NCBI RefSeq assembly: GCF_900100335.1
Contig: NZ_FNFE01000004.1
Span: 62,001 to 126,000, forward strand
Direction of reading: 5' to 3'
Source of the DNA: Natronorubrum texcoconense
Lineage (GTDB): Archaea > Halobacteriota > Halobacteria > Halobacteriales > Natrialbaceae
Length of the DNA: 64,000 bases
This document shows positions 1-64,000 of the stretch, piece after piece. Numbering within the stretch: position 1 is the first letter of the stretch; every line of letters begins with the position of its first letter. Position numbers and translations under genes: made by a program. Below the pieces are notes generated by a model. That model did no database searches. It saw only the letters and a program-made list of their open reading frames with translations, and had not been told where the DNA came from.

Positions 1-1
1 G

Positions 2-817
2 GTCGAGCCGGCGCTGGAGCCCGACGCGGACGGCGACGTGGCCGCACCCACGCCGAGCGTCGACGATCCCGACCGATCGGCGTCGATAGACCTCGTCCTC
101 GAGTCGGGCCCGTTCGCCGACGTTCTCGTCGACCAACTCGAGCAGTCGGGATACGAACCGACGGTCGTCTCGAGCGTCGACGACGTTCGATCGTCGGCCG
201 AGGGGGCCGACGCGGCCCGACACGTCGTCCTCGACTGGCGCGCCTTCCCGGAGCCGTCGATCGAGAGCCTCACGGCCCTGTTCGATCGACTCGAGGCGGG
301 GACGTCGATCGCGTTGCTCTCGGTCGTCGACGACGAGTCGATTCCGGCGCCGGTTCTCGGCGTCTCGGGACTGCTCTCGCCGCGGGCGTCGACGGAGATG
401 GTCGCGGACGTTCTCGCGTCGATCCACTTCGATCCTGACGACGAGCCTCGAGTAGTTGTCGCGACGGTGGACGACGACGCGGCCGAGGGCCGTTCGATGG
501 CGGAGACGCTCGAGGCGGTCGGCTGTGCGGTCGACACCGTGTCGGTCGCAGAACTCCGGTCGCACGCGGATCGGGACGGGATCGATTGTGTCTTCCTCTC
601 CGCCGACGGCGTCGATACGATCGACGACGCGACGCTCCGTTCGTTGCGGACGCCGGAGACGTCGCTTCCGGTCCCCGTCGTCGTCGTCGGTCCCACGCCG
701 AAGGCCGACGACTGGCTGCCGGTCTGTGGCTCCCAACGCTTCGTTCGTCGGTCGGTCACCGCCCACGGACTGGCCGGCGAGATACTCCTCGCGATCGATC
801 CAGAGGCCGAATCATGA
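2..817 (+). CDS. Tandem degenerate receiver-like protein, C-terminal part (5' end outside window)
   Basis: The frame is open to the left edge, so only the C-terminal part of a larger protein is seen. Two receiver-like alpha/beta units follow one another. The first keeps an Asp in VVLDWRAF. The second starts RVVVATVDDDAAEG like a response-regulator acidic pocket, but its phosphoacceptor position reads FLSADG, so it is probably not phosphorylated there. No DNA-binding or ATPase module is visible. The stop overlaps the next ATG (ATGA), so it heads or continues a coupled operon with a true receiver, a HEAT protein and a glycosyltransferase. I infer a signalling or scaffold role; whether kinase modules lie upstream cannot be seen. 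Confidence 0.7.
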   Translation, partial: VEPALEPDADGDVAAPTPSVDDPDRSASIDLVLESGPFADVLVDQLEQSGYEPTVVSSVDDVRSSAEGADAARHVVLDWRAFPEPSIESLTALFDRLEAGTSIALLSVVDDESIPAPVLGVSGLLSPRASTEMVADVLASIHFDPDDEPRVVVATVDDDAAEGRSMAETLEAVGCAVDTVSVAELRSHADRDGIDCVFLSADGVDTIDDATLRSLRTPETSLPVPVVVVGPTPKADDWLPVCGSQRFVRRSVTAHGLAGEILLAIDPEAES

Positions 818-1182
818 GCGGACACATACTCGTCGTCGAGGACGACGAACAGATCTCGGAGATCCTCTCTTACCGGCTCGAAATCGCGGACTACGAAGTT
901 ACCGTGATCGACGACGGCGACGACTGCTGGGCGTATCTCGAGGAGGCCGACGAGCTTCCGGACGCGATGTTGCTCGACGTCATGCTCCCCGGCACCGACG
1001 GCTTCGGCGTACTGCGTCGACTCCAGCGAACGGACCGGTACGACGGAATGCCGGTGATCCTCATCACCGGCCGGGGGCTCGAGGACGACGTCATCCAGGG
1101 GTTCGACCTCGGAGCCGACGACTACATCGTGAAACCGTTCAGCCCCTCGGAAGTGGTCGCCAGACTCAACCGACTCCTCTGA
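814..1182 (+). CDS. Stand-alone response regulator receiver domain
   Basis: A 122-residue single-domain receiver (CheY type) with all key residues: acidic pocket E9-D10-D11, phosphoacceptor D55 in LLDVMLPG, T85 in LITG and K107 in VKPF. No output domain follows, so it should act by protein-protein contact. The ATG lies inside the upstream stop (ATGA); its own stop overlaps the next start (TGATG). This double overlap ties it to the membrane HEAT protein and glycosyltransferase downstream, its likely targets (inference). Confidence 0.93.
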   Translation: MSGHILVVEDDEQISEILSYRLEIADYEVTVIDDGDDCWAYLEEADELPDAMLLDVMLPGTDGFGVLRRLQRTDRYDGMPVILITGRGLEDDVIQGFDLGADDYIVKPFSPSEVVARLNRLL

Positions 1183-2282
1183 TGGTGTCGACACTGCTCG
1201 TCGCGGCCGTCGTCGTCTTCGCCATCTGTCTCCTCGTCGCCGCGGTCACCCTCTTCCTCTCGGTGATCCGCTTCTGGCTCGACCAGCGCCGCGAGGCGAT
1301 TCGTGCGGAACTGATGCCGGAACTGTTCGTCCGTCTCGAGCAACCCGACCCCGACTGGGCCGGCTGGTACGAGAGCCACTCCCGACTCGAGCGGTACGTT
1401 ATCCGGGACGTGGTCTCCCAGTACCTCCGCCGGCTTCGCGGCTACGAACGCCAACAATTGCTGTCGCTCGCTGCCGCGGCGAGCATCGACGACCGGGCGG
1501 ATCGCTCGCTCGATTCGTGGCGACTCACGCGGCGACTCCGCGGGCTCATCTGGTTGAGCCTGCTCGAGCGACCGGTGTCGACCGATCGGCTGCGTACGAC
1601 CTGTCTCGACCACTCCACGACGCGTGCGGCCGCTGCACGGCTGCTCCTCGTTTGCGAGGGCGAGACCGCCGCGGACGACGGGACGTCGCTGCTCTGCTTT
1701 CGTAACGACGAGCGGCTGTCAGTGTTCGGTCTCGATACGCTGTACCGACTCAATCGGGTCGATGCCTCGGCGCTGACGTCGAAGCTCATCGTCGACGGCG
1801 AGTGGTGGGACGAGGAACTGCTGTTGCAGTCGCTGCTCGTGCTCGCACACTGCCGCCTCGAGCGCCGATCCGACCTCCTCGAGTGGCTCGGAGAACTGCT
1901 CGAACACGATTCGCCGCAGGTTCGGGCCGCCGCGCTCGCCGCGTTCGAACGACAGGGCTGGAGTCAGGAGATTCGCGCCCGCGTCGACGTCGAAGGGGCG
2001 CTCTCGGACCCAGATCCGGGGGTTCGGACGGCGTGTTACGATCTGCTCGGGCGGTGGGGTGATACCTCCTCGATCGAGTGGCTCCAGTACGCCGTCGTGA
2101 CGGATCCGAACGAGCGCTGTCGGCTGACCGCGGCGCGGACGCTCACCAAGGCCGGTGCGGCGCTGCCGTCGGCGATCGACGTCGACCCCGAAACCGAACC
2201 GGCTGAGGACGCGGCTGCGGCGATCGAGTGGGCGCGAGCCGAGTACAATCCACCACGGAGGGCCGCCGTCGGATGGTCGTAG
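1182..2282 (+). CDS. Membrane-anchored HEAT-repeat protein
   Basis: 366 residues. One hydrophobic segment at about residues 4-30 is followed by an arginine-rich stretch, indicating an N-terminal anchor with the bulk in the cytoplasm. The rest is helical; the last third carries HEAT-like repeats (for example SPQVRAAALAAFERQG and DPGVRTACYDLLGRWG). HEAT repeats bind proteins, so this is most simply a scaffold linking the receiver encoded just upstream to the glycosyltransferase just downstream, whose start lies inside this gene. No catalytic motif was seen. Operon position is direct; the bridging role is inference. Confidence 0.8.
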   Translation: MVSTLLVAAVVVFAICLLVAAVTLFLSVIRFWLDQRREAIRAELMPELFVRLEQPDPDWAGWYESHSRLERYVIRDVVSQYLRRLRGYERQQLLSLAAAASIDDRADRSLDSWRLTRRLRGLIWLSLLERPVSTDRLRTTCLDHSTTRAAAARLLLVCEGETAADDGTSLLCFRNDERLSVFGLDTLYRLNRVDASALTSKLIVDGEWWDEELLLQSLLVLAHCRLERRSDLLEWLGELLEHDSPQVRAAALAAFERQGWSQEIRARVDVEGALSDPDPGVRTACYDLLGRWGDTSSIEWLQYAVVTDPNERCRLTAARTLTKAGAALPSAIDVDPETEPAEDAAAAIEWARAEYNPPRRAAVGWS

Positions 2283-3664
2283 CCGACCTGCTGTGGCTGG
2301 CCAGCCTCTTTTTCGTGGGCTACTTCGCCCTCGTCAACGGCAGCTATCTCTTCATCCATCTCGTCTCGTTCGTCGTCCTCCGGTGGAACATCCGTAACTG
2401 GCTGTTCAAGCCCACGTACGATCCGTACAGTTCGCCGTTCCTGCCGGGCATCGCCATCGTCGTCCCGGCGTACAACGAGGAGGCGGTCATCGTCGACTCC
2501 GTTCGCTCGCTGCTCAACATCGAGTACCCCAACGTCGAGGTGATCGTCGTCAACGACGGGTCGAAAGACGGCACGCTCGAGGCGGTCACGGACGATTTCG
2601 ATCTGGACCGCGTCGAGGCCTCGGTCCCGTTCGATCTCCCCTGCGAGGCGGTTCACGACGTCTATCAGTCGACCGACCGCAACCTCGTCGTGATCGACAA
2701 GGAAAACGGCGGGAAGGCGGACGCGCTCAACGCCGGCGTCTTCTTCACCGACCAGCCGCTGTTCTGCGCCATCGACGCCGACAGCATGGTCGAACGAACC
2801 GCGCTGCTCGAGGTCGCCGAGCCGTTCCTCCGGCATCCAACCAAAACGCTCGCGACGGGCGGGGCGGTCCGCGTGGTCAACGGCTGCGAGACCTCTCGAG
2901 GCGTTATCACCGACGTCGGACTCTCGAAGAACCGGCTGGCAAACATTCAGGTCATCGAGTACCTTCGCGCGTTCCTCTCCGGTCGCATCGGACTCTCCGG
3001 CCTCGGGGGCCTGCTGATCATCTCCGGGGCGTTCGGGCTCTTCCGAACGAGCGCCGTCCGGGAGGTCGGCGGCTACTCGACGGAGACGATCACGGAGGAT
3101 ATGGAGCTCATCGTTCGACTCCACCGCCACTACGCCGACACCGACTACCGAATCGAGTTCGTCCCCTACCCCGTCGTCTGGACCGAGGTGCCGACGACGC
3201 GGAAGGTCCTCGGCGCTCAGCGGATGCGCTGGTTTCAGGGGCTGCTCGAGACGCTGTGGCTCCATCGATCGATGATCGGACGCCGAAAGTACGGCATGAT
3301 CGGGCTGTTCGCGCTGCCGTTCTTTTTGCTCGTCGAAGCGATCGGACCGCTTATCGAGGGTCTCGGGTACGTCATCGTTCCGCTCGCGTTCATTCTCGGC
3401 GTGTTGAACGCGCCTTTTTTCGTCCTCTTTCTGGCGATCGCCATCGGAATCGGGACGCTGCTCTCGTGGCTGAGCGTGCTGAACGAGGTGATCAGTTTCC
3501 GACGGTATCGAAACCCCAGAGACATCGCCGCGTTGCTCGGCTACGCCTTGCTCGAGCACTTCCCCTTCCGACAGTGGAAATCCCTGATCGCGTGGATCGC
3601 GCTCGTGCGGTACCTGCGCGGCAACGCCGAGTGGGGCGAGATGGTTCGAGTCGGATTCGACTGA
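2273..3664 (+). CDS. Processive family 2 glycosyltransferase, membrane bound
   Basis: 463 residues. N-terminal membrane segment; GT2 catalytic domain with IVVPAYNEE, VVNDGSKDG, the DxD motif AIDADS, acceptor motif TEDMEL and the processive-synthase signature QRMRW; then about four C-terminal membrane segments. This is the layout of hyaluronan, cellulose and poly-GlcNAc synthases, which polymerise a nucleotide sugar and export the chain. The product sugar cannot be read. I chose ATG 2273, which overlaps the upstream stop, over an upstream in-frame start, because the operon is overlapped throughout. The order receiver, HEAT scaffold, synthase suggests phospho-dependent control of polymer synthesis. 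Confidence 0.9.
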   Translation: MVVADLLWLASLFFVGYFALVNGSYLFIHLVSFVVLRWNIRNWLFKPTYDPYSSPFLPGIAIVVPAYNEEAVIVDSVRSLLNIEYPNVEVIVVNDGSKDGTLEAVTDDFDLDRVEASVPFDLPCEAVHDVYQSTDRNLVVIDKENGGKADALNAGVFFTDQPLFCAIDADSMVERTALLEVAEPFLRHPTKTLATGGAVRVVNGCETSRGVITDVGLSKNRLANIQVIEYLRAFLSGRIGLSGLGGLLIISGAFGLFRTSAVREVGGYSTETITEDMELIVRLHRHYADTDYRIEFVPYPVVWTEVPTTRKVLGAQRMRWFQGLLETLWLHRSMIGRRKYGMIGLFALPFFLLVEAIGPLIEGLGYVIVPLAFILGVLNAPFFVLFLAIAIGIGTLLSWLSVLNEVISFRRYRNPRDIAALLGYALLEHFPFRQWKSLIAWIALVRYLRGNAEWGEMVRVGFD

Positions 3665-3673
3665 TCGCTCGGG

Positions 3674-4789
3674 TTACGTCGGGGCTCGAAGGAGTACTCG
3701 AATGGTGGTTCCCGACTCGCCGTTCTCACCCTCCTCGATCTCCAGACGACCGTCGTAGCGGTCGACGAACGTCCGCACGAGGTAGAGTCCGACGTCGGAG
3801 CCGTTTACGCTGTGGCCGCGGTCGGCGACCCGTTCGCGATCGGCCGGCGGGAGTTCGGCCTCGGTGTCGGACACCGCCAGTTCGACGGCCCGGTCCGCAT
3901 CGTGGTTACGCCGAACGGAGACCTTCACCTCGCCGCCCGGTCCGTTCTCGGGTGGAAGCGCACTCGTCAGCAGGTTCCGGACGACGATATTGAGGAACCG
4001 GTCGGCCCGAACCGGGCTCTCACCGTCCGGCCGGTCGAGGATCACCTCGCAATCGTTCCGGCGCTCGAGCCGCTCGATCTCCTCCTCGAGGACGAAGCTG
4101 AGATCCACCGCCGTCAGCGCCGGCTGTGACTCCTCGAGGGCCTGTACCGTCGCGCCGACGGACTCGGTGAGTTCGACGATTCGTTCGCCCGCCTCGACGA
4201 TTCGCGAGACGGTTCGTTCCTCCTCGGGTCCGGACGGCTCGAGCTCCGCTGCCCACCCGAGGACGACGGTCGCGTCGTCTCTGATCTCCTGGCGGACCAG
4301 CCAGTGTAACACCGCGAGCTCCCGGCGCTGGCGCTCGAGTTCGCCGGTTCGACTGCGCCGTTCGATAGCGTACGCGACGGTCTGGGACAGCAACCGCGGC
4401 GTGACGTGCTCTTTCATCAGGTAGTCCTGTGCCCCGCGCTCGACCGCCTCCCGGCCGATCGTAGCGTCGTTCATGCCGGTCAGCACGACGACCGGCGTCT
4501 CCGTGACGACCTCGAGGACCGCGTTCAGCGTCTCGAGTCCGCTCGAATCCGGCAGGTTCAGATCGAGCAACACGAGGGCGAACGGTTCGGACGCCTCCTC
4601 GAGCGCCGTCCGACCGCCTTCGAGCGTTTCGGCGGTTTCGATGGTGACGGCCGGCTCGTCCGAGCCGTCGATCGGGCTCTCGCCCCAGTAGTCGGTGTGC
4701 TGGCGGAGCATCGTTCGGTACAGCCGCGCCTGCAGATCGTCGTCCTCGACGAGCAACACGCGCCGACCGCCGACCGCTCTCGTCGTCAT
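3674..4789 (-). CDS. Receiver plus degenerate histidine kinase-like protein
   Basis: 371 residues. The N-terminal receiver is intact (D76 in LLDLNLPD, T104, K126). The C-terminal half resembles halobacterial kinases, but the H-box reads LVRQEIRDD with Q167 where the phosphorylated His normally sits (family pattern LRHDIRND), and the G1 box reads VSDTEAELP instead of a DNGPGIP-like motif. A GLYLV G2 segment remains. It is therefore probably not an active autokinase; it may be a phosphorylation-gated adaptor. Start at ATG 4789, where the receiver begins; an upstream extension lacks domain content. It converges on the glycosyltransferase gene and lies 142 bp downstream of the HxlR-type regulator on the same strand. 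Confidence 0.85.
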   Translation of the reverse strand: MTTRAVGGRRVLLVEDDDLQARLYRTMLRQHTDYWGESPIDGSDEPAVTIETAETLEGGRTALEEASEPFALVLLDLNLPDSSGLETLNAVLEVVTETPVVVLTGMNDATIGREAVERGAQDYLMKEHVTPRLLSQTVAYAIERRSRTGELERQRRELAVLHWLVRQEIRDDATVVLGWAAELEPSGPEEERTVSRIVEAGERIVELTESVGATVQALEESQPALTAVDLSFVLEEEIERLERRNDCEVILDRPDGESPVRADRFLNIVVRNLLTSALPPENGPGGEVKVSVRRNHDADRAVELAVSDTEAELPPADRERVADRGHSVNGSDVGLYLVRTFVDRYDGRLEIEEGENGESGTTIRVLLRAPT

Positions 4790-4931
4790 AGCATCCCCAC
4801 CACGCGGAGTCTCAAAACAGCTTGGCCCCGTTTCGGCGGCAGAGACCGCTGGTCCTCTTCCGAGCGTCGGCTGCCGGGCGAAAGCGAACACTACTGCACG
4901 TTTCGCTCAGCAGTTCAGACCGAGAACGACA

Positions 4932-5855
4932 CTAATTCGGGTCGTCGTCCGTCGCTGACTCCGACTCCGACCCCGACTCGGCCTCGGAACCGTCCTCGTC
5001 CTCGCGCTCGAGGAGCCGTCGCCACGGCTCACGAGCCGCCGCTGTCGCCGCTCGTTCGGTCTCGAGCGCGTCCAGTTCCGCTCTGGCCCGTCGATACGGC
5101 TCGGTCGATTTGGCGGCCGAGCCGAGGTGCGTCTCGAGGAACGCGAGCCGATGGGCGCGCGCCTCGACGTCACGGGCGACCGGCGCGACGGTGTTGAGCC
5201 GGTTCAGTTCCTCGATCACGTCGATCAGCTCCGCTTTCGCGATCGGCTTTCGTAACAGCCGATCGGCCGGAATAGAGACGTCGTCCGGCGACACCTGTTT
5301 CGAGGTCAGAATTGCGACCGGCGTTCGCTGGCCGGCGTTCGCGACGGCCGCCACGATTTCCTCGCCGGAGAGGCCCGGCATCGCCCGATCGAGGATCGCG
5401 ACGTCGACCGATTCGTCGAGCAGGGCCAGCGCCTCGCGGCCGTCGGCGGCCGTCACGACGTCGTAGTCGGCTGCAAGCCACACCGAGTAGAGCTCGAGCA
5501 GTCGTCGCTCGTCGTCGGCCAGCAACACCGTCGGTGCCCCGGTTCCCACGACGTAGGTCGCGTCCCAGTCGGCCATCGACTCGAGGATCGTGTACAGCTC
5601 CCGGCCGGCCGCGGTCAGCTCGTACTCGACGCGACGGGGCTGTTCCTGCACGACGTCCCGCGAGATGACGTCGTGTTCTCGCAGCTCCTCGAGGTTATCC
5701 GAGAGCACCTTGTTCGAGATATCCTCGAGTTCGCGTTTGCACTCTCCGAACCCCAGTCGGCCTTCGGTCGCGAGCGCGACGATCAACCGCGGTTTCCACT
5801 TGGTGCCGAGGATCGAGCCCGCGATCGTCTGCGCCGGATTCGGTGTCTGTGTCAT
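4932..5855 (-). CDS. HxlR winged-helix - receiver - HalX fusion regulator
   Basis: 307 residues in three modules. Residues 1-97 form an HxlR/MarR-like winged helix (GTKWKPRLIVAL, SNKVLSDNLEELREHDV). Residues about 107-215 form a receiver with D156 in AILDRAMPG and a conserved Lys in RKPI. About 225-295 is a helical HalX domain, which in haloarchaea normally follows a receiver without an HTH. The acidic tail is low complexity. Start at ATG 5855, where the HxlR similarity begins. It is divergent from the deacetylase/glycosyltransferase operon at 6018, so control of that operon is a reasonable inference. Joining an HxlR DNA-binding domain to receiver-HalX makes a complete one-piece response regulator. 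Confidence 0.9.
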   Translation of the reverse strand: MTQTPNPAQTIAGSILGTKWKPRLIVALATEGRLGFGECKRELEDISNKVLSDNLEELREHDVISRDVVQEQPRRVEYELTAAGRELYTILESMADWDATYVVGTGAPTVLLADDERRLLELYSVWLAADYDVVTAADGREALALLDESVDVAILDRAMPGLSGEEIVAAVANAGQRTPVAILTSKQVSPDDVSIPADRLLRKPIAKAELIDVIEELNRLNTVAPVARDVEARAHRLAFLETHLGSAAKSTEPYRRARAELDALETERAATAAAREPWRRLLEREDEDGSEAESGSESESATDDDPN

Positions 5856-6017
5856 AGTTCCCTGCTTGCTCGCTCGTGCTGTCGTGTCCGTACTAGCGCC
5901 GCGAGGATAAACGGGACGCCTCGACGGGTCTCGAGGTGGTGGTAACCTCGAGGTAACGCGCCCCGGATACATTCAGATCGCTGTCAGTACTGATGGTCAC
6001 CGCTCCTCCAGTAGGTA

Positions 6018-7316
6018 ATGACCGACGTACACCAGACCCCCTGTCCGCACTGCGGCTCGCGGTCGTTCGTCGACGATCGGATCGTCGAACACGACTGCGG
6101 GCACGTCGCCTCGCTCGAGGCGTTTTCCGACGGCTGCGAGAAATGTGGTCGGTCGGCGGCCGACGAGGAGCTATCGCCGCTCCAGACGATCGATCGCTGT
6201 CTCGACTGTGGCCACCGGTCGTCCTCGTCCAACGCGGAATCCACCGGCCCGTTACCGACGGTCACGTTCCCGACACTTCCGTCGTCCGAGGACCACCTGA
6301 ACTGGGTGCCAGCGCGGTTGGTCCCCGAGTCTCAGCGAGCGCGACAGCTCTTCAGCACCGTTCTCGTGGTGATGGTGCTCGTCGCCGGTATCGCCGGTGC
6401 GGTGTCGGTGACGCCGATGCTCGAAGACGAGCCTGCCGAACCGGCGTCAGTCGACCGCTCCTGGGAGGAGTACGATTCGATCGTCGTCTTCAGAAACGAC
6501 GATATCCAGCCGTATTACAACCAGGACGAACTGCGCGCGGTCAATCAAGTGTTCCTCGACGAGGAGGTGCCGGTCACGCTCGGGATCATCCCCGACACGG
6601 CCGGCGAGGCCCCGCTCACCGACGACCCGGATCTCTGTCCGTACCTGCGATCGCTCGAGGCGGACGCCCCCGGTCAGTTCGAGATGGCGCTCCACGGCTA
6701 CACGCACGAGTCGGTGACCGACTTCTACGGCGGAAGCGAGTTCGGCGACCTCCCCCGCGAGGAGCAACGCGAGCGACTGGCCGACGGCGAGGCGCTGCTG
6801 GCCGACTGCGTCGAGTCGCCGTCCTCGACGTTCATCCCGCCGATGAACACCTACGACGCGACGACGGTCGAGGTGCTCGCCGAAGCGAACTACACGACCG
6901 TCTCCGGCGGCCAGTGGTTCACCGACCAGTACTACGACACCCCCGAGTCAGCCGTCTTCCAGGCTGGCGGTCTCACCCACGTCTCCGAGACGCAGGCGTT
7001 CGAGGACTGGGGCGCGTACGGCGAGGCGGGCGCGGACGGGGACGACGTTCCGTTCCACGACCTCGAGACGATGACCGACTCGTTCGACGAAGCCCACGCG
7101 AACGGCGACATCCACGTCGTCATGCTCCACTACCAGTACTTCACGACCGAGGAGCGACTCGATCAACTCGAATCGCTGATCCAGCACATGAACGGCGAGG
7201 GCGACGTCGCCTTCGTGACGATCGAACAGCTCTCGGTCGGCCTCGAGACCGGCGCGATCGAGGAGACCGACGACGGCTGGCGCGTCCTCGAGCCGATCGC
7301 CGAGGTGAGCCGATGA
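6018..7316 (+). CDS. Membrane-anchored polysaccharide deacetylase-like protein with N-terminal zinc ribbons
   Basis: 432 residues. Residues 1-70 hold two zinc-knuckle pairs (CPHCG with HDCG, CEKCG with CLDCG). One membrane helix lies near residues 113-135, followed by an outer NodB/DUF2334-like (beta/alpha) domain with FRNDD, HGYTH (metal-binding His pair) and a late LHYQY motif. The expected activity is removal of N-acetyl or similar groups from a surface polysaccharide outside the membrane. The stop overlaps the ATG of the next glycosyltransferase (ATGA), the pairing seen in PgaB/PgaC-type systems. A cytoplasmic zinc ribbon on an exported deacetylase is unusual. Substrate unknown. Confidence 0.85.
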   Translation: MTDVHQTPCPHCGSRSFVDDRIVEHDCGHVASLEAFSDGCEKCGRSAADEELSPLQTIDRCLDCGHRSSSSNAESTGPLPTVTFPTLPSSEDHLNWVPARLVPESQRARQLFSTVLVVMVLVAGIAGAVSVTPMLEDEPAEPASVDRSWEEYDSIVVFRNDDIQPYYNQDELRAVNQVFLDEEVPVTLGIIPDTAGEAPLTDDPDLCPYLRSLEADAPGQFEMALHGYTHESVTDFYGGSEFGDLPREEQRERLADGEALLADCVESPSSTFIPPMNTYDATTVEVLAEANYTTVSGGQWFTDQYYDTPESAVFQAGGLTHVSETQAFEDWGAYGEAGADGDDVPFHDLETMTDSFDEAHANGDIHVVMLHYQYFTTEERLDQLESLIQHMNGEGDVAFVTIEQLSVGLETGAIEETDDGWRVLEPIAEVSR

Positions 7317-8866
7317 GCGTCGGGCAGTCGGTCTCGGCGATGGTTGCGGTCGCGGTCGCGTTCTGGCAGACGATCGGGCGCGGCGTTCGGGCCGTCAAGT
7401 GGCGGTCGGTCGCCCTGTTCCTCTCGGCGCTGGTGCCGTTCGGACTGCTCATCAACGTCATGCCTCTCGGGACGCTGTACGCGATCGGGCTCCTCATCGG
7501 GCTGCTGACCGTCTATCTGGGATGGTCGTACTACGTCGTCGAGCGCGCACCTCAGTACGGCGACCTGTTCGGCGCGCGGGCGCTGGCAGTCGGCCTGGTT
7601 GGCTACGTCGCCGTCATCGTGTACTTAGGCTGGCTCGTTCCGTCGCCGATCGCGCTGGTTCACCTGGGTGCCGTCGTCTTGATCTTCATCTACTACTGGT
7701 TCATCGCGTTCATCGCGTTCTTCCACGATCAGATCGGCCGCTCGAAGTACGAGCCCGAACCGCCGTACCCGAGCGTCACCGTCCTGATCCCCGCGTACAA
7801 CGAGGAAGGGTACATCGGGCGGACGATTCAGTCGCTGCTCGATGCCGATTACCCGACCGACTCACTCGAGATCCTCGCGATCGACGACGGGAGCACTGAC
7901 GGCACGTTCGCGGAGGCGAACGCGTACGCCGCGGCGTTCGAGCGGGTTTCGGTCGTCACCAAGGCGAACGGCGGCAAGTACTCCGCGCTGAACTACGGCC
8001 TGCTATTCGCGGGCGGCGACGTGATCGTCACCGTCGACGCGGACAGTATCATCGACTACGACGCCCTGAAGAACATCGTCGCGCCGTTCGCCGCCGCCGA
8101 GGAGATCGGCGCCGTCGCGAGCAACGTCACGATCTGGAACCGCAACTCGCTGGTTACGCGCTGCCAGCAACTGGAGTACACCATCGGCGTCAACATCTAC
8201 CGCCGGGCGCTGGACTACTTCGGCATCGTGATGGTCGTACCCGGCTGCTTGGGCGCCTACCGTCGGGAGGTTCTGGAGGAGGTCTTCGCCTACGATCCGG
8301 ACACCCTCACCGAGGACTTCGACGTCACGATGAAGGTGCTCCGGTCGGGCTACCGCGTCTCGGTCAGCGACGCCCGCGTCTACACGGAGGCGCCGGCGAC
8401 CTGGCGCGACCTCTACAGCCAGCGGCTGCGCTGGTACCGGGGGAACTACATGACCATCATCAAACACTGGTCGGTCGTCACCGATCCGTCCTACGGCTAC
8501 CTGAACCGGATCGCGCTCCCGTTCCGGCTGGTCGAGATGTTCTTCCTCCCGCTCGCGAGCTTCGTGGTGCTCGCGTACATCGGCTGGCTCGTGGCATCGG
8601 GCCACGTGCTCACCGTCCTCGCGGTGCTCGTCTTCTTTACGAGCATCGTCTTCCTGATCGCCGCCTTGGGGATCCAGATCGAGGGCGAGGACTGGCGACT
8701 GCTGGTGTACGCGCCGCTGCTCGTGATCGGATACAAGCAGTTCCACGACGCGCTCAACCTCAAGTGCCTGCTCGACGTCCTCAGGGACCGCGATCTCGGC
8801 TGGACGCGGGCCGCGCGAATCGAACAACAGCCGGCCTCGACCCCCGAGGAGCCGTCAGCCGACTGA
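7313..8866 (+). CDS. Processive family 2 glycosyltransferase
   Basis: 517 residues. About three to four N-terminal membrane helices, a GT2 domain with VLIPAYNEE, AIDDGSTDG, TVDADS, TEDFDV and processive motif QRLRW, then C-terminal helices. It belongs to the same broad class as the synthase at 2273 but differs in N-terminal topology. Start ATG 7313 overlaps the deacetylase stop; a much longer open frame upstream runs antiphase through the deacetylase and is an artefact of GC-rich sequence. The coupled deacetylase suggests an N-acetylhexosamine polymer such as poly-GlcNAc, by analogy with PgaC/IcaA (inference). Confidence 0.9.
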   Translation: MSVGQSVSAMVAVAVAFWQTIGRGVRAVKWRSVALFLSALVPFGLLINVMPLGTLYAIGLLIGLLTVYLGWSYYVVERAPQYGDLFGARALAVGLVGYVAVIVYLGWLVPSPIALVHLGAVVLIFIYYWFIAFIAFFHDQIGRSKYEPEPPYPSVTVLIPAYNEEGYIGRTIQSLLDADYPTDSLEILAIDDGSTDGTFAEANAYAAAFERVSVVTKANGGKYSALNYGLLFAGGDVIVTVDADSIIDYDALKNIVAPFAAAEEIGAVASNVTIWNRNSLVTRCQQLEYTIGVNIYRRALDYFGIVMVVPGCLGAYRREVLEEVFAYDPDTLTEDFDVTMKVLRSGYRVSVSDARVYTEAPATWRDLYSQRLRWYRGNYMTIIKHWSVVTDPSYGYLNRIALPFRLVEMFFLPLASFVVLAYIGWLVASGHVLTVLAVLVFFTSIVFLIAALGIQIEGEDWRLLVYAPLLVIGYKQFHDALNLKCLLDVLRDRDLGWTRAARIEQQPASTPEEPSAD

Positions 8867-8997
8867 TCGGCTCGGTAGTCGTGCCGTCACGTGTCATGGC
8901 TGATCGTCCACACCTCGGCGAGAACACTGCCGGTCCGGCGTTCGCAACCGACGGGAGTCGGGTCGCTCGAGCACACCCCGAACGACGATATCCCGTC

Positions 8998-9267
8998 TTA
9001 CGACTCGATCTTCTCGACGATCTCGCGGGCCTGCTCCTCGGCCTTCGCTTCGCCGACGTGTTTCTCGATCAGCACGCTGGTTACCTCCCAGTCGTCCTCG
9101 CCCTCGAGCTTGCCGGTTCGGACCTCGCTTCCGTCGGAGACGGACTCGGCCGGTTCCTTCGCCCAGTCGGGCGTTCGGATCTCGTCGTAGCGATCGGGGT
9201 CGCGAAATCGAACGTGAATGTAGTCGTCTTCCGTCTCGACCAGTTCGACGTCGGGGCTGTCGGCCAT
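8998..9267 (-). CDS. Small acidic hypothetical protein
   Basis: 89 residues, strongly acidic, with no membrane segment or cysteine motif. The sequence runs from MADSPDVELVETEDDY to a Lys/Glu-rich C-terminal helix (about residues 65-89). I chose ATG 9267; six further residues upstream are possible. It lies alone between the glycosyltransferase operon and the epimerase pair. I recognise it only as a haloarchaeal-type small protein; function unknown. Confidence 0.7.
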   Translation of the reverse strand: MADSPDVELVETEDDYIHVRFRDPDRYDEIRTPDWAKEPAESVSDGSEVRTGKLEGEDDWEVTSVLIEKHVGEAKAEEQAREIVEKIES

Positions 9268-9333
9268 GAGTACTCCGACGCCCACCGTTCGCCTAAGGGG
9301 AGGCCCTGAATACGCCTCCCCCGATCGATACCG

Positions 9334-10443
9334 TCAGTCCGACGCCAGCGACTCGACCGCCAGCTCCGACTCGGCGGTGTCGACGTGTCGTTGGAGGATA
9401 TCCGCGATCCGGCGACTGGCTCTCCCGTCGCCGTAGGGCTCGGGCGTCTCCTCGGGCGTCCGATCACCTCGCAGCGCCTCGCGGATGGCGTCGGCGTCAG
9501 CGCCGACGAGTTCGTTCCAGCCGGCGTCGACGGTCTCCGTCCACTCCGTCTCCTCCCGCATGGTCACGCAGGGCGTCTCGAGGAAGAAGGCCTCCTTCTG
9601 GACGCCGCCGGAGTCCGTCGCGATGCGCTCGGCGGTGTCGAGCAGCCGGACGAAGTCGAGGTAGCCCAGCGGTTCGACGATCTCGAGTTCGGCCTCTGCT
9701 CGTTCCCGAAGACCGTACTCCTCGAGTCGGTCGATCGTTCGGGGATGGGCCGGGAAGACGACCGGTAACGGCGCGTCCGACAGGGCGTCGAGGATCGACT
9801 CGAGGTTCGCTCGGGTGTCCGTATTGTGCTGGCGGTGGACCGTCGAGAGGATGAACTCGCCCGCCTCGAGTCCGAGGTCGTCGAGCACCGAAGACCCGTC
9901 TGCGACCCGCTCGCGGACCTCGAGAATGCTGTCGTACATCACGTCGCCGGTCCAGTAGACGCCCTCGGTGATCCCCTCGCTCGCGAGCGCGTCGACGGCC
10001 CGTTCGCTCGGCGCGAAACAGAGATCGGAGGCGTGATCCGTCAGCACCCGGTTGATCTCCTCGGGCATCTCCCGGTTGTGACTGCGCAGCCCTGCTTCGA
10101 CGTGAGCGACGACCACGTCGCACTTCGAGCCGACGATGGCTCCCGCGAGCGTCGAGTTCGTATCGCCGTAGAGCAGGATGACGTCCGGCTCGGTCTCCTC
10201 GACGACGGGTTCGATCTCGGCGATCATCTTCGCGGTCTGACGGCCGTGGGTGTCCGATTTCACGCCGAGGTTGAAGTCCGGTTCCGGGATGCCGAGTTCG
10301 TCGAAGAAGACGTCCGACATCTCCTCGTCGTAGTGCTGGCCGGTGTGGACTAACACCTCCTCGCCGACGGCTCGGAGCTCCCGCGAGACGACCGCGGCCT
10401 TGATGAACTGGGGCCGAGCGCCGACGATCGAACAGACCCGCAT
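9334..10443 (-). CDS. wecB: UDP-N-acetylglucosamine 2-epimerase (non-hydrolysing)
   Basis: 369 residues, full length for the family. The enzyme interconverts UDP-GlcNAc and UDP-ManNAc. Motifs are clear: GARPQFIKAA near the start, HTGQHYD, YGDTNSTLAG, VEAGLRS, STVHRQHN, and the nucleotide-binding TDSGGVQKEA near residue 280. The ATG overlaps the stop of the DUF354 gene upstream by one base, so the two are co-translated. ManNAc-type sugars feed surface glycans and protein N-glycans; the two polymer synthases within 10 kb fit that use. Confidence 0.92.
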   Translation of the reverse strand: MRVCSIVGARPQFIKAAVVSRELRAVGEEVLVHTGQHYDEEMSDVFFDELGIPEPDFNLGVKSDTHGRQTAKMIAEIEPVVEETEPDVILLYGDTNSTLAGAIVGSKCDVVVAHVEAGLRSHNREMPEEINRVLTDHASDLCFAPSERAVDALASEGITEGVYWTGDVMYDSILEVRERVADGSSVLDDLGLEAGEFILSTVHRQHNTDTRANLESILDALSDAPLPVVFPAHPRTIDRLEEYGLRERAEAELEIVEPLGYLDFVRLLDTAERIATDSGGVQKEAFFLETPCVTMREETEWTETVDAGWNELVGADADAIREALRGDRTPEETPEPYGDGRASRRIADILQRHVDTAESELAVESLASD

Positions 10444-11519
10444 CAGCTCACCCCCGTGACCGTTTTAGCGGGCTGTTTCGGCTGCGTATCGCCGTAGGAG
10501 GTCGCGATGTTACAGATTAACTCCGTCAAGTTGTCCATATCCGCGACGTACTCGTCGCGCCGTCGTTCCCAGACGTCCGTCGTCGAGTCGTCCGCGAGCA
10601 GCTCCTGTGACTGCTCTAAGACCGCGTCGAACGATTCGAGGTTCCTGATCAGGCCCGCCTCCTCGAGTTCGATGAAGTTCCCCATGTCCGCCTCGCCGAC
10701 GAACGAGTTCGAGCGGATCGCGGGCGTGCCGAGCAGCGCGGCCTCGGTGACCATCGTCTGGGTGTCCGCGACCAGCAAGTCGGCCGCCGCGAGCGCGTCG
10801 TGCATCTTCGCGGGATGGAGATCGAACGGGCGCGCCGGGAGGTCGTCGAAGTCGAGGTCGCCGCCCTCGTCGGAGACGAAGATAGTGGCGTGCTCGGAGA
10901 GTTCCGAGAGGAGTCGACGGCGCTGCTCGAGCGAGAACCCCTTCTTTCCGACGTCGTGGTGGCCGTTGAACGCGTTGAGCCGGACGATGGCGTAGGGCTC
11001 GTCCGCCCCGACGCCGAGATCGTCCCGGATCGAGGGATCCGGTTCGAAGACGTCCGGGTGAAGATAGGCTGACTCCGCGACGCCCGAGAACTTGTAGTGT
11101 TTGCTCCCGAGGTCCTTCCGAAAGGCGCTCGGCGTCAGGATCGCCCGAACGAACGGGCGGGCGACGACGTGATCGAACGACGTCTCGGAGTCCAGGACGG
11201 CGATCGACGGCGTTCGGGACAGCATCCCGGCGGCCGCCGCGTACGGCCCCTTACCGAAGATGACGTCCGGGTCGAACTTCCGGACGCGGCGGGCGATGTT
11301 GTACAGATGCGTCGGGATTTCCCAGGCGAGCGACTGGAGCGACTCGCTTCGTTTGCCGTAGGTTTCGTATGGGAGATCGTGATACGAGAGGAGCGTTTCG
11401 GTAAATTCGTCGCTTCTGGCGAAGACGAGGACGTCGTGACCGCGGTCCTCGAGCCGTTGGACCGCGTGCTTGTACTGATGGACGTGAGCCGGCGTGTTAT
11501 TGAAGATTAAACATTTCAT
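10443..11519 (-). CDS. DUF354 family protein, GT-B-like putative glycosyltransferase
   Basis: 358 residues, GT-B-like: N-terminal NTPAHVHQYKHAV and ARSDE motifs, GKGPYAAAAGML mid-region, and a C-terminal half with FVSDEG and VADTQTMVTEAALLGTPAI resembling a UDP-sugar site. DUF354 proteins often sit beside WecB-type epimerases, as here (one-base overlap). Likely transfers or senses an activated amino sugar; the substrate is unknown. A TATA-like GTATAC lies about 27 nt before the ATG (11544-11549), consistent with a leaderless transcript starting the DUF354-wecB operon. Confidence 0.85.
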   Translation of the reverse strand: MKCLIFNNTPAHVHQYKHAVQRLEDRGHDVLVFARSDEFTETLLSYHDLPYETYGKRSESLQSLAWEIPTHLYNIARRVRKFDPDVIFGKGPYAAAAGMLSRTPSIAVLDSETSFDHVVARPFVRAILTPSAFRKDLGSKHYKFSGVAESAYLHPDVFEPDPSIRDDLGVGADEPYAIVRLNAFNGHHDVGKKGFSLEQRRRLLSELSEHATIFVSDEGGDLDFDDLPARPFDLHPAKMHDALAAADLLVADTQTMVTEAALLGTPAIRSNSFVGEADMGNFIELEEAGLIRNLESFDAVLEQSQELLADDSTTDVWERRRDEYVADMDNLTELICNIATSYGDTQPKQPAKTVTGVS

Positions 11520-12228
11520 TGATACTCACCGCTAGTGCCATCCGTATACCTTCTTTCGTGACACATTGTTATGGCTGTTGTAAACGGTGAACGTATCCAA
11601 AATGAGAGTTATGAATGAAAGAATGTATTCGACGCAGTGACACTCGTTTTCCGAAGTTTGGACGAATTCGATTATCGGATAATTTCGACTATAGGGCCGT
11701 CAGAAGCAGATATGGGTCACAATACACTCCTGGAACTATCCGTCGATATTCGGCAAAACCGGTGATTGATAGTACACTATTGGTTCCAATCCTGATAGTA
11801 TGAATTATCGGATTTAATTACTTTATTATCAATTATAGTACTACAGTTGGAACGTCGACGAGTGCGAACGGACCGCTGTATTGCACCACTAAACGAGGCA
11901 TTGGGGGGTGATATGGAACGGTTGCTCCCCGTCGACGAGCGATACACTCCATCACGGTGGCGGGTGCACGCGACCGAACGGGTACCGGTCGAGCCGATAC
12001 CCGTCCCGTTTCCTGTGGGAGTTCATTACACGGCTACCGGCATCGGTGCTCGTTCGGCCTGTCTGTAACGTTCCGCATCCGAGGGAATGCGACCCTTTTT
12101 GCTGGATTTCGTGACGTTCACGACACGAGGTATACAGGCGGGGACTCGCTTCCTGCGACCGACGATACGCAGTCCGTACGTGTCCGACGCCTATCGAAGA
12201 CGACCTCGGCAACCTCGTCGAGTCCGAT
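11520..12228. other. AT-rich intergenic region without a credible gene
   Basis: About 700 bp, visibly richer in A and T than its surroundings, especially about 11560-11840. Short open frames occur on both strands but none has haloarchaeal codon bias, a domain or a matching promoter. It contains the promoter of the DUF354-wecB operon at its left edge. It separates the polysaccharide region from housekeeping genes and could be a decayed insertion, but I see no terminal repeats or transposase remnant. Confidence 0.6.
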
Positions 12229-12474
12229 CTACCCCGTGATCGTCAGCACACCGTCGTTGACGGTCACGTCGGCCGCGTCGGCTGGCACCTCGAACTCGAA
12301 CTGGTTGTCGTTGACGACGACGATCGCCATCCCGTCTACGATGTCGAGCGACGGCTTGCCGTCGGTTGGCCCGAAGTCGACCGCGACGATCTGTTCGTCG
12401 TCGTACTCGCGTTTCGTGATCGTGATCTCCGCTCGATCACTGGCCGCCGCTTTCAGTGCTGGTGGCGTTTCCAT
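12229..12474 (-). CDS. Small beta-rich protein, Hsp20-like pattern
   Basis: 81 residues from METPPALKAA. It is rich in alternating hydrophobic strands (ITITKREYDDEQIVAVDF, MAIVVVNDNQFEFEVP, VTVNDGVLTITG). The last segments resemble the C-terminal strands of alpha-crystallin/Hsp20 domains (ELP...V...GVLTI), but it is too short for a full one. I choose ATG 12474 over an upstream in-frame start whose extra residues are not strand-like. Haloarchaeal conserved hypothetical; a chaperone-like or gas-vesicle-type role would be speculation. Confidence 0.7.
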   Translation of the reverse strand: METPPALKAAASDRAEITITKREYDDEQIVAVDFGPTDGKPSLDIVDGMAIVVVNDNQFEFEVPADAADVTVNDGVLTITG

Positions 12475-12682
12475 ACTCGCTCGGTCGAGAGCGGCGACGG
12501 TAAACGACCTGCACGAACCTGCGGCTCCCGTTGAATTGGCCGCACGACTCACAGTGGCTACCCGCGGCGACTCCCAGCACTTCCGACGGATACCGGCGAC
12601 AGAACCGCTCGAGCGCCTCGCGGTGGTGCGGATCGTTTTCAGCAGGTCTTTCCGCGTCTGTCCCGTACGTGGAGGCGAACAC
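12437..12682 (-). CDS. Possible small protein with a CxxC motif
   Basis: 81-residue frame overlapping the start of the preceding small gene by 38 bp. The first 60 residues have good third-position GC and a plausible soluble sequence with HCESCGQF (CxxC). The C-terminal 20 residues look like read-through of a promoter region. No TATA element was found at the right distance. It may be a real small zinc-binding protein or a chance frame in the rlmE upstream region. Confidence 0.3.
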   Translation of the reverse strand: MFASTYGTDAERPAENDPHHREALERFCRRYPSEVLGVAAGSHCESCGQFNGSRRFVQVVYRRRSRPSEYGNATSTESGGQ

Positions 12683-12787
12683 GGTCGGCCAGTCTCTCGA
12701 GCCGACTGGTACCGCCGACGATCCGATCTCGTGGTCAGCGACTGACCGAGGGCCGGACCGCTCGCGGTGCCGCGTGAGATCCGTACT

Positions 12788-13573
12788 ATGACACGAAAAG
12801 ACGACTACTACAACCGAGCGAAACAGCAGGGATACCGCAGTCGAGCCGCGTACAAGCTCAAACAGCTCGACGAACTCGAGAACGTCATCGAGGGCCGAGA
12901 TACGGTCGTCGACCTCGGCGCCGCACCCGGCGGTTGGCTGCAGGTCGCCGCCGAGAAGGTCGGTCCGCAGGGGACCGTCATCGGCGTCGACCTCCAGCGA
13001 ATCAAGGAGCTGGAGGATCCGGCGCTGGTCGATCAGGTCGAAACCCTCCGCGGGGACATGACCGAGGAGAAAACCCGCGAACGGGTCGTCGAAGCCGCAG
13101 GCGGCAAAGTCGATGCCGTGGTCTCCGACATGGCACCCAACATGTCCGGCGAGTACTCGCTCGACCAGGCTCGGTCGCTGTACCTCGCGCGACAGGCGTT
13201 CGAGACCGCCCTCGAACTGCTCGACACCGGCGGTAACTTCGTCGTCAAGGTCTTCGAGGGGCCGGACGTCGACGAGTTCCGGGCGGACGTCGAGGAGGAG
13301 TTCCAGTACGTTCGCGTCACGTCGCCGAAAGCCAGCCGCGAGGAGTCCTCCGAGATCTTCTTCATCGCGAAGGGACGGCTCACCGCTCCGGTCGCGACGG
13401 GCGACGAACTCGAGGTCGAGATCGTCGACGTCGGCAGCGAGGGCGACGGCATCGCGAGCGTCGAGGGCTACCGACTGTTCGTCCCGTCGACCGAGAAGGG
13501 TGACGTCGTCACCGTTCGCGTCGAGGACGTCAAACCGAACTTCGGGTTCGCGGAGCCGCTCGAGGACGACTGA
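12788..13573 (+). CDS. rlmE: 23S rRNA 2'-O-methyltransferase RlmE/FtsJ with C-terminal TRAM domain
   Basis: 261 residues. RrmJ/FtsJ fold with SAM motif DLGAAPGGWLQVA (about residues 45-57), SDMAPNMSG containing the catalytic Asp, and the VVKVF motif; Lys-Asp-Lys-Glu-type catalytic residues are visible in context. The C-terminal 60 residues (TGDELEVEIVDVGSEGDGIA) form a TRAM RNA-binding domain, typical of the archaeal enzyme. It methylates the ribose of a uridine in the 23S rRNA A-loop. Start ATG 12788 gives the family N-terminus TRKDDYYNRAK; an upstream ATG is less likely. Confidence 0.93.
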   Translation: MTRKDDYYNRAKQQGYRSRAAYKLKQLDELENVIEGRDTVVDLGAAPGGWLQVAAEKVGPQGTVIGVDLQRIKELEDPALVDQVETLRGDMTEEKTRERVVEAAGGKVDAVVSDMAPNMSGEYSLDQARSLYLARQAFETALELLDTGGNFVVKVFEGPDVDEFRADVEEEFQYVRVTSPKASREESSEIFFIAKGRLTAPVATGDELEVEIVDVGSEGDGIASVEGYRLFVPSTEKGDVVTVRVEDVKPNFGFAEPLEDD

Positions 13574-13685
13574 GGCGGGCTGCTGTATCGGTTTGCCGGA
13601 GAACTGCAGGGACGGTCGCTCCGGAACTGACGTACAGTAGTCCGTGCGAGCGCCGAGGAGTCGGATCGGAGACCCGACCTGCGTG

Positions 13686-13958
13686 TTACTTCTGTTCTCG
13701 TCGCTCCGCGCGTTCGTACGTGAGTTCGAACTGCGAGAGCGACTCGTCTGCCGTCGCGACGTAGAGCGCCTCGAGATGGGCGAACAGGTCGTCAGGCAGA
13801 TCGGCGTCGCCGTCCTCGCACGCCTCGCGACTGATCGCGAGTTCGTCGTAGCAGTGGCCGATCGCCTCGTGGAGCGCGCGCTGTGTGGTCGCCGTGAGCG
13901 GGAACTCGACCGTCTGCGGGTCGGCGCCGTCTACTCGTCCGATCGCCGGTAATGTCAT
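13686..13958 (-). CDS. Small haloarchaeal hypothetical protein
   Basis: 90 residues from MTLPAIGRVDG. Acidic, mostly helical, with central pattern RALHEAIGHCYDEL and a Glu/Arg-rich tail. No known domain recognised. Convergent with rlmE and 50 bp downstream of the ribbon-helix-helix gene on the same strand, so possibly co-transcribed with it. Codon bias and composition are those of a real gene. Confidence 0.65.
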   Translation of the reverse strand: MTLPAIGRVDGADPQTVEFPLTATTQRALHEAIGHCYDELAISREACEDGDADLPDDLFAHLEALYVATADESLSQFELTYERAERREQK

Positions 13959-14008
13959 ACGGGTACAGTCGCATACCACCGTGTAATAGTTTCCGCCGAT
14001 GGTAATTT

Positions 14009-14191
14009 CTACTCGCGTTCGTCGTCCTCGAGTCGATCGTGGCGCTCGTCGATCTCGTCTAAGATGTCGAGCGTCTTTCGAATCGAGGCGCGGATCGCGT
14101 CGCTGCGGTTGACGAACTTGCCGTCGTCACCGACGTGGCCGTCGAGATCGTCGAGGAGTTCCTGGGGAATTTCGACGCTGATCTTGGGCAT
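14009..14191 (-). CDS. Ribbon-helix-helix (CopG/Arc-type) DNA-binding protein
   Basis: 60 residues. The strand PKISVEIPQELL is followed by helix-turn-helix NRSDAIRASIRKTLDIL, the standard CopG/MetJ/Arc layout. Such proteins dimerise and insert a beta ribbon into the major groove. The acidic C-terminal helix (DEIDERHDRLEDD) is typical of haloarchaeal versions. No toxin gene is adjacent, so I read it as a small transcription regulator, not an antitoxin. Targets unknown; the downstream 90-residue gene is a candidate partner. Confidence 0.85.
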   Translation of the reverse strand: MPKISVEIPQELLDDLDGHVGDDGKFVNRSDAIRASIRKTLDILDEIDERHDRLEDDERE

Positions 14192-14904
14192 AGTTAGGTC
14201 ACTCTTTGTGGATTATTTTGTCCGGGTCACTCCATCTCATCTGTGCAAGTGGTGATATGCTGTTGCACTCCCATAGTATTCTCGGAGGAATACTGTGGCG
14301 TCTGCGTAACCGAGTCGAGTGCGGTCCGAGTCTCGATGGACCGAACAAAACTGCGATCCGTACTCTACCCCACACGAAACGCCGACCTCGCCAGACTCTA
14401 TAGTAACAACTGAAACGACTTACACACTGCTCGCAGCGGATCGGCGAATCGGGAGCTGTGCAGTGACTTTCAGTTCGATCGGCGTCCAAACCGTTTCAGT
14501 CGTTACAACCCTCGCTGTTCGAATCGTCCGCCTCGTTCCCGTCCGGAACGAGATTCCGGTTCCTCAGCCGACTGTCCGTTCATCGCGATGCAAATACCAA
14601 CCGGAAACGGGTTCAAAACCATCACGCATGTTGCCAGTAGCGATCGATCAGGATTGGGGGGATCGTTCCCTCGACGACGGCAGTATCGCGTAGTTGACTA
14701 TCAACGCCCGCTACGCCGGTCGGCGTCAGGCTACCGTCTTCGACTGTCGATTCGCTGTATTCGCATGGTTCTCTCTCGCGCATATTCCACGTACTGGGCA
14801 AAAACGCAACGCCACGAAGGAAACGGTACGGACGGAAAGTGAGCGTCGAGTGCGCCTTCGATAGCTGTGAGGAAAACGATGGCACGCTTTTCAGGACCGG
14901 ACCG
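14192..14904. other. Intergenic region carrying a MITE-like repeat
   Basis: 713 bp with no credible gene on either strand; open frames are short and lack coding bias. The left 200 bp are relatively AT-rich and include the promoter of the ribbon-helix-helix gene. The middle holds a repeat related to one at 31161. The right part near 14580-14850 shows nothing recognisable. Confidence 0.6.
14398..14509. repeat. MITE-like inverted-repeat element, copy 1
   Basis: The left end CTATAGTAACAACTGAAACG (continuing through ACTTACACAC) matches the inverted right end of the element at 31161-31286 at about 27 of 30 positions. TGACTTTCAGT at 14463-14473 is the inverse of ACTGAAAGTCA in the other element's left end, so this copy lies in the opposite orientation and ends near 14483. 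A further inverted end, CCGTTTCAGTCGTTACAA (14491-14508), abuts it. It has no coding capacity, as expected for a non-autonomous element. Confidence 0.6.
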
Positions 14905-15543
14905 TTAGCGCAGTTCGTCGGGTCCGTCCGCGGCCAGCAGATTCGAACGAACGAACGCAAATAACTGCGCTCGAATCATCGACGCGACGTCGTCCATCCC
15001 GAGTAACACCGCGTGATCGATGATGCTGTCGCAGGTGACGACGAGAAACGCCGCCGTCGCCTCGGGATCGACGGGACGAAACGTTCCGTCCTCGATTCCG
15101 TCGTCGAGTATGGCTGCTAGTTTCTCGATCACCGATCGCTGCTGTTTCACCAGACGTTCACGAAACGTCTCGTTGTACGGGGCATGAGCGCTCAGTTCTG
15201 CGAGGGCTATGTACAGTCCTGCGTATTCCCCACCGTCGTCTGGATCGAGAACGTTGCCGATGAGGATCTCGCAGGCTTCGAACAGTCGCTCGTCCGGGTC
15301 TGCTGCGTCGATCGCGTCGAGTTCCTGGTCGAACCAATCGAGTGAGGAGTCGAGAAACGCACAGATGAGGTCGTCCTTCGAGTCGTAGTGGTAGTACAGC
15401 GCCGATTCGCCTCTCGAATACTCCGCGGCGATTTTCTTGGTCGTGAGGTCGGCGTAGCCGTGTTTTGCGAGCGCCTGCATTACCGCCCAGACGATCTCGC
15501 TGTCGTGTGGGTCTGTGTCGTCAGTACCGTCTCGGCGCCCCAT
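14905..15543 (-). CDS. TetR/AcrR family transcriptional regulator
   Basis: 212 residues. N-terminal helix-turn-helix at about residues 30-55 (YADLTTKKIAAEYSRGESAL, YYHYDSKDDL), the TetR signature. The C-terminal helical ligand domain is of usual length, with IALAELSAHAPYNETFRERL. TetR proteins repress until a small molecule binds. The gene is divergent from a zinc-ribbon P-loop kinase, and a perfect inverted repeat lies between them and abuts this gene's start codon, so autorepression and control of the kinase are likely. A TATA-like element on this strand lies about 26 nt upstream of the ATG. Confidence 0.92.
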   Translation of the reverse strand: MGRRDGTDDTDPHDSEIVWAVMQALAKHGYADLTTKKIAAEYSRGESALYYHYDSKDDLICAFLDSSLDWFDQELDAIDAADPDERLFEACEILIGNVLDPDDGGEYAGLYIALAELSAHAPYNETFRERLVKQQRSVIEKLAAILDDGIEDGTFRPVDPEATAAFLVVTCDSIIDHAVLLGMDDVASMIRAQLFAFVRSNLLAADGPDELR

Positions 15544-15561
15544 ACTGAGTGAGTACTCAGT
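15544..15561. promoter_or_regulatory. Palindromic operator between tetR and the P-loop kinase
   Basis: Perfect inverted repeat ACTGAGT-GAGT-ACTCAGT (7-bp arms, 4-bp spacer). It touches the ATG of the TetR gene and lies just upstream of the AT-rich AATGTTATGA that can serve as the kinase TATA box (about 26 nt before ATG 15603). A dimeric TetR bound here would block both promoters. Confidence 0.75.
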
Positions 15562-15602
15562 CTAGACATAAATGTTATGATCCTCTCCCCATCATCTGTG
15601 GT

Positions 15603-16241
15603 ATGTTCGATGAATGTCCTGGGTGTGGTGCCGTGCATCTCGATATGACGGTCGATTCGACGGCGTCCGTGATCGTCTGCCCGGAGTGCGGGCACGAACA
15701 GTCGATTCATCGGGAACCGCTGCTCATGGTCACTGGTGCAGGTGGCACCGGAAAGTCGGCAGTACTCCGTGAACTTCGGGGAGTGCGTGATGACGTGGTG
15801 GTACTCGACTCGGACGTGGTATGGAAGGACGAGTTCTGGGACGACATCGAGTGGTACGTCCAGACGTGGCTTCGCCTCTGTCGGGACGTCGCGCAGTCGA
15901 AACGGCCGCCGGTACTATTCGGCGCCGGGACCGGTGTTCCCGCGAGCATCGAGGCGCATCCACAACACGAGTGCTTCTCAGCGATCCACTACCTCGTCCT
16001 GGTCTGTGACGACGACGAACAAGAACGGCGTCTGAAGGCTCGTGCGCCCGGCCGTCACCCCGGGGAGTTCGACATGGATCAGTCCGACATCGACGACCAG
16101 ATCGAGTTCAATCAGTGGTTCAAGGACGCAGCGAACGACGAGGACTTTACGCTCGTCGATACGACTACAGCAACGATCGACGAAACGGTCGCGCGAGTCG
16201 ACGAGTGGATTTCAGCCCACGTAACGGACGATACCGTCTGA
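15603..16241 (+). CDS. Zinc-ribbon P-loop nucleotide-binding protein (kinase-like)
   Basis: 212 residues. N-terminal zinc ribbon (CPGCG about residues 5-9, CPECG about 27-31), then Walker A GAGGTGKS, a DSD motif in VVVLDSDVVW typical of small-molecule kinases, a Walker-B-like VLVCDDDE and a lid-like RLKARAPGR. It resembles shikimate/gluconate/nucleoside-type kinases, but the substrate is not evident. Start ATG 15603 begins the zinc ribbon; an upstream in-frame start would lie inside the operator. Probably repressed by the divergent TetR protein. Confidence 0.8.
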   Translation: MFDECPGCGAVHLDMTVDSTASVIVCPECGHEQSIHREPLLMVTGAGGTGKSAVLRELRGVRDDVVVLDSDVVWKDEFWDDIEWYVQTWLRLCRDVAQSKRPPVLFGAGTGVPASIEAHPQHECFSAIHYLVLVCDDDEQERRLKARAPGRHPGEFDMDQSDIDDQIEFNQWFKDAANDEDFTLVDTTTATIDETVARVDEWISAHVTDDTV

Positions 16242-16247
16242 GTGACA

Positions 16248-18584
16248 CTATTCGGCCACGGTGCCGTCGGCATCGGATTCGGTCGCTCTGCCGCCACCAC
16301 CGCCACCGAACAGCCGACCGCCGCCGGTGAGCACGTAGAGGACGGCCAGTCCCAGCATGTAGGTCAGGGCGATCGGAATCGCGACCAGCAACATCGTGAG
16401 GATCCCCTTCGGGCTGAGGAAGGCGGCGGCCGTGAAGATCCCGACGACGATCGGTCGCCAGCGATCGAGCATCGTCCGGTAGCTGACGATGCCGCCGATG
16501 TGGAACAGCGCCATCGTGACGATGATGTTGAACAGGAAGCCGACGCCGAGGGTGGTGTAGATCACCAGCCAGGAGAAGCTGTTGATCCGGTAGGTGACGA
16601 CCATTCCGTTCTGGACGGCGTCCGTGATGAGATACGAGATGACCATCGGGGCGATCCAGTAGAAGCCGAGGAACAGCCCGACGCCGAAGCCGGCGAACAG
16701 CGCGCCGCCCCAGACGAGGAACACCCGTGGGTCGCCGCGAACGAGGCCGCGTTCCTTCGCTGCCGGCCACCCCCAGTACATGATCATCGGGGCGACGGCG
16801 ATGAAGGCCAGTATCGTACTTACCTTCACCATGAAGATCAGCACCTCGACGGGGTGTAAGGCGATGACTAATCCGAGTTCGCCGATCAGTTCCGGCGTGA
16901 TCTCGTCCGTCGCGACCGCATCGTCGGTCACCTCGTCTAAGACCTCCGGCGGAACGCGGTCGACGAACTGGGCGAGGATGATCCCGAACCCGCCCTGGTA
17001 CAGCGCGAGGAACGTGCCGCCGAGGACGGCCATGAAGACGCCCACGATGTAGATCGTCTTCGAGGTCAGGCTGTCGACGATGAACGCGAGGTCGTAGGCG
17101 TAGCCGCCGATGTCCTCCTCGGTCGTCTCCTCCTCCGTAAAGGGATCGAGCATCCCGGCGGCCGTACTCGAGAAGACGCTCCCCTCCTCTTCCTCGGCGG
17201 CCGCGCCACCGCTCGCCGCTCCGCTTGCGCCGCCTGCGGCGCTCGCAGCGCCGTCCTCGCTGTCGTCCGCTTGCCGTTGTTCTTCGAGGCCGTCGTACCG
17301 ATCGAGGATGGCCTGCGCTTTGTCGCGGTTGTCGTCGTACATCGCCTGTCGGGAGTACTCGAGGGCCGTCTCCTCGTCCATCGCGAGGAAGACCTGCGTC
17401 GGGACCTCCTCGATGTCTTCGGCCGCGAGCGTCTCGAAGTCGATGTCCTCGTGATCCTCGGCGCCCCTGATGTCTCCCTCCCGCGGGTAGACCGGGCCCT
17501 GCAGTACCTTGATCGTGTAGCCGACGAGGACGAGAAAGCCGATCGACACGGCACCGATCCCGCCGACGGCAGCGTCGCCGAGCAGTCCGTACTCGGCAGC
17601 CATGGACTCGAGGCCGAACGTCCCCTCGGGCCGGAACCCGGACGGGAGCAGCGGGTAGACGGACTCCTCGAGGTAGTCGAACCCGCCCTGATTGACGAAC
17701 GCCGCCGTCGCGACGGCGACGAGCACCAGTCCGCCGCCGAACTGCAGAACCCGCCGTTTCATGAAGCCGGTGCCGGTGTCGAGTTCGGCCGCGCCGCGTC
17801 GGCGGATGTTGGCGACGACCTTCGCGAGTCCGAGGCTGAACACGTAGAGGGCGACGAGCGGGATCGCCCACATGATCAGCGTGAACGGGTCCGGCGGGGA
17901 GAACATCGCGCCGAAGACGGTGATGGCGACGATCGCGTGACGCCACTTGTCTCGGAACGTCTCGTAGGAGACGATCTCGGTGTACGAAAGCACGCTCATC
18001 AGCAGCGGCAGCTGTGCGGCCAGCCCGAACGAGAGGGTCAGCAGGGCGATGAACTCGGTAAACTCGGTGATCCCCCAGCTCGGATTGACGCCGGCGTCGT
18101 GGGCGACGGTTCCGAGGAAGTCGAACGCGTAGGGGAAGAAGATCGCGTAGGCGTAGAAGAGCCCGATACAGAACAGGGTGATCGACGTCAACGCGAACCC
18201 GGCCACGTAGCTCTTCGAGACCGGAACGACCGATTCGATGCCGCGTTTGCGGAGCGCGTCACGCGAGAAGTAGAGAAGTGCCGGAATCGCGACGATGATT
18301 CCGACGAGCAGGCCGATCTTCGCCTGTAAGAGGATGACCTCGAACGGGGTTCGCGTGATGATATCCGTCGCCTCTGCGACGCTCGGATCCATCTCCGCTT
18401 TCGCCGTCGCCTCGAGGAAGCCCCAGATCCATATCCGAAGCGCGTAGAAGGAGCCGACGAAGCCGATGGTGAAGACGATGAACACCTTCTGCAGATGCGT
18501 CTGCGCGCCAGACAACACTGCGCCGATCGTCTCACGGCCAGTGTTGATAGCTTTGGCCGTATCCTCTCCGACGGCAGAACTCAT
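16248..18584 (-). CDS. tatCt: Twin-arginine translocase subunit TatCt (two fused TatC domains)
   Basis: 778 residues, twice the usual TatC length. A first TatC domain (about residues 20-265, with SPPDPFTLIMWAIPLVALY) is followed by two extra membrane helices, a long cytoplasmic acidic linker with an Ala/Gly/Glu low-complexity stretch (about 430-480), and a second TatC domain (about 510-755). Fourteen membrane segments in total fit the halobacterial TatCt type. It forms part of the receptor for folded proteins bearing RR signal peptides, the main export route in haloarchaea. It is divergent from tatCo with 142 bp between. Start ATG 18584 opens the conserved region. Confidence 0.93.
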   Translation of the reverse strand: MSSAVGEDTAKAINTGRETIGAVLSGAQTHLQKVFIVFTIGFVGSFYALRIWIWGFLEATAKAEMDPSVAEATDIITRTPFEVILLQAKIGLLVGIIVAIPALLYFSRDALRKRGIESVVPVSKSYVAGFALTSITLFCIGLFYAYAIFFPYAFDFLGTVAHDAGVNPSWGITEFTEFIALLTLSFGLAAQLPLLMSVLSYTEIVSYETFRDKWRHAIVAITVFGAMFSPPDPFTLIMWAIPLVALYVFSLGLAKVVANIRRRGAAELDTGTGFMKRRVLQFGGGLVLVAVATAAFVNQGGFDYLEESVYPLLPSGFRPEGTFGLESMAAEYGLLGDAAVGGIGAVSIGFLVLVGYTIKVLQGPVYPREGDIRGAEDHEDIDFETLAAEDIEEVPTQVFLAMDEETALEYSRQAMYDDNRDKAQAILDRYDGLEEQRQADDSEDGAASAAGGASGAASGGAAAEEEEGSVFSSTAAGMLDPFTEEETTEEDIGGYAYDLAFIVDSLTSKTIYIVGVFMAVLGGTFLALYQGGFGIILAQFVDRVPPEVLDEVTDDAVATDEITPELIGELGLVIALHPVEVLIFMVKVSTILAFIAVAPMIMYWGWPAAKERGLVRGDPRVFLVWGGALFAGFGVGLFLGFYWIAPMVISYLITDAVQNGMVVTYRINSFSWLVIYTTLGVGFLFNIIVTMALFHIGGIVSYRTMLDRWRPIVVGIFTAAAFLSPKGILTMLLVAIPIALTYMLGLAVLYVLTGGGRLFGGGGGGRATESDADGTVAE

Positions 18585-18726
18585 TTACTGCCTGTGGCTA
18601 ACTGATATCCAGTTATCAACCTTTCGAGTGCTGGAACGGTAACTGCCGGTTTCGAGACCTTGTCCCTCTCGTGCAGTGTTCGTAAGAAAAAGGCCTATAA
18701 CCGGTGGCCGTCTGATATTCCGATAG

Positions 18727-19674
18727 ATGTCGGACGAGTCGGTGGACGACAGGGATGGCGGGGATCCCGTCGACGAAGCCGCGGAGCCACGGGAGGCGGA
18801 TGACGAGCAACCGCCCTCCGAGAGCGACCACGACGGGGAGTCCGATCTGCCGGTCGAAACCGACGGCGAGGGCATCGTCGATCGCCCGGATAGCATCGAC
18901 GAACCCTCCTATCCCGATCCGGACGACGACGTCGGCGGCATCTCGACGCCGCCGGACGACGAGGAGATGCCGCTGGCCGACCACATCGAAGAGATGGTGC
19001 TTCGGTTCGCGGTCGTCTTGCTCGTCGGCGCGGCCGGGACCTCGATCGGACTGCTGTTCGCGTCGGACGCGATCAGCTACGTCTGGACGGATATCTTCCC
19101 GTACGCGGCCGAAGAGGTGCCGCCGCCGCACGTCTACCACCCGCTCGAACTGTGGCTGACCCGGATCAAGTTCTCGGCACTGCTCGGGATCATGGTGGCG
19201 CTGCCGGTGTTCGTCTATCAGTGTTACCTGTTCATGCGACCGGGGCTGTACCCCCACGAGCGCAAGTACTACCTTGCAGCGGTGCCGATGAGCGTCGTCC
19301 TCGCGGGGCTCGGGATGCTGTTTTCCTACGTGCTCGTGTTGCCGGTGCTGTTCCAGTACTTCACGTTCTACGCCGAGGGCAGTGCGGACATCGCGTACGC
19401 GCTCGGCGAGACGTTCGACCTGGTCATCACGCTAACCGGCTTCCTCGCGATCGTCTTCCAGATTCCGCTGTTCATCATGCTCGCGATCATGATGGGCGTG
19501 ACGACCCGTCGCTGGCTGGCTCAGAAACGGCTGTACTTCTGGGCGGCCTTCTTCGGGCTCTCGTTTATGTTCACCATGGACCCGACGATGATGGCCCCCA
19601 TCCTCGTCGCGCTCACCATGATCCTGCTGTTCGAAGGGACGCTGTTCGTCCTGAAGTGGGTCGGACGGGAGTGA
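18727..19674 (+). CDS. tatCo: Twin-arginine translocase subunit TatCo
   Basis: 315 residues. An acidic, low-complexity cytoplasmic N-terminus (about 75 residues) precedes a single TatC domain with six membrane helices, including PLADHIEEMVLR, LYPHERKYY and the late FGLSFMFTMDPTMM. It works with TatCt and a TatA protein, not in this window, to export folded RR-signal proteins. A TATA-like CCTATAACC lies about 30 nt before ATG 18727. The long acidic N-terminus is common in haloarchaeal TatC1/TatCo. Confidence 0.93.
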   Translation: MSDESVDDRDGGDPVDEAAEPREADDEQPPSESDHDGESDLPVETDGEGIVDRPDSIDEPSYPDPDDDVGGISTPPDDEEMPLADHIEEMVLRFAVVLLVGAAGTSIGLLFASDAISYVWTDIFPYAAEEVPPPHVYHPLELWLTRIKFSALLGIMVALPVFVYQCYLFMRPGLYPHERKYYLAAVPMSVVLAGLGMLFSYVLVLPVLFQYFTFYAEGSADIAYALGETFDLVITLTGFLAIVFQIPLFIMLAIMMGVTTRRWLAQKRLYFWAAFFGLSFMFTMDPTMMAPILVALTMILLFEGTLFVLKWVGRE

Positions 19675-19921
19675 CGGTCAGATTTCTCGGCGCGTCACAT
19701 TCGACGCTCGGTTGTGAGCCATCGGTCCCGGTATTTCGCTCGACTCGAGCGAACCGAGCGAACGGGTTCTGACGCCGGCTATCAGGCCCTCAGCGAAACG
19801 ACTCGTGATACGTGGACACTCGTTCGGTCGACCCGTGTCGTCCGATACTTTCACGTCCTTATATTCCTCCTATCTATCCGTAGATTGCTGGAAGTACCGC
19901 GTTATCGCCTCGAAAATAACG

Positions 19922-19932
19922 GTTTGTAAACG
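19922..19932 (+). promoter_or_regulatory. GTTTGTAAACG motif upstream of nasA
   Basis: Near-palindrome GTTTGTAAACG. The same 11-mer occurs before narK (22439) and nirA (24243). A TATA-like TTTAGT is centred about 19 nt further on and a short leader ORF starts at +59/+62. A related GTTTGTAAAT at 20014-20023 lies within that ORF. The position just upstream of TATA is where a haloarchaeal activator or TFB-contacting regulator would bind; I infer a nitrate or nitrogen regulon operator. Confidence 0.6.
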
Positions 19933-19980
19933 CTCACCGTTTAGTAGTTGCATACGTTCTCTATTTCTGTGAACGAGTGT

Positions 19981-20064
19981 ATGATGTTGAGCCAAATTCT
20001 TGCTGATGGGTGTGTTTGTAAATCACACACCGCGCGGTTCGAGGCCGAGGGGTGGCCCCCGTGA
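19981..20064 (+). CDS. Putative 27-residue leader ORF coupled to nasA
   Basis: Begins MMLSQILADG (second ATG at 19984 possible) and contains CVCK; its TGA (20062-20064) overlaps the GTG of nasA (GTGA). It starts about 60 nt after the GTTTGTAAACG motif, as do the leader ORFs of narK and nirA. With transcription expected near 19967 it would be the first ORF of the mRNA. Existence as a translated peptide is inference from position and overlap. Confidence 0.4.
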   Translation: MMLSQILADGCVCKSHTARFEAEGWPP

Positions 20065-22226
20065 CGGAGCTCGTCCCGACGACGTGCATGCGCTGTGCCG
20101 TTGGCTGCGGACACGTCCAGCGAGCCGTCGAGCAGGGGTACGGCCTCGACGTCGTTCGCGGCGACGCCGCCCATCCGACCAACAACGGGCTCGCCTGCCA
20201 GCGTGGTATCAGCGAGACCGTCGACCCAGGCGGCGAGTGGCTGACGCGGCCGCTCGTCCGGCGGGACGGCGAACTGGTTCCGACGACCTGGGAGACCGCA
20301 CTCGAGCGCGCCGCGGAAGGCCTCGATACGGCGCTCGAGGACGGTCCGGACAGCGTCGCCGTGTTGGGAAGCGGTCAGCAGACCAACGAAGCGGCCTACG
20401 CGCTCGGCAAACTCGCTCGCGGCGGCTTCGGCACGCGGTACTACGACGCGAACACGACGCTGTGTATGGCGTCGGCCGTCACCGCCTACTACGACGCCTT
20501 CGGGAGCGACGCGCCGCCGCCGACCTACGACGACATCCCCGAAGCGAACACGCACCTCGTCTGGGGAGCCAACCCCGCGGCCGCCCATCCGGTCATGTTT
20601 CGGTGGATAAATCACTCGGCCCAACAGGACGACTCCGAGCTGATCGTGGTCGATCCCGTCGCGAGCGAGACCAGCGAGGTCGCCGACCACCACGTTCCCG
20701 TCGAACCCGGCGGTGACCTCGATCTCGCCCGTGCGGTCCTCGCCCGCGTCGTCGAAACCGACCGCGTCGACGAGGCGTTCGTCGCCGAGGCGACGGAGGG
20801 GTTCGACGAACTGCGAGCGCAACTTCCCGACGCCGAGACGGCCGCCGAGGCCGCCGGCGTCTCCCTCGCGGACGTCGATCGGATCGCCGACGCGCTCGAG
20901 GATCCCACCCTCGTCTACTGGGGAATGGGGATCAACCAGAGCGTCAACGGGACGGCGGCGTCAGGTGCGCTGATCGATCTCTGTCTGGCAACCGGGAACC
21001 TCGAGCCCGGCTCCGGTCCGTTCTCGTTGACCGGGCAGGCGAACTCGATGGGCACTCGCGTCTGTTCGTCGAAGGGGAGTTGGCCTGGCCAGCGGCCCTT
21101 TACCGACCCCGACCACCGCGAGGCGGTCGCGGACACCTGGGACGTCCCCGTCTCGCGACTCCCGGACGACACTGGCCCCGGTCCGGTCGGCATCGTCGAC
21201 GCGATCGGCGACGACGTCGGGGCCGTGTACGCGGTCGCGACGAACCCCGTTGCCGGCATGCCCGACACGACGCAGGTCCGCGACCAGCTTGAAGACGCCT
21301 TCCTCGTCGTCCAGGACGCGTTCCGGAGCGAAACGGTCGAGCTCGCCGACGTCGTTCTCCCGGCGGCGACGTGGGGCGAGTCGGAGGGGACGACGACCAA
21401 CATGGAACGAACGGTCTCGCGCGTGCGCGCCGCCACGGACACCCCCTCGGGAATTAAGACCGATCTCGAGTTGATCGATGCACTCGCCGGTCGACTCGTT
21501 CCCGATCTGTTCGACGAACCGCTCGAGCCGAAGTCGACCTTCGAGGAGCTGGCGGCGCTGACCGCGGGAACGCCAGCCGATCTCTCGGGGATCGGCTACG
21601 AGCGACTCGAGGCGGAAGTCGCCGTTCGCTGGCCCGCTCCCGAACCCGACGTCTCGGGGGGCTACCGCTACTACGAGGGGCCGCTAGCCGACGCCGATGC
21701 GGAGACGGAGGACGCAGGTACCGGTGCGTCCGAAGCATCGTGGTCGTTCCCGACGCCTTCCGGCCGCGCGCAGTTCTCGACGGGCGAGGCTCGGCCGCTG
21801 CCGGAGCCGACCGACGAGCAGTTCCCGCTGACGTTGACGACGGGGCGGCGTCCGGACGCGTACAACACGGGCGTCCGCACCCGCGACGACGAACCGCCGA
21901 CGGCGCGCGTCAGCCCCGCGACCGCCGCGGCGCTCTCCGACGAACTCGTCGACGGGGAGATGGCCACGGATGCGGACGGCGTCGACGACGGCGCGGAGTA
22001 TACGCAGGTCGTCTCCCGCCGAGCCTCGGTCACGGCTCGCGTCGAGGCCGACGAGTCGATCCCCGACGGCGTCGTCTGGCTCCCGATCCACCACCCCGCG
22101 GTCAACGACCTTACCCTGCCGGACGTCGATCCGCGCTCGAAGGAACCGAACTTCAAACAGTGTGCGGTGCGACTCGAGGCACCCCACGAGCGCGAAGCCA
22201 GAGCCGTCGCCGAAATCAGCGCGTGA
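20061..22226 (+). CDS. nasA: Assimilatory nitrate reductase, molybdopterin subunit
   Basis: 721 residues from GTG 20061. The N-terminal [4Fe-4S] site is C9, C12, C16, C46 (TTCMRCAVGCGH, LACQRG); C135 in NTTLCMASAV is the expected Mo-ligand Cys of Nap/Nas enzymes. The middle has the molybdopterin domains (GSGQQTNEAAYALGK, GMGINQSVNGTAASG, KGSWPGQRPF); the C-terminal moly-dinucleotide domain starts near residue 590 (LTLTTGRRPDAYNTG). It reduces nitrate to nitrite in the cytoplasm, probably with ferredoxin. No RR signal peptide, so not the respiratory exported type. GTG 20061 is preferred because it overlaps the leader ORF stop; GTG 20052 is an alternative. Confidence 0.9.
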   Translation: MTELVPTTCMRCAVGCGHVQRAVEQGYGLDVVRGDAAHPTNNGLACQRGISETVDPGGEWLTRPLVRRDGELVPTTWETALERAAEGLDTALEDGPDSVAVLGSGQQTNEAAYALGKLARGGFGTRYYDANTTLCMASAVTAYYDAFGSDAPPPTYDDIPEANTHLVWGANPAAAHPVMFRWINHSAQQDDSELIVVDPVASETSEVADHHVPVEPGGDLDLARAVLARVVETDRVDEAFVAEATEGFDELRAQLPDAETAAEAAGVSLADVDRIADALEDPTLVYWGMGINQSVNGTAASGALIDLCLATGNLEPGSGPFSLTGQANSMGTRVCSSKGSWPGQRPFTDPDHREAVADTWDVPVSRLPDDTGPGPVGIVDAIGDDVGAVYAVATNPVAGMPDTTQVRDQLEDAFLVVQDAFRSETVELADVVLPAATWGESEGTTTNMERTVSRVRAATDTPSGIKTDLELIDALAGRLVPDLFDEPLEPKSTFEELAALTAGTPADLSGIGYERLEAEVAVRWPAPEPDVSGGYRYYEGPLADADAETEDAGTGASEASWSFPTPSGRAQFSTGEARPLPEPTDEQFPLTLTTGRRPDAYNTGVRTRDDEPPTARVSPATAAALSDELVDGEMATDADGVDDGAEYTQVVSRRASVTARVEADESIPDGVVWLPIHHPAVNDLTLPDVDPRSKEPNFKQCAVRLEAPHEREARAVAEISA

Positions 22227-22438
22227 CGGCCGTACTGAGCGCGTCGTCCCTTCTCGTCCGTCGTCTCCGCTCCAGCGAGTAGCGTCTCCGACGGCGACCC
22301 GCCGCCTCTCGGTTGTGAATGGTTCTCACTGTTTGGAATCATCCACTCGATCTGCGTTTGCGTTGGATCTACATCCTAATACTGTCCATATTTGTTTGCA
22401 TATGATATGTCTTCTGTCTAAAACCTCTAATTTTGGCC

Positions 22439-22449
22439 GTTTGTAAACG
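22439..22449 (+). promoter_or_regulatory. GTTTGTAAACG motif upstream of narK
   Basis: Identical 11-mer to those before nasA and nirA. TATA-like TGTTATAG follows, centred at +19. The expected transcript start is near 22484, at AAACGTGA, and the MFGE leader ORF begins at +60. The block GACATGTTTGGAGAG (22496-22510) is repeated exactly at 24300-24314 before nirA, at the same 57-nt offset. Confidence 0.65.
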
Positions 22450-22498
22450 AATACTGTTATAGGGGTTACTCTCATGAACTGAAAACGTGAATTTGGAC

Positions 22499-22567
22499 AT
22501 GTTTGGAGAGCACGTCCCCGACTTCGGTGTGGATTGTTCAACTGAGGTGGTCGACGATGGTCCGTAA
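22499..22567 (+). CDS. Putative 22-residue MFGE leader ORF of narK
   Basis: Starts MFGEHVPDFG and ends at TAA 22565-22567. The first four codons and 12 nt of flank are identical to the leader ORF before nirA. It overlaps the start of a second small ORF at 22557. Whether the conserved element acts as peptide, RNA or DNA cannot be told from one genome. Confidence 0.4.
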   Translation: MFGEHVPDFGVDCSTEVVDDGP

Positions 22568-22655
22568 GCTTACGGCGTCCCGCGGAAGGTGGACCCACGG
22601 CGACGGTCGGGCACACGACACCGAGACGGAGTTCTGGACGAGTGCCGACGGATGA
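22557..22655 (+). CDS. Putative 32-residue ORF bridging the leader to narK
   Basis: Starts MVRKLTASRG and ends EFWTSADG; its TGA (22653-22655) overlaps the narK ATG (ATGA). It begins inside the MFGE ORF, so the two form a chain of coupled frames. Third codon positions are mostly G or C, as in real genes here. It could also be the second half of one small protein if there is a frameshift. Confidence 0.35.
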   Translation: MVRKLTASRGRWTHGDGRAHDTETEFWTSADG

Positions 22656-23998
22656 GCGAGCGCGATACCAGCGCGGGTGCCGACGGCTCCGGCATCCGCG
22701 GCAGCCCCCGACGCGCGGTCTCGATCCTGACGTTCGGCTACTTCGTCGGCTTCGCCGGCGTCGTCGTTTACGGTCCCGTTGCGGCCGAGTTCGAGGAGGT
22801 GCTGGGCCTCTCCGGGCTCCTCCTCGGACTGCTCGTCGCCGCCCCGCAGCTGACCGGGTCGTTGCTTCGCATTCCGTTCGGCGCGTGGGTCGACGACGTC
22901 GGCGCGAAGAAACCGTTCGCTATCCTGCTCGGTCTCTCCGTCGTCGGTATGGGCGGACTGCTGACGATTCTGGTGCTGGCCTACCCCGACGGGCTGACGA
23001 TGACCCACTACCCGCTGATCTTCGTCTTCGGCTCGTTATCCGGCTGCGGGATCGCGGCGTTCTCGGTAGGGATCGCCGACACCTCCTATTGGTATCGCTC
23101 GAGACACCGGGGAACGATGCTCGCGATCTTCGCCGGACTCGGCACCACGTCGCCGGGACTGTTCACCATCGTCGCCCCGTTCGCCCTCCTCTATCTCGGC
23201 CTGACTGGTACGTACGCCGCGTGGTTCCTCTTCCTGCTCGTCGGGACGGGGATCTTCGTTCTCTACGCCGTCGACTCGCCGTACTTCCAGTTCCGAAAGC
23301 GCGGCTTCGATGAGGAGGCGGCGAAAGCGCGAGCCAAAGAAAACGGCCAGGAGCTGTTCCCGGGCGGCGACGCGATGGAATCGATCCGCGAGGCCGCGAC
23401 TATCCGCCGCTCGTGGCTGCTCACGGCGATGTTCTTCGTCTCCTTCGGCGGCTACCTCGCGCTCACCGTCTGGTACCCCTCCTACTGGAGCAACCTTCAC
23501 GGGCTCGACGTCCAGACGGCCGGCATCGTTACCGCACTGGCGTTTACGCTCTCGTCGCCGCTCTTTCGTGCGTCCGGCGGCGCGATCAGCGACCGGTTCG
23601 GCGGCGAAGAGACGACGATCGCCAGTTTCGTCGTCGTGGTGATCGCGACACTCGCGCTCGTGGTCACTCGTGATCTGTACCTCGCGATCGCCGCGACGGT
23701 GTTCCTCGGTGCCGGAATGGGCATCGCCAGCGCCGCTATCTACCAGCTGCTCCCGAAGTACGTCCCCGAAGCGGTCGGCGGCGCCTCCGGACTCATCGGC
23801 GGGATCGGCGGCTTCGGCGGCTTCGTCGTCCCACCGATCCTCGGTCTCTTCGTCGACGTTCAGGGCGTAAGTGGCTACGCGACCGGCTTCGTCGTCTATC
23901 TCGTACTCGGAGTCGTCTCGCTCGCCATCGCCGGGCTGCTCTACCAGTCACGGTCGTCGACCGTCCGCTCGCGTTCGCCGACCCCGGCCGACGATTGA
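22652..23998 (+). CDS. narK: Nitrate/nitrite transporter, MFS NNP family
   Basis: 448 residues, twelve membrane segments. Family signs are GAWVDDVGAKKP in the loop after helix 2-3 (MFS motif A), a glycine-rich nitrate-signature-like stretch in helix 5 (FAGLGTTSPG), and a second one late in the protein (ASGLIGGIGGFGGF). It imports nitrate and/or exports nitrite. It lies between nasA and nirA but has its own promoter motif. ATG 22652 overlaps the preceding small ORF and opens the Ser/Asp-rich N-terminus. Confidence 0.92.
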   Translation: MSERDTSAGADGSGIRGSPRRAVSILTFGYFVGFAGVVVYGPVAAEFEEVLGLSGLLLGLLVAAPQLTGSLLRIPFGAWVDDVGAKKPFAILLGLSVVGMGGLLTILVLAYPDGLTMTHYPLIFVFGSLSGCGIAAFSVGIADTSYWYRSRHRGTMLAIFAGLGTTSPGLFTIVAPFALLYLGLTGTYAAWFLFLLVGTGIFVLYAVDSPYFQFRKRGFDEEAAKARAKENGQELFPGGDAMESIREAATIRRSWLLTAMFFVSFGGYLALTVWYPSYWSNLHGLDVQTAGIVTALAFTLSSPLFRASGGAISDRFGGEETTIASFVVVVIATLALVVTRDLYLAIAATVFLGAGMGIASAAIYQLLPKYVPEAVGGASGLIGGIGGFGGFVVPPILGLFVDVQGVSGYATGFVVYLVLGVVSLAIAGLLYQSRSSTVRSRSPTPADD

Positions 23999-24242
23999 GA
24001 GACGACGCGCGCTATTTCGGTCACGCGCTTCGATTGCTGTACCGTCGTACTGCTGTGCGTTTCGTCACCACTTGTTCTCGATTACGGACGCTGGACGCTC
24101 CCATTTTTGCGCTCCAGTCACGCAGACACCCGTCGAATTACCGAACTGTAGACGGTTCGACCGCTGTTCACATACATCCTAGTACAGGATATATTTCATT
24201 GTACATTCGGCGTCTGATCCTAAAACACCGACTTAATTCGGT

Positions 24243-24253
24243 GTTTGTAAACG
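24243..24253 (+). promoter_or_regulatory. GTTTGTAAACG motif upstream of nirA
   Basis: Third copy of the 11-mer. TATA-like GGTTATGTG is centred at +19, expected transcript start is near 24288 at AAACGTGA, and GACATGTTTGGAGAG lies at +57, as in narK. The match in order and spacing across units makes chance unlikely. Confidence 0.65.
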
Positions 24254-24302
24254 ATTAGGGTTATGTGCGTTAGGTACGTGATGCATAAACGTGACTTGCG
24301 AC

Positions 24303-24368
24303 ATGTTTGGAGAGAAAAGTGGCGAATCCGTGCCGATTCGTTCGCTCGGAGACGAGGTGAGTGTCTGA
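24303..24368 (+). CDS. Putative 21-residue MFGE leader ORF coupled to nirA
   Basis: Starts MFGEKSGESV. The TGA at 24366-24368 shares its A with the nirA ATG (TGATG), the tightest possible coupling. Start and flank are shared with the narK leader. A ribosome initiating on this near-leaderless mRNA would have to translate the leader before reaching nirA, so it may set nirA expression (inference). Confidence 0.45.
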   Translation: MFGEKSGESVPIRSLGDEVSV

Positions 24369-26140
24369 TGGTCCACAAGAAAGAAGAACAGAAGGCCGAC
24401 TGTTACGGCGACGAGGTGCGAGAACACATCCTCGAGTTCGCCGAAAACGGCGGCTACGAGGCGATTCCGGAAGACGAACGCGGGACGTGGTTCACCCGGT
24501 TCAAGTTCTGGGGCCTGTTCCACCAGCGCAGCGGCCAGGAATCGTACTTCATGATGCGGTTGACCAACGCCAGCGGCATTCTCGAGCCGGGTCAACTACG
24601 CGTCATCGGCGAGGTCGCCCGCGACTACGCGACGGGGCCGGTCGAAAACCCCGAGTTCGGTAACGGCTGGATCGATCTAACGACCCGTCAGTCCGTCCAA
24701 CTCCACTGGCTCAAACTCGAGGACGTCCCCGAGATTTGGGACAAGCTCGAGGCCGAAGGCGTCCACTCACGCTCGTCGGGCGGCGACACGATGCGGAACA
24801 TTTCGGGATCGGCGCTCCACGGGAAAGTCGAGGAGTACGTCGAGTCCGGCCCGCTCCTCGAGCGCTTCGAGGAGGAGCTTCGCGGCGACGACGCGCTCGC
24901 CAATATGCCCCGGAAGTTCAACATCAGCGTGACCGGCTCGAAATCCGGCTGCGCGCAGGACTCGCTCAACGACATCGGCTTCGAGCCGGCCCGCAAGGAG
25001 ATCGACGGCGAGACGGTCAAGGGCTTTAACGTGCGTATCGGCGGCGGTCTCGGCGGTCGCCAACCCCGCGCCGCGACGCCGCTCGACGTCTTCGTTCGTC
25101 CCGAGAACGCCTACGAGGTCGGCCGCGCCTTCGTCGAACTCTACCACGACGAGGGCGGTCGCACGAACCGCTCGAAGAACCGCGGTCGGTTCTTCGCCGA
25201 GGACTGGGGGATGGAGAAGATCCGCGAGACGATGCAGGCGGAGTACGTCGACTTCGAGATGCACCGCGCGGGCGAGGACTTCCGCGACGAGTACACGTAC
25301 AACGCCGGCCGTCCCACCCGCGAGGGGAAACACGATCACGTCGGCGTCTACGACCAGAAACAGGACGGACTCAACTACGTCGGGCTGAGCGTGCCCGTCG
25401 GTCGTCTCCCCGCCGAAGACGCGATCGGACTCGCAGACCTGGCCGACGAGTACGGCTCCGGTGAACTGCGACTCACCCGCCGCCAGAACCCCGTCGTCGT
25501 CGACGTCCACGACGACGACCTCGACGACCTACTCGCCGAGCCGCTGCTGGAGGAGTATCCGCCCGAGCCGAGCGCGTTCGAGCGCGGTGCGATGGCCTGT
25601 ACCGGGACGGAGTTCTGCTCGATCGCGCTCACCGAGACGAAGGGCCGAATGGCTCGGATGCTGCGCTGGTTCAACGCAAACGTCGAACTGCCCGACGACG
25701 TCGGCAAGATCAAGATGCACTACTCCGGCTGTACGGCCGACTGCGGGCAGGCGATGACCGCGGACATCGGTCTGCAGGGCATGCGCGCCCGGAAGGACGG
25801 CGAGATGGTCGAAGCGTTCGACATCGGCGTCGGCGGCGGCGTCGGCGAGAACCCGTCGTTCGTCGAGTGGATCCAACAGCGCGTCCCCGCTGACGAGGCC
25901 CCCGGCGCGATCCGAAACCTGCTCGAGGCGTTCGCGGCCCACCGCGAGGACGGGCAGACGTTCCGTCAGTGGGTCGAGGCGGTCGGCACGGAACAGCTCG
26001 TCGAGTTCTGTGAACCCGAGGAGACCGACTTCGAGGCGCCGTACATGAACGACGCGAAGCAGTCGTGGTACCCCTTCGCGGAGAGCGAGTCCGCGGCCGC
26101 CGCGATGGGCGAGGGATCCGCCGCGCCGTCCGACGACTAA
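24368..26140 (+). CDS. nirA: Assimilatory ferredoxin-nitrite reductase (siroheme, 4Fe-4S)
   Basis: 590 residues, with two nitrite/sulfite reductase ferredoxin-like half-domains and two siroheme/4Fe-4S domains. Cluster ligands are C411 and C417 (CTGTEFC) and C455 and C459 (CTADC), the C-x5-C / C-x3-C pattern of the family. Basic motifs such as RKFNISVTGSKSGC bind siroheme or substrate. It reduces nitrite to ammonium with six electrons from ferredoxin. Haloarchaeal literature also uses the name nasD. ATG 24368 is fixed by coupling to the leader ORF; a longer frame upstream would run through the promoter. Confidence 0.93.
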   Translation: MVHKKEEQKADCYGDEVREHILEFAENGGYEAIPEDERGTWFTRFKFWGLFHQRSGQESYFMMRLTNASGILEPGQLRVIGEVARDYATGPVENPEFGNGWIDLTTRQSVQLHWLKLEDVPEIWDKLEAEGVHSRSSGGDTMRNISGSALHGKVEEYVESGPLLERFEEELRGDDALANMPRKFNISVTGSKSGCAQDSLNDIGFEPARKEIDGETVKGFNVRIGGGLGGRQPRAATPLDVFVRPENAYEVGRAFVELYHDEGGRTNRSKNRGRFFAEDWGMEKIRETMQAEYVDFEMHRAGEDFRDEYTYNAGRPTREGKHDHVGVYDQKQDGLNYVGLSVPVGRLPAEDAIGLADLADEYGSGELRLTRRQNPVVVDVHDDDLDDLLAEPLLEEYPPEPSAFERGAMACTGTEFCSIALTETKGRMARMLRWFNANVELPDDVGKIKMHYSGCTADCGQAMTADIGLQGMRARKDGEMVEAFDIGVGGGVGENPSFVEWIQQRVPADEAPGAIRNLLEAFAAHREDGQTFRQWVEAVGTEQLVEFCEPEETDFEAPYMNDAKQSWYPFAESESAAAAMGEGSAAPSDD

Positions 26141-26315
26141 CTGACACTATTTTCGTCGACTCGCGTCATCGCTGTCGCTCTGGTGCAGCGATTCTAACGC
26201 TGTTGCTCGCTGATTCAGTACGTCGATACGGCGGTCGCTATTCCGTGCGAGTAACGTCTCCGCTGAAAATCGGGTGTTCTCGTCTCCGGTTCGCAACTGC
26301 CAGCGCCGTCTCGGA

Positions 26316-26453
26316 TTACCGCGAGAGTTTGCTGACGAGTCGCTCGAGGGCGGTCGTGAACCCGAGCGTCGGGGTTCCGGGCATGTAGACTGGGACGTCG
26401 GACTGTTCGGTAGGTTCGGCGACCGTCGGCTCGGCTGGGTCTCTCGTGCTCAT
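26316..26453 (-). CDS. Putative 45-residue protein convergent with nirA
   Basis: Starts MSTRDPAEPT and ends LERLVSKLSR. The TATA-like GTAAATACC lies about 24-26 nt upstream of the ATG, giving a leaderless start, and codon bias is haloarchaeal. The acidic, Pro-rich N-terminus precedes a short amphipathic C-terminal helix. No domain recognised. Its position downstream of nirA suggests, but does not show, a link to nitrogen metabolism. Confidence 0.5.
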   Translation of the reverse strand: MSTRDPAEPTVAEPTEQSDVPVYMPGTPTLGFTTALERLVSKLSR

Positions 26454-26680
26454 ACACCTACTTGGTGCCGGAGGTATTTACGTTTTCGCAAATTTACTTT
26501 CTGAACAAGCAATCATCAATCGTTAACGAGTAATATTCGCACGGTATTCGGTATATTGGTACACCGACACGCGGTCGCTTCCCGTCGGTGGCGGCGATGG
26601 CTGATCGCTCTCGCCGCGAGACGATTCGTCGTCCGATCGAGGCGGGTAGAACCGAAGCGCGACCGAACCGCGCTCGCTCG

Positions 26681-27040
26681 CTACCGGTGCTCGCGGGTTC
26701 GCTGGTGGGCGTACTCGAGGGCGTCCTCGAGCGATCCCGGGCCGTCGTAGCTCGCCGAAAAGAGGTCCATGAACTGGGTTGCGATCCGATCGCAGCGGTT
26801 GAAGGTGAGTACGGTTCTGACACGGATCGTTTCGGAGAGGTCGAGACCGGGATAGGTCGTCGCGGTCAGGGCGTAGCCAGGGTGGTCCTCGCCGTCGAGC
26901 GAGGCCGGCGCGACCTTCAGGCGCAGGTCACCGGATTCGTGGCGATAGGTCCGATACTGCATTTCCCGGTCGATGTCGGCCGGGGTGTACGTCCGACACT
27001 CTTCCGTGTTCCACTCGAGCGGCACGTCAGCGTCCATCAT
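26681..27040 (-). CDS. Small haloarchaeal hypothetical protein
   Basis: 119 residues from MMDADVPLEW (either Met may be used). Beta-rich first two thirds (DLRLKVAPASLDGEDHPGYAL, IRVRTVLTFNRC), helical C-terminus with EDALEYAHQRTREH. Composition and codon use are those of a real gene. Function unknown; solitary, with no operon partner. Confidence 0.65.
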   Translation of the reverse strand: MMDADVPLEWNTEECRTYTPADIDREMQYRTYRHESGDLRLKVAPASLDGEDHPGYALTATTYPGLDLSETIRVRTVLTFNRCDRIATQFMDLFSASYDGPGSLEDALEYAHQRTREHR

Positions 27041-27287
27041 CCAATGGTACCCATTCTAGTGCTACGTCCGTATCGAAATGCGCAATATTCCCGGACGTTA
27101 GTGTAAAAAGTCCACTACTGATGGGTTCTCCACGGAGAAGACGGTTATATTCTGGAGGAGTGTTGGACGAAAGCGCGCCATTCCGTACGATGTCGAAATC
27201 CCAACCGAGATCGGTGACGGAATCGGGGCCGAACGCTCACGAGTGCGGACAGATCTGCGGGTGAGAAATCGGTGGCTCGGGGGCCGG

Positions 27288-28181
27288 TCAATCGTCGGTT
27301 TGTGACTCCGCGGCGAAGACGTCGTCGACGAGTGGCTCGTCCGTCGCGGAGTCGTCCTCGCTGTCGGCGGTGTCGGTCGCCGGACTTACGCTCCCAGTTC
27401 GGTAGCCGTGGAGGTCGAGCGTCACGTGGTCGAACCCGAGCCCTTCGAGTTCGTCGCGGACCGTTTCGACGAACTCCACCTGGAGCGCCCGCTCGAGTTC
27501 GTCGGGAGCGACCTCGATACGCGCGAGGCCGTCGTGGTCACGGACGCGGAACTGGTCGAAGCCCCACTGGCGGAGCAGCGCTTCGGCGCGCTCGACGCGA
27601 GTGAGTCGTTCCTCGGTGACTTCGAGCCCCGTCGGAATACGCGAGGAGAGACAGGCCATCGAGGGTTTGTCCGCGACCGACAGCCCGTACCGCTCGGCGA
27701 TCGCGCGCACCTCGCCTTTCGAGATGTCGTGTGCCAGCAGCGGCGAGTGAACCTCGAGTTCGTCGACCGCCTGGAGTCCGGGCCGGTGGCCCGCGCCGGG
27801 GTCGTCCGCGTTCGTCCCGTCACAGACGGTCTCGATGTCGAACTCGCGGGCCGTCTCGAGCATCTCACCCAGTCGCATCGTTCGGCAGTGATAGCAGCGA
27901 TCGTCGTCGTTCTCGACGAACGCGTCGCTCTCGAGTTCGGAGAAGGCGACGATCTCGTGACGGATGCCGATCTCCTCGGCGACCCGTCTGGCGTCCTCGA
28001 GTTCGGCCTCGGGGAGCGTCTCGCTGCGGGCGGTACAGGCGACCGCGTTCTCGCCGAGGGCGTCGTGGGCGAGTGCGGCCACCACGCTCGAGTCGACGCC
28101 GCCGGAGAAGGCGATCAACACGCCGTCGCGCTCTGCGAGGTCGGCACGGGCGGCCTCCAGTTTCGCCTCGACCGTTGTCAT
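27288..28181 (-). CDS. larE: LarE-type ATP-dependent sulfur transferase (PP-loop)
   Basis: 297 residues. N-terminal PP-loop FSGGVDSSV (adenylation), CYHCR near residue 96, and KPSMACLSSRIPTG holding the Cys that in LarE donates its sulfur. LarE makes the nickel-pincer cofactor of lactate racemase from a nicotinic-acid derivative; larB and larC are not in this window, so the protein may serve another thiolation. ATG 28181 opens the conserved N-terminus. The C-terminal 30 residues are an acidic extension. Confidence 0.88.
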   Translation of the reverse strand: MTTVEAKLEAARADLAERDGVLIAFSGGVDSSVVAALAHDALGENAVACTARSETLPEAELEDARRVAEEIGIRHEIVAFSELESDAFVENDDDRCYHCRTMRLGEMLETAREFDIETVCDGTNADDPGAGHRPGLQAVDELEVHSPLLAHDISKGEVRAIAERYGLSVADKPSMACLSSRIPTGLEVTEERLTRVERAEALLRQWGFDQFRVRDHDGLARIEVAPDELERALQVEFVETVRDELEGLGFDHVTLDLHGYRTGSVSPATDTADSEDDSATDEPLVDDVFAAESQTDD

Positions 28182-28247
28182 GCCCCGTCGTTCGTACTGA
28201 ACGGGCAAAAGCACGTTGTCGTCGCGGTGTCGAAACGGCAACGTCTC

Positions 28248-28538
28248 TCAGACGTCCTGCTCGTGAACTCGATCGAGAAGTCCGGACTCCGGAACGTCGA
28301 CGACGCCCGCGGCGTCCAGCACCGCCTGAAACTCGGCCGACTCGAAGTACGCGAGCGCCTCCTCGAGACGGTCGTCCTCGATCTCCTGGATGACGAGTAG
28401 CGTCGTCGGATCGGCGCGCTTACGGAACACCTGCGTCCCGAGGGAGCCGTGGGCCGCACGCGCGTCGGCGTTCTCCTCGTGGTGGGTCTCCCACGTCTCG
28501 TAGTCCTCGATCACGTGTTCGGCGTAGAGGTAGACCAT
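28248..28538 (-). CDS. Small dimeric alpha-beta barrel (ABM-like) protein
   Basis: 96 residues. Pattern YLYAEHVIEDYETWETHHEE, QVFRKRADPTTLLVIQEI and ESAEFQAVLDAAGV matches antibiotic-biosynthesis-monooxygenase/cyclase ferredoxin-like domains, which form homodimeric barrels. Substrate unknown. It lies 66 bp upstream of larE on the same strand and may be co-transcribed. Confidence 0.7.
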   Translation of the reverse strand: MVYLYAEHVIEDYETWETHHEENADARAAHGSLGTQVFRKRADPTTLLVIQEIEDDRLEEALAYFESAEFQAVLDAAGVVDVPESGLLDRVHEQDV

Positions 28539-28622
28539 CGTCCCGTGTCACTACGGCCACCGGACACAAAAGGTCGGCTCGAGGCGCGGTACTCACTCGG
28601 TCGGTGTCGCCCGCGTCTGATC

Positions 28623-29417
28623 TCACTCGCGTCTGCTCGACCCGCCGATAGCCGCCTCGAGTGCGTCGCGAGCCGCGGCCGGCACCTCGTCGCCGGCCAT
28701 TCGTTCGTCGAGTCGCCAGCGACGCTCGAGGACGACCGCCCCATCGGTTTCGTGGTAGCCGTCGAATCGATCCCAGGGGCGAAAGGAGGTGGCTACGGTG
28801 CCCGACTCGATGTATCGCAGGCCGTGCTCACAGGCCTCGTACGTTCGGTGTCGACGGACGCTGATCTGCAGGATGACGATCCCCGCGACGGCGCCACTCA
28901 GGAAAAACGAGGGGAGACCGTACAGCACCGCGGCGAACGCGCCGACACTGCCGACCACGAGCGCGACCGTTCCGGCGTGCATCCATCGTCGCCGCCGCGG
29001 GTCCCGATTCGCGACCCAGCGCGCGCGGACGTCCCCCGCGGCTCGATCCGCGTAGACCCTGTTTCCGAGGATCCAGAGCGCCAGCCCGACCGCCATCAGT
29101 CCGACTAGCGGGAACAGCACGGACAGCGAGACGTCGACGGCGCCGACGGTCTCGTCGACGAGTATCAGTCCGATTCCCGGGACCATCGCGGCAAACATCG
29201 GTACCGCGAGCAGCCGACGATGCCCGAACGCGACCCACAGCTCCGGACGCCCGCCGAGTGCGAGTGCGACGGCTACCGCGAGGAGCCAGAAGCCGACGGA
29301 GCGTCCGGTTCCGTCGACACCCGCGACCGCTCCGGCGAGGTATCCGAGGAGACCGACGTAGACGCCGGCCGCCATCGACGGTCCGTCGACGAACGATCGG
29401 CTCTCAGTCGAGCGCAT
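28623..29417 (-). CDS. Haloarchaeal membrane protein with C-terminal PH-like region
   Basis: 264 residues. Six or so membrane helices (for example VGFWLLAVAVALALGG, LFPLVGLMAVGLALWI, GTVALVVGSVGAFAAVLYG), then a soluble tail with YEACEHGLRYIESGTVATSF and WDRFDGYHETDGAVVLERR, like bacterial PH domains. No enzyme motif. I choose ATG 29417 over ATG 29432 because a TATAGT element lies about 28 nt upstream of it, the usual leaderless spacing. Confidence 0.7.
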   Translation of the reverse strand: MRSTESRSFVDGPSMAAGVYVGLLGYLAGAVAGVDGTGRSVGFWLLAVAVALALGGRPELWVAFGHRRLLAVPMFAAMVPGIGLILVDETVGAVDVSLSVLFPLVGLMAVGLALWILGNRVYADRAAGDVRARWVANRDPRRRRWMHAGTVALVVGSVGAFAAVLYGLPSFFLSGAVAGIVILQISVRRHRTYEACEHGLRYIESGTVATSFRPWDRFDGYHETDGAVVLERRWRLDERMAGDEVPAAARDALEAAIGGSSRRE

Positions 29418-29540
29418 TGGTACGGTAGCCATACAGTTCGATTACTATACACGTTTCGAACGGATCGTCTCGAGCGACCCGTACACTGCACGCCGGACTG
29501 TTAAGTCACCGTTCGTGGTAGAAGGCGGCCCGAGAACACT

Positions 29541-30110
29541 ATGTCGCTATCCAATCGATTACGACGGTTACGGTCGACGGGCGAGTCCAAGGAGGGTCCC
29601 AGAGCGATGGCCGAACAGTCGCGGGCGGAGCACGCGACCTACGCGGCGATCCGCGGACTGCAGGCGGGGTTCGTGGCGACGATCATCATGACGGCCTTTC
29701 GGCTGCCGATCCTGCGGTCGCTGCCGCCGTCGGCGAACTTCTACTCGCAGTACGTCTCCGGCGGCGATCCGGAGGACCACCCGATCGCCGGGCTGCTCTT
29801 GCACTTCGTCTACGGCATTCAGGCGGGGGCCCTCTTCGGGGGACTGTTCGCGTTACAGGACGCCGAACGCTCGATCGAACCCGAACAGCGCGGCATCGTC
29901 TGGGGATCGATCTACGGAATGGCCCTCTCGGCTTTTGGTTCCCAGATCATGCTGAAGGAGGTGCTGGACATTCGACTCGACGCCGACGAACTCGCCCTGT
30001 TCCACGCCGGCCACCTCGTCTACGGGCTCTCGCTCGGCGCGTGGGTCGGCTCCCGAACCGAGGGCGTCGAGGACCCGGAGGAGGAGTACGAGTACGACGA
30101 CGGTAACTGA
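29541..30110 (+). CDS. Small integral membrane protein (DUF6789-like)
   Basis: 189 residues, four hydrophobic segments: GLQAGFVATIIMTAFRLPI, IAGLLLHFVYGIQAGALFGG, GIVWGSIYGMALSAFGSQI and HAGHLVYGLSLGAWVGS. Basic N-terminus and acidic C-terminus. I recall such proteins in haloarchaea as DUF6789, but the assignment is from memory. Alternative start at Met 23 (MAEQSRAEH). Function unknown. Confidence 0.65.
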   Translation: MSLSNRLRRLRSTGESKEGPRAMAEQSRAEHATYAAIRGLQAGFVATIIMTAFRLPILRSLPPSANFYSQYVSGGDPEDHPIAGLLLHFVYGIQAGALFGGLFALQDAERSIEPEQRGIVWGSIYGMALSAFGSQIMLKEVLDIRLDADELALFHAGHLVYGLSLGAWVGSRTEGVEDPEEEYEYDDGN

Positions 30111-30247
30111 GTTCACAACTCACCGTTGTAGCTCGTGGCCGTTCTAGCATTTTATCACCCCCGATTACCAACGATTAGCAGTCGTATTACGATGTCCCGA
30201 TTCGGGTCATAACAACCTGTAAACCCCGCAGGCGATGGCTTTTCGAT

Positions 30248-31078
30248 ATGGAGATCGGAGTCGTTCTCGGCGTCATCGCGATCGGGTTCATTCACGGGGT
30301 GTTGCCGGACCACGGGTGGCCGATCGCGGCGACGTACGCGCTCAACAAACAGCGTCGCTGGCTCTACGGCTTCCTCGCGGCGCTGATCCTCGGGGTCGGT
30401 CACCTCGTCAGTAGCGTCGTCCTCGTACTGGCGTACTTCTGGTTCAGTTCCTTCGCCGATTTCGCGGACGGCCCGTGGCTCGGCGTCGTCGCCGGGATCT
30501 TGTTGATCCTGCTCGGCATCCACGAGTACCGTCACGGCGGCCACGGACTGGACGAGCACGAGCACGGTCACGACGGACACGACCACCCACACGAAGAACA
30601 CGCACACGACGGGCGCAGCCATCACACCGACGGCGGGAGCGAGACGCACTCGGACCACGGGCACGCACCCAGTGCTCACGACAGCCACGGACACCACGAT
30701 CACGACGACGACCGGGGGCTCCTCGAGCGCATCCGAAACGCCCTTCCGGGCGGTGGCAGTCACCAGCATCTCACGGAGGAACACGCAGAGCGCGGACTGT
30801 TCGCGCTCGGAACGACGGCGCTCCTGCTCGGTTTCGCCCACGAGGAGCCGATTCAGATTCTGGCGATCTGTAGCGGCGCCGGGACGGAGCTCTGTCTCGA
30901 GTTGATGCTGATCTACTCGCTGGCCGTCATCGTCGCGATCATCCTCCCGACGCTGCTGTTGATCGCGGGGTACGAACACCACCGCGAGCGCATCGAGCGA
31001 TATACGCCCTACCTGCCGACGATCACGGCCGTCGTGTTGATCGGGATGGGACTGGCGTTCGTCGTCGGGTTCATCTGA
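30248..31078 (+). CDS. NicO/RcnA-like nickel or cobalt transporter with His-rich loop
   Basis: 276 residues, six membrane helices. The first carries IHGVLPDHGWP, an HX4DH motif as in NiCoT/NicO metal transporters; a later helix has GFAHEEPIQ. Between helices 3 and 4 is a long His/Asp-rich loop (about residues 95-165) that would bind divalent metal. I infer uptake or efflux of Ni or Co. larE (nickel cofactor) lies 2 kb away, a possible but unproven link. Confidence 0.8.
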   Translation: MEIGVVLGVIAIGFIHGVLPDHGWPIAATYALNKQRRWLYGFLAALILGVGHLVSSVVLVLAYFWFSSFADFADGPWLGVVAGILLILLGIHEYRHGGHGLDEHEHGHDGHDHPHEEHAHDGRSHHTDGGSETHSDHGHAPSAHDSHGHHDHDDDRGLLERIRNALPGGGSHQHLTEEHAERGLFALGTTALLLGFAHEEPIQILAICSGAGTELCLELMLIYSLAVIVAIILPTLLLIAGYEHHRERIERYTPYLPTITAVVLIGMGLAFVVGFI

Positions 31079-31160
31079 CGTGCGCCGTTCGTTCAGCGTG
31101 ACTGCTACTCGGCCATCGGTAACGCAATCCCGTTTCGACTCGAGAGCGCGACATCGTTCT

Positions 31161-31286
31161 CTATAGTAGCCACTGAAAGTCAATGCGCACCTGATCGTAC
31201 GATGGGAGCGCGGTTCGGAGCGAACATCGTGAGCGAGAACCGCGGAGATGCGGTCGGTGTGTAAATCGTTCCAGTTGTTACCATAG
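31161..31286. repeat. MITE-like inverted-repeat element, copy 2
   Basis: A 126-bp element in the 355-bp gap before the phn operon. The left end CTATAGTAGCCACTGAAAGT and the inverted right end CTATGGTAACAACTGGAACG are imperfect inverted repeats (about 20 of 31 positions). The right end matches the element at 14398 much better. No coding capacity and no clear target-site duplication. Its autonomous parent is not in the window. Confidence 0.65.
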
Positions 31287-31433
31287 TTCGCACGCTACTG
31301 CTTACTGAGCGCCGGTCTTTCTATCGCAACCCGGTGACTTTCGCAACGGGATGCCGAATAGCAGGCGCGTATCGCTCACCGACTTTCGGTTCGTGACGGC
31401 AGGGGAGGGGACTCGTTTTCCCTTTCAAGCGCT

Positions 31434-32261
31434 TCATTTGCCGAAGCTTGTACCCGCGTTCCCAGTGAAGAACGAACGAAACCGGTAGCTGAGTTCGTCG
31501 GTGACAACGACGACCACGAACACGATCCCGAGGAGGACAATGACCCTGTCGTAGGCGAAGAAATCCAAATATCCTATGATGTAGTACCCGATACCTCCAG
31601 CACCGACGATTCCGATCGCGGCAGCGTGGCGAACGTTGTATTCGAACATGAATACCGCCTGGCTGATTACCGAATTGACAGCCTGAGGTAGAACCACGAA
31701 GCGAAGCACCTGGAACCGACTGGCACCCAAGGATCCTACCGCCTCCATAGGCTCATTATCAAGCCCTTCGAACGCCTCGTACTCGAGTTTCCCGACAAAC
31801 CCGATCGTGTACAGACTAATCGCAAGGACGCCCGCCGGAGGTCCCGTACCGACGAGAATCACGAAGATGATCGCCCACAAAATGCTTGGAAGGACCCGGA
31901 GCCCCGCCAGGGACCACCTCGCAGGTACGTTCACGTACCACGGGAAGAGATTTCGACTGGCCAATAGACTCACAGGGAGACTCAGCGTGACCCCAATAAG
32001 CGTGCCCAGATACGCGATGTACAGCGTCTCCACGAGTCCGCGAAGCCCTACCTCGAGTACGCTCATATCTGGTGGAATGGCCGCGTCGAACAGGAACCCG
32101 AGACCCTCCGCACCCCCCGAAAAGTTCGTCTGATGAAGGTTCAACGCCAGGAAGCTCCACGCGGCCAACGAGAGGACTACGAATAAAAGGACCGTCCCAG
32201 TGCCCGTACCGAGGCGATCCCACAGAGAGGTGATGGTCTCAGGTGTTGCTCCCTTAGACAT
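31434..32261 (-). CDS. phnE: Phosphonate/phosphate ABC transporter permease
   Basis: 275 residues, six membrane helices, with the binding-protein-dependent permease EAA-like loop YEAFEGLDNEPMEAVGSLGA and FVVLPQAVNSV. The terminal part (GGIGYYIIGYLDFFAYD) is typical of PhnE. Start ATG 32261 overlaps the ATPase gene by 8 bp. Third codon positions use more A/T than neighbouring genes, suggesting later acquisition. No phosphonate lyase genes are nearby, so phosphite or phosphate could also be the substrate. Confidence 0.88.
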   Translation of the reverse strand: MSKGATPETITSLWDRLGTGTGTVLLFVVLSLAAWSFLALNLHQTNFSGGAEGLGFLFDAAIPPDMSVLEVGLRGLVETLYIAYLGTLIGVTLSLPVSLLASRNLFPWYVNVPARWSLAGLRVLPSILWAIIFVILVGTGPPAGVLAISLYTIGFVGKLEYEAFEGLDNEPMEAVGSLGASRFQVLRFVVLPQAVNSVISQAVFMFEYNVRHAAAIGIVGAGGIGYYIIGYLDFFAYDRVIVLLGIVFVVVVVTDELSYRFRSFFTGNAGTSFGK

Positions 32262-32985
32262 CGTTCTGTTGTGTATCCGGGTGGTTCGTGCTCGTGGGTT
32301 CGATACGCTCTTGGATGCCACCGTTCTCCAAGTGTAGAACCTGATCTGACATCGCTCGGGCGATGTCACGGTTGTGCTCCACAACGACCACGGCCATCCC
32401 CGTCCCTTCTTGCAGCTCGCAAAGACAGTTCACGATCGACCGCGCCGTCTCCTCGTCGAGTTCGGAGAGCATCTCGTCAGCCAAGAGCACGCGAGGTCGT
32501 TGAACGAAGGCTCGAGCGATAGCCACGCGTCGGCGTTGGCCACCGGAAAGTTCCGTGACGCGGCTTTGTTCCGTACCAGCGAGTCCGACATCCTCGATAG
32601 CAGCCCGCGCCTCCTGCTCGGCGTCTCGAGGGAACCGGCCGAGGAAACTCCTCACCGTGCCGAGATCGGAGAGCGTTCCGTGAAGCACGTTCTGGAGCAC
32701 CGTACCACGCATCACGAGGCCTAAACTTTGCGGGATGTAACCCAGCGTGCCTCTCGGGGGAGTTTGCGGGAATGTTGTACCGAGGACGGTTGCTTCACCA
32801 CCAAGGGGTTCGAGGATCCCGGCGAGGGTTTTCAGGAGCGTGCTCTTCCCGCACCCGCTTCGGCCAACGATCGCTACCGTGGTTGCTTCCTCGACTGTAA
32901 CGGAGAGATTCTCGAGTACAGGCACCCCGTCGTAGCCAACGGATAGATCTCGACAGCGGATCGGGGGTGGTGAGGGTGCAGTCAT
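32254..32985 (-). CDS. phnC: Phosphonate/phosphate ABC transporter ATP-binding protein
   Basis: 243 residues. Walker A GRSGCGKST (residues 41-49), Q-loop YIPQSLG, signature LSGGQRRR, Walker B LLADEM (Met where Pro is usual), and the switch His in VVVEHN. Energises uptake with the PhnE permease it overlaps. ATG 32985 is preferred over a TTG three codons upstream. Mid-operon: phnD, phnC, phnE in transcription order. Confidence 0.88.
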   Translation of the reverse strand: MTAPSPPPIRCRDLSVGYDGVPVLENLSVTVEEATTVAIVGRSGCGKSTLLKTLAGILEPLGGEATVLGTTFPQTPPRGTLGYIPQSLGLVMRGTVLQNVLHGTLSDLGTVRSFLGRFPRDAEQEARAAIEDVGLAGTEQSRVTELSGGQRRRVAIARAFVQRPRVLLADEMLSELDEETARSIVNCLCELQEGTGMAVVVVEHNRDIARAMSDQVLHLENGGIQERIEPTSTNHPDTQQNDV

Positions 32986-33057
32986 TGCGGACAATTCGCA
33001 GGCTTCTTCAGATCCCTGGTGTTCTGGTACGTCTTCGTGAACTCTCCTTTCATCTCT

Positions 33058-34065
33058 TTACTCGACTAGGTGGTCCGCAATTCCAGGCAAGATTTCGATC
33101 AACTCGCCGTAGGCGCCGAGGTGCTCTTCCGACGTAGAGGGTTGCAGCTGGTATACACCCAGAACGTCCGCAAGGATCTCTTGGCCTTCCGCGCCGTCGT
33201 TGAGTTCGAGGAGCGCGTTTTGGAGCAGTTCTCTCTCGACGTCGGTCGCCTCCGGACTGGCCATGATCGGGTGGCTCGGCACGTCCGCGAATTCCTCCAA
33301 AACGTCGTATTCGTTCGTATTCAAGCACCAATCCTCTGCATCCTCTCCCCCGCAGTAATCCTCTGGCGTGCTCTTTCGCACGAAGGCCACGTCTCCGTGT
33401 CCCTCGGAGAGACATTGTAGCGCCCCAACATAGCCACCACCAACCACTGGATCACCGAAGAACTCTTCGACAGCATCTCGGATAGCCGTGACGTCGTCAT
33501 CTTCCTCAAAGGAGACCAAACCTTCCTGGGCCAAATACGCTACCGGGATCAGCATCCCCGCCCCGGTCAAATCCCCCGTGTGGCAACTGTCCACGCCTTC
33601 GAGATCCTCGACCGTTTCGAGCCCGCTGTCGGAGTGGACCCAGGCAGCGGCCGTGTAGTAGGTTTGACCCGCCTCATCAGCTTCGACTGCGAGTGGCTCC
33701 AAACCATATTCTTGCCATCCAACCCAAGAGGGTCCCCCACTGAGATACGCGGCGTGTGCCTGTCCTGTAGCCAAGGCGCTGATCGCAGCACTGTCACCCT
33801 GAACGGGGTCTATTCTCGTAGGGACGCCGGTTTTGGATTCCACCCATTCAGCGAGGGGAGTGTAGTCTCGTTCGACATCGTCGGGGTCATCGCGCACCGT
33901 GGCCGCGAAGACGAACTCGTCGGCCACGTCTGAGTCGGAATTATCGCCACTATCGTCATCGCCGCCGAGACAACCAGCCAGCCCCAGTGAACCTGTTCCG
34001 ACTACGGCTGTCAGAAGGGTTCGCCGCGAAGTATCGCTCAACCTCGATTCGCTATTAGATCTCAT
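33058..34065 (-). CDS. phnD: Phosphonate/phosphate ABC transporter substrate-binding lipoprotein
   Basis: 335 residues. Twin-arginine-type signal SRRTLLTAVVGTG with lipobox LAGC, so probably Tat-exported and lipid-anchored, common in haloarchaea. After an Asp/Ser linker comes a periplasmic-binding-like PhnD domain (TVRDDPDDVERDYTPLAEWV, DLTGAGMLIPVAYLA). ATG 34065 is chosen over an upstream GTG because TATA-like CATATAG lies about 26 nt before it. Heads the phnDCE operon. Confidence 0.88.
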   Translation of the reverse strand: MRSNSESRLSDTSRRTLLTAVVGTGSLGLAGCLGGDDDSGDNSDSDVADEFVFAATVRDDPDDVERDYTPLAEWVESKTGVPTRIDPVQGDSAAISALATGQAHAAYLSGGPSWVGWQEYGLEPLAVEADEAGQTYYTAAAWVHSDSGLETVEDLEGVDSCHTGDLTGAGMLIPVAYLAQEGLVSFEEDDDVTAIRDAVEEFFGDPVVGGGYVGALQCLSEGHGDVAFVRKSTPEDYCGGEDAEDWCLNTNEYDVLEEFADVPSHPIMASPEATDVERELLQNALLELNDGAEGQEILADVLGVYQLQPSTSEEHLGAYGELIEILPGIADHLVE

Positions 34066-34377
34066 CACTGTATTTAGACGCACCTAAACTATATGTTTGC
34101 CCCATCAATTTTTAGAGAGAGCCTATATATCATTGTGCCGCAGATCGATCTAAAGATGCCGCTGAAGCAGCTATTTACTCGATTTGTGCTACTGGTTATG
34201 TAGGTTTACAGGAGTACCAAACCAACCGAGGTCTTCGTGCTGAGTTCAGCCGCTATAGTCAGCGCGCTGTTCTCCGCAAGTTTTGAATGGGTTACTGCTC
34301 GATCTGTTACACTGTTCGCCTAACTAATCGCGACTCTCACGAGCGACTCCGAACAACAAAACCGCACTCCCGTCCCG
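34066..34377. other. AT-rich intergenic region with the phnD promoter
   Basis: 312 bp, low GC, holding the phnD TATA box (about 34089-34095, read on the minus strand). No credible gene. With the 355-bp gap on the other side it brackets the phn operon in non-coding, AT-rich sequence. Confidence 0.6.
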
Positions 34378-35475
34378 TTACACTTCGAGCGACTGCACGA
34401 GGCGGTCGACGTCCTCCTCGAGCAGACTCGCGTACTCCAGTCGCAGGTCGCGGGCGTCGCTCTTGGGGACGAACTGCCGGCCGTCGATCCGCGTCGAGAT
34501 GGGGTGGTAGTCGTCGACGGAAAAGCCCATCCGATCGAGGTATCTCGTGACCTCGGTCGAGTCGAGTCCGTCGTGCATCGCGGCTTCGGCGAGGTCGCAG
34601 GCGGTGTCGAACTCGGGAAGACTGATGCCATCGTTCGTGACGTGACCGGTGTTTCTGGGATCGCTGTCGCGTTCGATCTCGACGGTCGTGTGGTGGAGTT
34701 GTTCCATCACGGACCGGAGTTCGTCGGTCAGTCGAAGCAACTGACTCGGCAGCGCGGCGTCCGGCGAGCGCCACTCGACCGTCGGCATCGCCTCCCGCAG
34801 GCGAACCGGCGTCCAGACGACGTCGTCCGGCGAGAAGTGTTCCTCGACGGCGCTTTCGTCGATCCCTTCCTCGAGGGCGGCCTGTTTGAACTCGTCGTAG
34901 CGACGCTCGAGGCGACGGTGCCACTCGCCGACGGTCTCGACGTAGTGCCAGAGCTGGCCGTGTTTGGGGAACTCCTCGTAGCTCTTCTTTCGATAGCAGT
35001 AGGCGCGGGCGCTGCTGGCGATCCGATTGCCCTGATAGTACGGCGAGGAGTTGACCAGTGCGAGTGCGGCGTCCAGCGCGATGAGCGCGTTGAGCTGGTC
35101 GGTGACGTTTCGCTTCTCGACGTGGATGTGCGTGCCGGCGCAGTACTTCGCGTAGTCGAAGTTCTCGCCGACGACTTCCTTCTGGATCCGGCCGCGTTCG
35201 TCGGGCCGTCGCTCGATTTCGTCGCTGTTGATCGGCGTCCCCAGCGGAACGAGTCGTTTGTCGACTCGCCGCGCTCTCGAGAGGACGTGGTCGAGTTCCT
35301 CGACGAACGTCCGCTGGAGTTCGTCGACCGTCTCACAGGGGGGCGTTTTCAGCTCGAACAGCGGCTCGACGAACTCGCGTTCGGTCTGGTCGGAGGTCTC
35401 CGCCAGCGCGCCCGGAGACGTGAGTTCGCCGTCGGTGTCGATCACCCAGTACTCGACTTCGATGCTCGTATTCAT
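34378..35475 (-). CDS. gshA: Glutamate-cysteine ligase-like protein (GCS2 type)
   Basis: 365 residues. Starts TSIEVEYWVID, then FVEPLFELKTPPCETV, AGTHIHVEK (HIHV motif of GCS2/YbdK ligases) and NSSPYYQGN. Haloarchaea use gamma-glutamylcysteine in place of glutathione, made by an enzyme of this kind, so an oxidative-stress role is likely. It is 234 bp downstream of the DUF892/DUF5789 operon on the same strand. A different carboxylate-amine ligase substrate is possible. Confidence 0.8.
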   Translation of the reverse strand: MNTSIEVEYWVIDTDGELTSPGALAETSDQTEREFVEPLFELKTPPCETVDELQRTFVEELDHVLSRARRVDKRLVPLGTPINSDEIERRPDERGRIQKEVVGENFDYAKYCAGTHIHVEKRNVTDQLNALIALDAALALVNSSPYYQGNRIASSARAYCYRKKSYEEFPKHGQLWHYVETVGEWHRRLERRYDEFKQAALEEGIDESAVEEHFSPDDVVWTPVRLREAMPTVEWRSPDAALPSQLLRLTDELRSVMEQLHHTTVEIERDSDPRNTGHVTNDGISLPEFDTACDLAEAAMHDGLDSTEVTRYLDRMGFSVDDYHPISTRIDGRQFVPKSDARDLRLEYASLLEEDVDRLVQSLEV

Positions 35476-35709
35476 ACTCGAGATGGAAATTGGTCGGCTA
35501 TCGCGGTGTCTCAGCGGCTGCTCTCGTCACGGGTCAGTTGCACCATTCTGGCGTCGGAGCCGACGTCGCTACCGTCGGGTTTCGAACTAGTTGCACGCGT
35601 TTCGTTGAAGTGACGGTGCCTGCAGCAGCCTGCCGTTTCTCCCAGTCGGGACGTCGAGCTATCGACTCGGTCCGTGAGCGTCTCGGCTGTCAGCTACTGC
35701 CTGGCGTCG

Positions 35710-36204
35710 CTACGTATCGTCGGCGGCGACCGGTTCCAGCACCGATCGCTCGGTTTCGAGCGCTTCGAGCGCGTCGAGGGTGGCTCGCTCCTCCTCGAGA
35801 ATCGCCTCGAGCGGCTCGACGACGTCCTCGCCGTAAGCGAGCCGTCCGGCGAGGGTGAGCAGCGACTCGTAGGCCCTGATCTCGAGTCGCTCCGACACGA
35901 GGGCAATCTCGAGGACGGTCGGAACGGACTCCGGTGACTCCTCGTGCTGTCGCCACGATTCCGCCACCCCGTCGGCGGTTCGCGTTCGACTCGCGTATGG
36001 CTGTCGGCCGAGCGTCTCGAAGAGGCCCTCGAGCCGGACGACGTGGTCTTCGGTCTGCTCGCGGTGGGTCGCGAGCCGGTCCGCGAGGTCGTCGTCCGAC
36101 GTGTTCGACACCAGTTCGGCTAGCAGTTCGACCTGCGTCCGTTCGACGTAGTACGCGCGCTGGAGCTGATAGCCGAACAGATCCTCGAGCGTTTCGATGT
36201 TCAT
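35710..36204 (-). CDS. DUF892 (YciF-like) ferritin-fold protein
   Basis: 164 residues from ATG 36204 (MNIETLEDLFGYQLQ). Four-helix ferritin-like pattern: YYVERTQVELLAELV, HREQTEDHVVRLEGLFETLG, EIRAYESLLTLA and an acidic last helix LEAILEEERATLDALEAL. Glu/His residues in helices 1 and 2 fit a di-metal site. YciF-type proteins are stress induced; exact activity unknown. It lies 13 bp from the upstream DUF892 paralogue. A longer upstream frame is antiphase to that gene and not real. Confidence 0.85.
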   Translation of the reverse strand: MNIETLEDLFGYQLQRAYYVERTQVELLAELVSNTSDDDLADRLATHREQTEDHVVRLEGLFETLGRQPYASRTRTADGVAESWRQHEESPESVPTVLEIALVSERLEIRAYESLLTLAGRLAYGEDVVEPLEAILEEERATLDALEALETERSVLEPVAADDT

Positions 36205-36217
36205 GGGTGGTCTCGGA

Positions 36218-36865
36218 TTACGGTTGTTCACGCCGGGAGCGATCGAGCGATTCCCGCGGAGGCTCGGCCACCGGATGCGCATCGAGCAGCGTTTCCACGG
36301 CTTCGCCGTCGAGCACCGACTCGATCTCGGTCCGCACCTGTCGCTCGTCGTCGTAGCTGTCCTGCAGTGCCTCGACGACCGATGCGAAGTCGTCGGTCGC
36401 TTCGTCGTCGCCAGTTTGGGACGACTCCGACGCGTCACTGGCCTCGAGTTCGGTCGCCAGCGCCATCGTCGTCTCGTAGGCCGTACACTCGATCGCCTCG
36501 AGTTGCAGGACCGTCTGAATGTAGTACAGCGGCCGAATCGCGTCGTTCAGCACGACGTTGTTGAACGCCTCCTTGTCGGCGATCAGGCCGTCGAGTTGGG
36601 GGACGCGGCGAGTATCGGGGGCGACGCCGAGCGCGTCGAAGGCCCGTTCGATCCGCTCGAGGTGGCGTTCGCTCTCCTCGCGGTGGTCGTCGATCACGTA
36701 CTGGAGCTGCTCGCGACACTCCAGCGCGCGCAGGTCGTCGAGCGAGTCGATCGAGACGTCGGTCGAGAGGGTTCGGAGCGCGGACTGTAACGTTCGCTCG
36801 ATGTAGTACAGCCGCTCTAACTGAGCCGTGAGTGCGTCACGCGGGGTCGTCGTTGCGGTGCTCAT
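36218..36865 (-). CDS. DUF892 (YciF-like) ferritin-fold protein, longer paralogue
   Basis: 215 residues. The same fold as its neighbour: QLERLYYIERTLQSALRTL, DHREESERHLERIERAFDALG and ECTAYETTMALATEL, with an acidic insertion (about residues 150-170, rich in Asp, Glu, Ser) before the last helix. The two are diverged paralogues that may form a heteromer. Second gene of an operon that starts with DUF5789 (27 bp upstream). Confidence 0.85.
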   Translation of the reverse strand: MSTATTTPRDALTAQLERLYYIERTLQSALRTLSTDVSIDSLDDLRALECREQLQYVIDDHREESERHLERIERAFDALGVAPDTRRVPQLDGLIADKEAFNNVVLNDAIRPLYYIQTVLQLEAIECTAYETTMALATELEASDASESSQTGDDEATDDFASVVEALQDSYDDERQVRTEIESVLDGEAVETLLDAHPVAEPPRESLDRSRREQP

Positions 36866-36892
36866 GATGCGTGGTGTGTCGACGATCGTGTT

Positions 36893-37222
36893 TCAGAACG
36901 ACTGTTGCATCCGGGTCTGCTCGTCGGTGTCGTGGGGGCTGTCCCCGCGGTCGCTGTAGCGCGGCCGACCGACGGCGTCGCGCCGGACGCCGTTCAGGAT
37001 CGCCAACTCGAGTTCGTTCCGGCTCTCGTAGGTCTCGTGACCGGAGGTCTCGAGGACCGTCTCCAGCGTATCCGACTGGTGGGGGTAACTGATCTCGACG
37101 TCGGCGAACTCCGCCAGCACCTCGTCCGTTGTCAGCGGGAACGTCGTATCGTCGAACAGCCGACTGACGGCCCGGACTTCGATCGATCTCCCCTCGTCGC
37201 CGGTGTCGTCGATGCGAGTCAT
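36893..37222 (-). CDS. DUF5789 family protein
   Basis: 109 residues. The core TFPLTTDEVLAEFADVEISY and ETVLETSGHETYESRNELELAILNGV matches a haloarchaeal small helical family that also occurs at 50358 in this window; both end with a disordered polar tail containing GRxRYSDR or GRVGYSDR. First gene of the DUF5789-DUF892-DUF892 operon. Function unknown; context suggests stress response. Confidence 0.8.
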   Translation of the reverse strand: MTRIDDTGDEGRSIEVRAVSRLFDDTTFPLTTDEVLAEFADVEISYPHQSDTLETVLETSGHETYESRNELELAILNGVRRDAVGRPRYSDRGDSPHDTDEQTRMQQSF

Positions 37223-37343
37223 CGGAGTGCCCTATCAGGATCGGTGGTAAAATCCCACAGCCTGCACTCGACTGCGCTACGCTCGATCCGAGCGAACCCG
37301 ACCGCCGGAACGGCTAACAAACGTGGGCGCGTGTAGAACGACT

Positions 37344-38528
37344 ATGCACTGGGCCGCGAACAGCAACTTCGTCGACCGCGACCGGATCCCGCAGTACGTG
37401 GTCGGCTTCGGCGCGCTGTTGACGCTCGCGCTGCTCGGTGAGGTCGCGTTCCTTTTTGTGGTCGGTTCGCCGATCGTCTTCGACGGCGGGTTTCTGGTCG
37501 GCGTCGTCACCACGATCCCGTTTCTCGCCGGGATCGTGTTCGGCGGCTACTGGCTCCGATCGTCGGATCTCTCGCCGGATCGGTATCTGCGGGTCGTCGG
37601 CTGGGGTCTCACGGGTGCCGTCGTCTTCCTCGCGATCAATCTCGCACTGATCGTCGCCCTGCCGTACGACTCGTGGCTCGTGGTCGGTCCGTGGATCCGA
37701 TGGGCCGTCGTTCTCGGCGCCAGCGTCGGCTTACTGATCGGCTGTCTCGAGGGCCGGGCCATCGAGCGCGCCCTGACCGCCGAACGGGCCTCGCTTCAGG
37801 CGGCGTATCTCGAGGACCAGCGGGAGTATCTCGACTACCTCAACAGCATCCTCCGACACGAGGTGTTGAACACGTCGACGGTCATCAACGGCTACGCGTC
37901 GCTGCTCGAGGCCGAGGCCACGGGGCTGACCGAGCAACAGCGGGAGTGGGCACGGATCGTGATCGACGAGTCCGAGGAGCTGTCGACGGTGATCGACGAC
38001 GTCCGTGTGCTGTTACAGGCGACCGAGGGGCCGAATCGACTCGAGCCCGTAAACGCCGCCCGCGTACTGGAGGCGGAACTCAGCAAACTCGACCGGCGGT
38101 TCGAGTCGGTCGACGTCGCGACTTCGATACCGGATACCGCGTTCGTCCGGGCCGACGACCTGCTCGCTCGTATCTTCGCGAACCTCCTCTCGAACGCCGT
38201 TGAACACAACGATGCAGAGACACCGGCCGTGGCGGTCACTGTCGACACGATGTCCGAAACCGTCCGCATCGAAATTGCGGACAACGGTCCTGGCATCCCT
38301 GACTCGGAACAGGAGACGCTGTTCGAGCGCGTCGAAAGCCGCGGCAGTACGCACGGACTGGGGCTCTATCTGGTCTCCCAGCTGGCGACCCGCTACGGCG
38401 GGTCGGTCGAGTTGACCGAGACGGGTCACGACGGGAGCGTGTTCACGGTCGAGCTTCCGGCCCTGTCGGACGATCAGGCCGAAGTGGCGCTCGAGCGCCA
38501 GACGGATCGATCGCTCGTGATGGAGTGA
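37344..38528 (+). CDS. Membrane histidine kinase
   Basis: 394 residues. Four N-terminal membrane helices (about residues 15-130), no PAS domain, then dimerisation domain with H172 in SILRHEVLNTST, N-box FANLLSNAVEHN, G1 IADNGPGIP and G2 GLGLYLVSQL. All catalytic boxes are intact, unlike the degenerate kinase at 3674. No receiver is adjacent, so its partner is unknown. ATG 37344 preferred over an upstream GTG. Divergent from the DUF5789/DUF892 operon, which it might regulate (inference). Confidence 0.9.
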   Translation: MHWAANSNFVDRDRIPQYVVGFGALLTLALLGEVAFLFVVGSPIVFDGGFLVGVVTTIPFLAGIVFGGYWLRSSDLSPDRYLRVVGWGLTGAVVFLAINLALIVALPYDSWLVVGPWIRWAVVLGASVGLLIGCLEGRAIERALTAERASLQAAYLEDQREYLDYLNSILRHEVLNTSTVINGYASLLEAEATGLTEQQREWARIVIDESEELSTVIDDVRVLLQATEGPNRLEPVNAARVLEAELSKLDRRFESVDVATSIPDTAFVRADDLLARIFANLLSNAVEHNDAETPAVAVTVDTMSETVRIEIADNGPGIPDSEQETLFERVESRGSTHGLGLYLVSQLATRYGGSVELTETGHDGSVFTVELPALSDDQAEVALERQTDRSLVME

Positions 38529-38646
38529 GTGAGGCGTGTCGGACTGTCCGGCCGTCTCTGGATGACTCGAGCCTCTGTGCCGATTTCGTCTCCGTATCGA
38601 CCGTGTCCGTCGTCCTCGCTTTTGCGATGTTGACCGTTCTCGCTTC

Positions 38647-39321
38647 TCACGACAGCTCCATCTCCCGCCGTCGTCGGGTGAGATAGTAGCCCGCGACGAG
38701 GGGCTGCAGCGGCGGGACGAACAGGCTGAGAAACGCGACACCGAGGTAGAATCCCGGGTTCGGTCGCCACGAGTCCCCGTCGGTACAGACGTAGGCCGCG
38801 TCCTGATGGATCGCGATCGGGAATGCGCCGAACGCGATCGTCCCCGCGAGAGCGATCGCGGCCGCGAGCAGCCCCGGAATCGTCAGGATGATCGCGATCG
38901 TCGCGGCGACGATCCCGAACAGCGTCGTCGCGAGCGAGACCGCCACGACGAGCCACCAACCCGACCAGCCCGACCGCGTGCCGAACCGTCTGTGCCGACG
39001 TGCGAGATAAACGACACCCGCGAGCGGTGCCGAGACGAGCGCGAAGGCAGCGTTGAGCCACGGGTTCGGGTGCCAGTTTCCGCTGGCCTGCGGCAGCCGT
39101 CTGATCCGCCGCGCGTCGAAGAAGATCGCCACGAGGAGCCCGAGCGTCAGGAACGTGTAGCCGAAGGCACTGACGAGGAACAACGCGAACTGCAGGCCGG
39201 GAACGCCGGGTTCGGCGTCCTGCAGGACGCCGACGATTCCGACCCCGATCACCGGCGGGAACAGGTACAGCAGCCGCTCGATGAACCGCGCCCAGTCGAT
39301 CTCGTCGACGTGCGTTCTCAT
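38647..39321 (-). CDS. Haloarchaeal membrane protein of unknown function
   Basis: 224 residues with about six hydrophobic segments (FALFLVSAFGYTFLTLGLLV, AAFALVSAPLAGVVYL, LVVAVSLATTLFGIVAATI). A pair of similar short motifs, GNWHPNPWLNAAF and DSWRPNPGFYLGV, precedes membrane helices in each half, suggesting an internal duplication. No enzyme motif or signal peptide. Solitary between the kinase and hemL. Confidence 0.7.
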   Translation of the reverse strand: MRTHVDEIDWARFIERLLYLFPPVIGVGIVGVLQDAEPGVPGLQFALFLVSAFGYTFLTLGLLVAIFFDARRIRRLPQASGNWHPNPWLNAAFALVSAPLAGVVYLARRHRRFGTRSGWSGWWLVVAVSLATTLFGIVAATIAIILTIPGLLAAAIALAGTIAFGAFPIAIHQDAAYVCTDGDSWRPNPGFYLGVAFLSLFVPPLQPLVAGYYLTRRRREMELS

Positions 39322-39451
39322 CTCGAGAGCGATCCGCTACTGACGGGTGCGTCGCCGATCGTCACGCCGGTGTGCGTGGCCGATAGCCGTGACGGGACTG
39401 TACCCCGTGATCTCTGTCACTGTCCGTCGACGTACCGTCGAGCCGACCGGC

Positions 39452-40798
39452 TCACAGCGCGTGCTTGTACGCCTCGAGGGTCTCCTCGACGTCGGCTTCG
39501 GTATGCCCGTAGCTGACGAACTGGCACTCGAACTGGTTCTGGGAGAGGAAGACGTTCTGTGCCTTCATCTTCCCCCAGAAGACCCGGCGCCAGCGTTCGG
39601 TTTCGGCGTTCTTGACGTCGGCTGCGTTCTTCGGACAGTAGTCGTAACGCGGGCAGGTGGGGTTCTGCCGACAGCCCGCGCCGCACTGTTCCTCGAGCGA
39701 GTCCCTCCCTGGCCCGTCGCGCGTGAAGATCACCTTGAACATACTCGCGGTGCCAGTCACCGTATAGCTCGGGGCCTGGTCGGCGAGGATCTCGGTCAGT
39801 CCGCTGCGGAGTTGCTCGCCGAGGCCGTCGACGTGTTCGTACACGTCGTTCTCGGCGGCGAACTGCAGGGTCTCGAGGCCGGCGGCCATCGTCACCGGGT
39901 GGCCGGAGAAGGTGCCGGCCTGGAAGACGTCGCCCGACGGAGCGAAGTGCTCGATGATCTCGGCGCGGCCGCCGATGGCGCCGACGGGGAAGCCGCCGCC
40001 GATGATCTTGCCGAACGTCGTCAGATCGGGCGTGACGCCGAACTCGCTCTGGGCACAGCCCAGGCCGCCGACGCGGAAGCCCGTAATCACTTCGTCGAAG
40101 ATCAGCAGGGAGCCGTGCTCGTCGGTGATCTCGCGGAGGAACTCGTGGTAGCCCTCTTCGGGGTAGACGATGCCGTAGTTGCCGAGGATGGGTTCCGTGA
40201 GGACGGCCGCGATGTCCTCGCCGTGCTCGTCGAACACCTCGCGGATCGCCTCCTCGTCGTTGAACGGCACCGGGAGGGTGTGTTCGGCGAACGACTGCGG
40301 GATGCCCGCCGAAGAGGGCCGAGGGTTCTCGGCGTCGCCTTCGACCAGCGTCGACTCCTGGGCGCCGTGGTAGCCGCCCTGCATGACGACGATCTTGTTT
40401 CGGCCGGTGTAGCCGCGAGCGAGTCGCACGGCCGATGTGGTCGCTTCGGTCCCCGAATTCACGAATCGGATCTTCTCGACGCTCGGGACGTGTCGAACGA
40501 CGAACTCCGCGAGGTCGACTTCGACCTCCGTCGGCGTCCCGTACATCGGCCCCTCACTAGCCTTCTGCTGAATGCTCGCCTGCACGGGATCGGGGAGGTC
40601 GTGGCCCAGCAGGAGCGGTCCGAGCCCCATCACCCAGTCGATGTATCGGTTGCCGTCGGCGTCGATGACGTGTCCACCGTCGCCTTTCTGGACGAAGAAC
40701 GGATAGGGTTCGATCGCCGCTCGAACCGCCGAGTTCACCCCGCCGGGCATGACCGATAGGGCCCGGTCGTACAGGTCGCGTGAGTTGTCGTCGTTCAT
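39452..40798 (-). CDS. hemL: Glutamate-1-semialdehyde 2,1-aminomutase
   Basis: 448 residues. PLP enzyme converting glutamate-1-semialdehyde to 5-aminolevulinate. Motifs are [11 protein letters not shown] near the start, [25 protein letters not shown] and the PLP Lys in [11 protein letters not shown]. About 45 residues from the end is a Cys-rich segment ([16 protein letters not shown]), six-fold in Cys/Asp-rich character and absent from bacterial HemL; I believe it is common in haloarchaea. ATG 40798 opens the conserved sequence. Pathway partner of hemB 4 kb away. Confidence 0.93.
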
Positions 40799-40959
40799 AT
40801 CCGAGCCTTGGCCACGGGACGGGAAAGTAGTACCGAGGTTCGGTCGCCGGCCGATCGTCCGCGCCGCGGACCGCGAGTCGGGCACTCCTCGCAGCCGCCC
40901 GCTTCGCGTCGATCACTACGATTAAGACCCCCGTTCTCCGAGTTATCGGATATTGTTAC

Positions 40960-41877
40960 ATGCGTCATCGAACAGCGATTACGTTTCTGCTCGTCGGTGC
41001 GATCTGGGGGACCTCCTTCCCCGCCGTTCGCGCCGGGGTCGAGGTCGTCCCACCCGTCCTGTTCGCCGCCCTTCGATTCGACGCGACGGCGCTGTTGATC
41101 CTCGGCTACGCCGCCGCTCGAGGCTATCGCATTCGCCCTCGTGGCGGAGAGTGGGCGGGAATCCTCGCCGGCGGGACGCTGTTGATCGCGCTCCACCACG
41201 CGCTGTTGTTCGCCGGTCAGCAACACGTCACGAGCGCCGTCGCCGCCGTCGTCGTCGCGACGGTCCCGATTCTGACTGCGGGGCTCTCGCGGCTGTTGCT
41301 TTCGAGCACGGCGCTCGGCGTGGTCGGGACGGTCGGTCTCGGACTCGGATTTGCGGGGACGGCGATCGTTGCCAACCCTGATTTGTCGGCCCTCTACACG
41401 GCGGAGTCGCTCGGCGTCGCGCTCGTGTTCGCCGCTGCCGTCGCGTTCGCACTCGGCGCGGTGCTCACTCAGCGGACCCGGACCGACCTCCCGGTTGCGT
41501 CCCTGCAGGGGTGGATGATGCTCGTCGGTGCGCCGATCCTTCACGCCGTGAGCCTCTCGCTCGGAGAGCCACAGTCCGTCGAGTGGACGCCCGCCGCCGT
41601 GCTGGCGCTCCTCTACCTCGTCCCCGTCGCCGGGGGCGTTGGATATCTGCTGTACTTCGACCTGCTCGATCGGATCGGGTCGGTCGAACTCAACCTCGTC
41701 AGCTACCTGCTGCCGGTCTTCGCCGCGCTCGTCGGCTGGCTCGCGCTGAACGAGGCGCTCGAGCCGACAACCGTCGCCGGCTTTGCCGTCGTCGCGGTCG
41801 GATTCGCACTGATCAAGCGCCGCGCGCTGGTGGGACTCGCCGGGCGTCGATCGCGTCGCTCGAGCGGAGAGACGTAG
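40960..41877 (+). CDS. EamA/DMT-family transporter
   Basis: 305 residues, ten membrane helices in two EamA repeats. AIWGTSFPAVRAG in helix 1 and the second-half motif GGVGYLLYFDLLDRIGSVELNLVSYLLPVFAAL followed by LNEAL are typical of drug/metabolite exporters. Divergent from hemL with about 160 bp between. Substrate cannot be inferred; many family members export amino acids or purines. Confidence 0.88.
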   Translation: MRHRTAITFLLVGAIWGTSFPAVRAGVEVVPPVLFAALRFDATALLILGYAAARGYRIRPRGGEWAGILAGGTLLIALHHALLFAGQQHVTSAVAAVVVATVPILTAGLSRLLLSSTALGVVGTVGLGLGFAGTAIVANPDLSALYTAESLGVALVFAAAVAFALGAVLTQRTRTDLPVASLQGWMMLVGAPILHAVSLSLGEPQSVEWTPAAVLALLYLVPVAGGVGYLLYFDLLDRIGSVELNLVSYLLPVFAALVGWLALNEALEPTTVAGFAVVAVGFALIKRRALVGLAGRRSRRSSGET

Positions 41878-41979
41878 CGGCGACGTCGTCGACCAGGCTG
41901 GTCGGTCCGAGAGTCGGCCAGCGGCGATGTGAGCGTTCGATGACGCACGAAAGAGACGTGGTAGCCTCGAGACCTCCTC

Positions 41980-42342
41980 TTAGACGGCGTCCGGTCCGGT
42001 GTTTCCGGTTCGGACTTGGTAGGCGTCGTCGACCGGGAGGACGAAGATCTTCCCGTCGCCGGGTTCGCCGGTGTTCGCAGCCTCGCCGATCGCTTCGACG
42101 ACCGCCTCGGCGGGGATGTCGGCGACGACGCACTCGATCTTGACTTTCTGGTGGAGATCGACGGTGTACTCCTCGCCGCGCCACTGTCCTTTCTTCGCGG
42201 GCTGAGAGCCGCGTCCGGAGACGTTCGTGACCGTCAGCGACGGGGCCCCGACTTCGGCGAGCGCCTCCTTGGCCGCGCCGAGGCGGTCGGGACGGATGAT
42301 CGCGGTGATCATCTTGAGCTCGCCGTCGTTCGGTTCGCTCAC
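41980..42342 (-). CDS. glnK: PII nitrogen-regulatory protein GlnK
   Basis: 120 residues from GTG 42342, which has a Shine-Dalgarno-like GGAGGTG 7 nt upstream; ATG 42312 is the alternative. PII fold: [13 protein letters not shown]-loop [29 protein letters not shown] and [10 protein letters not shown]. It senses ATP/ADP and 2-oxoglutarate and gates Amt ammonium channels. Protein and DNA are close to the PII domain fused to Amt in the next gene (nearly identical over 118 residues), so one copy arose by recent tandem duplication. Confidence 0.93.
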
Positions 42343-42773
42343 CTCGAGACACCTCCGTTCGCCGTCACGCTGTCGCACACTGCAGGGCCGCTGTTCGTCC
42401 GACGCCGTTGCGTGGCTCGAGTTGTCTGTAGAGTCACATCTAGAGCGGAGGGTCCATTCCCACGTAAGGGTTAGCGTCGGCGGTCGGCTGCGACCGCCAG
42501 GGACTCGACGGTCGACATCACTACCGGAGTTCCGGAGACTCGAAAGAAGTCGACCGCAAAGAAAACGTACGGCAGATCCAGTGTGAGGTGACACAATCGA
42601 ATTCACAGCGGAACACACTGGTGTCGATCGCCGAGTATGCCGTCGGCGATCGGTGACGCTCGGTTCGGAGCGAGCGTCGAGTGCCAGCGCATCGGTGTTA
42701 CGGGTCGCACGAGCACGAGTGCGCTCGCGGAAACGCGTGCTGGCTCACGTCTCTGACGACCGCGTACTCCTCT
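42343..42773. other. Intergenic region between glnK and amt-glnK
   Basis: 431 bp. It contains the glnK ribosome-binding site and, further upstream on the minus strand, no certain TATA box. Open frames here are extensions of the PII genes without family similarity. This gap takes the place where an amt gene would sit if the ancestral order were amt-glnK-amt-glnK; I see no amt remnant. Confidence 0.6.
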
Positions 42774-44522
42774 TCAGACGGCGTCCTGTCCGGTGTTTCC
42801 GGTTCGGACCTGGTAGGCGTCGTCGACGGGCATCACGAAGATTTTGCCGTCGCCAGGCTCGCCGGTGTTGGCGGCCTCACCGATGGCCTCGACGACCTCT
42901 TCGGCGGGGATATCGGCGACGACGCACTCGATTTTGACTTTCTGGTGGAGATCGACGGTGTACTCCTCGCCGCGCCACTGCCCCTTCTTTGCGGGCTGGG
43001 AGCCACGGCCGGAGACGTTGGTGACCGTCAGCGACGGGGCGCCGGTCTCGGCGAGTGCCTTCTTGACCGCGCCGAGTTTGTCGGGACGAATGATCGCGGT
43101 AATCATCTTGAGTTCGCCGTCGTTGGGTTCACCGCCGTCCGTGCGGATGATCTTGTCTTTGCCACCATCCGTGCGAACGACCGTGTTTTCGCCACCGTCA
43201 GTTGCGACGTCAGGCCCACCGAATTCGGGGTAGGTGTCGACGCCGTGTTCGGCGAGGTCGAGTCCGTCGCGTTCGTGGTCGGGCGTGACTCGTGCCTGAC
43301 CGATTGCCTTGAACGCGCCCCAGACGGCTGCGGTCGCCACGACCGTCCAGATCGTGATGACCGCGACGCCGAGGATCTGGGGAGCGAACGCGCTCGCTTC
43401 GATCGAGAGAATGCCGCCGGAGACGACGCCGCCACCGATGGCGGAGCCCTCGAGCGACCAGAGCGGGTAGATGATCAGGCCGAGCATCCCCGCGGTCCCG
43501 TGGACCGGGAAGACCGCACAGACGTCGTCGATCTTGAGCTTCTCGTCGACGAACTTGAACACGATCGGGAGCTGTGCGCCGGCGAGGAAGCCGATCGCGA
43601 TCGCACCCATCGGGGTGATGAGGTCCGTCGGACCGGTGACGCCGACGAGTCCGGCGAGCATGCCGTTCGCGACGTACAGGGTGTCGACTTTCCCGTTCAT
43701 GAGCAGCGAGACGGACGACGCACCGAGTGCGCCCAGCCCCATCCCGAGGGCGGTGACCATCGCGATGCTTCCGACGTAGTCGAAGTCAGCCAGTTCGAAC
43801 GTCTCGGGGTTGATGACCGTCGCGGCCGTGCCGACGTTGAAGCCGAACCAGCCGAAACAGAGGATCAGGGTCCCCAGTACGGCGAACGTCATCGAGTGAC
43901 CGGGGATGATGTTGACGCTGCCGTCGTCGTTGTACTTGTCCATGCGAGCGCCGAGGATCCAGGCCGCGGTCAGGCCGGCGACACCGCCGACGCCGTGGAC
44001 GACCATGCCGCCCGCGAAGTCGGAGAAGCCGAGGTCGGCGAGGATCGGCGGGTCACCGCCGTACCAGACCATCCCCGCGACGACGGGGTAGATGACCGCG
44101 GCGAGCAGGAAGGTGTACGTAACGTATGCGCGGAGTTTCGCGCGGCCCGCAACGGCACCGGACACGATCGTCGCGGCGGTCATCGCGAACACCGCGCTGA
44201 ACAGCCACATTACCCAATCGAACGATCCCTGCCCGAACATCGTCCAGTCGCTGGACTCGCCGCCGCCCAGCGCCGCACCGACGTTGTTCGAGAGTCCCAT
44301 CCCGATGATGAAGAAGACGAAGATGCCGACCGCCCAGGTCAGCATGTTCTTCGTCAGCTGGTTCGCGACGTTCTTCGAGCGGACCTGCCCCGCCTCGAGC
44401 ATCGCGAACCCTGCGTGCATGAAGAAGATTAGGAACGTCACCGTCAACGCCCACATCAGGTTCATCCCCGTCGCGATCGACTCGAGATCGGCCGTCTCCT
44501 GAAGCGGCACTGCCTCGATCAT
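42774..44522 (-). CDS. amt: Ammonium transporter fused to a PII/GlnK domain
   Basis: 582 residues. Residues 1-415 are an Amt channel with eleven helices: [19 protein letters not shown], pore His in VVHGVGG and FPVHGTAG. A linker with three TDGG repeats at 10-residue spacing (441-444, 451-454, 461-464) leads in frame to a complete PII domain (473-582) almost identical to the GlnK next door, T-loop included. No stop or frameshift lies between. The fusion would tether the inhibitor to its channel, so gating could depend on effector binding alone. Amt and GlnK are normally separate adjacent genes; fusion probably followed loss of the amt stop. Confidence 0.93.
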
Positions 44523-45064
44523 GCTTGGGCCCCCATCGATTCCGCCTTACCACCTGACTTTTGTAGACGTATGTCCACGTACGAGCTGTTCTGCCTCATG
44601 GTTGTCTTCTGAATCACGTCTGGTGCGGATGGACTAGCTGCATATAATGGTTAGCGTTGATATTCGGCTACTTATCTGGGTGTAATAGGGACAAGCAAAC
44701 AGATCTAAAGGTGGTTTAATGTGTATAAGGCAATACGATTTGGCGGTTTTTCCGAACCGTGGTTATATATTCGATCTTTGTACACTGTGAAAAACTCGAG
44801 GTCGCTGTCAGGTTCGCAGTCTCGACGTACTATCGGTCCCAGCGGGGGGTATACCACTCACGCGCGGCAGATGTTGCCACGCACGTGGCTGGATTTCGAC
44901 GGGTTGGACATTCGTCAGAATGCTGGCTAAGACGAGCGATGATGGCCTCGACGACTGGCGTCTCTCGGCCCACGTTTCCGACACCTCGTCTCACGAATGG
45001 GTTCGATTCGGTCTCTCGAGGACGGCACGTCGCCTTCGAGTAATCGGTAGTCGACCGACAGTCG
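44523..45064. other. AT-rich intergenic region upstream of amt-glnK
   Basis: 542 bp with no convincing gene. The amt-proximal 200 bp are AT-rich and should contain its promoter; TTTGTAGACG at 44560-44569 differs by one base from the core of the motif before nasA, narK and nirA. The right part, next to the hemB stop, has short open frames without domain content. Confidence 0.55.
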
Positions 45065-46090
<1,026 letters not shown>

Positions 46091-46202
46091 ACGCCAGTAT
46101 TCGTCGGTGGCTGCAAAAGCGATGCGCTCGACGGCGGAGACGAATCGGCGGGTCGGCGGCGACCCGTCGAAACGCGGTGTGAACGCCTACGGATCGGCCA
46201 AC

Positions 46203-47225
46203 TCACACGACTGAATCGACGTCTTCGAACGCGTCCCGAACCGGTTCGGTCGCGCTCGGTGTCTCGTCGCCAGCCGCCGACACCGCCAGTGCGGTTCTCA
46301 CTCTGGCCTTCCAGGCGGGGAGGTCGCCGCCCCTGATCGCGCCCGCCTCGAGCAGCGTCTTCGCGCCGCCGGAACCGCCGTACAGTCCGGCGGTCGCCCC
46401 GGCGTAACAGCGCGAGGTGAGCACGACGGGCACGCCGCGGTCGATCGCCCGCTCGAGCGCCGCGCCGAGTTCGCCGGTCGCGTTTCCGAGCCCGGTTCCC
46501 GCGACGACGATCGCATCGACGCCCGCGTCCGACTCGAGTGCGCGTTCGATCTGTCGGCCGTCGACGCCCATCGCGTTCGTCACGAGTTCGACGCGAACCT
46601 CGGGATCGACGCGCGCGCCCGGCATGGGTGCCGAGTAGCGGCCCGGTTCCCGCAGGAATCGAACCCCGTTCGGCGTGCGTTCCGCGATCGGGCCTGCGCT
46701 GGGCGAGTCGAACGTCTCGAGTGTACTCGTGTGTCCCTTGACGACCCATCGAGCGGCGTGGACGCTGTCGTTGAACGCGAGGTAGCTACCACCCGTCTCC
46801 CGAAACCGGTCGTGTGCCGAGGCTCGGACGGCCGTCAACAGATTCGTCGGTCCGTCCGTGCCCAACTGGTCGAACGGTCGCTGTGCGCCCGTAAAGACGA
46901 CCGGAATTTCGGCGTCGACGGCCACGTCGGCGTAGTAGGCGGACTCGGCCATCGTGTCGGTACCGTGGGTGACGACGACGCCGACGGCGCCCTCGCTCGC
47001 GGCGCGTTCGACCGCGTCGACGATCTCCCCCGCGTTCTCGAACGTCATCTGGAATCCCGAAACCTGACAGATGTCGTCGACGTCGATCTCGGCGTGGTCG
47101 GCGATCTCCGGGACGGCGTCGACCAGGTCGTCGCCGGATACCGAGGGTGTCTTTCCGACGTCGTCCTCGCTCGAGGTACTCGCGATCGTTCCGCCGGTGC
47201 TGACGATTCGGACGTGAGGCTGCAT
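46203..47225 (-). CDS. ansA: L-asparaginase (type I/II family)
   Basis: 340 residues. Active-site motifs are STGGTIAS near residue 8 (first nucleophile Thr) and VVTHGTDTMAES near residue 84 (Thr-Asp pair); GAQRPFDQLGTDGP follows. It hydrolyses asparagine to aspartate and ammonia in the cytoplasm; no signal peptide. It has no GatD extension, so is unlikely to be part of a GatDE amidotransferase. Lies 112 bp upstream of hemB on the same strand. Confidence 0.9.
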   Translation of the reverse strand: MQPHVRIVSTGGTIASTSSEDDVGKTPSVSGDDLVDAVPEIADHAEIDVDDICQVSGFQMTFENAGEIVDAVERAASEGAVGVVVTHGTDTMAESAYYADVAVDAEIPVVFTGAQRPFDQLGTDGPTNLLTAVRASAHDRFRETGGSYLAFNDSVHAARWVVKGHTSTLETFDSPSAGPIAERTPNGVRFLREPGRYSAPMPGARVDPEVRVELVTNAMGVDGRQIERALESDAGVDAIVVAGTGLGNATGELGAALERAIDRGVPVVLTSRCYAGATAGLYGGSGGAKTLLEAGAIRGGDLPAWKARVRTALAVSAAGDETPSATEPVRDAFEDVDSVV

Positions 47226-47368
47226 ACCCGTTCGTAAACGCGAGAGCGGAAGTGTCTGTCCGGTTCGGCCGACCGATCGACGTGACCGTCGCGCGTGACG
47301 GGACGATAAGGGGCTCCGAAATCTCGAGGCAGCCGCTGCCGGACGCAGTACCTCAGCGACCGTGATCG

Positions 47369-47500
47369 GTGACGAGTAGCCGATCGGACGCTTCGCCGAC
47401 CGCTTCGGTTGGGGAGTTCGCCTTCGGCGTTCCTACCGGGTTGCTCGTGCCGGTGTTCGTCGCACTCGTCGCGAACCGCGCGCTCTCGCTCGGCTACTGA
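47369..47500 (+). CDS. Possible 43-residue membrane peptide or gene remnant
   Basis: A GTG-started frame whose last 29 residues (GEFAFGVPTGLLVPVFVALV and following) form one convincing membrane helix with a charged end, ending at TGA 47498. No TATA box at the usual distance. It may be a small membrane protein or the C-terminal scrap of a deleted transporter. The rest of the 396-bp gap (47226-47621) shows nothing recognisable. Confidence 0.25.
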   Translation: MTSSRSDASPTASVGEFAFGVPTGLLVPVFVALVANRALSLGY

Positions 47501-47621
47501 CTCACGGTTAGCCCCTCGAGGACGGGACAGGTTCGGACTGTTGTTACAGTCGGAGCACGTTACCACCCACTTCACACGAACTCGCAATCTGCTTATACGA
47601 TCCGGCGGAGTAACTCGGGCG

Positions 47622-47771
47622 ATGACAGCACAGTCACGGCGGAAGGGCGCGGCGCGATGTGAACACTGTGGTAGGGCGTTAGCGGTCTGGCTCGGTTCGG
47701 ACGAGGTTCGACCGATCGGGAGCGCCGACGGCTGTCCCTGTGGCAGTACCTCGTTCACCGTTTTCGACTGA
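47622..47771 (+). CDS. Small zinc-finger protein (CPxCG-like)
   Basis: 49 residues from ATG 47622. One zinc site from CEHCG and CPCG, basic N-terminus. TTATAC is centred about 26 nt upstream, giving a leaderless start and ruling out the longer upstream frame. Haloarchaea encode many such micro-zinc-finger proteins, several tied to biofilm or motility in other species; this one is not recognised specifically. Confidence 0.75.
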   Translation: MTAQSRRKGAARCEHCGRALAVWLGSDEVRPIGSADGCPCGSTSFTVFD

Positions 47772-47834
47772 TCTCTCGGCGGACACGGCGGGAGAAAGCC
47801 GCGCCTTTTCGTGAGTCATCGTCCTATCTCGACC

Positions 47835-48635
47835 GTGTCCAACGCCGAGGAAGCGGTCAAGACGCTCACCGAACTCGGATTGACGCAGTACGAAGCCCGC
47901 TGTTTCGTGGCGCTCACCCGTCTCTCGACGGGGACCGCGAAGGAAATCAGTCAGGTCGCGGACGTTCCTCGCTCGCGCGTGTACGACACGATCGAACGGC
48001 TCGAGAAGAAGGGGCTGGTCGACGTCCAGCAGACCGAGCCCCGCGAGTACAAGGCCGTCTCGGTCGAGACGGCGTGTCGGCGCATCCGCGAGGATTACGA
48101 CTCCCGGATCAACGCGGCCGAGAACGCGCTCGGCCAACTCGAGGAGCCGGAGTCTCGCGACGACGAGGGGATGTGGGCGATCTCGCAGAAAGAACACGTC
48201 AGCGAGCGGGTCGTCACGTTTCTCGAGGACGCCGAGGAGTCGGTCCACTATCTCCTCCCGGCGACCGAGGTGGCCGATCAGTCGATTCTCGACAGCTTGC
48301 AGGCCGCCGCCGATCGCGGTGTGTCCGTCTACGTCGAAGTTCCGACCGAAGACGATCACGAGGCGTTCACCGAGCGGATTCCGGGTGCGGACGTTGTCGT
48401 GGCCGAAGACCTGCAGTCGACGAACGAGGTGTACTCGGAGTGGCCCGGACAGCTTCTCATGGTCGACCAGCGGGCCATCGTCGCCAGCGGAGTCACGGAG
48501 AGCGATCTCCCCGACGTGGTCCACGAGATGGCCGTCTGGACCTACGGCCGCGATCACGGCCTGGCCGTCTGGATGCGAGAACTGCTCGACGACCGGATCG
48601 TGGGACGCGACGGGAGCCGGATGCCGGAGGACTAA
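47835..48635 (+). CDS. TrmB-family transcriptional regulator
   Basis: 266 residues from GTG 47835 (GTG 47811 possible). N-terminal TrmB winged helix: LGLTQYEARCFVALTRL, AKEISQVADVPRSRVYDTIE, RLEKKGLVDVQ. A short coiled coil (about residues 85-110) precedes a PLD-like C-terminal sensor domain with VHYLLPATEVADQSILDSLQ and ASGVTESDLP. TrmB proteins respond to sugars or other metabolites; the ligand is not readable. It precedes the ferredoxin gene by 160 bp. Confidence 0.88.
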   Translation: MSNAEEAVKTLTELGLTQYEARCFVALTRLSTGTAKEISQVADVPRSRVYDTIERLEKKGLVDVQQTEPREYKAVSVETACRRIREDYDSRINAAENALGQLEEPESRDDEGMWAISQKEHVSERVVTFLEDAEESVHYLLPATEVADQSILDSLQAAADRGVSVYVEVPTEDDHEAFTERIPGADVVVAEDLQSTNEVYSEWPGQLLMVDQRAIVASGVTESDLPDVVHEMAVWTYGRDHGLAVWMRELLDDRIVGRDGSRMPED

Positions 48636-48767
48636 CGCGGATACGTCCGGCGAGCGGACGGCTGTGCGTTCGTCGAAACGCGTTCGTCAGCGTGTGCTTC
48701 CCAGCACTGAGCGCCCGACATCGATGCGGCCCGCCCTTCTCAGTGCTCGGCAGGTGTATACTTTTAA

Positions 48768-49121
<354 letters not shown>

Positions 49122-49180
49122 ATCGACCGCGTCGTCCGGTTCGGCGGAGTACTGCGAACCGTCCGTAAGAGGAGTGTGAG

Positions 49181-49345
49181 CTATTCGGCTCGATCGACGT
49201 CGACTTTCTCCTTCAACGTCTCCAGCCCGTCGGCTTCCGCGAGCTCTTGGAGGCGCTCGCGGAAGTGGTCCTCGCAGAGACCGACCTTGAGGCCTTCGGA
49301 CTCGGCGGCGAAGGCGGCCTCGCGGTCACAGTAGTGGCAGTTCAT
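49181..49345 (-). CDS. Small zinc-binding protein (DUF6757-like)
   Basis: 54 residues from ATG 49345. CHYCD at the start and CEDHF mid-protein provide C, C, C, H ligands for one zinc. The C-terminal helix is charged. Common in haloarchaea; function unknown. Upstream in-frame starts add residues unlike the family. Confidence 0.75.
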   Translation of the reverse strand: MNCHYCDREAAFAAESEGLKVGLCEDHFRERLQELAEADGLETLKEKVDVDRAE

Positions 49346-49406
49346 ACTCGCGCCTTGGCACCACGATGCATTGAACCCTCCGCTATCGGCCAAGATTGTG
49401 TCGTCG

Positions 49407-50189
49407 TTACGACAACGCTAACCGCTCGTATTCGTGCCGCGAGAGACCGTCGATCCCGAGTTCGCGGTCGTGTGCGTCGGTTCCGCCGGTCACCAGCAGA
49501 TCGTTGCGCTCGATCGCCTGCTCGACGAGACTGCGATCGATGTCGGCGTGTCCGTAGGGGTAGTGTAACTCGACGGCCTCGAGGTCGGGATCGGCCGTCA
49601 GCGCGAGCGCGGCGTCGGGATCACGATAGCGCAGCGGATGAGCCAGCGAGACGAGCCGACACGACGCGGTGAGCGCCGCCAACCCCTGCTCGAAGGTGGG
49701 CACGTCACGCGGCACGAAACAGGGGTCGCCGTAGCCGATGAGCCGATCGAACGCGTCCTCGTAGCCGTACTCGACGTCGGGATGGTTGGCGATCGCCCGC
49801 GCGACGTGCGGTCGGCCGAACCCGTCGTCGACTGTGACGCCGAGATCGACGCCGAGTCGCGTCTCGACGCAGTCGACGATCGCCTGCCCCCGTTCGACCC
49901 GATTCGCTTGGATTCGGTCGACCACTCCCTCGAGATCGCCGGTCGACTCGACGCCGTACCCCAGCAGGTCGACGCGCTCGCCGTGGGGCGTCTCGACGCG
50001 GAGTTCGATCCCGCTGACGAGGGTCACACCCTCGCGCTCGACCACGGGCTCGTCGAACGGCTGCACCCGATCGTGGTCCGTTACCGCGACGACGTCAACG
50101 CCCGCTCGGTTGGCGGCGGCCGGTACCTCCTCGAGTTCGAGGCTCCCGTCCGAGCGCGTCGTGTGGACGTGTAAATCGGCGTACGGCAT
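49407..50189 (-). CDS. PHP-domain metal-dependent phosphoesterase
   Basis: 260 residues from ATG 50189. PHP motifs are ADLHVHTTRSDGS, VTDHDRV, GIELRVE, SLAHPLRY and the late TGGTDAHDRE, supplying the His/Asp ligands of a trinuclear metal site. Related to TrpH/RNase AM-type enzymes that hydrolyse phosphoesters such as nucleotide 3',5'-bisphosphates. A longer upstream frame crosses a promoter region. Solitary gene. Confidence 0.88.
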   Translation of the reverse strand: MPYADLHVHTTRSDGSLELEEVPAAANRAGVDVVAVTDHDRVQPFDEPVVEREGVTLVSGIELRVETPHGERVDLLGYGVESTGDLEGVVDRIQANRVERGQAIVDCVETRLGVDLGVTVDDGFGRPHVARAIANHPDVEYGYEDAFDRLIGYGDPCFVPRDVPTFEQGLAALTASCRLVSLAHPLRYRDPDAALALTADPDLEAVELHYPYGHADIDRSLVEQAIERNDLLVTGGTDAHDRELGIDGLSRHEYERLALS

Positions 50190-50357
50190 ATCACTCGAGT
50201 CGAGGGCCGGGGCTCGTAAAGTCGTTTCTTCCGCCGGTCTCCGAGAGACGGTAACACACGATCTATAATGAACATCTAGGACCTCTAGGTCTACGGTGGG
50301 GCTAGAGAACGTATATGGACAATGTTTATAATTATCGTTCACAGTAGTTAGCGTGTA

Positions 50358-50645
50358 ATGCTGCTCAATGGCACCGGCGACGTCATCGACGACCACGAGT
50401 ATCCCGCCACGACCGAGGAGATGATCGATCAGTACGGCGATCGAACCCTCGAACTTCCAAACGGGTCCGAGACGGTCGCGGATGTACTCGCCCGCCTCGA
50501 GTCCGAGACCTTCGAGTCCCCGGAGGAGGCCCGATTCGCCGTCTACAGCGCCGTGAGCGACAAGGCCGTCGGCCGCGTCGGCTACAGCGACCGCGATCCG
50601 ACCCCGGTCGGCAGCCCGTACGCGCCCGACGCCGTTTCGTTCTAA
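50358..50645 (+). CDS. DUF5789 family protein, second copy
   Basis: 95 residues from ATG 50358. TTEEMIDQYGDRTLELPNGS and ADVLARLESETFESPEEARFAVYSAV align with the protein at 36893, and both have the GRxxYSDR tail. TATA-like TTTATAATT is centred about 30 nt upstream. A short palindrome GACCTCTAGGTC (50280-50291) lies further upstream and may be an operator. Function unknown. Confidence 0.8.
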   Translation: MLLNGTGDVIDDHEYPATTEEMIDQYGDRTLELPNGSETVADVLARLESETFESPEEARFAVYSAVSDKAVGRVGYSDRDPTPVGSPYAPDAVSF

Positions 50646-50865
50646 CCGTTCGACGATTTTTTGCGCCGGCTTCTCGCTCTCGCCGCTCGCTCAGTTCCAA
50701 CTCCCTGCGACGATCTCAAACTGGAGAGCCCTACCGCCCTCGTACGATAGGGTTGCGTTTCGCGTGCGACTGCCCGACCGAGAGCCGGCGAATTGCACAG
50801 CGCTTTGCACGGTCTCGTCCGCTTCGTGAACGCGTCGGAGAGCTTCGACGGTTCGGACGCGCGTT

Positions 50866-51876
50866 TCAGAGCACGAGCTCCTTGTTCGCGTCGTCGATCT
50901 CCTCCCAAGAGACCGTCTCCTCCTCGACGATTCGCTCGGGGTCGAGCGCCGAGTCGCCGAGGACGGTCAGCGCGGCGCCGACCGGAGGTCGGAGTTCGGG
51001 ACCCTCCCCCTCCGCGTCGTCCGGTGGTCCCGCGTCGTCGTCGGGCTCCGCGTCGTCCTCGCCAGGCTCTGTTCCGTCGCCGTTCGACCCGTTCCCGTGG
51101 CCGTCGCCGTGTTGGTGAGGCCCGTTCCCGTGTTCGTGCGGGCCGTCCCCGTGGTCGTCGCCGTGTTGGTGAGGCCCGTTCCCGTGGTCGTGCGGGCCGT
51201 CCTCGTGGCCGTCGCCGTGTTGGTGAGGCCCGTTTTCGTCGGCCATCTCTCCGTCATCGCCGTTCGGTTCGGCCATCGCTTCGGGTTCGGGAACCGGTTC
51301 CGCACCGGGGCCCGTCGCCTCGCCCGCGACGATCCGCATCACGTGGCCGAAGATCTCGTGCGGACCGCAGTGCATGTCGTACACGCCCGGCTGCTCGAAC
51401 GTGTAGAGCCAGTAAGCGTTCACCGGCAACACCGGCGAGGAAAACGGCGGGACGTCGTCCGGAACCCGCGGCAGTTGTCCCTGTGCGGGATGGTACGCCG
51501 TCACGGTGTGGTGCGGCGTGACGAGTCTGAACTGGACGGTGTCGCCCGGCTCGACGTACAGCCCCGTCGGCTCGAAGAAGAACTCCGGAATCTCGTGATC
51601 CTCGCGGGGTCGGATCATCGCGTCGACGACGTGATCCGGTTCGACCGGCGGATCGACGTTCATGGCGAGCGCCGCGAAGCCGAAAACGGGGTGGATTCCG
51701 TCATCGGACTGGTCCGGGGGAACCGCCTCGTGCTCCGGTGTGGAACCGGCAGCGACCGCGTTCGGTCCCAGCGTCAGTGCGGCGCCCGCACCCAGTATCT
51801 GCAACAGCCGTCGCCGATCGATCCCCGGCGTAATCGATGCTAAACCAGCGTCTCTGGAGTCGTATTCACCCTTCAT
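50866..51876 (-). CDS. Tat-exported cupredoxin with His-rich repeat region
   Basis: 336 residues. Twin-arginine signal DRRRLLQILGAGAALTL (about residues 20-40), so exported folded, probably with copper. The cupredoxin domain (about 65-200) has TPHHTVTAYHP and the copper loop DMHCGPHEIFGHVM (Cys, His and Met ligands). Then a disordered segment with three 18-residue Gly/His/Asp repeats and an acidic stretch, and a short C-terminal part. Electron carrier or copper-binding surface protein; the repeats could buffer metal. ATG 51876 opens the signal region. Confidence 0.87.
   Translation of the reverse strand: MKGEYDSRDAGLASITPGIDRRRLLQILGAGAALTLGPNAVAAGSTPEHEAVPPDQSDDGIHPVFGFAALAMNVDPPVEPDHVVDAMIRPREDHEIPEFFFEPTGLYVEPGDTVQFRLVTPHHTVTAYHPAQGQLPRVPDDVPPFSSPVLPVNAYWLYTFEQPGVYDMHCGPHEIFGHVMRIVAGEATGPGAEPVPEPEAMAEPNGDDGEMADENGPHQHGDGHEDGPHDHGNGPHQHGDDHGDGPHEHGNGPHQHGDGHGNGSNGDGTEPGEDDAEPDDDAGPPDDAEGEGPELRPPVGAALTVLGDSALDPERIVEEETVSWEEIDDANKELVL
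51067..51230 (-). repeat. Three tandem 54-bp units encoding His-rich repeats
   Basis: Units begin with GTTGGTGAGG at 51111, 51165 and 51219 (plus-strand reading), period 54 bp = 18 codons. The encoded unit starts NGPHQHGD. Units are nearly identical in DNA, so copy number may vary by slippage or recombination. Confidence 0.8.
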
Positions 51877-52002
51877 GGGGAGTATTACTTCGCCGGGTAT
51901 GGAGATAAACGTGCTACTCGGTACCACGTGACTATCAGTGAAGGAGATAGCTGCAGCCGTCCCGACCGTCGGCCCCCGCCGAACGGGGCACCTACCCGCC
52001 GC

Positions 52003-53064
52003 TCAGAACTCGTCGATGACCGGAATGCCGACCGTCTCGTAGTCGGTCATCGCCGCGAGTTTGTCGCTGACGTCCTCGAGTCCGATCGTCTCCGAGACGA
52101 CCTTCTCGGGCTCGAGTTTGCCCGTCGAGACCATCCGGAAGATCTCGTCGTAGCGCGTCGGCGGCATGCCCAGCGAGCCGATGAACTCGATCTCCTGCAT
52201 CGTCATCGCGTCGGTTGGCAGGTGGACCATCCCCTGTTCTTCTTGGGTCGTGAGTCCGACCTGGATGTGCTGGCCGTGGGCGTCGAGGCTGAGCACTGAG
52301 TTCTGACAGGTCGTCGCGATGCCGAGGGCGTCCATCGAGACGTTCGCGCCGCCGTCCGTGATCGCCTGCACTTCCCCGGGTACGTCCTCGACGTCGGCGG
52401 CGTTGACGCCTTCGACGGCGCCGAGTTCGCGGGCTTTCTCGAGTTTGTCGTCCGTCAGGTCGACCGCGATGACGTTCGCGCCGAGCGCGTCGGCGATGTG
52501 GACCGCCGAGAGGCCGACGCCGCCACAGCCGTGGACGGCGACCCAGTCGCCCGCACCCACGTCGGCGCGGTGGGCCAGCGCGTGGAACGAGGTCATGAAC
52601 CGGCAGCCGAGTCCGGCCATGTCGACCGACGAGACGCCGTCCGGCAGCTGGACCAGATTGTGGTCGGCGACCGGAACGTGGAGTTCTTCGGCGAAGGCTC
52701 CCTGCACTTGTTCGACGAACCCCAGCGGCATCACGTTCTCACAGATGTTGGAGTGTCCGCGCTGACAGCGTCGACAGCTTCCGTCGCCGAGGTTGAACGG
52801 AACGGCGACGTGATCGCCTTCGCTGACGCTCTCGACCTCGTCGCCGACGGCGACGACCCGACCGGCCGGTTCGTGGCCGAGAATCTGTCCGATCGGCGTC
52901 TCGAGATCGAGCCACTCCCAGTCGCCCTGCCAGCCGTGCCAGTCGCTCCGACAGACGCCGCAGGCTTCGACTTCGACGACTGCCCCTTCGGGATCCGGAT
53001 CCGGTGCGTCGACGTCTTCGATCGAGAGCGGTTCGCCGTGTTCCTCGAGTACTGCGGCTCGCAT
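52003..53064 (-). CDS. Zinc-dependent alcohol dehydrogenase (MDR family)
   Basis: 353 residues. The catalytic zinc site starts at ACGVCRSDWHGW and GHEPAGRVV; the structural zinc site CRRCQRGHSNIC is present although the first Cys of the usual quartet is shifted; the Rossmann motif is HGCGGVGLSAVHIA. Oxidises alcohols or reduces aldehydes with NAD(P). ATG 53064 opens the conserved region (MRAAVLEEHGEP), with a TATA-like element about 27 nt upstream. Substrate unknown. Confidence 0.9.
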   Translation of the reverse strand: MRAAVLEEHGEPLSIEDVDAPDPDPEGAVVEVEACGVCRSDWHGWQGDWEWLDLETPIGQILGHEPAGRVVAVGDEVESVSEGDHVAVPFNLGDGSCRRCQRGHSNICENVMPLGFVEQVQGAFAEELHVPVADHNLVQLPDGVSSVDMAGLGCRFMTSFHALAHRADVGAGDWVAVHGCGGVGLSAVHIADALGANVIAVDLTDDKLEKARELGAVEGVNAADVEDVPGEVQAITDGGANVSMDALGIATTCQNSVLSLDAHGQHIQVGLTTQEEQGMVHLPTDAMTMQEIEFIGSLGMPPTRYDEIFRMVSTGKLEPEKVVSETIGLEDVSDKLAAMTDYETVGIPVIDEF

Positions 53065-53167
53065 ACTATGTTGGTTGATACCGCACACCAAATACGTGTC
53101 TCTACACTCACAGATCGATGAGACTCGTACTCGAGAGAATGCGTCGAGAGCGGTACCGTCCCTCGCG

Positions 53168-54175
53168 TCAGTTCAGCAGGTCGATCGCGTTCTCGAGGTC
53201 CAGCGGGACCGATCCCTTCTGGTAGCCTTCGACGTGGCCGTTCGGGCGGGCGCGATAGACGACGGCGGGGCGGTGTCGGACGTCGGGTTGCTCGCCGCGG
53301 ACGGCGTTCCAGGCGTCGTCGCGAAAACTCGAGCAGTCGACGAAGAGGACGGCGCCGCCGCCGTGTTCGGCGAGTTGGCCGTTGGTCTTGGTCTCGGCGG
53401 TGTCGCGAACGGCGGCGACGGGACCCGACGCCGCCCGGTTCGCCGGCGGTTGCGGTCGGGTCACTTCGACGAGGACGTTGGTCGTTTCGTCTTCGGCCCG
53501 GAAATCCAGCGAGTGCCCGGTCGTGACCTCGATTTCGGGGACGACGTCGTAGCCGGCATCGCTGAGGATCTTCGCGGCGATGAACTCGCCCATCGAGGCG
53601 CTCATGCGGACGCGGTCGACGTGATCGCTGGTCCCCAACTTGCCGGACATGACGTGTCGGTACTCGTCGAGGACACCGGTCTTGAAGAAGTCCTCGAAGA
53701 AACGCGTCGTCTCGCGTCGTCCGGCGTCGGGGAAGCCGGCGGCGTGCTCGCGGAAGAAGGCTCGCGTCGACTCGCGGCCGTCTTTCGACATGAAGACCGG
53801 CAGGAAGTACCACGAGAGATGCGGGTAGTCGGCGAGCCACGGGTCCTCCTCGTGGAGCGTCGTGAGCAGTTCGCGCTGGGTCCACCGGGAGACGTGGTAG
53901 GGAACTTCCCGCCAGCCGAACTTGTCAGTTCGCCACAGCGAGGAGGGCGTTTCGGTGTTCCCCATCCAGTAGGCTTCGTCGTCGTTTCGCGCGAAGAGTG
54001 CGATGTCGCCGTTTTGCATCTCGAAGCGATGCGTCTCCCAGTCGGCGCCGATCTCGAATCGCGGCGGGACTGCACGCGCTCCGATGTTCGATCGAAGCGG
54101 CTGCAGAATCTTCTGTCGGACGTTCTGTTCGCTCCACGCCGAGGGCGAATACCGAAAGCGAAGCGGCCGTGCCAC
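53168..54175 (-). CDS. DUF5784 haloarchaeal protein
   Basis: 335 residues, soluble. The N-terminal half has RNDDEAYWMGNTETPSSLW and SWYFLPVFMSKDGRESTRAFF; the C-terminal part (EFIAAKILSDAGYDVVPEIE, SLDFRAEDETTNVLVEVTRP) resembles the PD-(D/E)xK nuclease core with a D-x(n)-E-V-T pattern. The nuclease reading is my inference. Haloarchaea-wide single-copy gene, by memory. Divergent from the DUF5786 gene. Confidence 0.75.
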   Translation of the reverse strand: MARPLRFRYSPSAWSEQNVRQKILQPLRSNIGARAVPPRFEIGADWETHRFEMQNGDIALFARNDDEAYWMGNTETPSSLWRTDKFGWREVPYHVSRWTQRELLTTLHEEDPWLADYPHLSWYFLPVFMSKDGRESTRAFFREHAAGFPDAGRRETTRFFEDFFKTGVLDEYRHVMSGKLGTSDHVDRVRMSASMGEFIAAKILSDAGYDVVPEIEVTTGHSLDFRAEDETTNVLVEVTRPQPPANRAASGPVAAVRDTAETKTNGQLAEHGGGAVLFVDCSSFRDDAWNAVRGEQPDVRHRPAVVYRARPNGHVEGYQKGSVPLDLENAIDLLN

Positions 54176-54317
54176 ACCCTCATTTCGGTGTGGGAGTCCA
54201 TACGTGTTACGTGTCTGCGCGGAACTCGAGCGGGGATCGTTCTCCCCGGAGAGGAGAGATTGGGGTGAGGGACCGTTACATTAATGTATGGCAGTCACCA
54301 ACATGTGTGTACTTACT

Positions 54318-54491
54318 ATGTCAATGGGTGCCTATGACGAAGAAGAACACGAGCGCCGCGAGCAGCAAGCCTCGAAGGTCGACACCGATTTCGACGACGA
54401 GCGGACGATCTATCACGGTAAAGTCGAGTACGATTCCGGCGAGTCAGCCGAGGAACTGCTCGATCAGTTCGAACGGATGAAGTCGGACTGA
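54318..54491 (+). CDS. DUF5786 small acidic protein
   Basis: 57 residues from ATG 54318 (MSMGAYDEEEHERREQ), very acidic, with KVEYDSGESAEELLDQFERM as a likely helix. A haloarchaea-specific family by memory; function unknown. Earlier in-frame Met codons lie within 30 bp. Confidence 0.8.
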   Translation: MSMGAYDEEEHERREQQASKVDTDFDDERTIYHGKVEYDSGESAEELLDQFERMKSD

Positions 54492-54635
54492 CACCGCGGC
54501 GTTCGTTCTCCCCGTTCTCATCGCCGCGAGCGACGGCCATCTCGCAGTATCGCGTAAGCCGGTCGCAGGGGGTCGAGAGCTGCAAGTCCGGCTTCGCCGC
54601 GTCACTCGAGGGCATCCCAGCGTGGGTCCATCGTG

Positions 54636-55643
54636 TCACTTGCGGGCGTCCCAGCCCGGCGTCGTCGGCGCACCGCGGCCCTCCTCGACGTCGGCGGCGA
54701 TAGCCGAGTCGGGGACCGTCCCGTCCGCGGCTCGGCGTCGCCGTTCCCACTCTCGGATCGCCGGACCGACCCACGATTCGACGCGAGTGTCGTCGGAACC
54801 ATCGGCCGAACCGCGCGTGTCGCCGGAGCCGTCGGCCGAATCGCCGTCGGCACCTGCCGCGTCGAGGGCCCGCTCTTTCCCCCAGTCGTAGTGATAGTCG
54901 GAGGTCACCAGCGTGCCGGGGCTCGAGGCCGCGGCGACGGCGAGACACTCCGCGCGATCCTCGCTCGTTAGCGCTCCGGCAGCCGTCCGGTCGATGACCC
55001 CCTCGAGATCCTCGGGTCGCGGGTGGGCGAAGAGCTTCGCGCCGAGGGCCTGCGTGCCGAGCAGCAGTCCGTCGAGGTCCTCGGGTACGTCGTCCTCGAG
55101 TAGGCGCCGACCGCCAAAGGCGGCTTCGACGCGCTCGCACTCGGTCTCCTGCTCGAGCGCGAGGTTGTGTGCGGGATAGGACCCACACTCGTCGGGGAAT
55201 CGGTCGTCGCCGTGGATGCGACACTGCAGCGTCTCGGGGTCGAGGAAGACGCAGGCCGGGAGCCACGTGGGTTCCTCACGGTCGAAGGGAGCGACCGGCT
55301 TCGGCGGTTTTCGAAGGCCGACGAAGAAGACCGGGCGGCCGGCGACGGCGGCGACGCTGTAGCCGTCGATCTCGACTCCTTCGCCCGCGTCTCGAGCCCG
55401 CCAGAATCGCGGCGTCAGCGCGGGGGCCATCCCCGCCTCGAGAAACGATCGGACTTCGTCTCGAGTCAGGGCGACGAAGTTCGTATCGTCGTCGAAGGGG
55501 ACTCGCGTCTCGCTAGCGTCGCCGTCGGCGTCGGTCTCGAGTCGGGCGCGTCGGCGTCGACGGGCCGTCCCGTCCGTTTCGGACCCCTGAAACGGTCGCC
55601 AGTTCAGACAACAGCCGGCACAGCCCTCGCAGTTCACCTCCAT
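54636..55643 (-). CDS. YkgJ-family Cys-cluster protein (Zn/Fe chelating)
   Basis: 335 residues from ATG 55643. Starts EVNCEGCAGCCLNWRPF (CxxCxxCC cluster); a second Cys pair lies in CVFLDPETLQCRIHGDDRFP and DECGSYPAHN. The C-terminal third is acidic and low complexity (GDSADGSGDTRGSADGSDDT). YkgJ-like proteins bind zinc or an Fe-S cluster; their reaction is not established. Confidence 0.8.
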   Translation of the reverse strand: MEVNCEGCAGCCLNWRPFQGSETDGTARRRRRARLETDADGDASETRVPFDDDTNFVALTRDEVRSFLEAGMAPALTPRFWRARDAGEGVEIDGYSVAAVAGRPVFFVGLRKPPKPVAPFDREEPTWLPACVFLDPETLQCRIHGDDRFPDECGSYPAHNLALEQETECERVEAAFGGRRLLEDDVPEDLDGLLLGTQALGAKLFAHPRPEDLEGVIDRTAAGALTSEDRAECLAVAAASSPGTLVTSDYHYDWGKERALDAAGADGDSADGSGDTRGSADGSDDTRVESWVGPAIREWERRRRAADGTVPDSAIAADVEEGRGAPTTPGWDARK

Positions 55644-55737
55644 GACCGACGGTAGCACGACGTGACGTATATACTGTTCACCGGCACGAGACCGGTCCGG
55701 GGGAACGACTTTCACCGTTCGGCACCCAGCGGTGGGT

Positions 55738-55977
55738 ATGGCACGGGACTCCTGTGACGGCTGCGGCCGGACGGTCACGGTCGCCGGCGGCATCGCCAAC
55801 CTCTGGACGTTCGGCGACGGCGGCGAGGGGACCGCGATGACGCTCGAGCTCGCGGACGGAACGGCGCACCTGCTGTGTTACCCCTGTATCGAGGTGATCC
55901 CCGACGAGCCGACCGCCGAGGACGTCGACCGACTCGAGCAAGTCGACGAGGAGACCTCGCGGCTTCGCGCCGCGTAG
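55738..55977 (+). CDS. Small zinc-binding protein (DUF7561-like)
   Basis: 79 residues from ATG 55738. CDGCGRTV and CYPCIEV supply four cysteines for one zinc; strands lie between them. The acidic C-terminal helix ends LRAA. Haloarchaeal small protein of unknown function, divergent from the YkgJ-like gene. Confidence 0.7.
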   Translation: MARDSCDGCGRTVTVAGGIANLWTFGDGGEGTAMTLELADGTAHLLCYPCIEVIPDEPTAEDVDRLEQVDEETSRLRAA

Positions 55978-56394
55978 TCGCGACTGCGGGTCGAGAGATC
56001 GGCCAAAAAATCGAGCGGAGTCGCGGCCGGCCGGCGCTGGTACGTGATATGAGCGCGATGCAGAGCCCCGCGAGCGGAGCCGTTCGCCGACCGACCACCG
56101 TCGTCGCGTGAGCCACGACCACTGCGCCATCGTCTGGCGCACGCGGAAGGTGGGAGTCGAACGCCACGAGCGAAGCGCCGCGCGGGCCGAGTGACCGCGA
56201 TACGCCTCGCGAACCGATCTTCCGTACCCTGTTCGAGGGTCGACATCGTATTCGTAATCGTCCGGCTATCGGCCGGTAGGCACTCCGTTCCCGGCCCGTC
56301 TCGAGTCTCCTCCTTCATCTCCGTCCGGACGCCCGTCGTCGATTCGCGAAACGGTTCGGTGCCTTTAGGACGCGGCCGGTCCGTGAGTCGAACG
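55978..56394. other. Intergenic region upstream of the XPD-like helicase
   Basis: 417 bp. The last 40 bp hold the helicase promoter. Around 56090-56190 the minus strand has a GTTCGACT loop between GTGG and CCAC reminiscent of a tRNA T-arm, but no full cloverleaf can be drawn. No credible protein gene. Confidence 0.55.
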
Positions 56395-58236
56395 GTGAAT
56401 CCCGAGCGGATCTTCGAGGAGTTCCCCGCGCCGAGCTACCGCGGGACCCAGGAGCAAGCCCTCCGAGACATTCGCGACGCGTTCGCGGCCGGCAACGACG
56501 TCGTCTTAGTTCGCGCGCCGACGGGTAGCGGCAAGTCCCTGCTCGCGCGAGCCGTCGCCGGCTGTGCACGCCACGTCGAGGATAGCGACCCCAGCGACGC
56601 GACGGGGGCCTACTACACGACGCCGCAGGTCTCGCAGTTGGACGACGTCGCGGCCGACGACCTGCTGTCGGACCTGAACGTCATCCGCGGGAAATCGAAC
56701 TACAGCTGTATCCTGCCGGACGAGCGCAACACGCCGGTCAATCAGGCCCCCTGCGTCCGCGAACGGGGCTACGACTGTTCGGTCAAACACCGCTGTCCGT
56801 ACTTTTCGGATCGAGCGATCGCTTCGAACCGGTCGATCGCAGCGATGACGCTCGCCTACTTCATGCAGACTGCGGGTAGCGAGGTGTTTCGTACGCGCGA
56901 CGTCGTTGTCATCGACGAGGCCCACGGGCTCGCCCAGTGGGCCGAGATGTACGCGACCATCCAACTTGGACCGCGGACCGTCCCGTTCTGGGACGAGCTC
57001 CGCGTCCCCGAGATCGACTCCCTCGATCGCGCCGTCCGTTACGCGGAGAACCTCGCTCAGATCTGCGGCCGCCGGAAGGACGACCTGCTCTCTCAGGACT
57101 CGCTGTCGCCCGCGGAGGTGCGCGAGCGCGACCGCCTCCAGGAACTCATCGGCGAACTCGACTGGTTCGTCTCGGACTACCGCGATCCGGAGAGTCCGAC
57201 GACGTGGCTGGTCGACCAATCCGAGCCCTCGAGCGCCCGCGTCGAGAGCCGCGCCGACGACGACGAGCCCGCGGGCGGCCCCCTCACGATCAAGCCGATG
57301 AGTCCCGAGAAGTACCTCAAGCACACGGTCTGGGACCGCGGCAACAAGTTCGCGCTGCTGTCGGCGACGATTCTGAACAAGGACGCCTTCTGCCGACAGG
57401 TCGGGCTGAATCCGGAGAACGTCGCGCTGGTCGACGTCGAGCACACGTTCCCGGTCGAAAATCGGCCGCTGTACGACGTTACGCAGGGGAAGATGACCTA
57501 CGAGCACCGATCGGAGACGACGCCGAAGATCGCCCGGACGATCGTTCGGCTCATGCAACACCATCCCGACGAAAAGGGGCTGGTCCACGCCCACTCCTAC
57601 GACATTCAGGAGCGACTCGCCGACATGCTCTCCGACTTCGGCGTCGGCGACCGCGTCCGGACCCACGATCGGGACGGCCGCGACGCCGCACTCGACGCCT
57701 GGAAAGCGAGCGACGATCCCGACGTCTTTCTCTCGGTGAAGATGGAGGAAGCGCTCGACCTCAAAGGCGATCTCTGTCGGTGGCAGGTGCTCTGTAAGGC
57801 GCCGTTCCTCAACACAGGGGACTCGCGGGTCGCCCACCGACTCGAGGAGGGCCAGTGGGCCTGGTACTACCGTACCGCCTTGCGAACCATCATCCAGGGC
57901 TGTGGCCGCGTCGTCCGCGCGCCGGACGACTACGGGGCGACGTATCTCGCGGACTCGAGCCTGCTCGACCTCTTCGAGCGCGCACGCACGGACATGCCCG
58001 ACTGGTTCGAAGAACAGGTCGATCGGCTCTCGGAACCGGACTTACCCGAGTTCCAGCCGCAGGCGGCGCTCGCCGACAGCGGTGGTGCTGGCGGGGGTAA
58101 CACGACGTCGGCAACGAGCGAGACCGGCACCTCGACGACGGACGAACGGTCGCGGAACCGCTCGCGTTCCCGACGGTCGGGTCGCGGCTCATCGTCCTCG
58201 AGTCCGCTGGCCGACGTCTGGGACACGGACGGCTAG
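56395..58236 (+). CDS. XPD/Rad3-like ATP-dependent DNA helicase with Fe-S cluster
   Basis: 613 residues from GTG 56395; TATA-like CCTTTAGG is centred about 29 nt upstream. Superfamily 2 motifs are Walker A APTGSGKS (41-48), DEAH at 174-177, and motif VI QGCGRVVRAPDDYG. Cysteines 105, 120, 128 and 134 lie in the spot where XPD/FancJ hold a 4Fe-4S cluster. The C-terminal 60 residues are a Ser/Thr/Gly-rich region with an Arg-rich patch, probably disordered. It unwinds DNA 5'-3' in repair by family analogy. Much shorter starts would remove the Q-motif region. Confidence 0.9.
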   Translation: MNPERIFEEFPAPSYRGTQEQALRDIRDAFAAGNDVVLVRAPTGSGKSLLARAVAGCARHVEDSDPSDATGAYYTTPQVSQLDDVAADDLLSDLNVIRGKSNYSCILPDERNTPVNQAPCVRERGYDCSVKHRCPYFSDRAIASNRSIAAMTLAYFMQTAGSEVFRTRDVVVIDEAHGLAQWAEMYATIQLGPRTVPFWDELRVPEIDSLDRAVRYAENLAQICGRRKDDLLSQDSLSPAEVRERDRLQELIGELDWFVSDYRDPESPTTWLVDQSEPSSARVESRADDDEPAGGPLTIKPMSPEKYLKHTVWDRGNKFALLSATILNKDAFCRQVGLNPENVALVDVEHTFPVENRPLYDVTQGKMTYEHRSETTPKIARTIVRLMQHHPDEKGLVHAHSYDIQERLADMLSDFGVGDRVRTHDRDGRDAALDAWKASDDPDVFLSVKMEEALDLKGDLCRWQVLCKAPFLNTGDSRVAHRLEEGQWAWYYRTALRTIIQGCGRVVRAPDDYGATYLADSSLLDLFERARTDMPDWFEEQVDRLSEPDLPEFQPQAALADSGGAGGGNTTSATSETGTSTTDERSRNRSRSRRSGRGSSSSSPLADVWDTDG

Positions 58237-58331
58237 AAATAGGCGTTCATCGCTCGAGAACCGAGTGTCGTTTCGGGTCGTCCCTTCCGTCGGGCGCCTT
58301 CTCGACTGGCTGGACGGCGAACGCGATGCAC

Positions 58332-58418
58332 TCAGAACGCGGCGAGTGCGCCCCACGCGATCATGGAGGTGATCATGAGGAACGCGAAGCCGAGCGCGAT
58401 GAACTGGTTCTTGTCCAT
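58332..58418 (-). CDS. 28-residue membrane microprotein
   Basis: Starts MDKNQFIALG and ends WGALAAF: a short polar N-terminus and one complete membrane helix. A TATA-like TCATAA lies about 26 nt upstream of ATG 58418, giving a leaderless transcript, and no competing gene exists here. Length, topology and promoter resemble small single-helix subunits or regulators of membrane complexes. The sequence gives no direct partner. Confidence 0.65.
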   Translation of the reverse strand: MDKNQFIALGFAFLMITSMIAWGALAAF

Positions 58419-58589
58419 ACGTAGTTCAATTCTCCCCGCCGTTATGAATGTCACGCCCGGTCTCGGCCGAGGAGCGGTCTGAACCCGACGAGAGAGGAGG
58501 AGGCGATTCGTACGGGTTGCTGTACCGATGTACCGGTGGGACCGCAGGACGGTTGCGGTCCTATCGGAAATGGCTTACAACAGACAGTA

Positions 58590-59477
58590 TCAGCGTCGGC
58601 GCTGACGGACGGTTACGCCGACTAGTACGGCGAGCACCGTTCCGATCGTGAGGGCGAGACCGAAGCCCGGCAGTCCGTCACTATCGTCGGCGTCGTCCGC
58701 GCCGTTTTCGTCGTCTGCGCTCTCTCCGTCGTCGGCGTCGGTCTCGTCGTCGCTGTTGTCGTCACTGCTGTCGGTGTCGTCGTCCGTGTCGTCAGTGTCA
58801 TCCGCGCCGTCTCCATCGTCGGTGTCTGTTTCACCGCCTCCGGCGGTATCGTCGACACCGCTTTCGTCACCGTCCGCTGTCTCATCGCTCTCGGTTTCGG
58901 TCGCATTCGTGTTACCGTCGGTTCCGTCGCCGACACCACCGCTTCCGCCGCTACTCGGGGCCGTCTCGCCCGCTGATGAGTCGTCGGTTTCGCCGATGAC
59001 TTCGCCGTCACCGTCCGTGACCAACGAATCGCCGTCGACGAACTCGAGCCCCGATAGCCCGTCGTCGCCGACGGTCATCGTCACCGTCGCGAGCGTCGGT
59101 TCGTCGACGCTCTCCGAGCCGACGTTCGACTGGGTCAGGAACACGTGCCCGGTGTCGGAGTCGTCGGAGTGGTAGCTGACGCCCCCTAACTCTTCGAACT
59201 CGACGCTCTCGACGCTCGTGTCGGTCGGTGCGTAGCTCAGGTTCGCCTGAAAGCCGGCGCTGTCCGCGGCAGTGGACGACACTGTGACGGTGACGGTGTC
59301 GTCGCTCGAGTCGGTCACCTCGAGCGCCAGCGTACCGTCCGCGCCGGTCGTCGTCAGTTCGCCGTGTGAGCCGCCGTCGGCGGTCGTTGCGTGTGCGCCA
59401 GCCGCCATCGCCGTCGTCGCGAGGACGACCACCATGACGAGGACGAATAGTCGCTTCAGTGATCTCGTATCTGTCAT
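58590..59477 (-). CDS. Cohesin-like surface protein with PGF-CTERM anchor
   Basis: 295 residues from ATG 59477. A Sec signal peptide (LFVLVMVVVLATTAMAAGA) is followed by one cohesin-like beta domain (about residues 35-165: TDSSDDTVTVTVSSTA, AGFQANLSYAPTD, DEPTLATVTMTV). A long Asp/Thr/Ser spacer, likely glycosylated and wall-spanning, leads to a C-terminal LPGFGLALTIG helix and RQRRR, the PGF-CTERM signal cut by archaeosortase A and replaced by lipid. It lies 100 bp downstream of the subtilase gene on the same strand, so the two are probably co-expressed. Confidence 0.85.
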   Translation of the reverse strand: MTDTRSLKRLFVLVMVVVLATTAMAAGAHATTADGGSHGELTTTGADGTLALEVTDSSDDTVTVTVSSTAADSAGFQANLSYAPTDTSVESVEFEELGGVSYHSDDSDTGHVFLTQSNVGSESVDEPTLATVTMTVGDDGLSGLEFVDGDSLVTDGDGEVIGETDDSSAGETAPSSGGSGGVGDGTDGNTNATETESDETADGDESGVDDTAGGGETDTDDGDGADDTDDTDDDTDSSDDNSDDETDADDGESADDENGADDADDSDGLPGFGLALTIGTVLAVLVGVTVRQRRR

Positions 59478-59577
59478 TGTGTTGATCTGGTGTGCAAATC
59501 GGTTCCGTTCGATACGCTTCCGTTCGATACGCTTCAGGACAAAAATCGCCTCGTGGCGATGTGGGTGTGTTTTCTGG

Positions 59578-62500
59578 CTATGCCTCGAGTGCGTCTGCGC
59601 CGTGGGCAGCGACGATCTCTTCGAGGATGAGCGTGACGTCACCGGCGTCGACCTGCCCGTTTCCGTTCATGTCGGCGATCGACTCGTGGAACGTATCGGT
59701 CGGTTCGTCGCCGGCGAGATACTGCTGGGTGAGCGTCACGTCGTAGGCGTTGACTTCCCCGTCGGCGTTGACGTCGCCGGGCCAGGCCGTCGAAATCGTG
59801 CCGTCGATCGGCAGGATGTCGAGCTCGCCGTGTTCGTCGTTGAGGTAGGTGTTCGCCTCGTCGAACGCCAGTGCGGAGTCGCCGTCGCTCTCGTTGACGA
59901 ATTCGAACTCGACTTCGGCGAGCGTCGGGGCCGATTCGTCGCTGGCTTGCGCCTGTGCGATCGAGAACGTCCCGTTGTCGTTGTCGACGTTCGTCACGGG
60001 GTCGGCGAAGTCGACACCCTCGATGTCGGTGACCTGTACGACGTCCGGATCGAACTGCACCTGCGTCTCGTATCCGGCGACGGCATCGGCGGACGTGTTG
60101 ATCTCGACGGTCGTCGTCTCGCCGATCGTTCCGATGTGATCGCCCTCACCGAACGTCAGCAGACCGTCCGGCTGTTCGATGATCGTCACGTTGCTGGAAG
60201 CGGCGTCGTCGTCGCTTGCAACCGTAACGGGGGCCGTTCCGGCGTCACTGACGTTGGTCTCCCACGTCAGCGTGATCGCCGTCGTTTCACCCTCTTCGAG
60301 TTCGACCGTCGTACTGTCGACCTCGTTGCCTTCGAAGTCGGAGAGCGCCACGGTTTGCGTCTCGTTCTCGGCGTCGACGTTACTCACGGTGGCGCCGACG
60401 GTCAGTTCGTCGCCTTCGATCACCGGCTCGTTGGTGTCCGTGATGTCGACCTGGAAGCCGGTTCCGAGATCCGTCTGGAGGTATTCGACGGCGTTCGCCA
60501 GAATCGTATCGGCGTCGTCGGTGTAGTCGCCGTCACCGACGAACGTAGTGTACCCCAGGTTCGATGCCAGAACCGTGGCGCTCCGTTCGTCGACGGCGAA
60601 CCCGTCGCCGACCGTCGTGTCGGTTCCGGTTATGGCGGTCTCCGCCAGCACGTCGAACTCGGTGTCGTCGAACCAGGTGTGGTCGCCGAACGCCGCAGTG
60701 TGGAGGTCGACGCTGTCGCCATCGTCGCCGACACCGTCGAAGATGTCGTGCGTCGACGTCAGTTCGTAGCCGATCGGCGGCGTGACGAAGTCGTCCTGGA
60801 ACGTGGCGCTCGGCTCACCCGTGAGCTCGGAGTGAACCGGAATCGCGTTGCTCTCCTCACCCCATTGGTCGAGGTAGACGACGCCGGTAGCCGCGTCGTC
60901 GGTAGCGTCGATGAACGCCTCGGCGTTCGCCTCGTCTATCTGCTGGACGACGATTGCGTCGTAGCCGTTCATCGCCTCTTCGGCGTCGACGACGGTCGGC
61001 GCGTACATCGGTGGCAGCGACTCCTCGAGGGTCGCTGCGACGTCGGCACCGTGCGTGTTGCTGTCGTCGACGACGGCGACGGGAACGTACTCCTCGAACA
61101 CCGTCGTCGGACCGGTGGTGACGACCGCCTCGTCGTCGAGTCCCGTGACGGTGTGCTCGAGCGAGAACTCGCCGTCGGTGTCCGCGGTCGTTTCGACGGT
61201 GATCGTCAGTTCGTCGGTAACGGGACCGCCGAGGTCGACTGACTCGCCGAACTCGACTTCCTCACCCTCGACGAACAGGGTCGCGTCGTCGGTTTCGTAC
61301 TCGCCATCGAAATCAACGGTTACCGTCTCGGCGTTCGCGACGTCGAGGGTCACGTCGACCGCGTCACCGCCTTCGACGCCGTCGGGCTGTTCGTCGATCA
61401 GTTCGACGTCGAGTCCGTCGGCGAGTTCGAACTCCTGGACGGTGACTTCCTCCGCTTCGACCGTCACGTCGGAACTCGCACTCTCGTAGCCGAACGCGTC
61501 GGCGGTCACGGTGTACTCGCCTTCGGCGGCGATCAGGTGATACTGGCCGTCTGCATCGGTCGTGGTGCTCCCGCCGTCATCGAGATCGACGGTTGCGCCC
61601 TCGATCGGAACGCCGTCGTCGTCGGTGACGGTGCCGTTGACGCCGCTGTCGAGTGCGACCAGGTCGGTCGCGGCGGCGACGTCGATGATCCCGTGTCCGT
61701 ACTCGGTGTTCGGATCCTCGTCGGGAGCGTGATCCGGTTGCCAGGCGGTTTCTTCCATCGCATCGTACAGCAGTTCGCGGTCGGCGTCACCGCTGGAGGC
61801 GGCGACCATCAGCGCAAAGGCGCCGGCTTTGTGTGGCGCGGACATCGAGGTTCCGGAGTAGGTCCCGTCGTAGCCACCGCCGGGGACCGCGCTCAGCACC
61901 TCGACACCGGGTGCCGCTGCGTCCGGCACGACGTACTCGTCGGGCCAGTAGTCCGGTGCGTCCGGATACGCGCTCTCCGTCTCGACGAGTTCGCCGCTCG
62001 AGAACGACGCGACCTGTGCGTCTTCGTCGACGGCACCGCTCGCGACGTTGGGGTAGATGTTTCCGGGGGCTCCGCTGACTCCCTGACCGCTGTTTCCGAT
62101 CGACGAAACCAGCACGACGCCGGCGTCTCGAGCGTTTTCGGAGGGCTCGACCATCTCGTCGTCGTAGCCGTCCACGCCGAGACTCATCGTGACGATGTCG
62201 GCGTCAGTGTCGTCGACGGCCCACTCCATCCCAGCGATGATCTGCGCGAACGTTCCGCCGCCAGCGTCGTCGAGAACCTTTCCGTGGTAGAGTTCGGCCC
62301 CGGGGGCGACGCCGTAGGCGGGAACGTCACCGTCGGGATCGTCCGGTCCGACGACGGTTCCGCTCACGTGCGTTCCGTGGCCGTTTCCGTCGTTGGGGTC
62401 GCTGTCGACCGGCTCGCCGTTCCCGTCGAACTCGATCCAGTTTCCGTCGTCGATCTCGAGGTCGGGATGGTCGGTGTCGACGCCCGTATCGAGGACCGCG

Positions 62501-63120
62501 ACACCTGCGCCCTCACCCTGGGTTCCGTGTTCGTCCCAGACCTCGGTCGCGTTGATCATATCGAGACCGTACGTGACGCTTTCGTTCGTCGGCTCCGCCG
62601 ACGGTTCATCCGCTGACTCGCCGTCCGTACTGGCGTCGCTGTCGTCTCGCTCACCCATCGTTTCCACGTCGAAGTTCGCGTGGATCGACTCGGCACCGGT
62701 GTACCGCAGCACTTCCTCGGGCGACACCTGCGTGGTATCGACCTCGAGGAGGACCGCGTTCGCGATCCAGAACCGGTTGACGTAATCGACACCGTCCGTC
62801 TCTGCGGCCCACCGGACTGTGTCGGTCTGCGTTGCTTGGGCGTGTTGTTGCAACTCGCCGATGGCGTCCGCCGTACTCGCCGAGGCGGCGACGTCGGCGC
62901 TCTCGAACCGAACCACCATCTCCGTGGTTCCGTCTGCCTCGTGCAGCGCCTCGTCGATCCGGTCCCCTGCCAGTTCGACATCGTCGAGTTGGTCGTCGGC
63001 TGCCGATGTCCCGTCGAGCGTCCCGGCCCCCGCCATTGCCGGGAGTGACGTAACCATTAACAGCGCAAATACGACAACTATGCTCCGTCGGAGCGTCGAT
63101 TTCGATCGTTGTCTGCTCAT
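59578..63120 (-). CDS. Secreted subtilase with cohesin and dockerin modules
   Basis: 1180 residues. Signal peptide (residues 12-32), I9-like propeptide (about 45-155), S8 catalytic domain with D211 (AVLDTGVDTDHPD), H248 (NGHGTHVSG), oxyanion N343 and S425 (YSGTSMSAP). Then a carboxypeptidase-regulatory-like beta domain (about 495-570), a GATase-like region (about 680-900), a CARDB-like segment, a cohesin-like domain (about 980-1108) and a type I dockerin (about 1114-1171) with two calcium loops DVNADGEVNAYD and DMNGNGQVDAGD. No PGF-CTERM of its own, so surface attachment may rely on dockerin-cohesin binding to the neighbour. Halolysin relatives usually lack cohesin and dockerin. Confidence 0.9.
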   Translation of the reverse strand: MSRQRSKSTLRRSIVVVFALLMVTSLPAMAGAGTLDGTSAADDQLDDVELAGDRIDEALHEADGTTEMVVRFESADVAASASTADAIGELQQHAQATQTDTVRWAAETDGVDYVNRFWIANAVLLEVDTTQVSPEEVLRYTGAESIHANFDVETMGERDDSDASTDGESADEPSAEPTNESVTYGLDMINATEVWDEHGTQGEGAGVAVLDTGVDTDHPDLEIDDGNWIEFDGNGEPVDSDPNDGNGHGTHVSGTVVGPDDPDGDVPAYGVAPGAELYHGKVLDDAGGGTFAQIIAGMEWAVDDTDADIVTMSLGVDGYDDEMVEPSENARDAGVVLVSSIGNSGQGVSGAPGNIYPNVASGAVDEDAQVASFSSGELVETESAYPDAPDYWPDEYVVPDAAAPGVEVLSAVPGGGYDGTYSGTSMSAPHKAGAFALMVAASSGDADRELLYDAMEETAWQPDHAPDEDPNTEYGHGIIDVAAATDLVALDSGVNGTVTDDDGVPIEGATVDLDDGGSTTTDADGQYHLIAAEGEYTVTADAFGYESASSDVTVEAEEVTVQEFELADGLDVELIDEQPDGVEGGDAVDVTLDVANAETVTVDFDGEYETDDATLFVEGEEVEFGESVDLGGPVTDELTITVETTADTDGEFSLEHTVTGLDDEAVVTTGPTTVFEEYVPVAVVDDSNTHGADVAATLEESLPPMYAPTVVDAEEAMNGYDAIVVQQIDEANAEAFIDATDDAATGVVYLDQWGEESNAIPVHSELTGEPSATFQDDFVTPPIGYELTSTHDIFDGVGDDGDSVDLHTAAFGDHTWFDDTEFDVLAETAITGTDTTVGDGFAVDERSATVLASNLGYTTFVGDGDYTDDADTILANAVEYLQTDLGTGFQVDITDTNEPVIEGDELTVGATVSNVDAENETQTVALSDFEGNEVDSTTVELEEGETTAITLTWETNVSDAGTAPVTVASDDDAASSNVTIIEQPDGLLTFGEGDHIGTIGETTTVEINTSADAVAGYETQVQFDPDVVQVTDIEGVDFADPVTNVDNDNGTFSIAQAQASDESAPTLAEVEFEFVNESDGDSALAFDEANTYLNDEHGELDILPIDGTISTAWPGDVNADGEVNAYDVTLTQQYLAGDEPTDTFHESIADMNGNGQVDAGDVTLILEEIVAAHGADALEA

Positions 63121-63389
63121 GTATTAGTCGGTGATTCTGCCGTTTGCTGTGGCAGACCACGGTCTTAATCCGAACCTAAATTTAATAAGTAAAAACTACT
63201 GTTGTCTACTGGAGAATAGTGTCGCAAGATTAATTACAATATTATAATAGTATTTAACTTAGCAATTCGGCGGAGATACTTGTGGCCGTACCGGCCTCGA
63301 GTACGGCTGGTCGATCGCGGCGATCGCTCTCGAAACAGATCACGTATCTCCAAAATTCCGTTCAGAATCGGCCTAAACGTCGATTATCG
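63121..63389. other. AT-rich promoter region of the subtilase gene
   Basis: 269 bp with long A/T runs at about 63175-63270. TATA candidates for the minus strand lie 60-130 bp from the subtilase ATG, so this mRNA may have a leader, unlike most genes here. No ORF of note. Confidence 0.5.
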
Positions 63390-64000
63390 CTATTCGACCC
63401 GGACGTCGAGGACGACGTGTTCGACCCCCGCACTGTGGCTCTTCACGCGCCGTCGGTCGAGTACGTCGAGCGTTCGTCCGGCGTCGGCGACCGCCGTCTC
63501 GAGCCGATCCATCGGCCGGTCCCACAGTCGCGACGTCGGCGTCGCCTCGTGATAGTGGACGACGCCGCCGGGAACGAGCGCCTCGAGCGCCGTCGGGAGG
63601 AACTCGTGGGCTTCGTCGGTTCGCGTGCCGTGCTCGTCGCCGTCCGCGCCGGTGACTTCGGCGTCGGCACTCCCGTAGTACCCCATCACGACCCGATCGA
63701 CCTCGAGTTCGCTCGCGAGATCCCGGCAGTCGGTCATGTAGGCGTCGACTCGGTCGCCGACGTCGTTCAGCACGGCGTTCTCGAGCAGGTAGCGAAACGC
63801 GGTCGGGTTGATCTCGCTCGCCGTCACCCGCGCCCCGGCGCGGGCCATCGGGAGGGTGAAGTAGCCGATGCCGGCGAACATGTCGAAGACGCGCTCGCCG
63901 TCCGCAACGACGGCTCCCATTCGGGCGCGCTCAGCTTGATTTCCGGGCGAGAACATCACCGTCGCGGGGTCGAGTCCGTACCTGGTTCCGTGCTCGGTGT
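63390..64000 (-). CDS. taw2: Taw2/Trm5-like tRNA wybutosine enzyme, C-terminal part (5' end outside window)
   Basis: The frame is open to the right edge. SAM-dependent Rossmann fold: YGLDPATVMFSPGNQAERAR (Trm5/Taw2 signature), FDMFAGIGYFTLP, ASEINPTAFRYLLENAVLND, and DRVVMGYYGS where Trm5 would read a NLP-type motif. That last motif favours Taw2, which transfers the aminocarboxypropyl group of SAM to 4-demethylwyosine at position 37 of tRNA-Phe, over the methyltransferase Trm5. The C-terminus is complete. Confidence 0.82.
   Translation of the reverse strand, partial: TEHGTRYGLDPATVMFSPGNQAERARMGAVVADGERVFDMFAGIGYFTLPMARAGARVTASEINPTAFRYLLENAVLNDVGDRVDAYMTDCRDLASELEVDRVVMGYYGSADAEVTGADGDEHGTRTDEAHEFLPTALEALVPGGVVHYHEATPTSRLWDRPMDRLETAVADAGRTLDVLDRRRVKSHSAGVEHVVLDVRVE

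Follow-up and report, generated by a model that had tools for sequence, protein, structure and literature searches.

Cohesins and dockerins in bacteria and archaea

In the bacterial cellulosome, the secreted enzyme carries a type I dockerin and its cell-attached partner carries a cohesin. In other settings, the function of the two modules is described as unknown (PMC5244752). Proteases may also be held in this way: according to the account of Chen et al. 2024 given in a review (PMC12484212), the dockerin of an S8 protease from Clostridium thermocellum prefers the cell-bound scaffoldin. In archaea, specific cohesin-dockerin pairing is said to have been verified experimentally, and ANME archaea reach five cohesins (PMC9012536); the same article cites Peer 2009 for a report that archaea are without large scaffoldins. 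A literature search, which covered few subscription journals, found no published description of haloarchaeal cohesin-dockerin pairs or scaffoldins.

The window analysed here is a stretch of 64,000 nucleotides from a haloarchaeal genome of 4.64 Mb, which is 99.9% complete. Two adjacent genes in it have the same division of parts as the cellulosome. We put the probability at roughly three in four that they form a two-gene surface-tethering device, in which a cohesin anchored by the PGF/archaeosortase A route would capture an exported dockerin subtilase and keep the protease on the cell.

The subtilase gene

The secreted subtilase (59578..63120, minus strand; 1180 aa) consists of a signal peptide, a propeptide region, a peptidase S8 domain, a CarboxypepD_reg domain (aa 494-566), a CARDB-like domain (aa 891-972; a weak match), a cohesin and a dockerin. 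The S8 catalytic domain (aa 202-477; 61690..62517, minus strand) covers the full PF00082 profile (1.8e-37, 129.7 bits) and has the triad D211/H248/S425, assigned by motif, which places the protein in the S8 family. The C-terminal type I dockerin (aa 1114-1165; 59626..59781, minus strand; PF00404, 1.2e-12) scores 48-50 bits against a cut-off of 22.9. It contains two calcium-loop repeats, DVNADGEVNAYD and DMNGNGQVDAGD, and both loops are kept in every orthologue. Among the solved dockerins that match its profile is 8x39/8x3a, from a serine protease of C. thermocellum (1.7e-8); from PMC12484212 we infer that this protease is Cthe_0689.

The cohesin of the protease (the cis cohesin) lies at about aa 1000-1112 (HMM match aa 1000-1114; 59785..60123, minus strand). 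It scores 22.0-23.2 bits against PF00963 (22.0 in the isolated segment), which is below the cut-off of 24.1. In its fold as modelled on orthologues (AF2 and Foldseek) the top PDB matches are all cohesins, with a TM to target of up to 0.71; judged by this model, it is a true cohesin. The original prediction of a subtilase ending in a cohesin-like domain and a two-loop dockerin is therefore confirmed by domain profiles and, for the cohesin, by predicted fold. The protease was also expected to have no membrane anchor, and a C-terminal membrane segment was looked for and not seen.

The anchor gene

The anchor gene (58590..59477, minus strand; 295 aa) starts 100 bp after the protease stop on the same strand. 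It has orthologues in other genomes and encodes a signal peptide, a cohesin, an acidic spacer and a C-terminal anchor. An adjacent cohesin-like gene with an acidic spacer had been predicted, and this part stands; the start has been moved. ATG 59477, which gives the signal peptide MTDTRSLKRLFVLVMVVVLATTAMAAGAHA, is almost certainly the start codon, and GTG 59642 was rejected in its favour.

The anchor cohesin (59001..59318, minus strand; G000:C10:121001-121318) scores 25.1 bits against PF00963 in the genome search, just above the cut-off, and has no match with default hmmscan. Alignment of its profile with that of the protease cohesin (hhalign) gives a probability of 99.7% and an E-value of 5.5e-26. 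The AF2 model of an orthologue has a fold which matches cohesins, and the top PDB matches of orthologue models are cellulosomal cohesins and the Archaeoglobus cohesin 2xdh (E 6.7e-8); when the anchor profile was compared with PDB sequences, it gave weak matches to type II cohesins and nothing more.

The cohesin is followed by a D/E/S/T/G-rich spacer, roughly 103 residues long (aa 166-268; 58674..58982, minus strand) and containing 34 D and 9 E, and by a PGF-type C-terminal signal (LPGFG...VRQRRR; 58593..58673, minus strand) with a hydrophobic stretch and a basic tail. The C-terminus of the protein is LPGFGLALTIGTVLAVLVGVTVRQRRR. The predicted PGF-CTERM signal is upheld only in part: the HMM TIGR04126 gives 10.5 bits, well below its cut-off of 24.5, but the PGF-hydrophobic-basic pattern is visible by eye. 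Several orthologues have clear PGF signals, although some orthologous anchors are without PGF, and the host genome encodes ArtA (TIGR04125, 328.9 bits). The label is retained because of the pattern, the orthologues and the presence of ArtA.

In the proposed mechanism, the anchor protein would be exported and, after archaeosortase A processing, held in the membrane through its C-terminal PGF-type signal, presumably with lipid attachment by ArtA. The acidic spacer would carry the single cohesin outward through the S-layer. The subtilase would be exported without an anchor of its own; its calcium-dependent C-terminal dockerin would plug into the anchor cohesin, and the active protease would thereby be retained and displayed on the surface of the producing cell. 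A two-gene design of this kind might allow a folded or self-processing enzyme to be displayed without its own membrane signal.

Distribution of the pair

Of 125 family genomes, 22 encode the full-length protease (with cohesin and dockerin); these 22 are also the ones with the anchor cohesin, and no genome carries one alone. The chance of two 22-genome sets matching is about 1e-24, in a calculation which ignores relatedness. Genomes carrying each gene alone had been named as evidence that would count against the original prediction; for the orthologous anchor they are ruled out by the identical sets, with co-occurrence in 22 of 22, and orthologues of the window's anchor are found only with a dockerin protease in the family comparison. 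Apparent lone cohesins of other families mostly adjoin a different dockerin enzyme. A few cohesin-anchor proteins do stand alone (L002, L006, L199 and L200).

A class-wide scan of 392 genomes added 13 pair-bearing genomes from three further families, which brings the total to 35. Carriers include Natrialba asiatica, Halobiforma, Haloarchaeobius and Halorubrum tebenquichense. A single-cohesin anchor gene lies directly 3' of the protease on the same strand in 33 of the 35 genomes, across four families; the gaps are mostly 40-150 bp (33 genomes with the locus read). In one genome (G353) adjacency is taken from coordinates only. Another (G031) has no single anchor and has a multi-cohesin gene upstream of the protease instead, and Haloarchaeobius iranensis has one extra protease copy (L080) without a neighbouring anchor. 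The cis cohesin is kept in every S8 orthologue whose locus was read, and the anchor cohesin is conserved in every orthologue. Conservation of the linked pair across dozens of genomes puts the two-gene observation far above chance.

Of the 10 genomes in the genus of the window, three carry the pair, and in each it lies between the same two genes. These encode a methyltransferase (63390..63998, minus strand; Trm5/TYW2-like by eye) and a helicase (56191..58236, plus strand; XPD/DinG-like by eye), which form the conserved boundaries. In five of the seven remaining genomes the site is empty and some 250-330 bp separate the flanking genes; in the other two it is occupied by unrelated genes. Four of the seven were searched for dockerins and all four had none. 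The pair thus behaves as a single cassette, since the flanks are constant and the site is empty or replaced in pair-less relatives.

Two variants of the arrangement were seen elsewhere. In one genome (G126; L204:2220-4363), a secreted cohesin and dockerin protein of 502 aa, which is not a recognisable subtilase, adjoins a single-cohesin anchor; it is perhaps a third enzyme type on the tether. In another (G260; L173:4317-11877), one cohesin anchor gene is flanked on both sides by dockerin subtilases, and the two proteases may share one anchor.

Other cohesins and dockerins in the host genome

A profile search of the host genome for other dockerin proteins, the check proposed with the original prediction, found exactly one dockerin, that of the protease itself. 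Exactly one is also found in 9 of 18 other pair-bearing genomes tested. It had been suggested that the protease cohesin could recruit further dockerin proteins; with just one dockerin gene, this is not supported here and is not expected in the host.

The same type of search finds six cohesin-like places. Two of them (L002 and L006) encode secreted cohesin proteins that end in an anchor and adjoin no dockerin gene. As these two lack a dockerin partner, dockerin binding need not be a property of every haloarchaeal cohesin. At both loci (L002:1264-1995 and L006:1366-2088) the single-cohesin anchored protein adjoins a His/Asp-rich secreted protein. One match (L005) looks like a CARDB false positive, and L007 is a further cohesin-like place.

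A second cassette and the division of labour

In other haloarchaeal families, a cohesin-only anchor directly follows a secreted dockerin metallophosphoesterase in 22 of 22 loci (L177-L198). The two genes usually overlap by 4 nt. Some of the 22 loci were checked for Tat-type signals and Pfam domains, and a Tat signal is often present. As a cis cohesin is absent from these cassettes, the metallophosphoesterase dockerin has an obvious partner in the anchor next to it. The metallophosphoesterase cassette is an independent replication of the enzyme and anchor design.

Of 39 intact cohesin-only proteins, 38 have a hydrophobic segment at the C-terminus and one is borderline. The 51 dockerin proteins, three of them cut or doubtful, all lack such a segment. 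The split is strict: plugs (dockerins) sit on enzymes and sockets (cohesins) sit on anchored proteins.

Expanded arrays in a related genus

In genus g11 (G030, G031 and G032), far larger clusters lie between the same flanking genes (L068/L069, G030:C1:466000-498000; L070, G031; L071/L072, G032:C1:73000-112000); the methyltransferase end of the G032 cluster lay beyond the region read. G030 and G032 contain many dockerin subtilases together with scaffoldins that have 8 (1258 aa) and 14 (2087 aa) cohesins, in which PGF-CTERM scores above the cut-off at 26-32 bits. G031 has genes with four and two cohesins; the four-cohesin gene (L070:10157-12774, minus strand) has a premature in-frame TAG ahead of its hydrophobic C-terminal segment. 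The number of dockerins per genome is 8 in G030, 3 in G031 and 15 in G032, and some of the array subtilases have two cis cohesins and a dockerin. We know of no archaeal scaffoldins larger than these, with their 8-14 cohesins.

In a tree of 118 cohesins, which is built on few columns and has several weak forks, cis cohesins, anchor cohesins and scaffoldin cohesins mostly group apart from one another. The tree also indicates that G030 and G032 retain an orthologue of the window's pair. The array dockerins differ in sequence from the dockerin of the orthologous protease.

Very large secreted PQQ-propeller/CARDB proteins with array-type dockerin ends are encoded at L167 and L168 (G032:C1:543000-573000) and L074 (G031), distant from the scaffoldin cluster; they are possibly extra scaffoldin cargo. 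In a cluster of Halopiger goleimassiliensis (L176; G011:C1:2912500-2932400), secreted proteins end in another kind of dockerin-like sequence, FDFDxDGxVxxADVLxLLxxL; a cohesin was not found near this cluster.

The pair looks like a simple surface clip for enzymes, because relatives keep, gain or lose both parts together and some have expanded them to arrays. A broader proposal, for which we consider the odds about even, is that haloarchaeal cohesin-dockerin pairs are a general clip-on for at least two classes of surface enzyme (subtilases and Tat-exported phosphoesterases). Anchored scaffoldins of 8-14 cohesins, loaded with many subtilases, would then make the g11 arrays, at the locus of the window's pair, the proteolytic equivalent of a cellulosome.

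Predicted pairing of the dockerin with the anchor cohesin

The reading frames of the window bar a single chain across both genes; for modelling only, the Natrialba asiatica locus, where the frame is shared, was therefore read through its stops. The resulting cohesin-dockerin-cohesin chain has high per-domain confidence and a pTM of 0.47 in AF2, and the cis cohesin and dockerin alone have a pTM of 0.59 and no fixed arrangement; both were judged from confidence values and are at most suggestive. The value of 0.47 is compatible with one docked pair, which is a weak indication. A rough pTM estimate, which carries little weight, corresponds to one rigid domain pair in the 438-aa model and none in the 189-aa model.

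Distances between dockerins co-vary with those between anchor cohesins after the S8 background is removed (partial rho 0.59, permutation p 5e-4). Co-divergence of the dockerin with the cis cohesin is higher (0.84), as expected for two modules in one gene. From these comparisons, it is likely that the anchor cohesin holds the protease dockerin. This part of the original interpretation holds by comparison (co-occurrence, adjacency, behaviour as a cassette and co-varying distances), but the recruitment of other proteins does not.

The cis cohesin is central to two other explanations. The protease dockerin might also plug into the cis cohesin of the next protease, so that one anchor carries a string of units. 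Presence of a true cohesin in every S8 orthologue read, the status of the protease dockerin as the only one in the host and the double cis cohesins of certain g11 array subtilases all fit such homotypic chaining, which is possible. We consider it unlikely, though a serious competitor: the metallophosphoesterase cassettes work without a cis cohesin, and the separate clades of cis and anchor cohesins suggest different binding surfaces. It is less probable again that the dockerin binds the cohesin of its own chain, or uses it to dimerise, which would switch structure or activity without a part for the neighbouring gene. The two modules adjoin in sequence and co-diverge most strongly, but the model of the cis pair lacks a fixed arrangement, and this reading would explain neither why protease and anchor genes are gained and lost together nor the cassettes without a cis cohesin.

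Other explanations concern the anchor. Its cohesin might bind another ligand (S-layer, glycan or substrate), or it might chaperone or inhibit the protease, as the existence of the four haloarchaeal cohesin anchors without a dockerin partner would allow. This is improbable, marginally more so than closure within the protease chain, given that orthologues of the window's anchor occur, within the family, only alongside a dockerin protease, and that the cohesin anchor is constant while its dockerin partner varies (protease, phosphoesterase or a protein of unknown type). Lastly, the modules might be vestigial, or might serve as generic Ig-like spacers and bind nothing; cohesin and dockerin sequences of A. 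fulgidus were once titled an 'enigmatic vestige', as cited in PMC9012536. Conservation of the calcium loops and the anchor cohesin in every orthologue, retention or loss of the cassette as a unit and expansion of the scaffoldins in g11 make this very hard to accept. Capture of the subtilase dockerin by the anchor cohesin is the preferred reading.

Comparison with known systems

The isolated two-gene cassettes, which often contain the only dockerin of the genome, are found in culturable and partly named haloarchaea; a non-cellulosomal role of cohesin and dockerin can therefore be tested by one deletion and one pull-down. If the pairing is true, it would provide a salt-tolerant orthogonal display pair.

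The locus had been described as a minimal cellulosome-like arrangement. This is apt as an analogy of parts, but the window does not contain a cellulosome. It has one cohesin per protein rather than a multi-cohesin scaffoldin, which is found only in the g11 relatives, and the single dockerin of the genome is on a protease, whereas cellulosomes have several dockerin enzymes that are mainly carbohydrate-active. There is no cellulose-binding module; the anchor is of the archaeal PGF type, and the enzyme has a cohesin of its own. The g11 arrays are closer to the bacterial system, since anchored multi-cohesin scaffoldins lie beside many dockerin enzymes. Cthe_0689 is a subtilase held through a dockerin which, as described in PMC12484212, prefers a cohesin of the cell-bound scaffoldin; it is a cellulosome accessory with two dockerins, whereas the window has the only dockerin of its genome and a dedicated anchor gene adjoining.

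The haloarchaeal cohesins share their fold with the A. fulgidus cohesin 2xdh. The Archaeoglobus and ANME cohesins are of unknown function and number at most five (ANME), whereas here an enzyme and anchor pair is repeated across genomes, with up to 14 cohesins in g11. The PGF motif, hydrophobic stretch, basic tail, acidic spacer and encoded ArtA are all shared with haloarchaeal PGF-CTERM/ArtA surface proteins. In those proteins the enzyme or S-layer protein is itself anchored; in the window, the anchored part is a putative receptor module for a separate enzyme. The pair is probably a surface tether made from cohesin-dockerin parts, with a predicted pairing between them, and is not a cellulosome.
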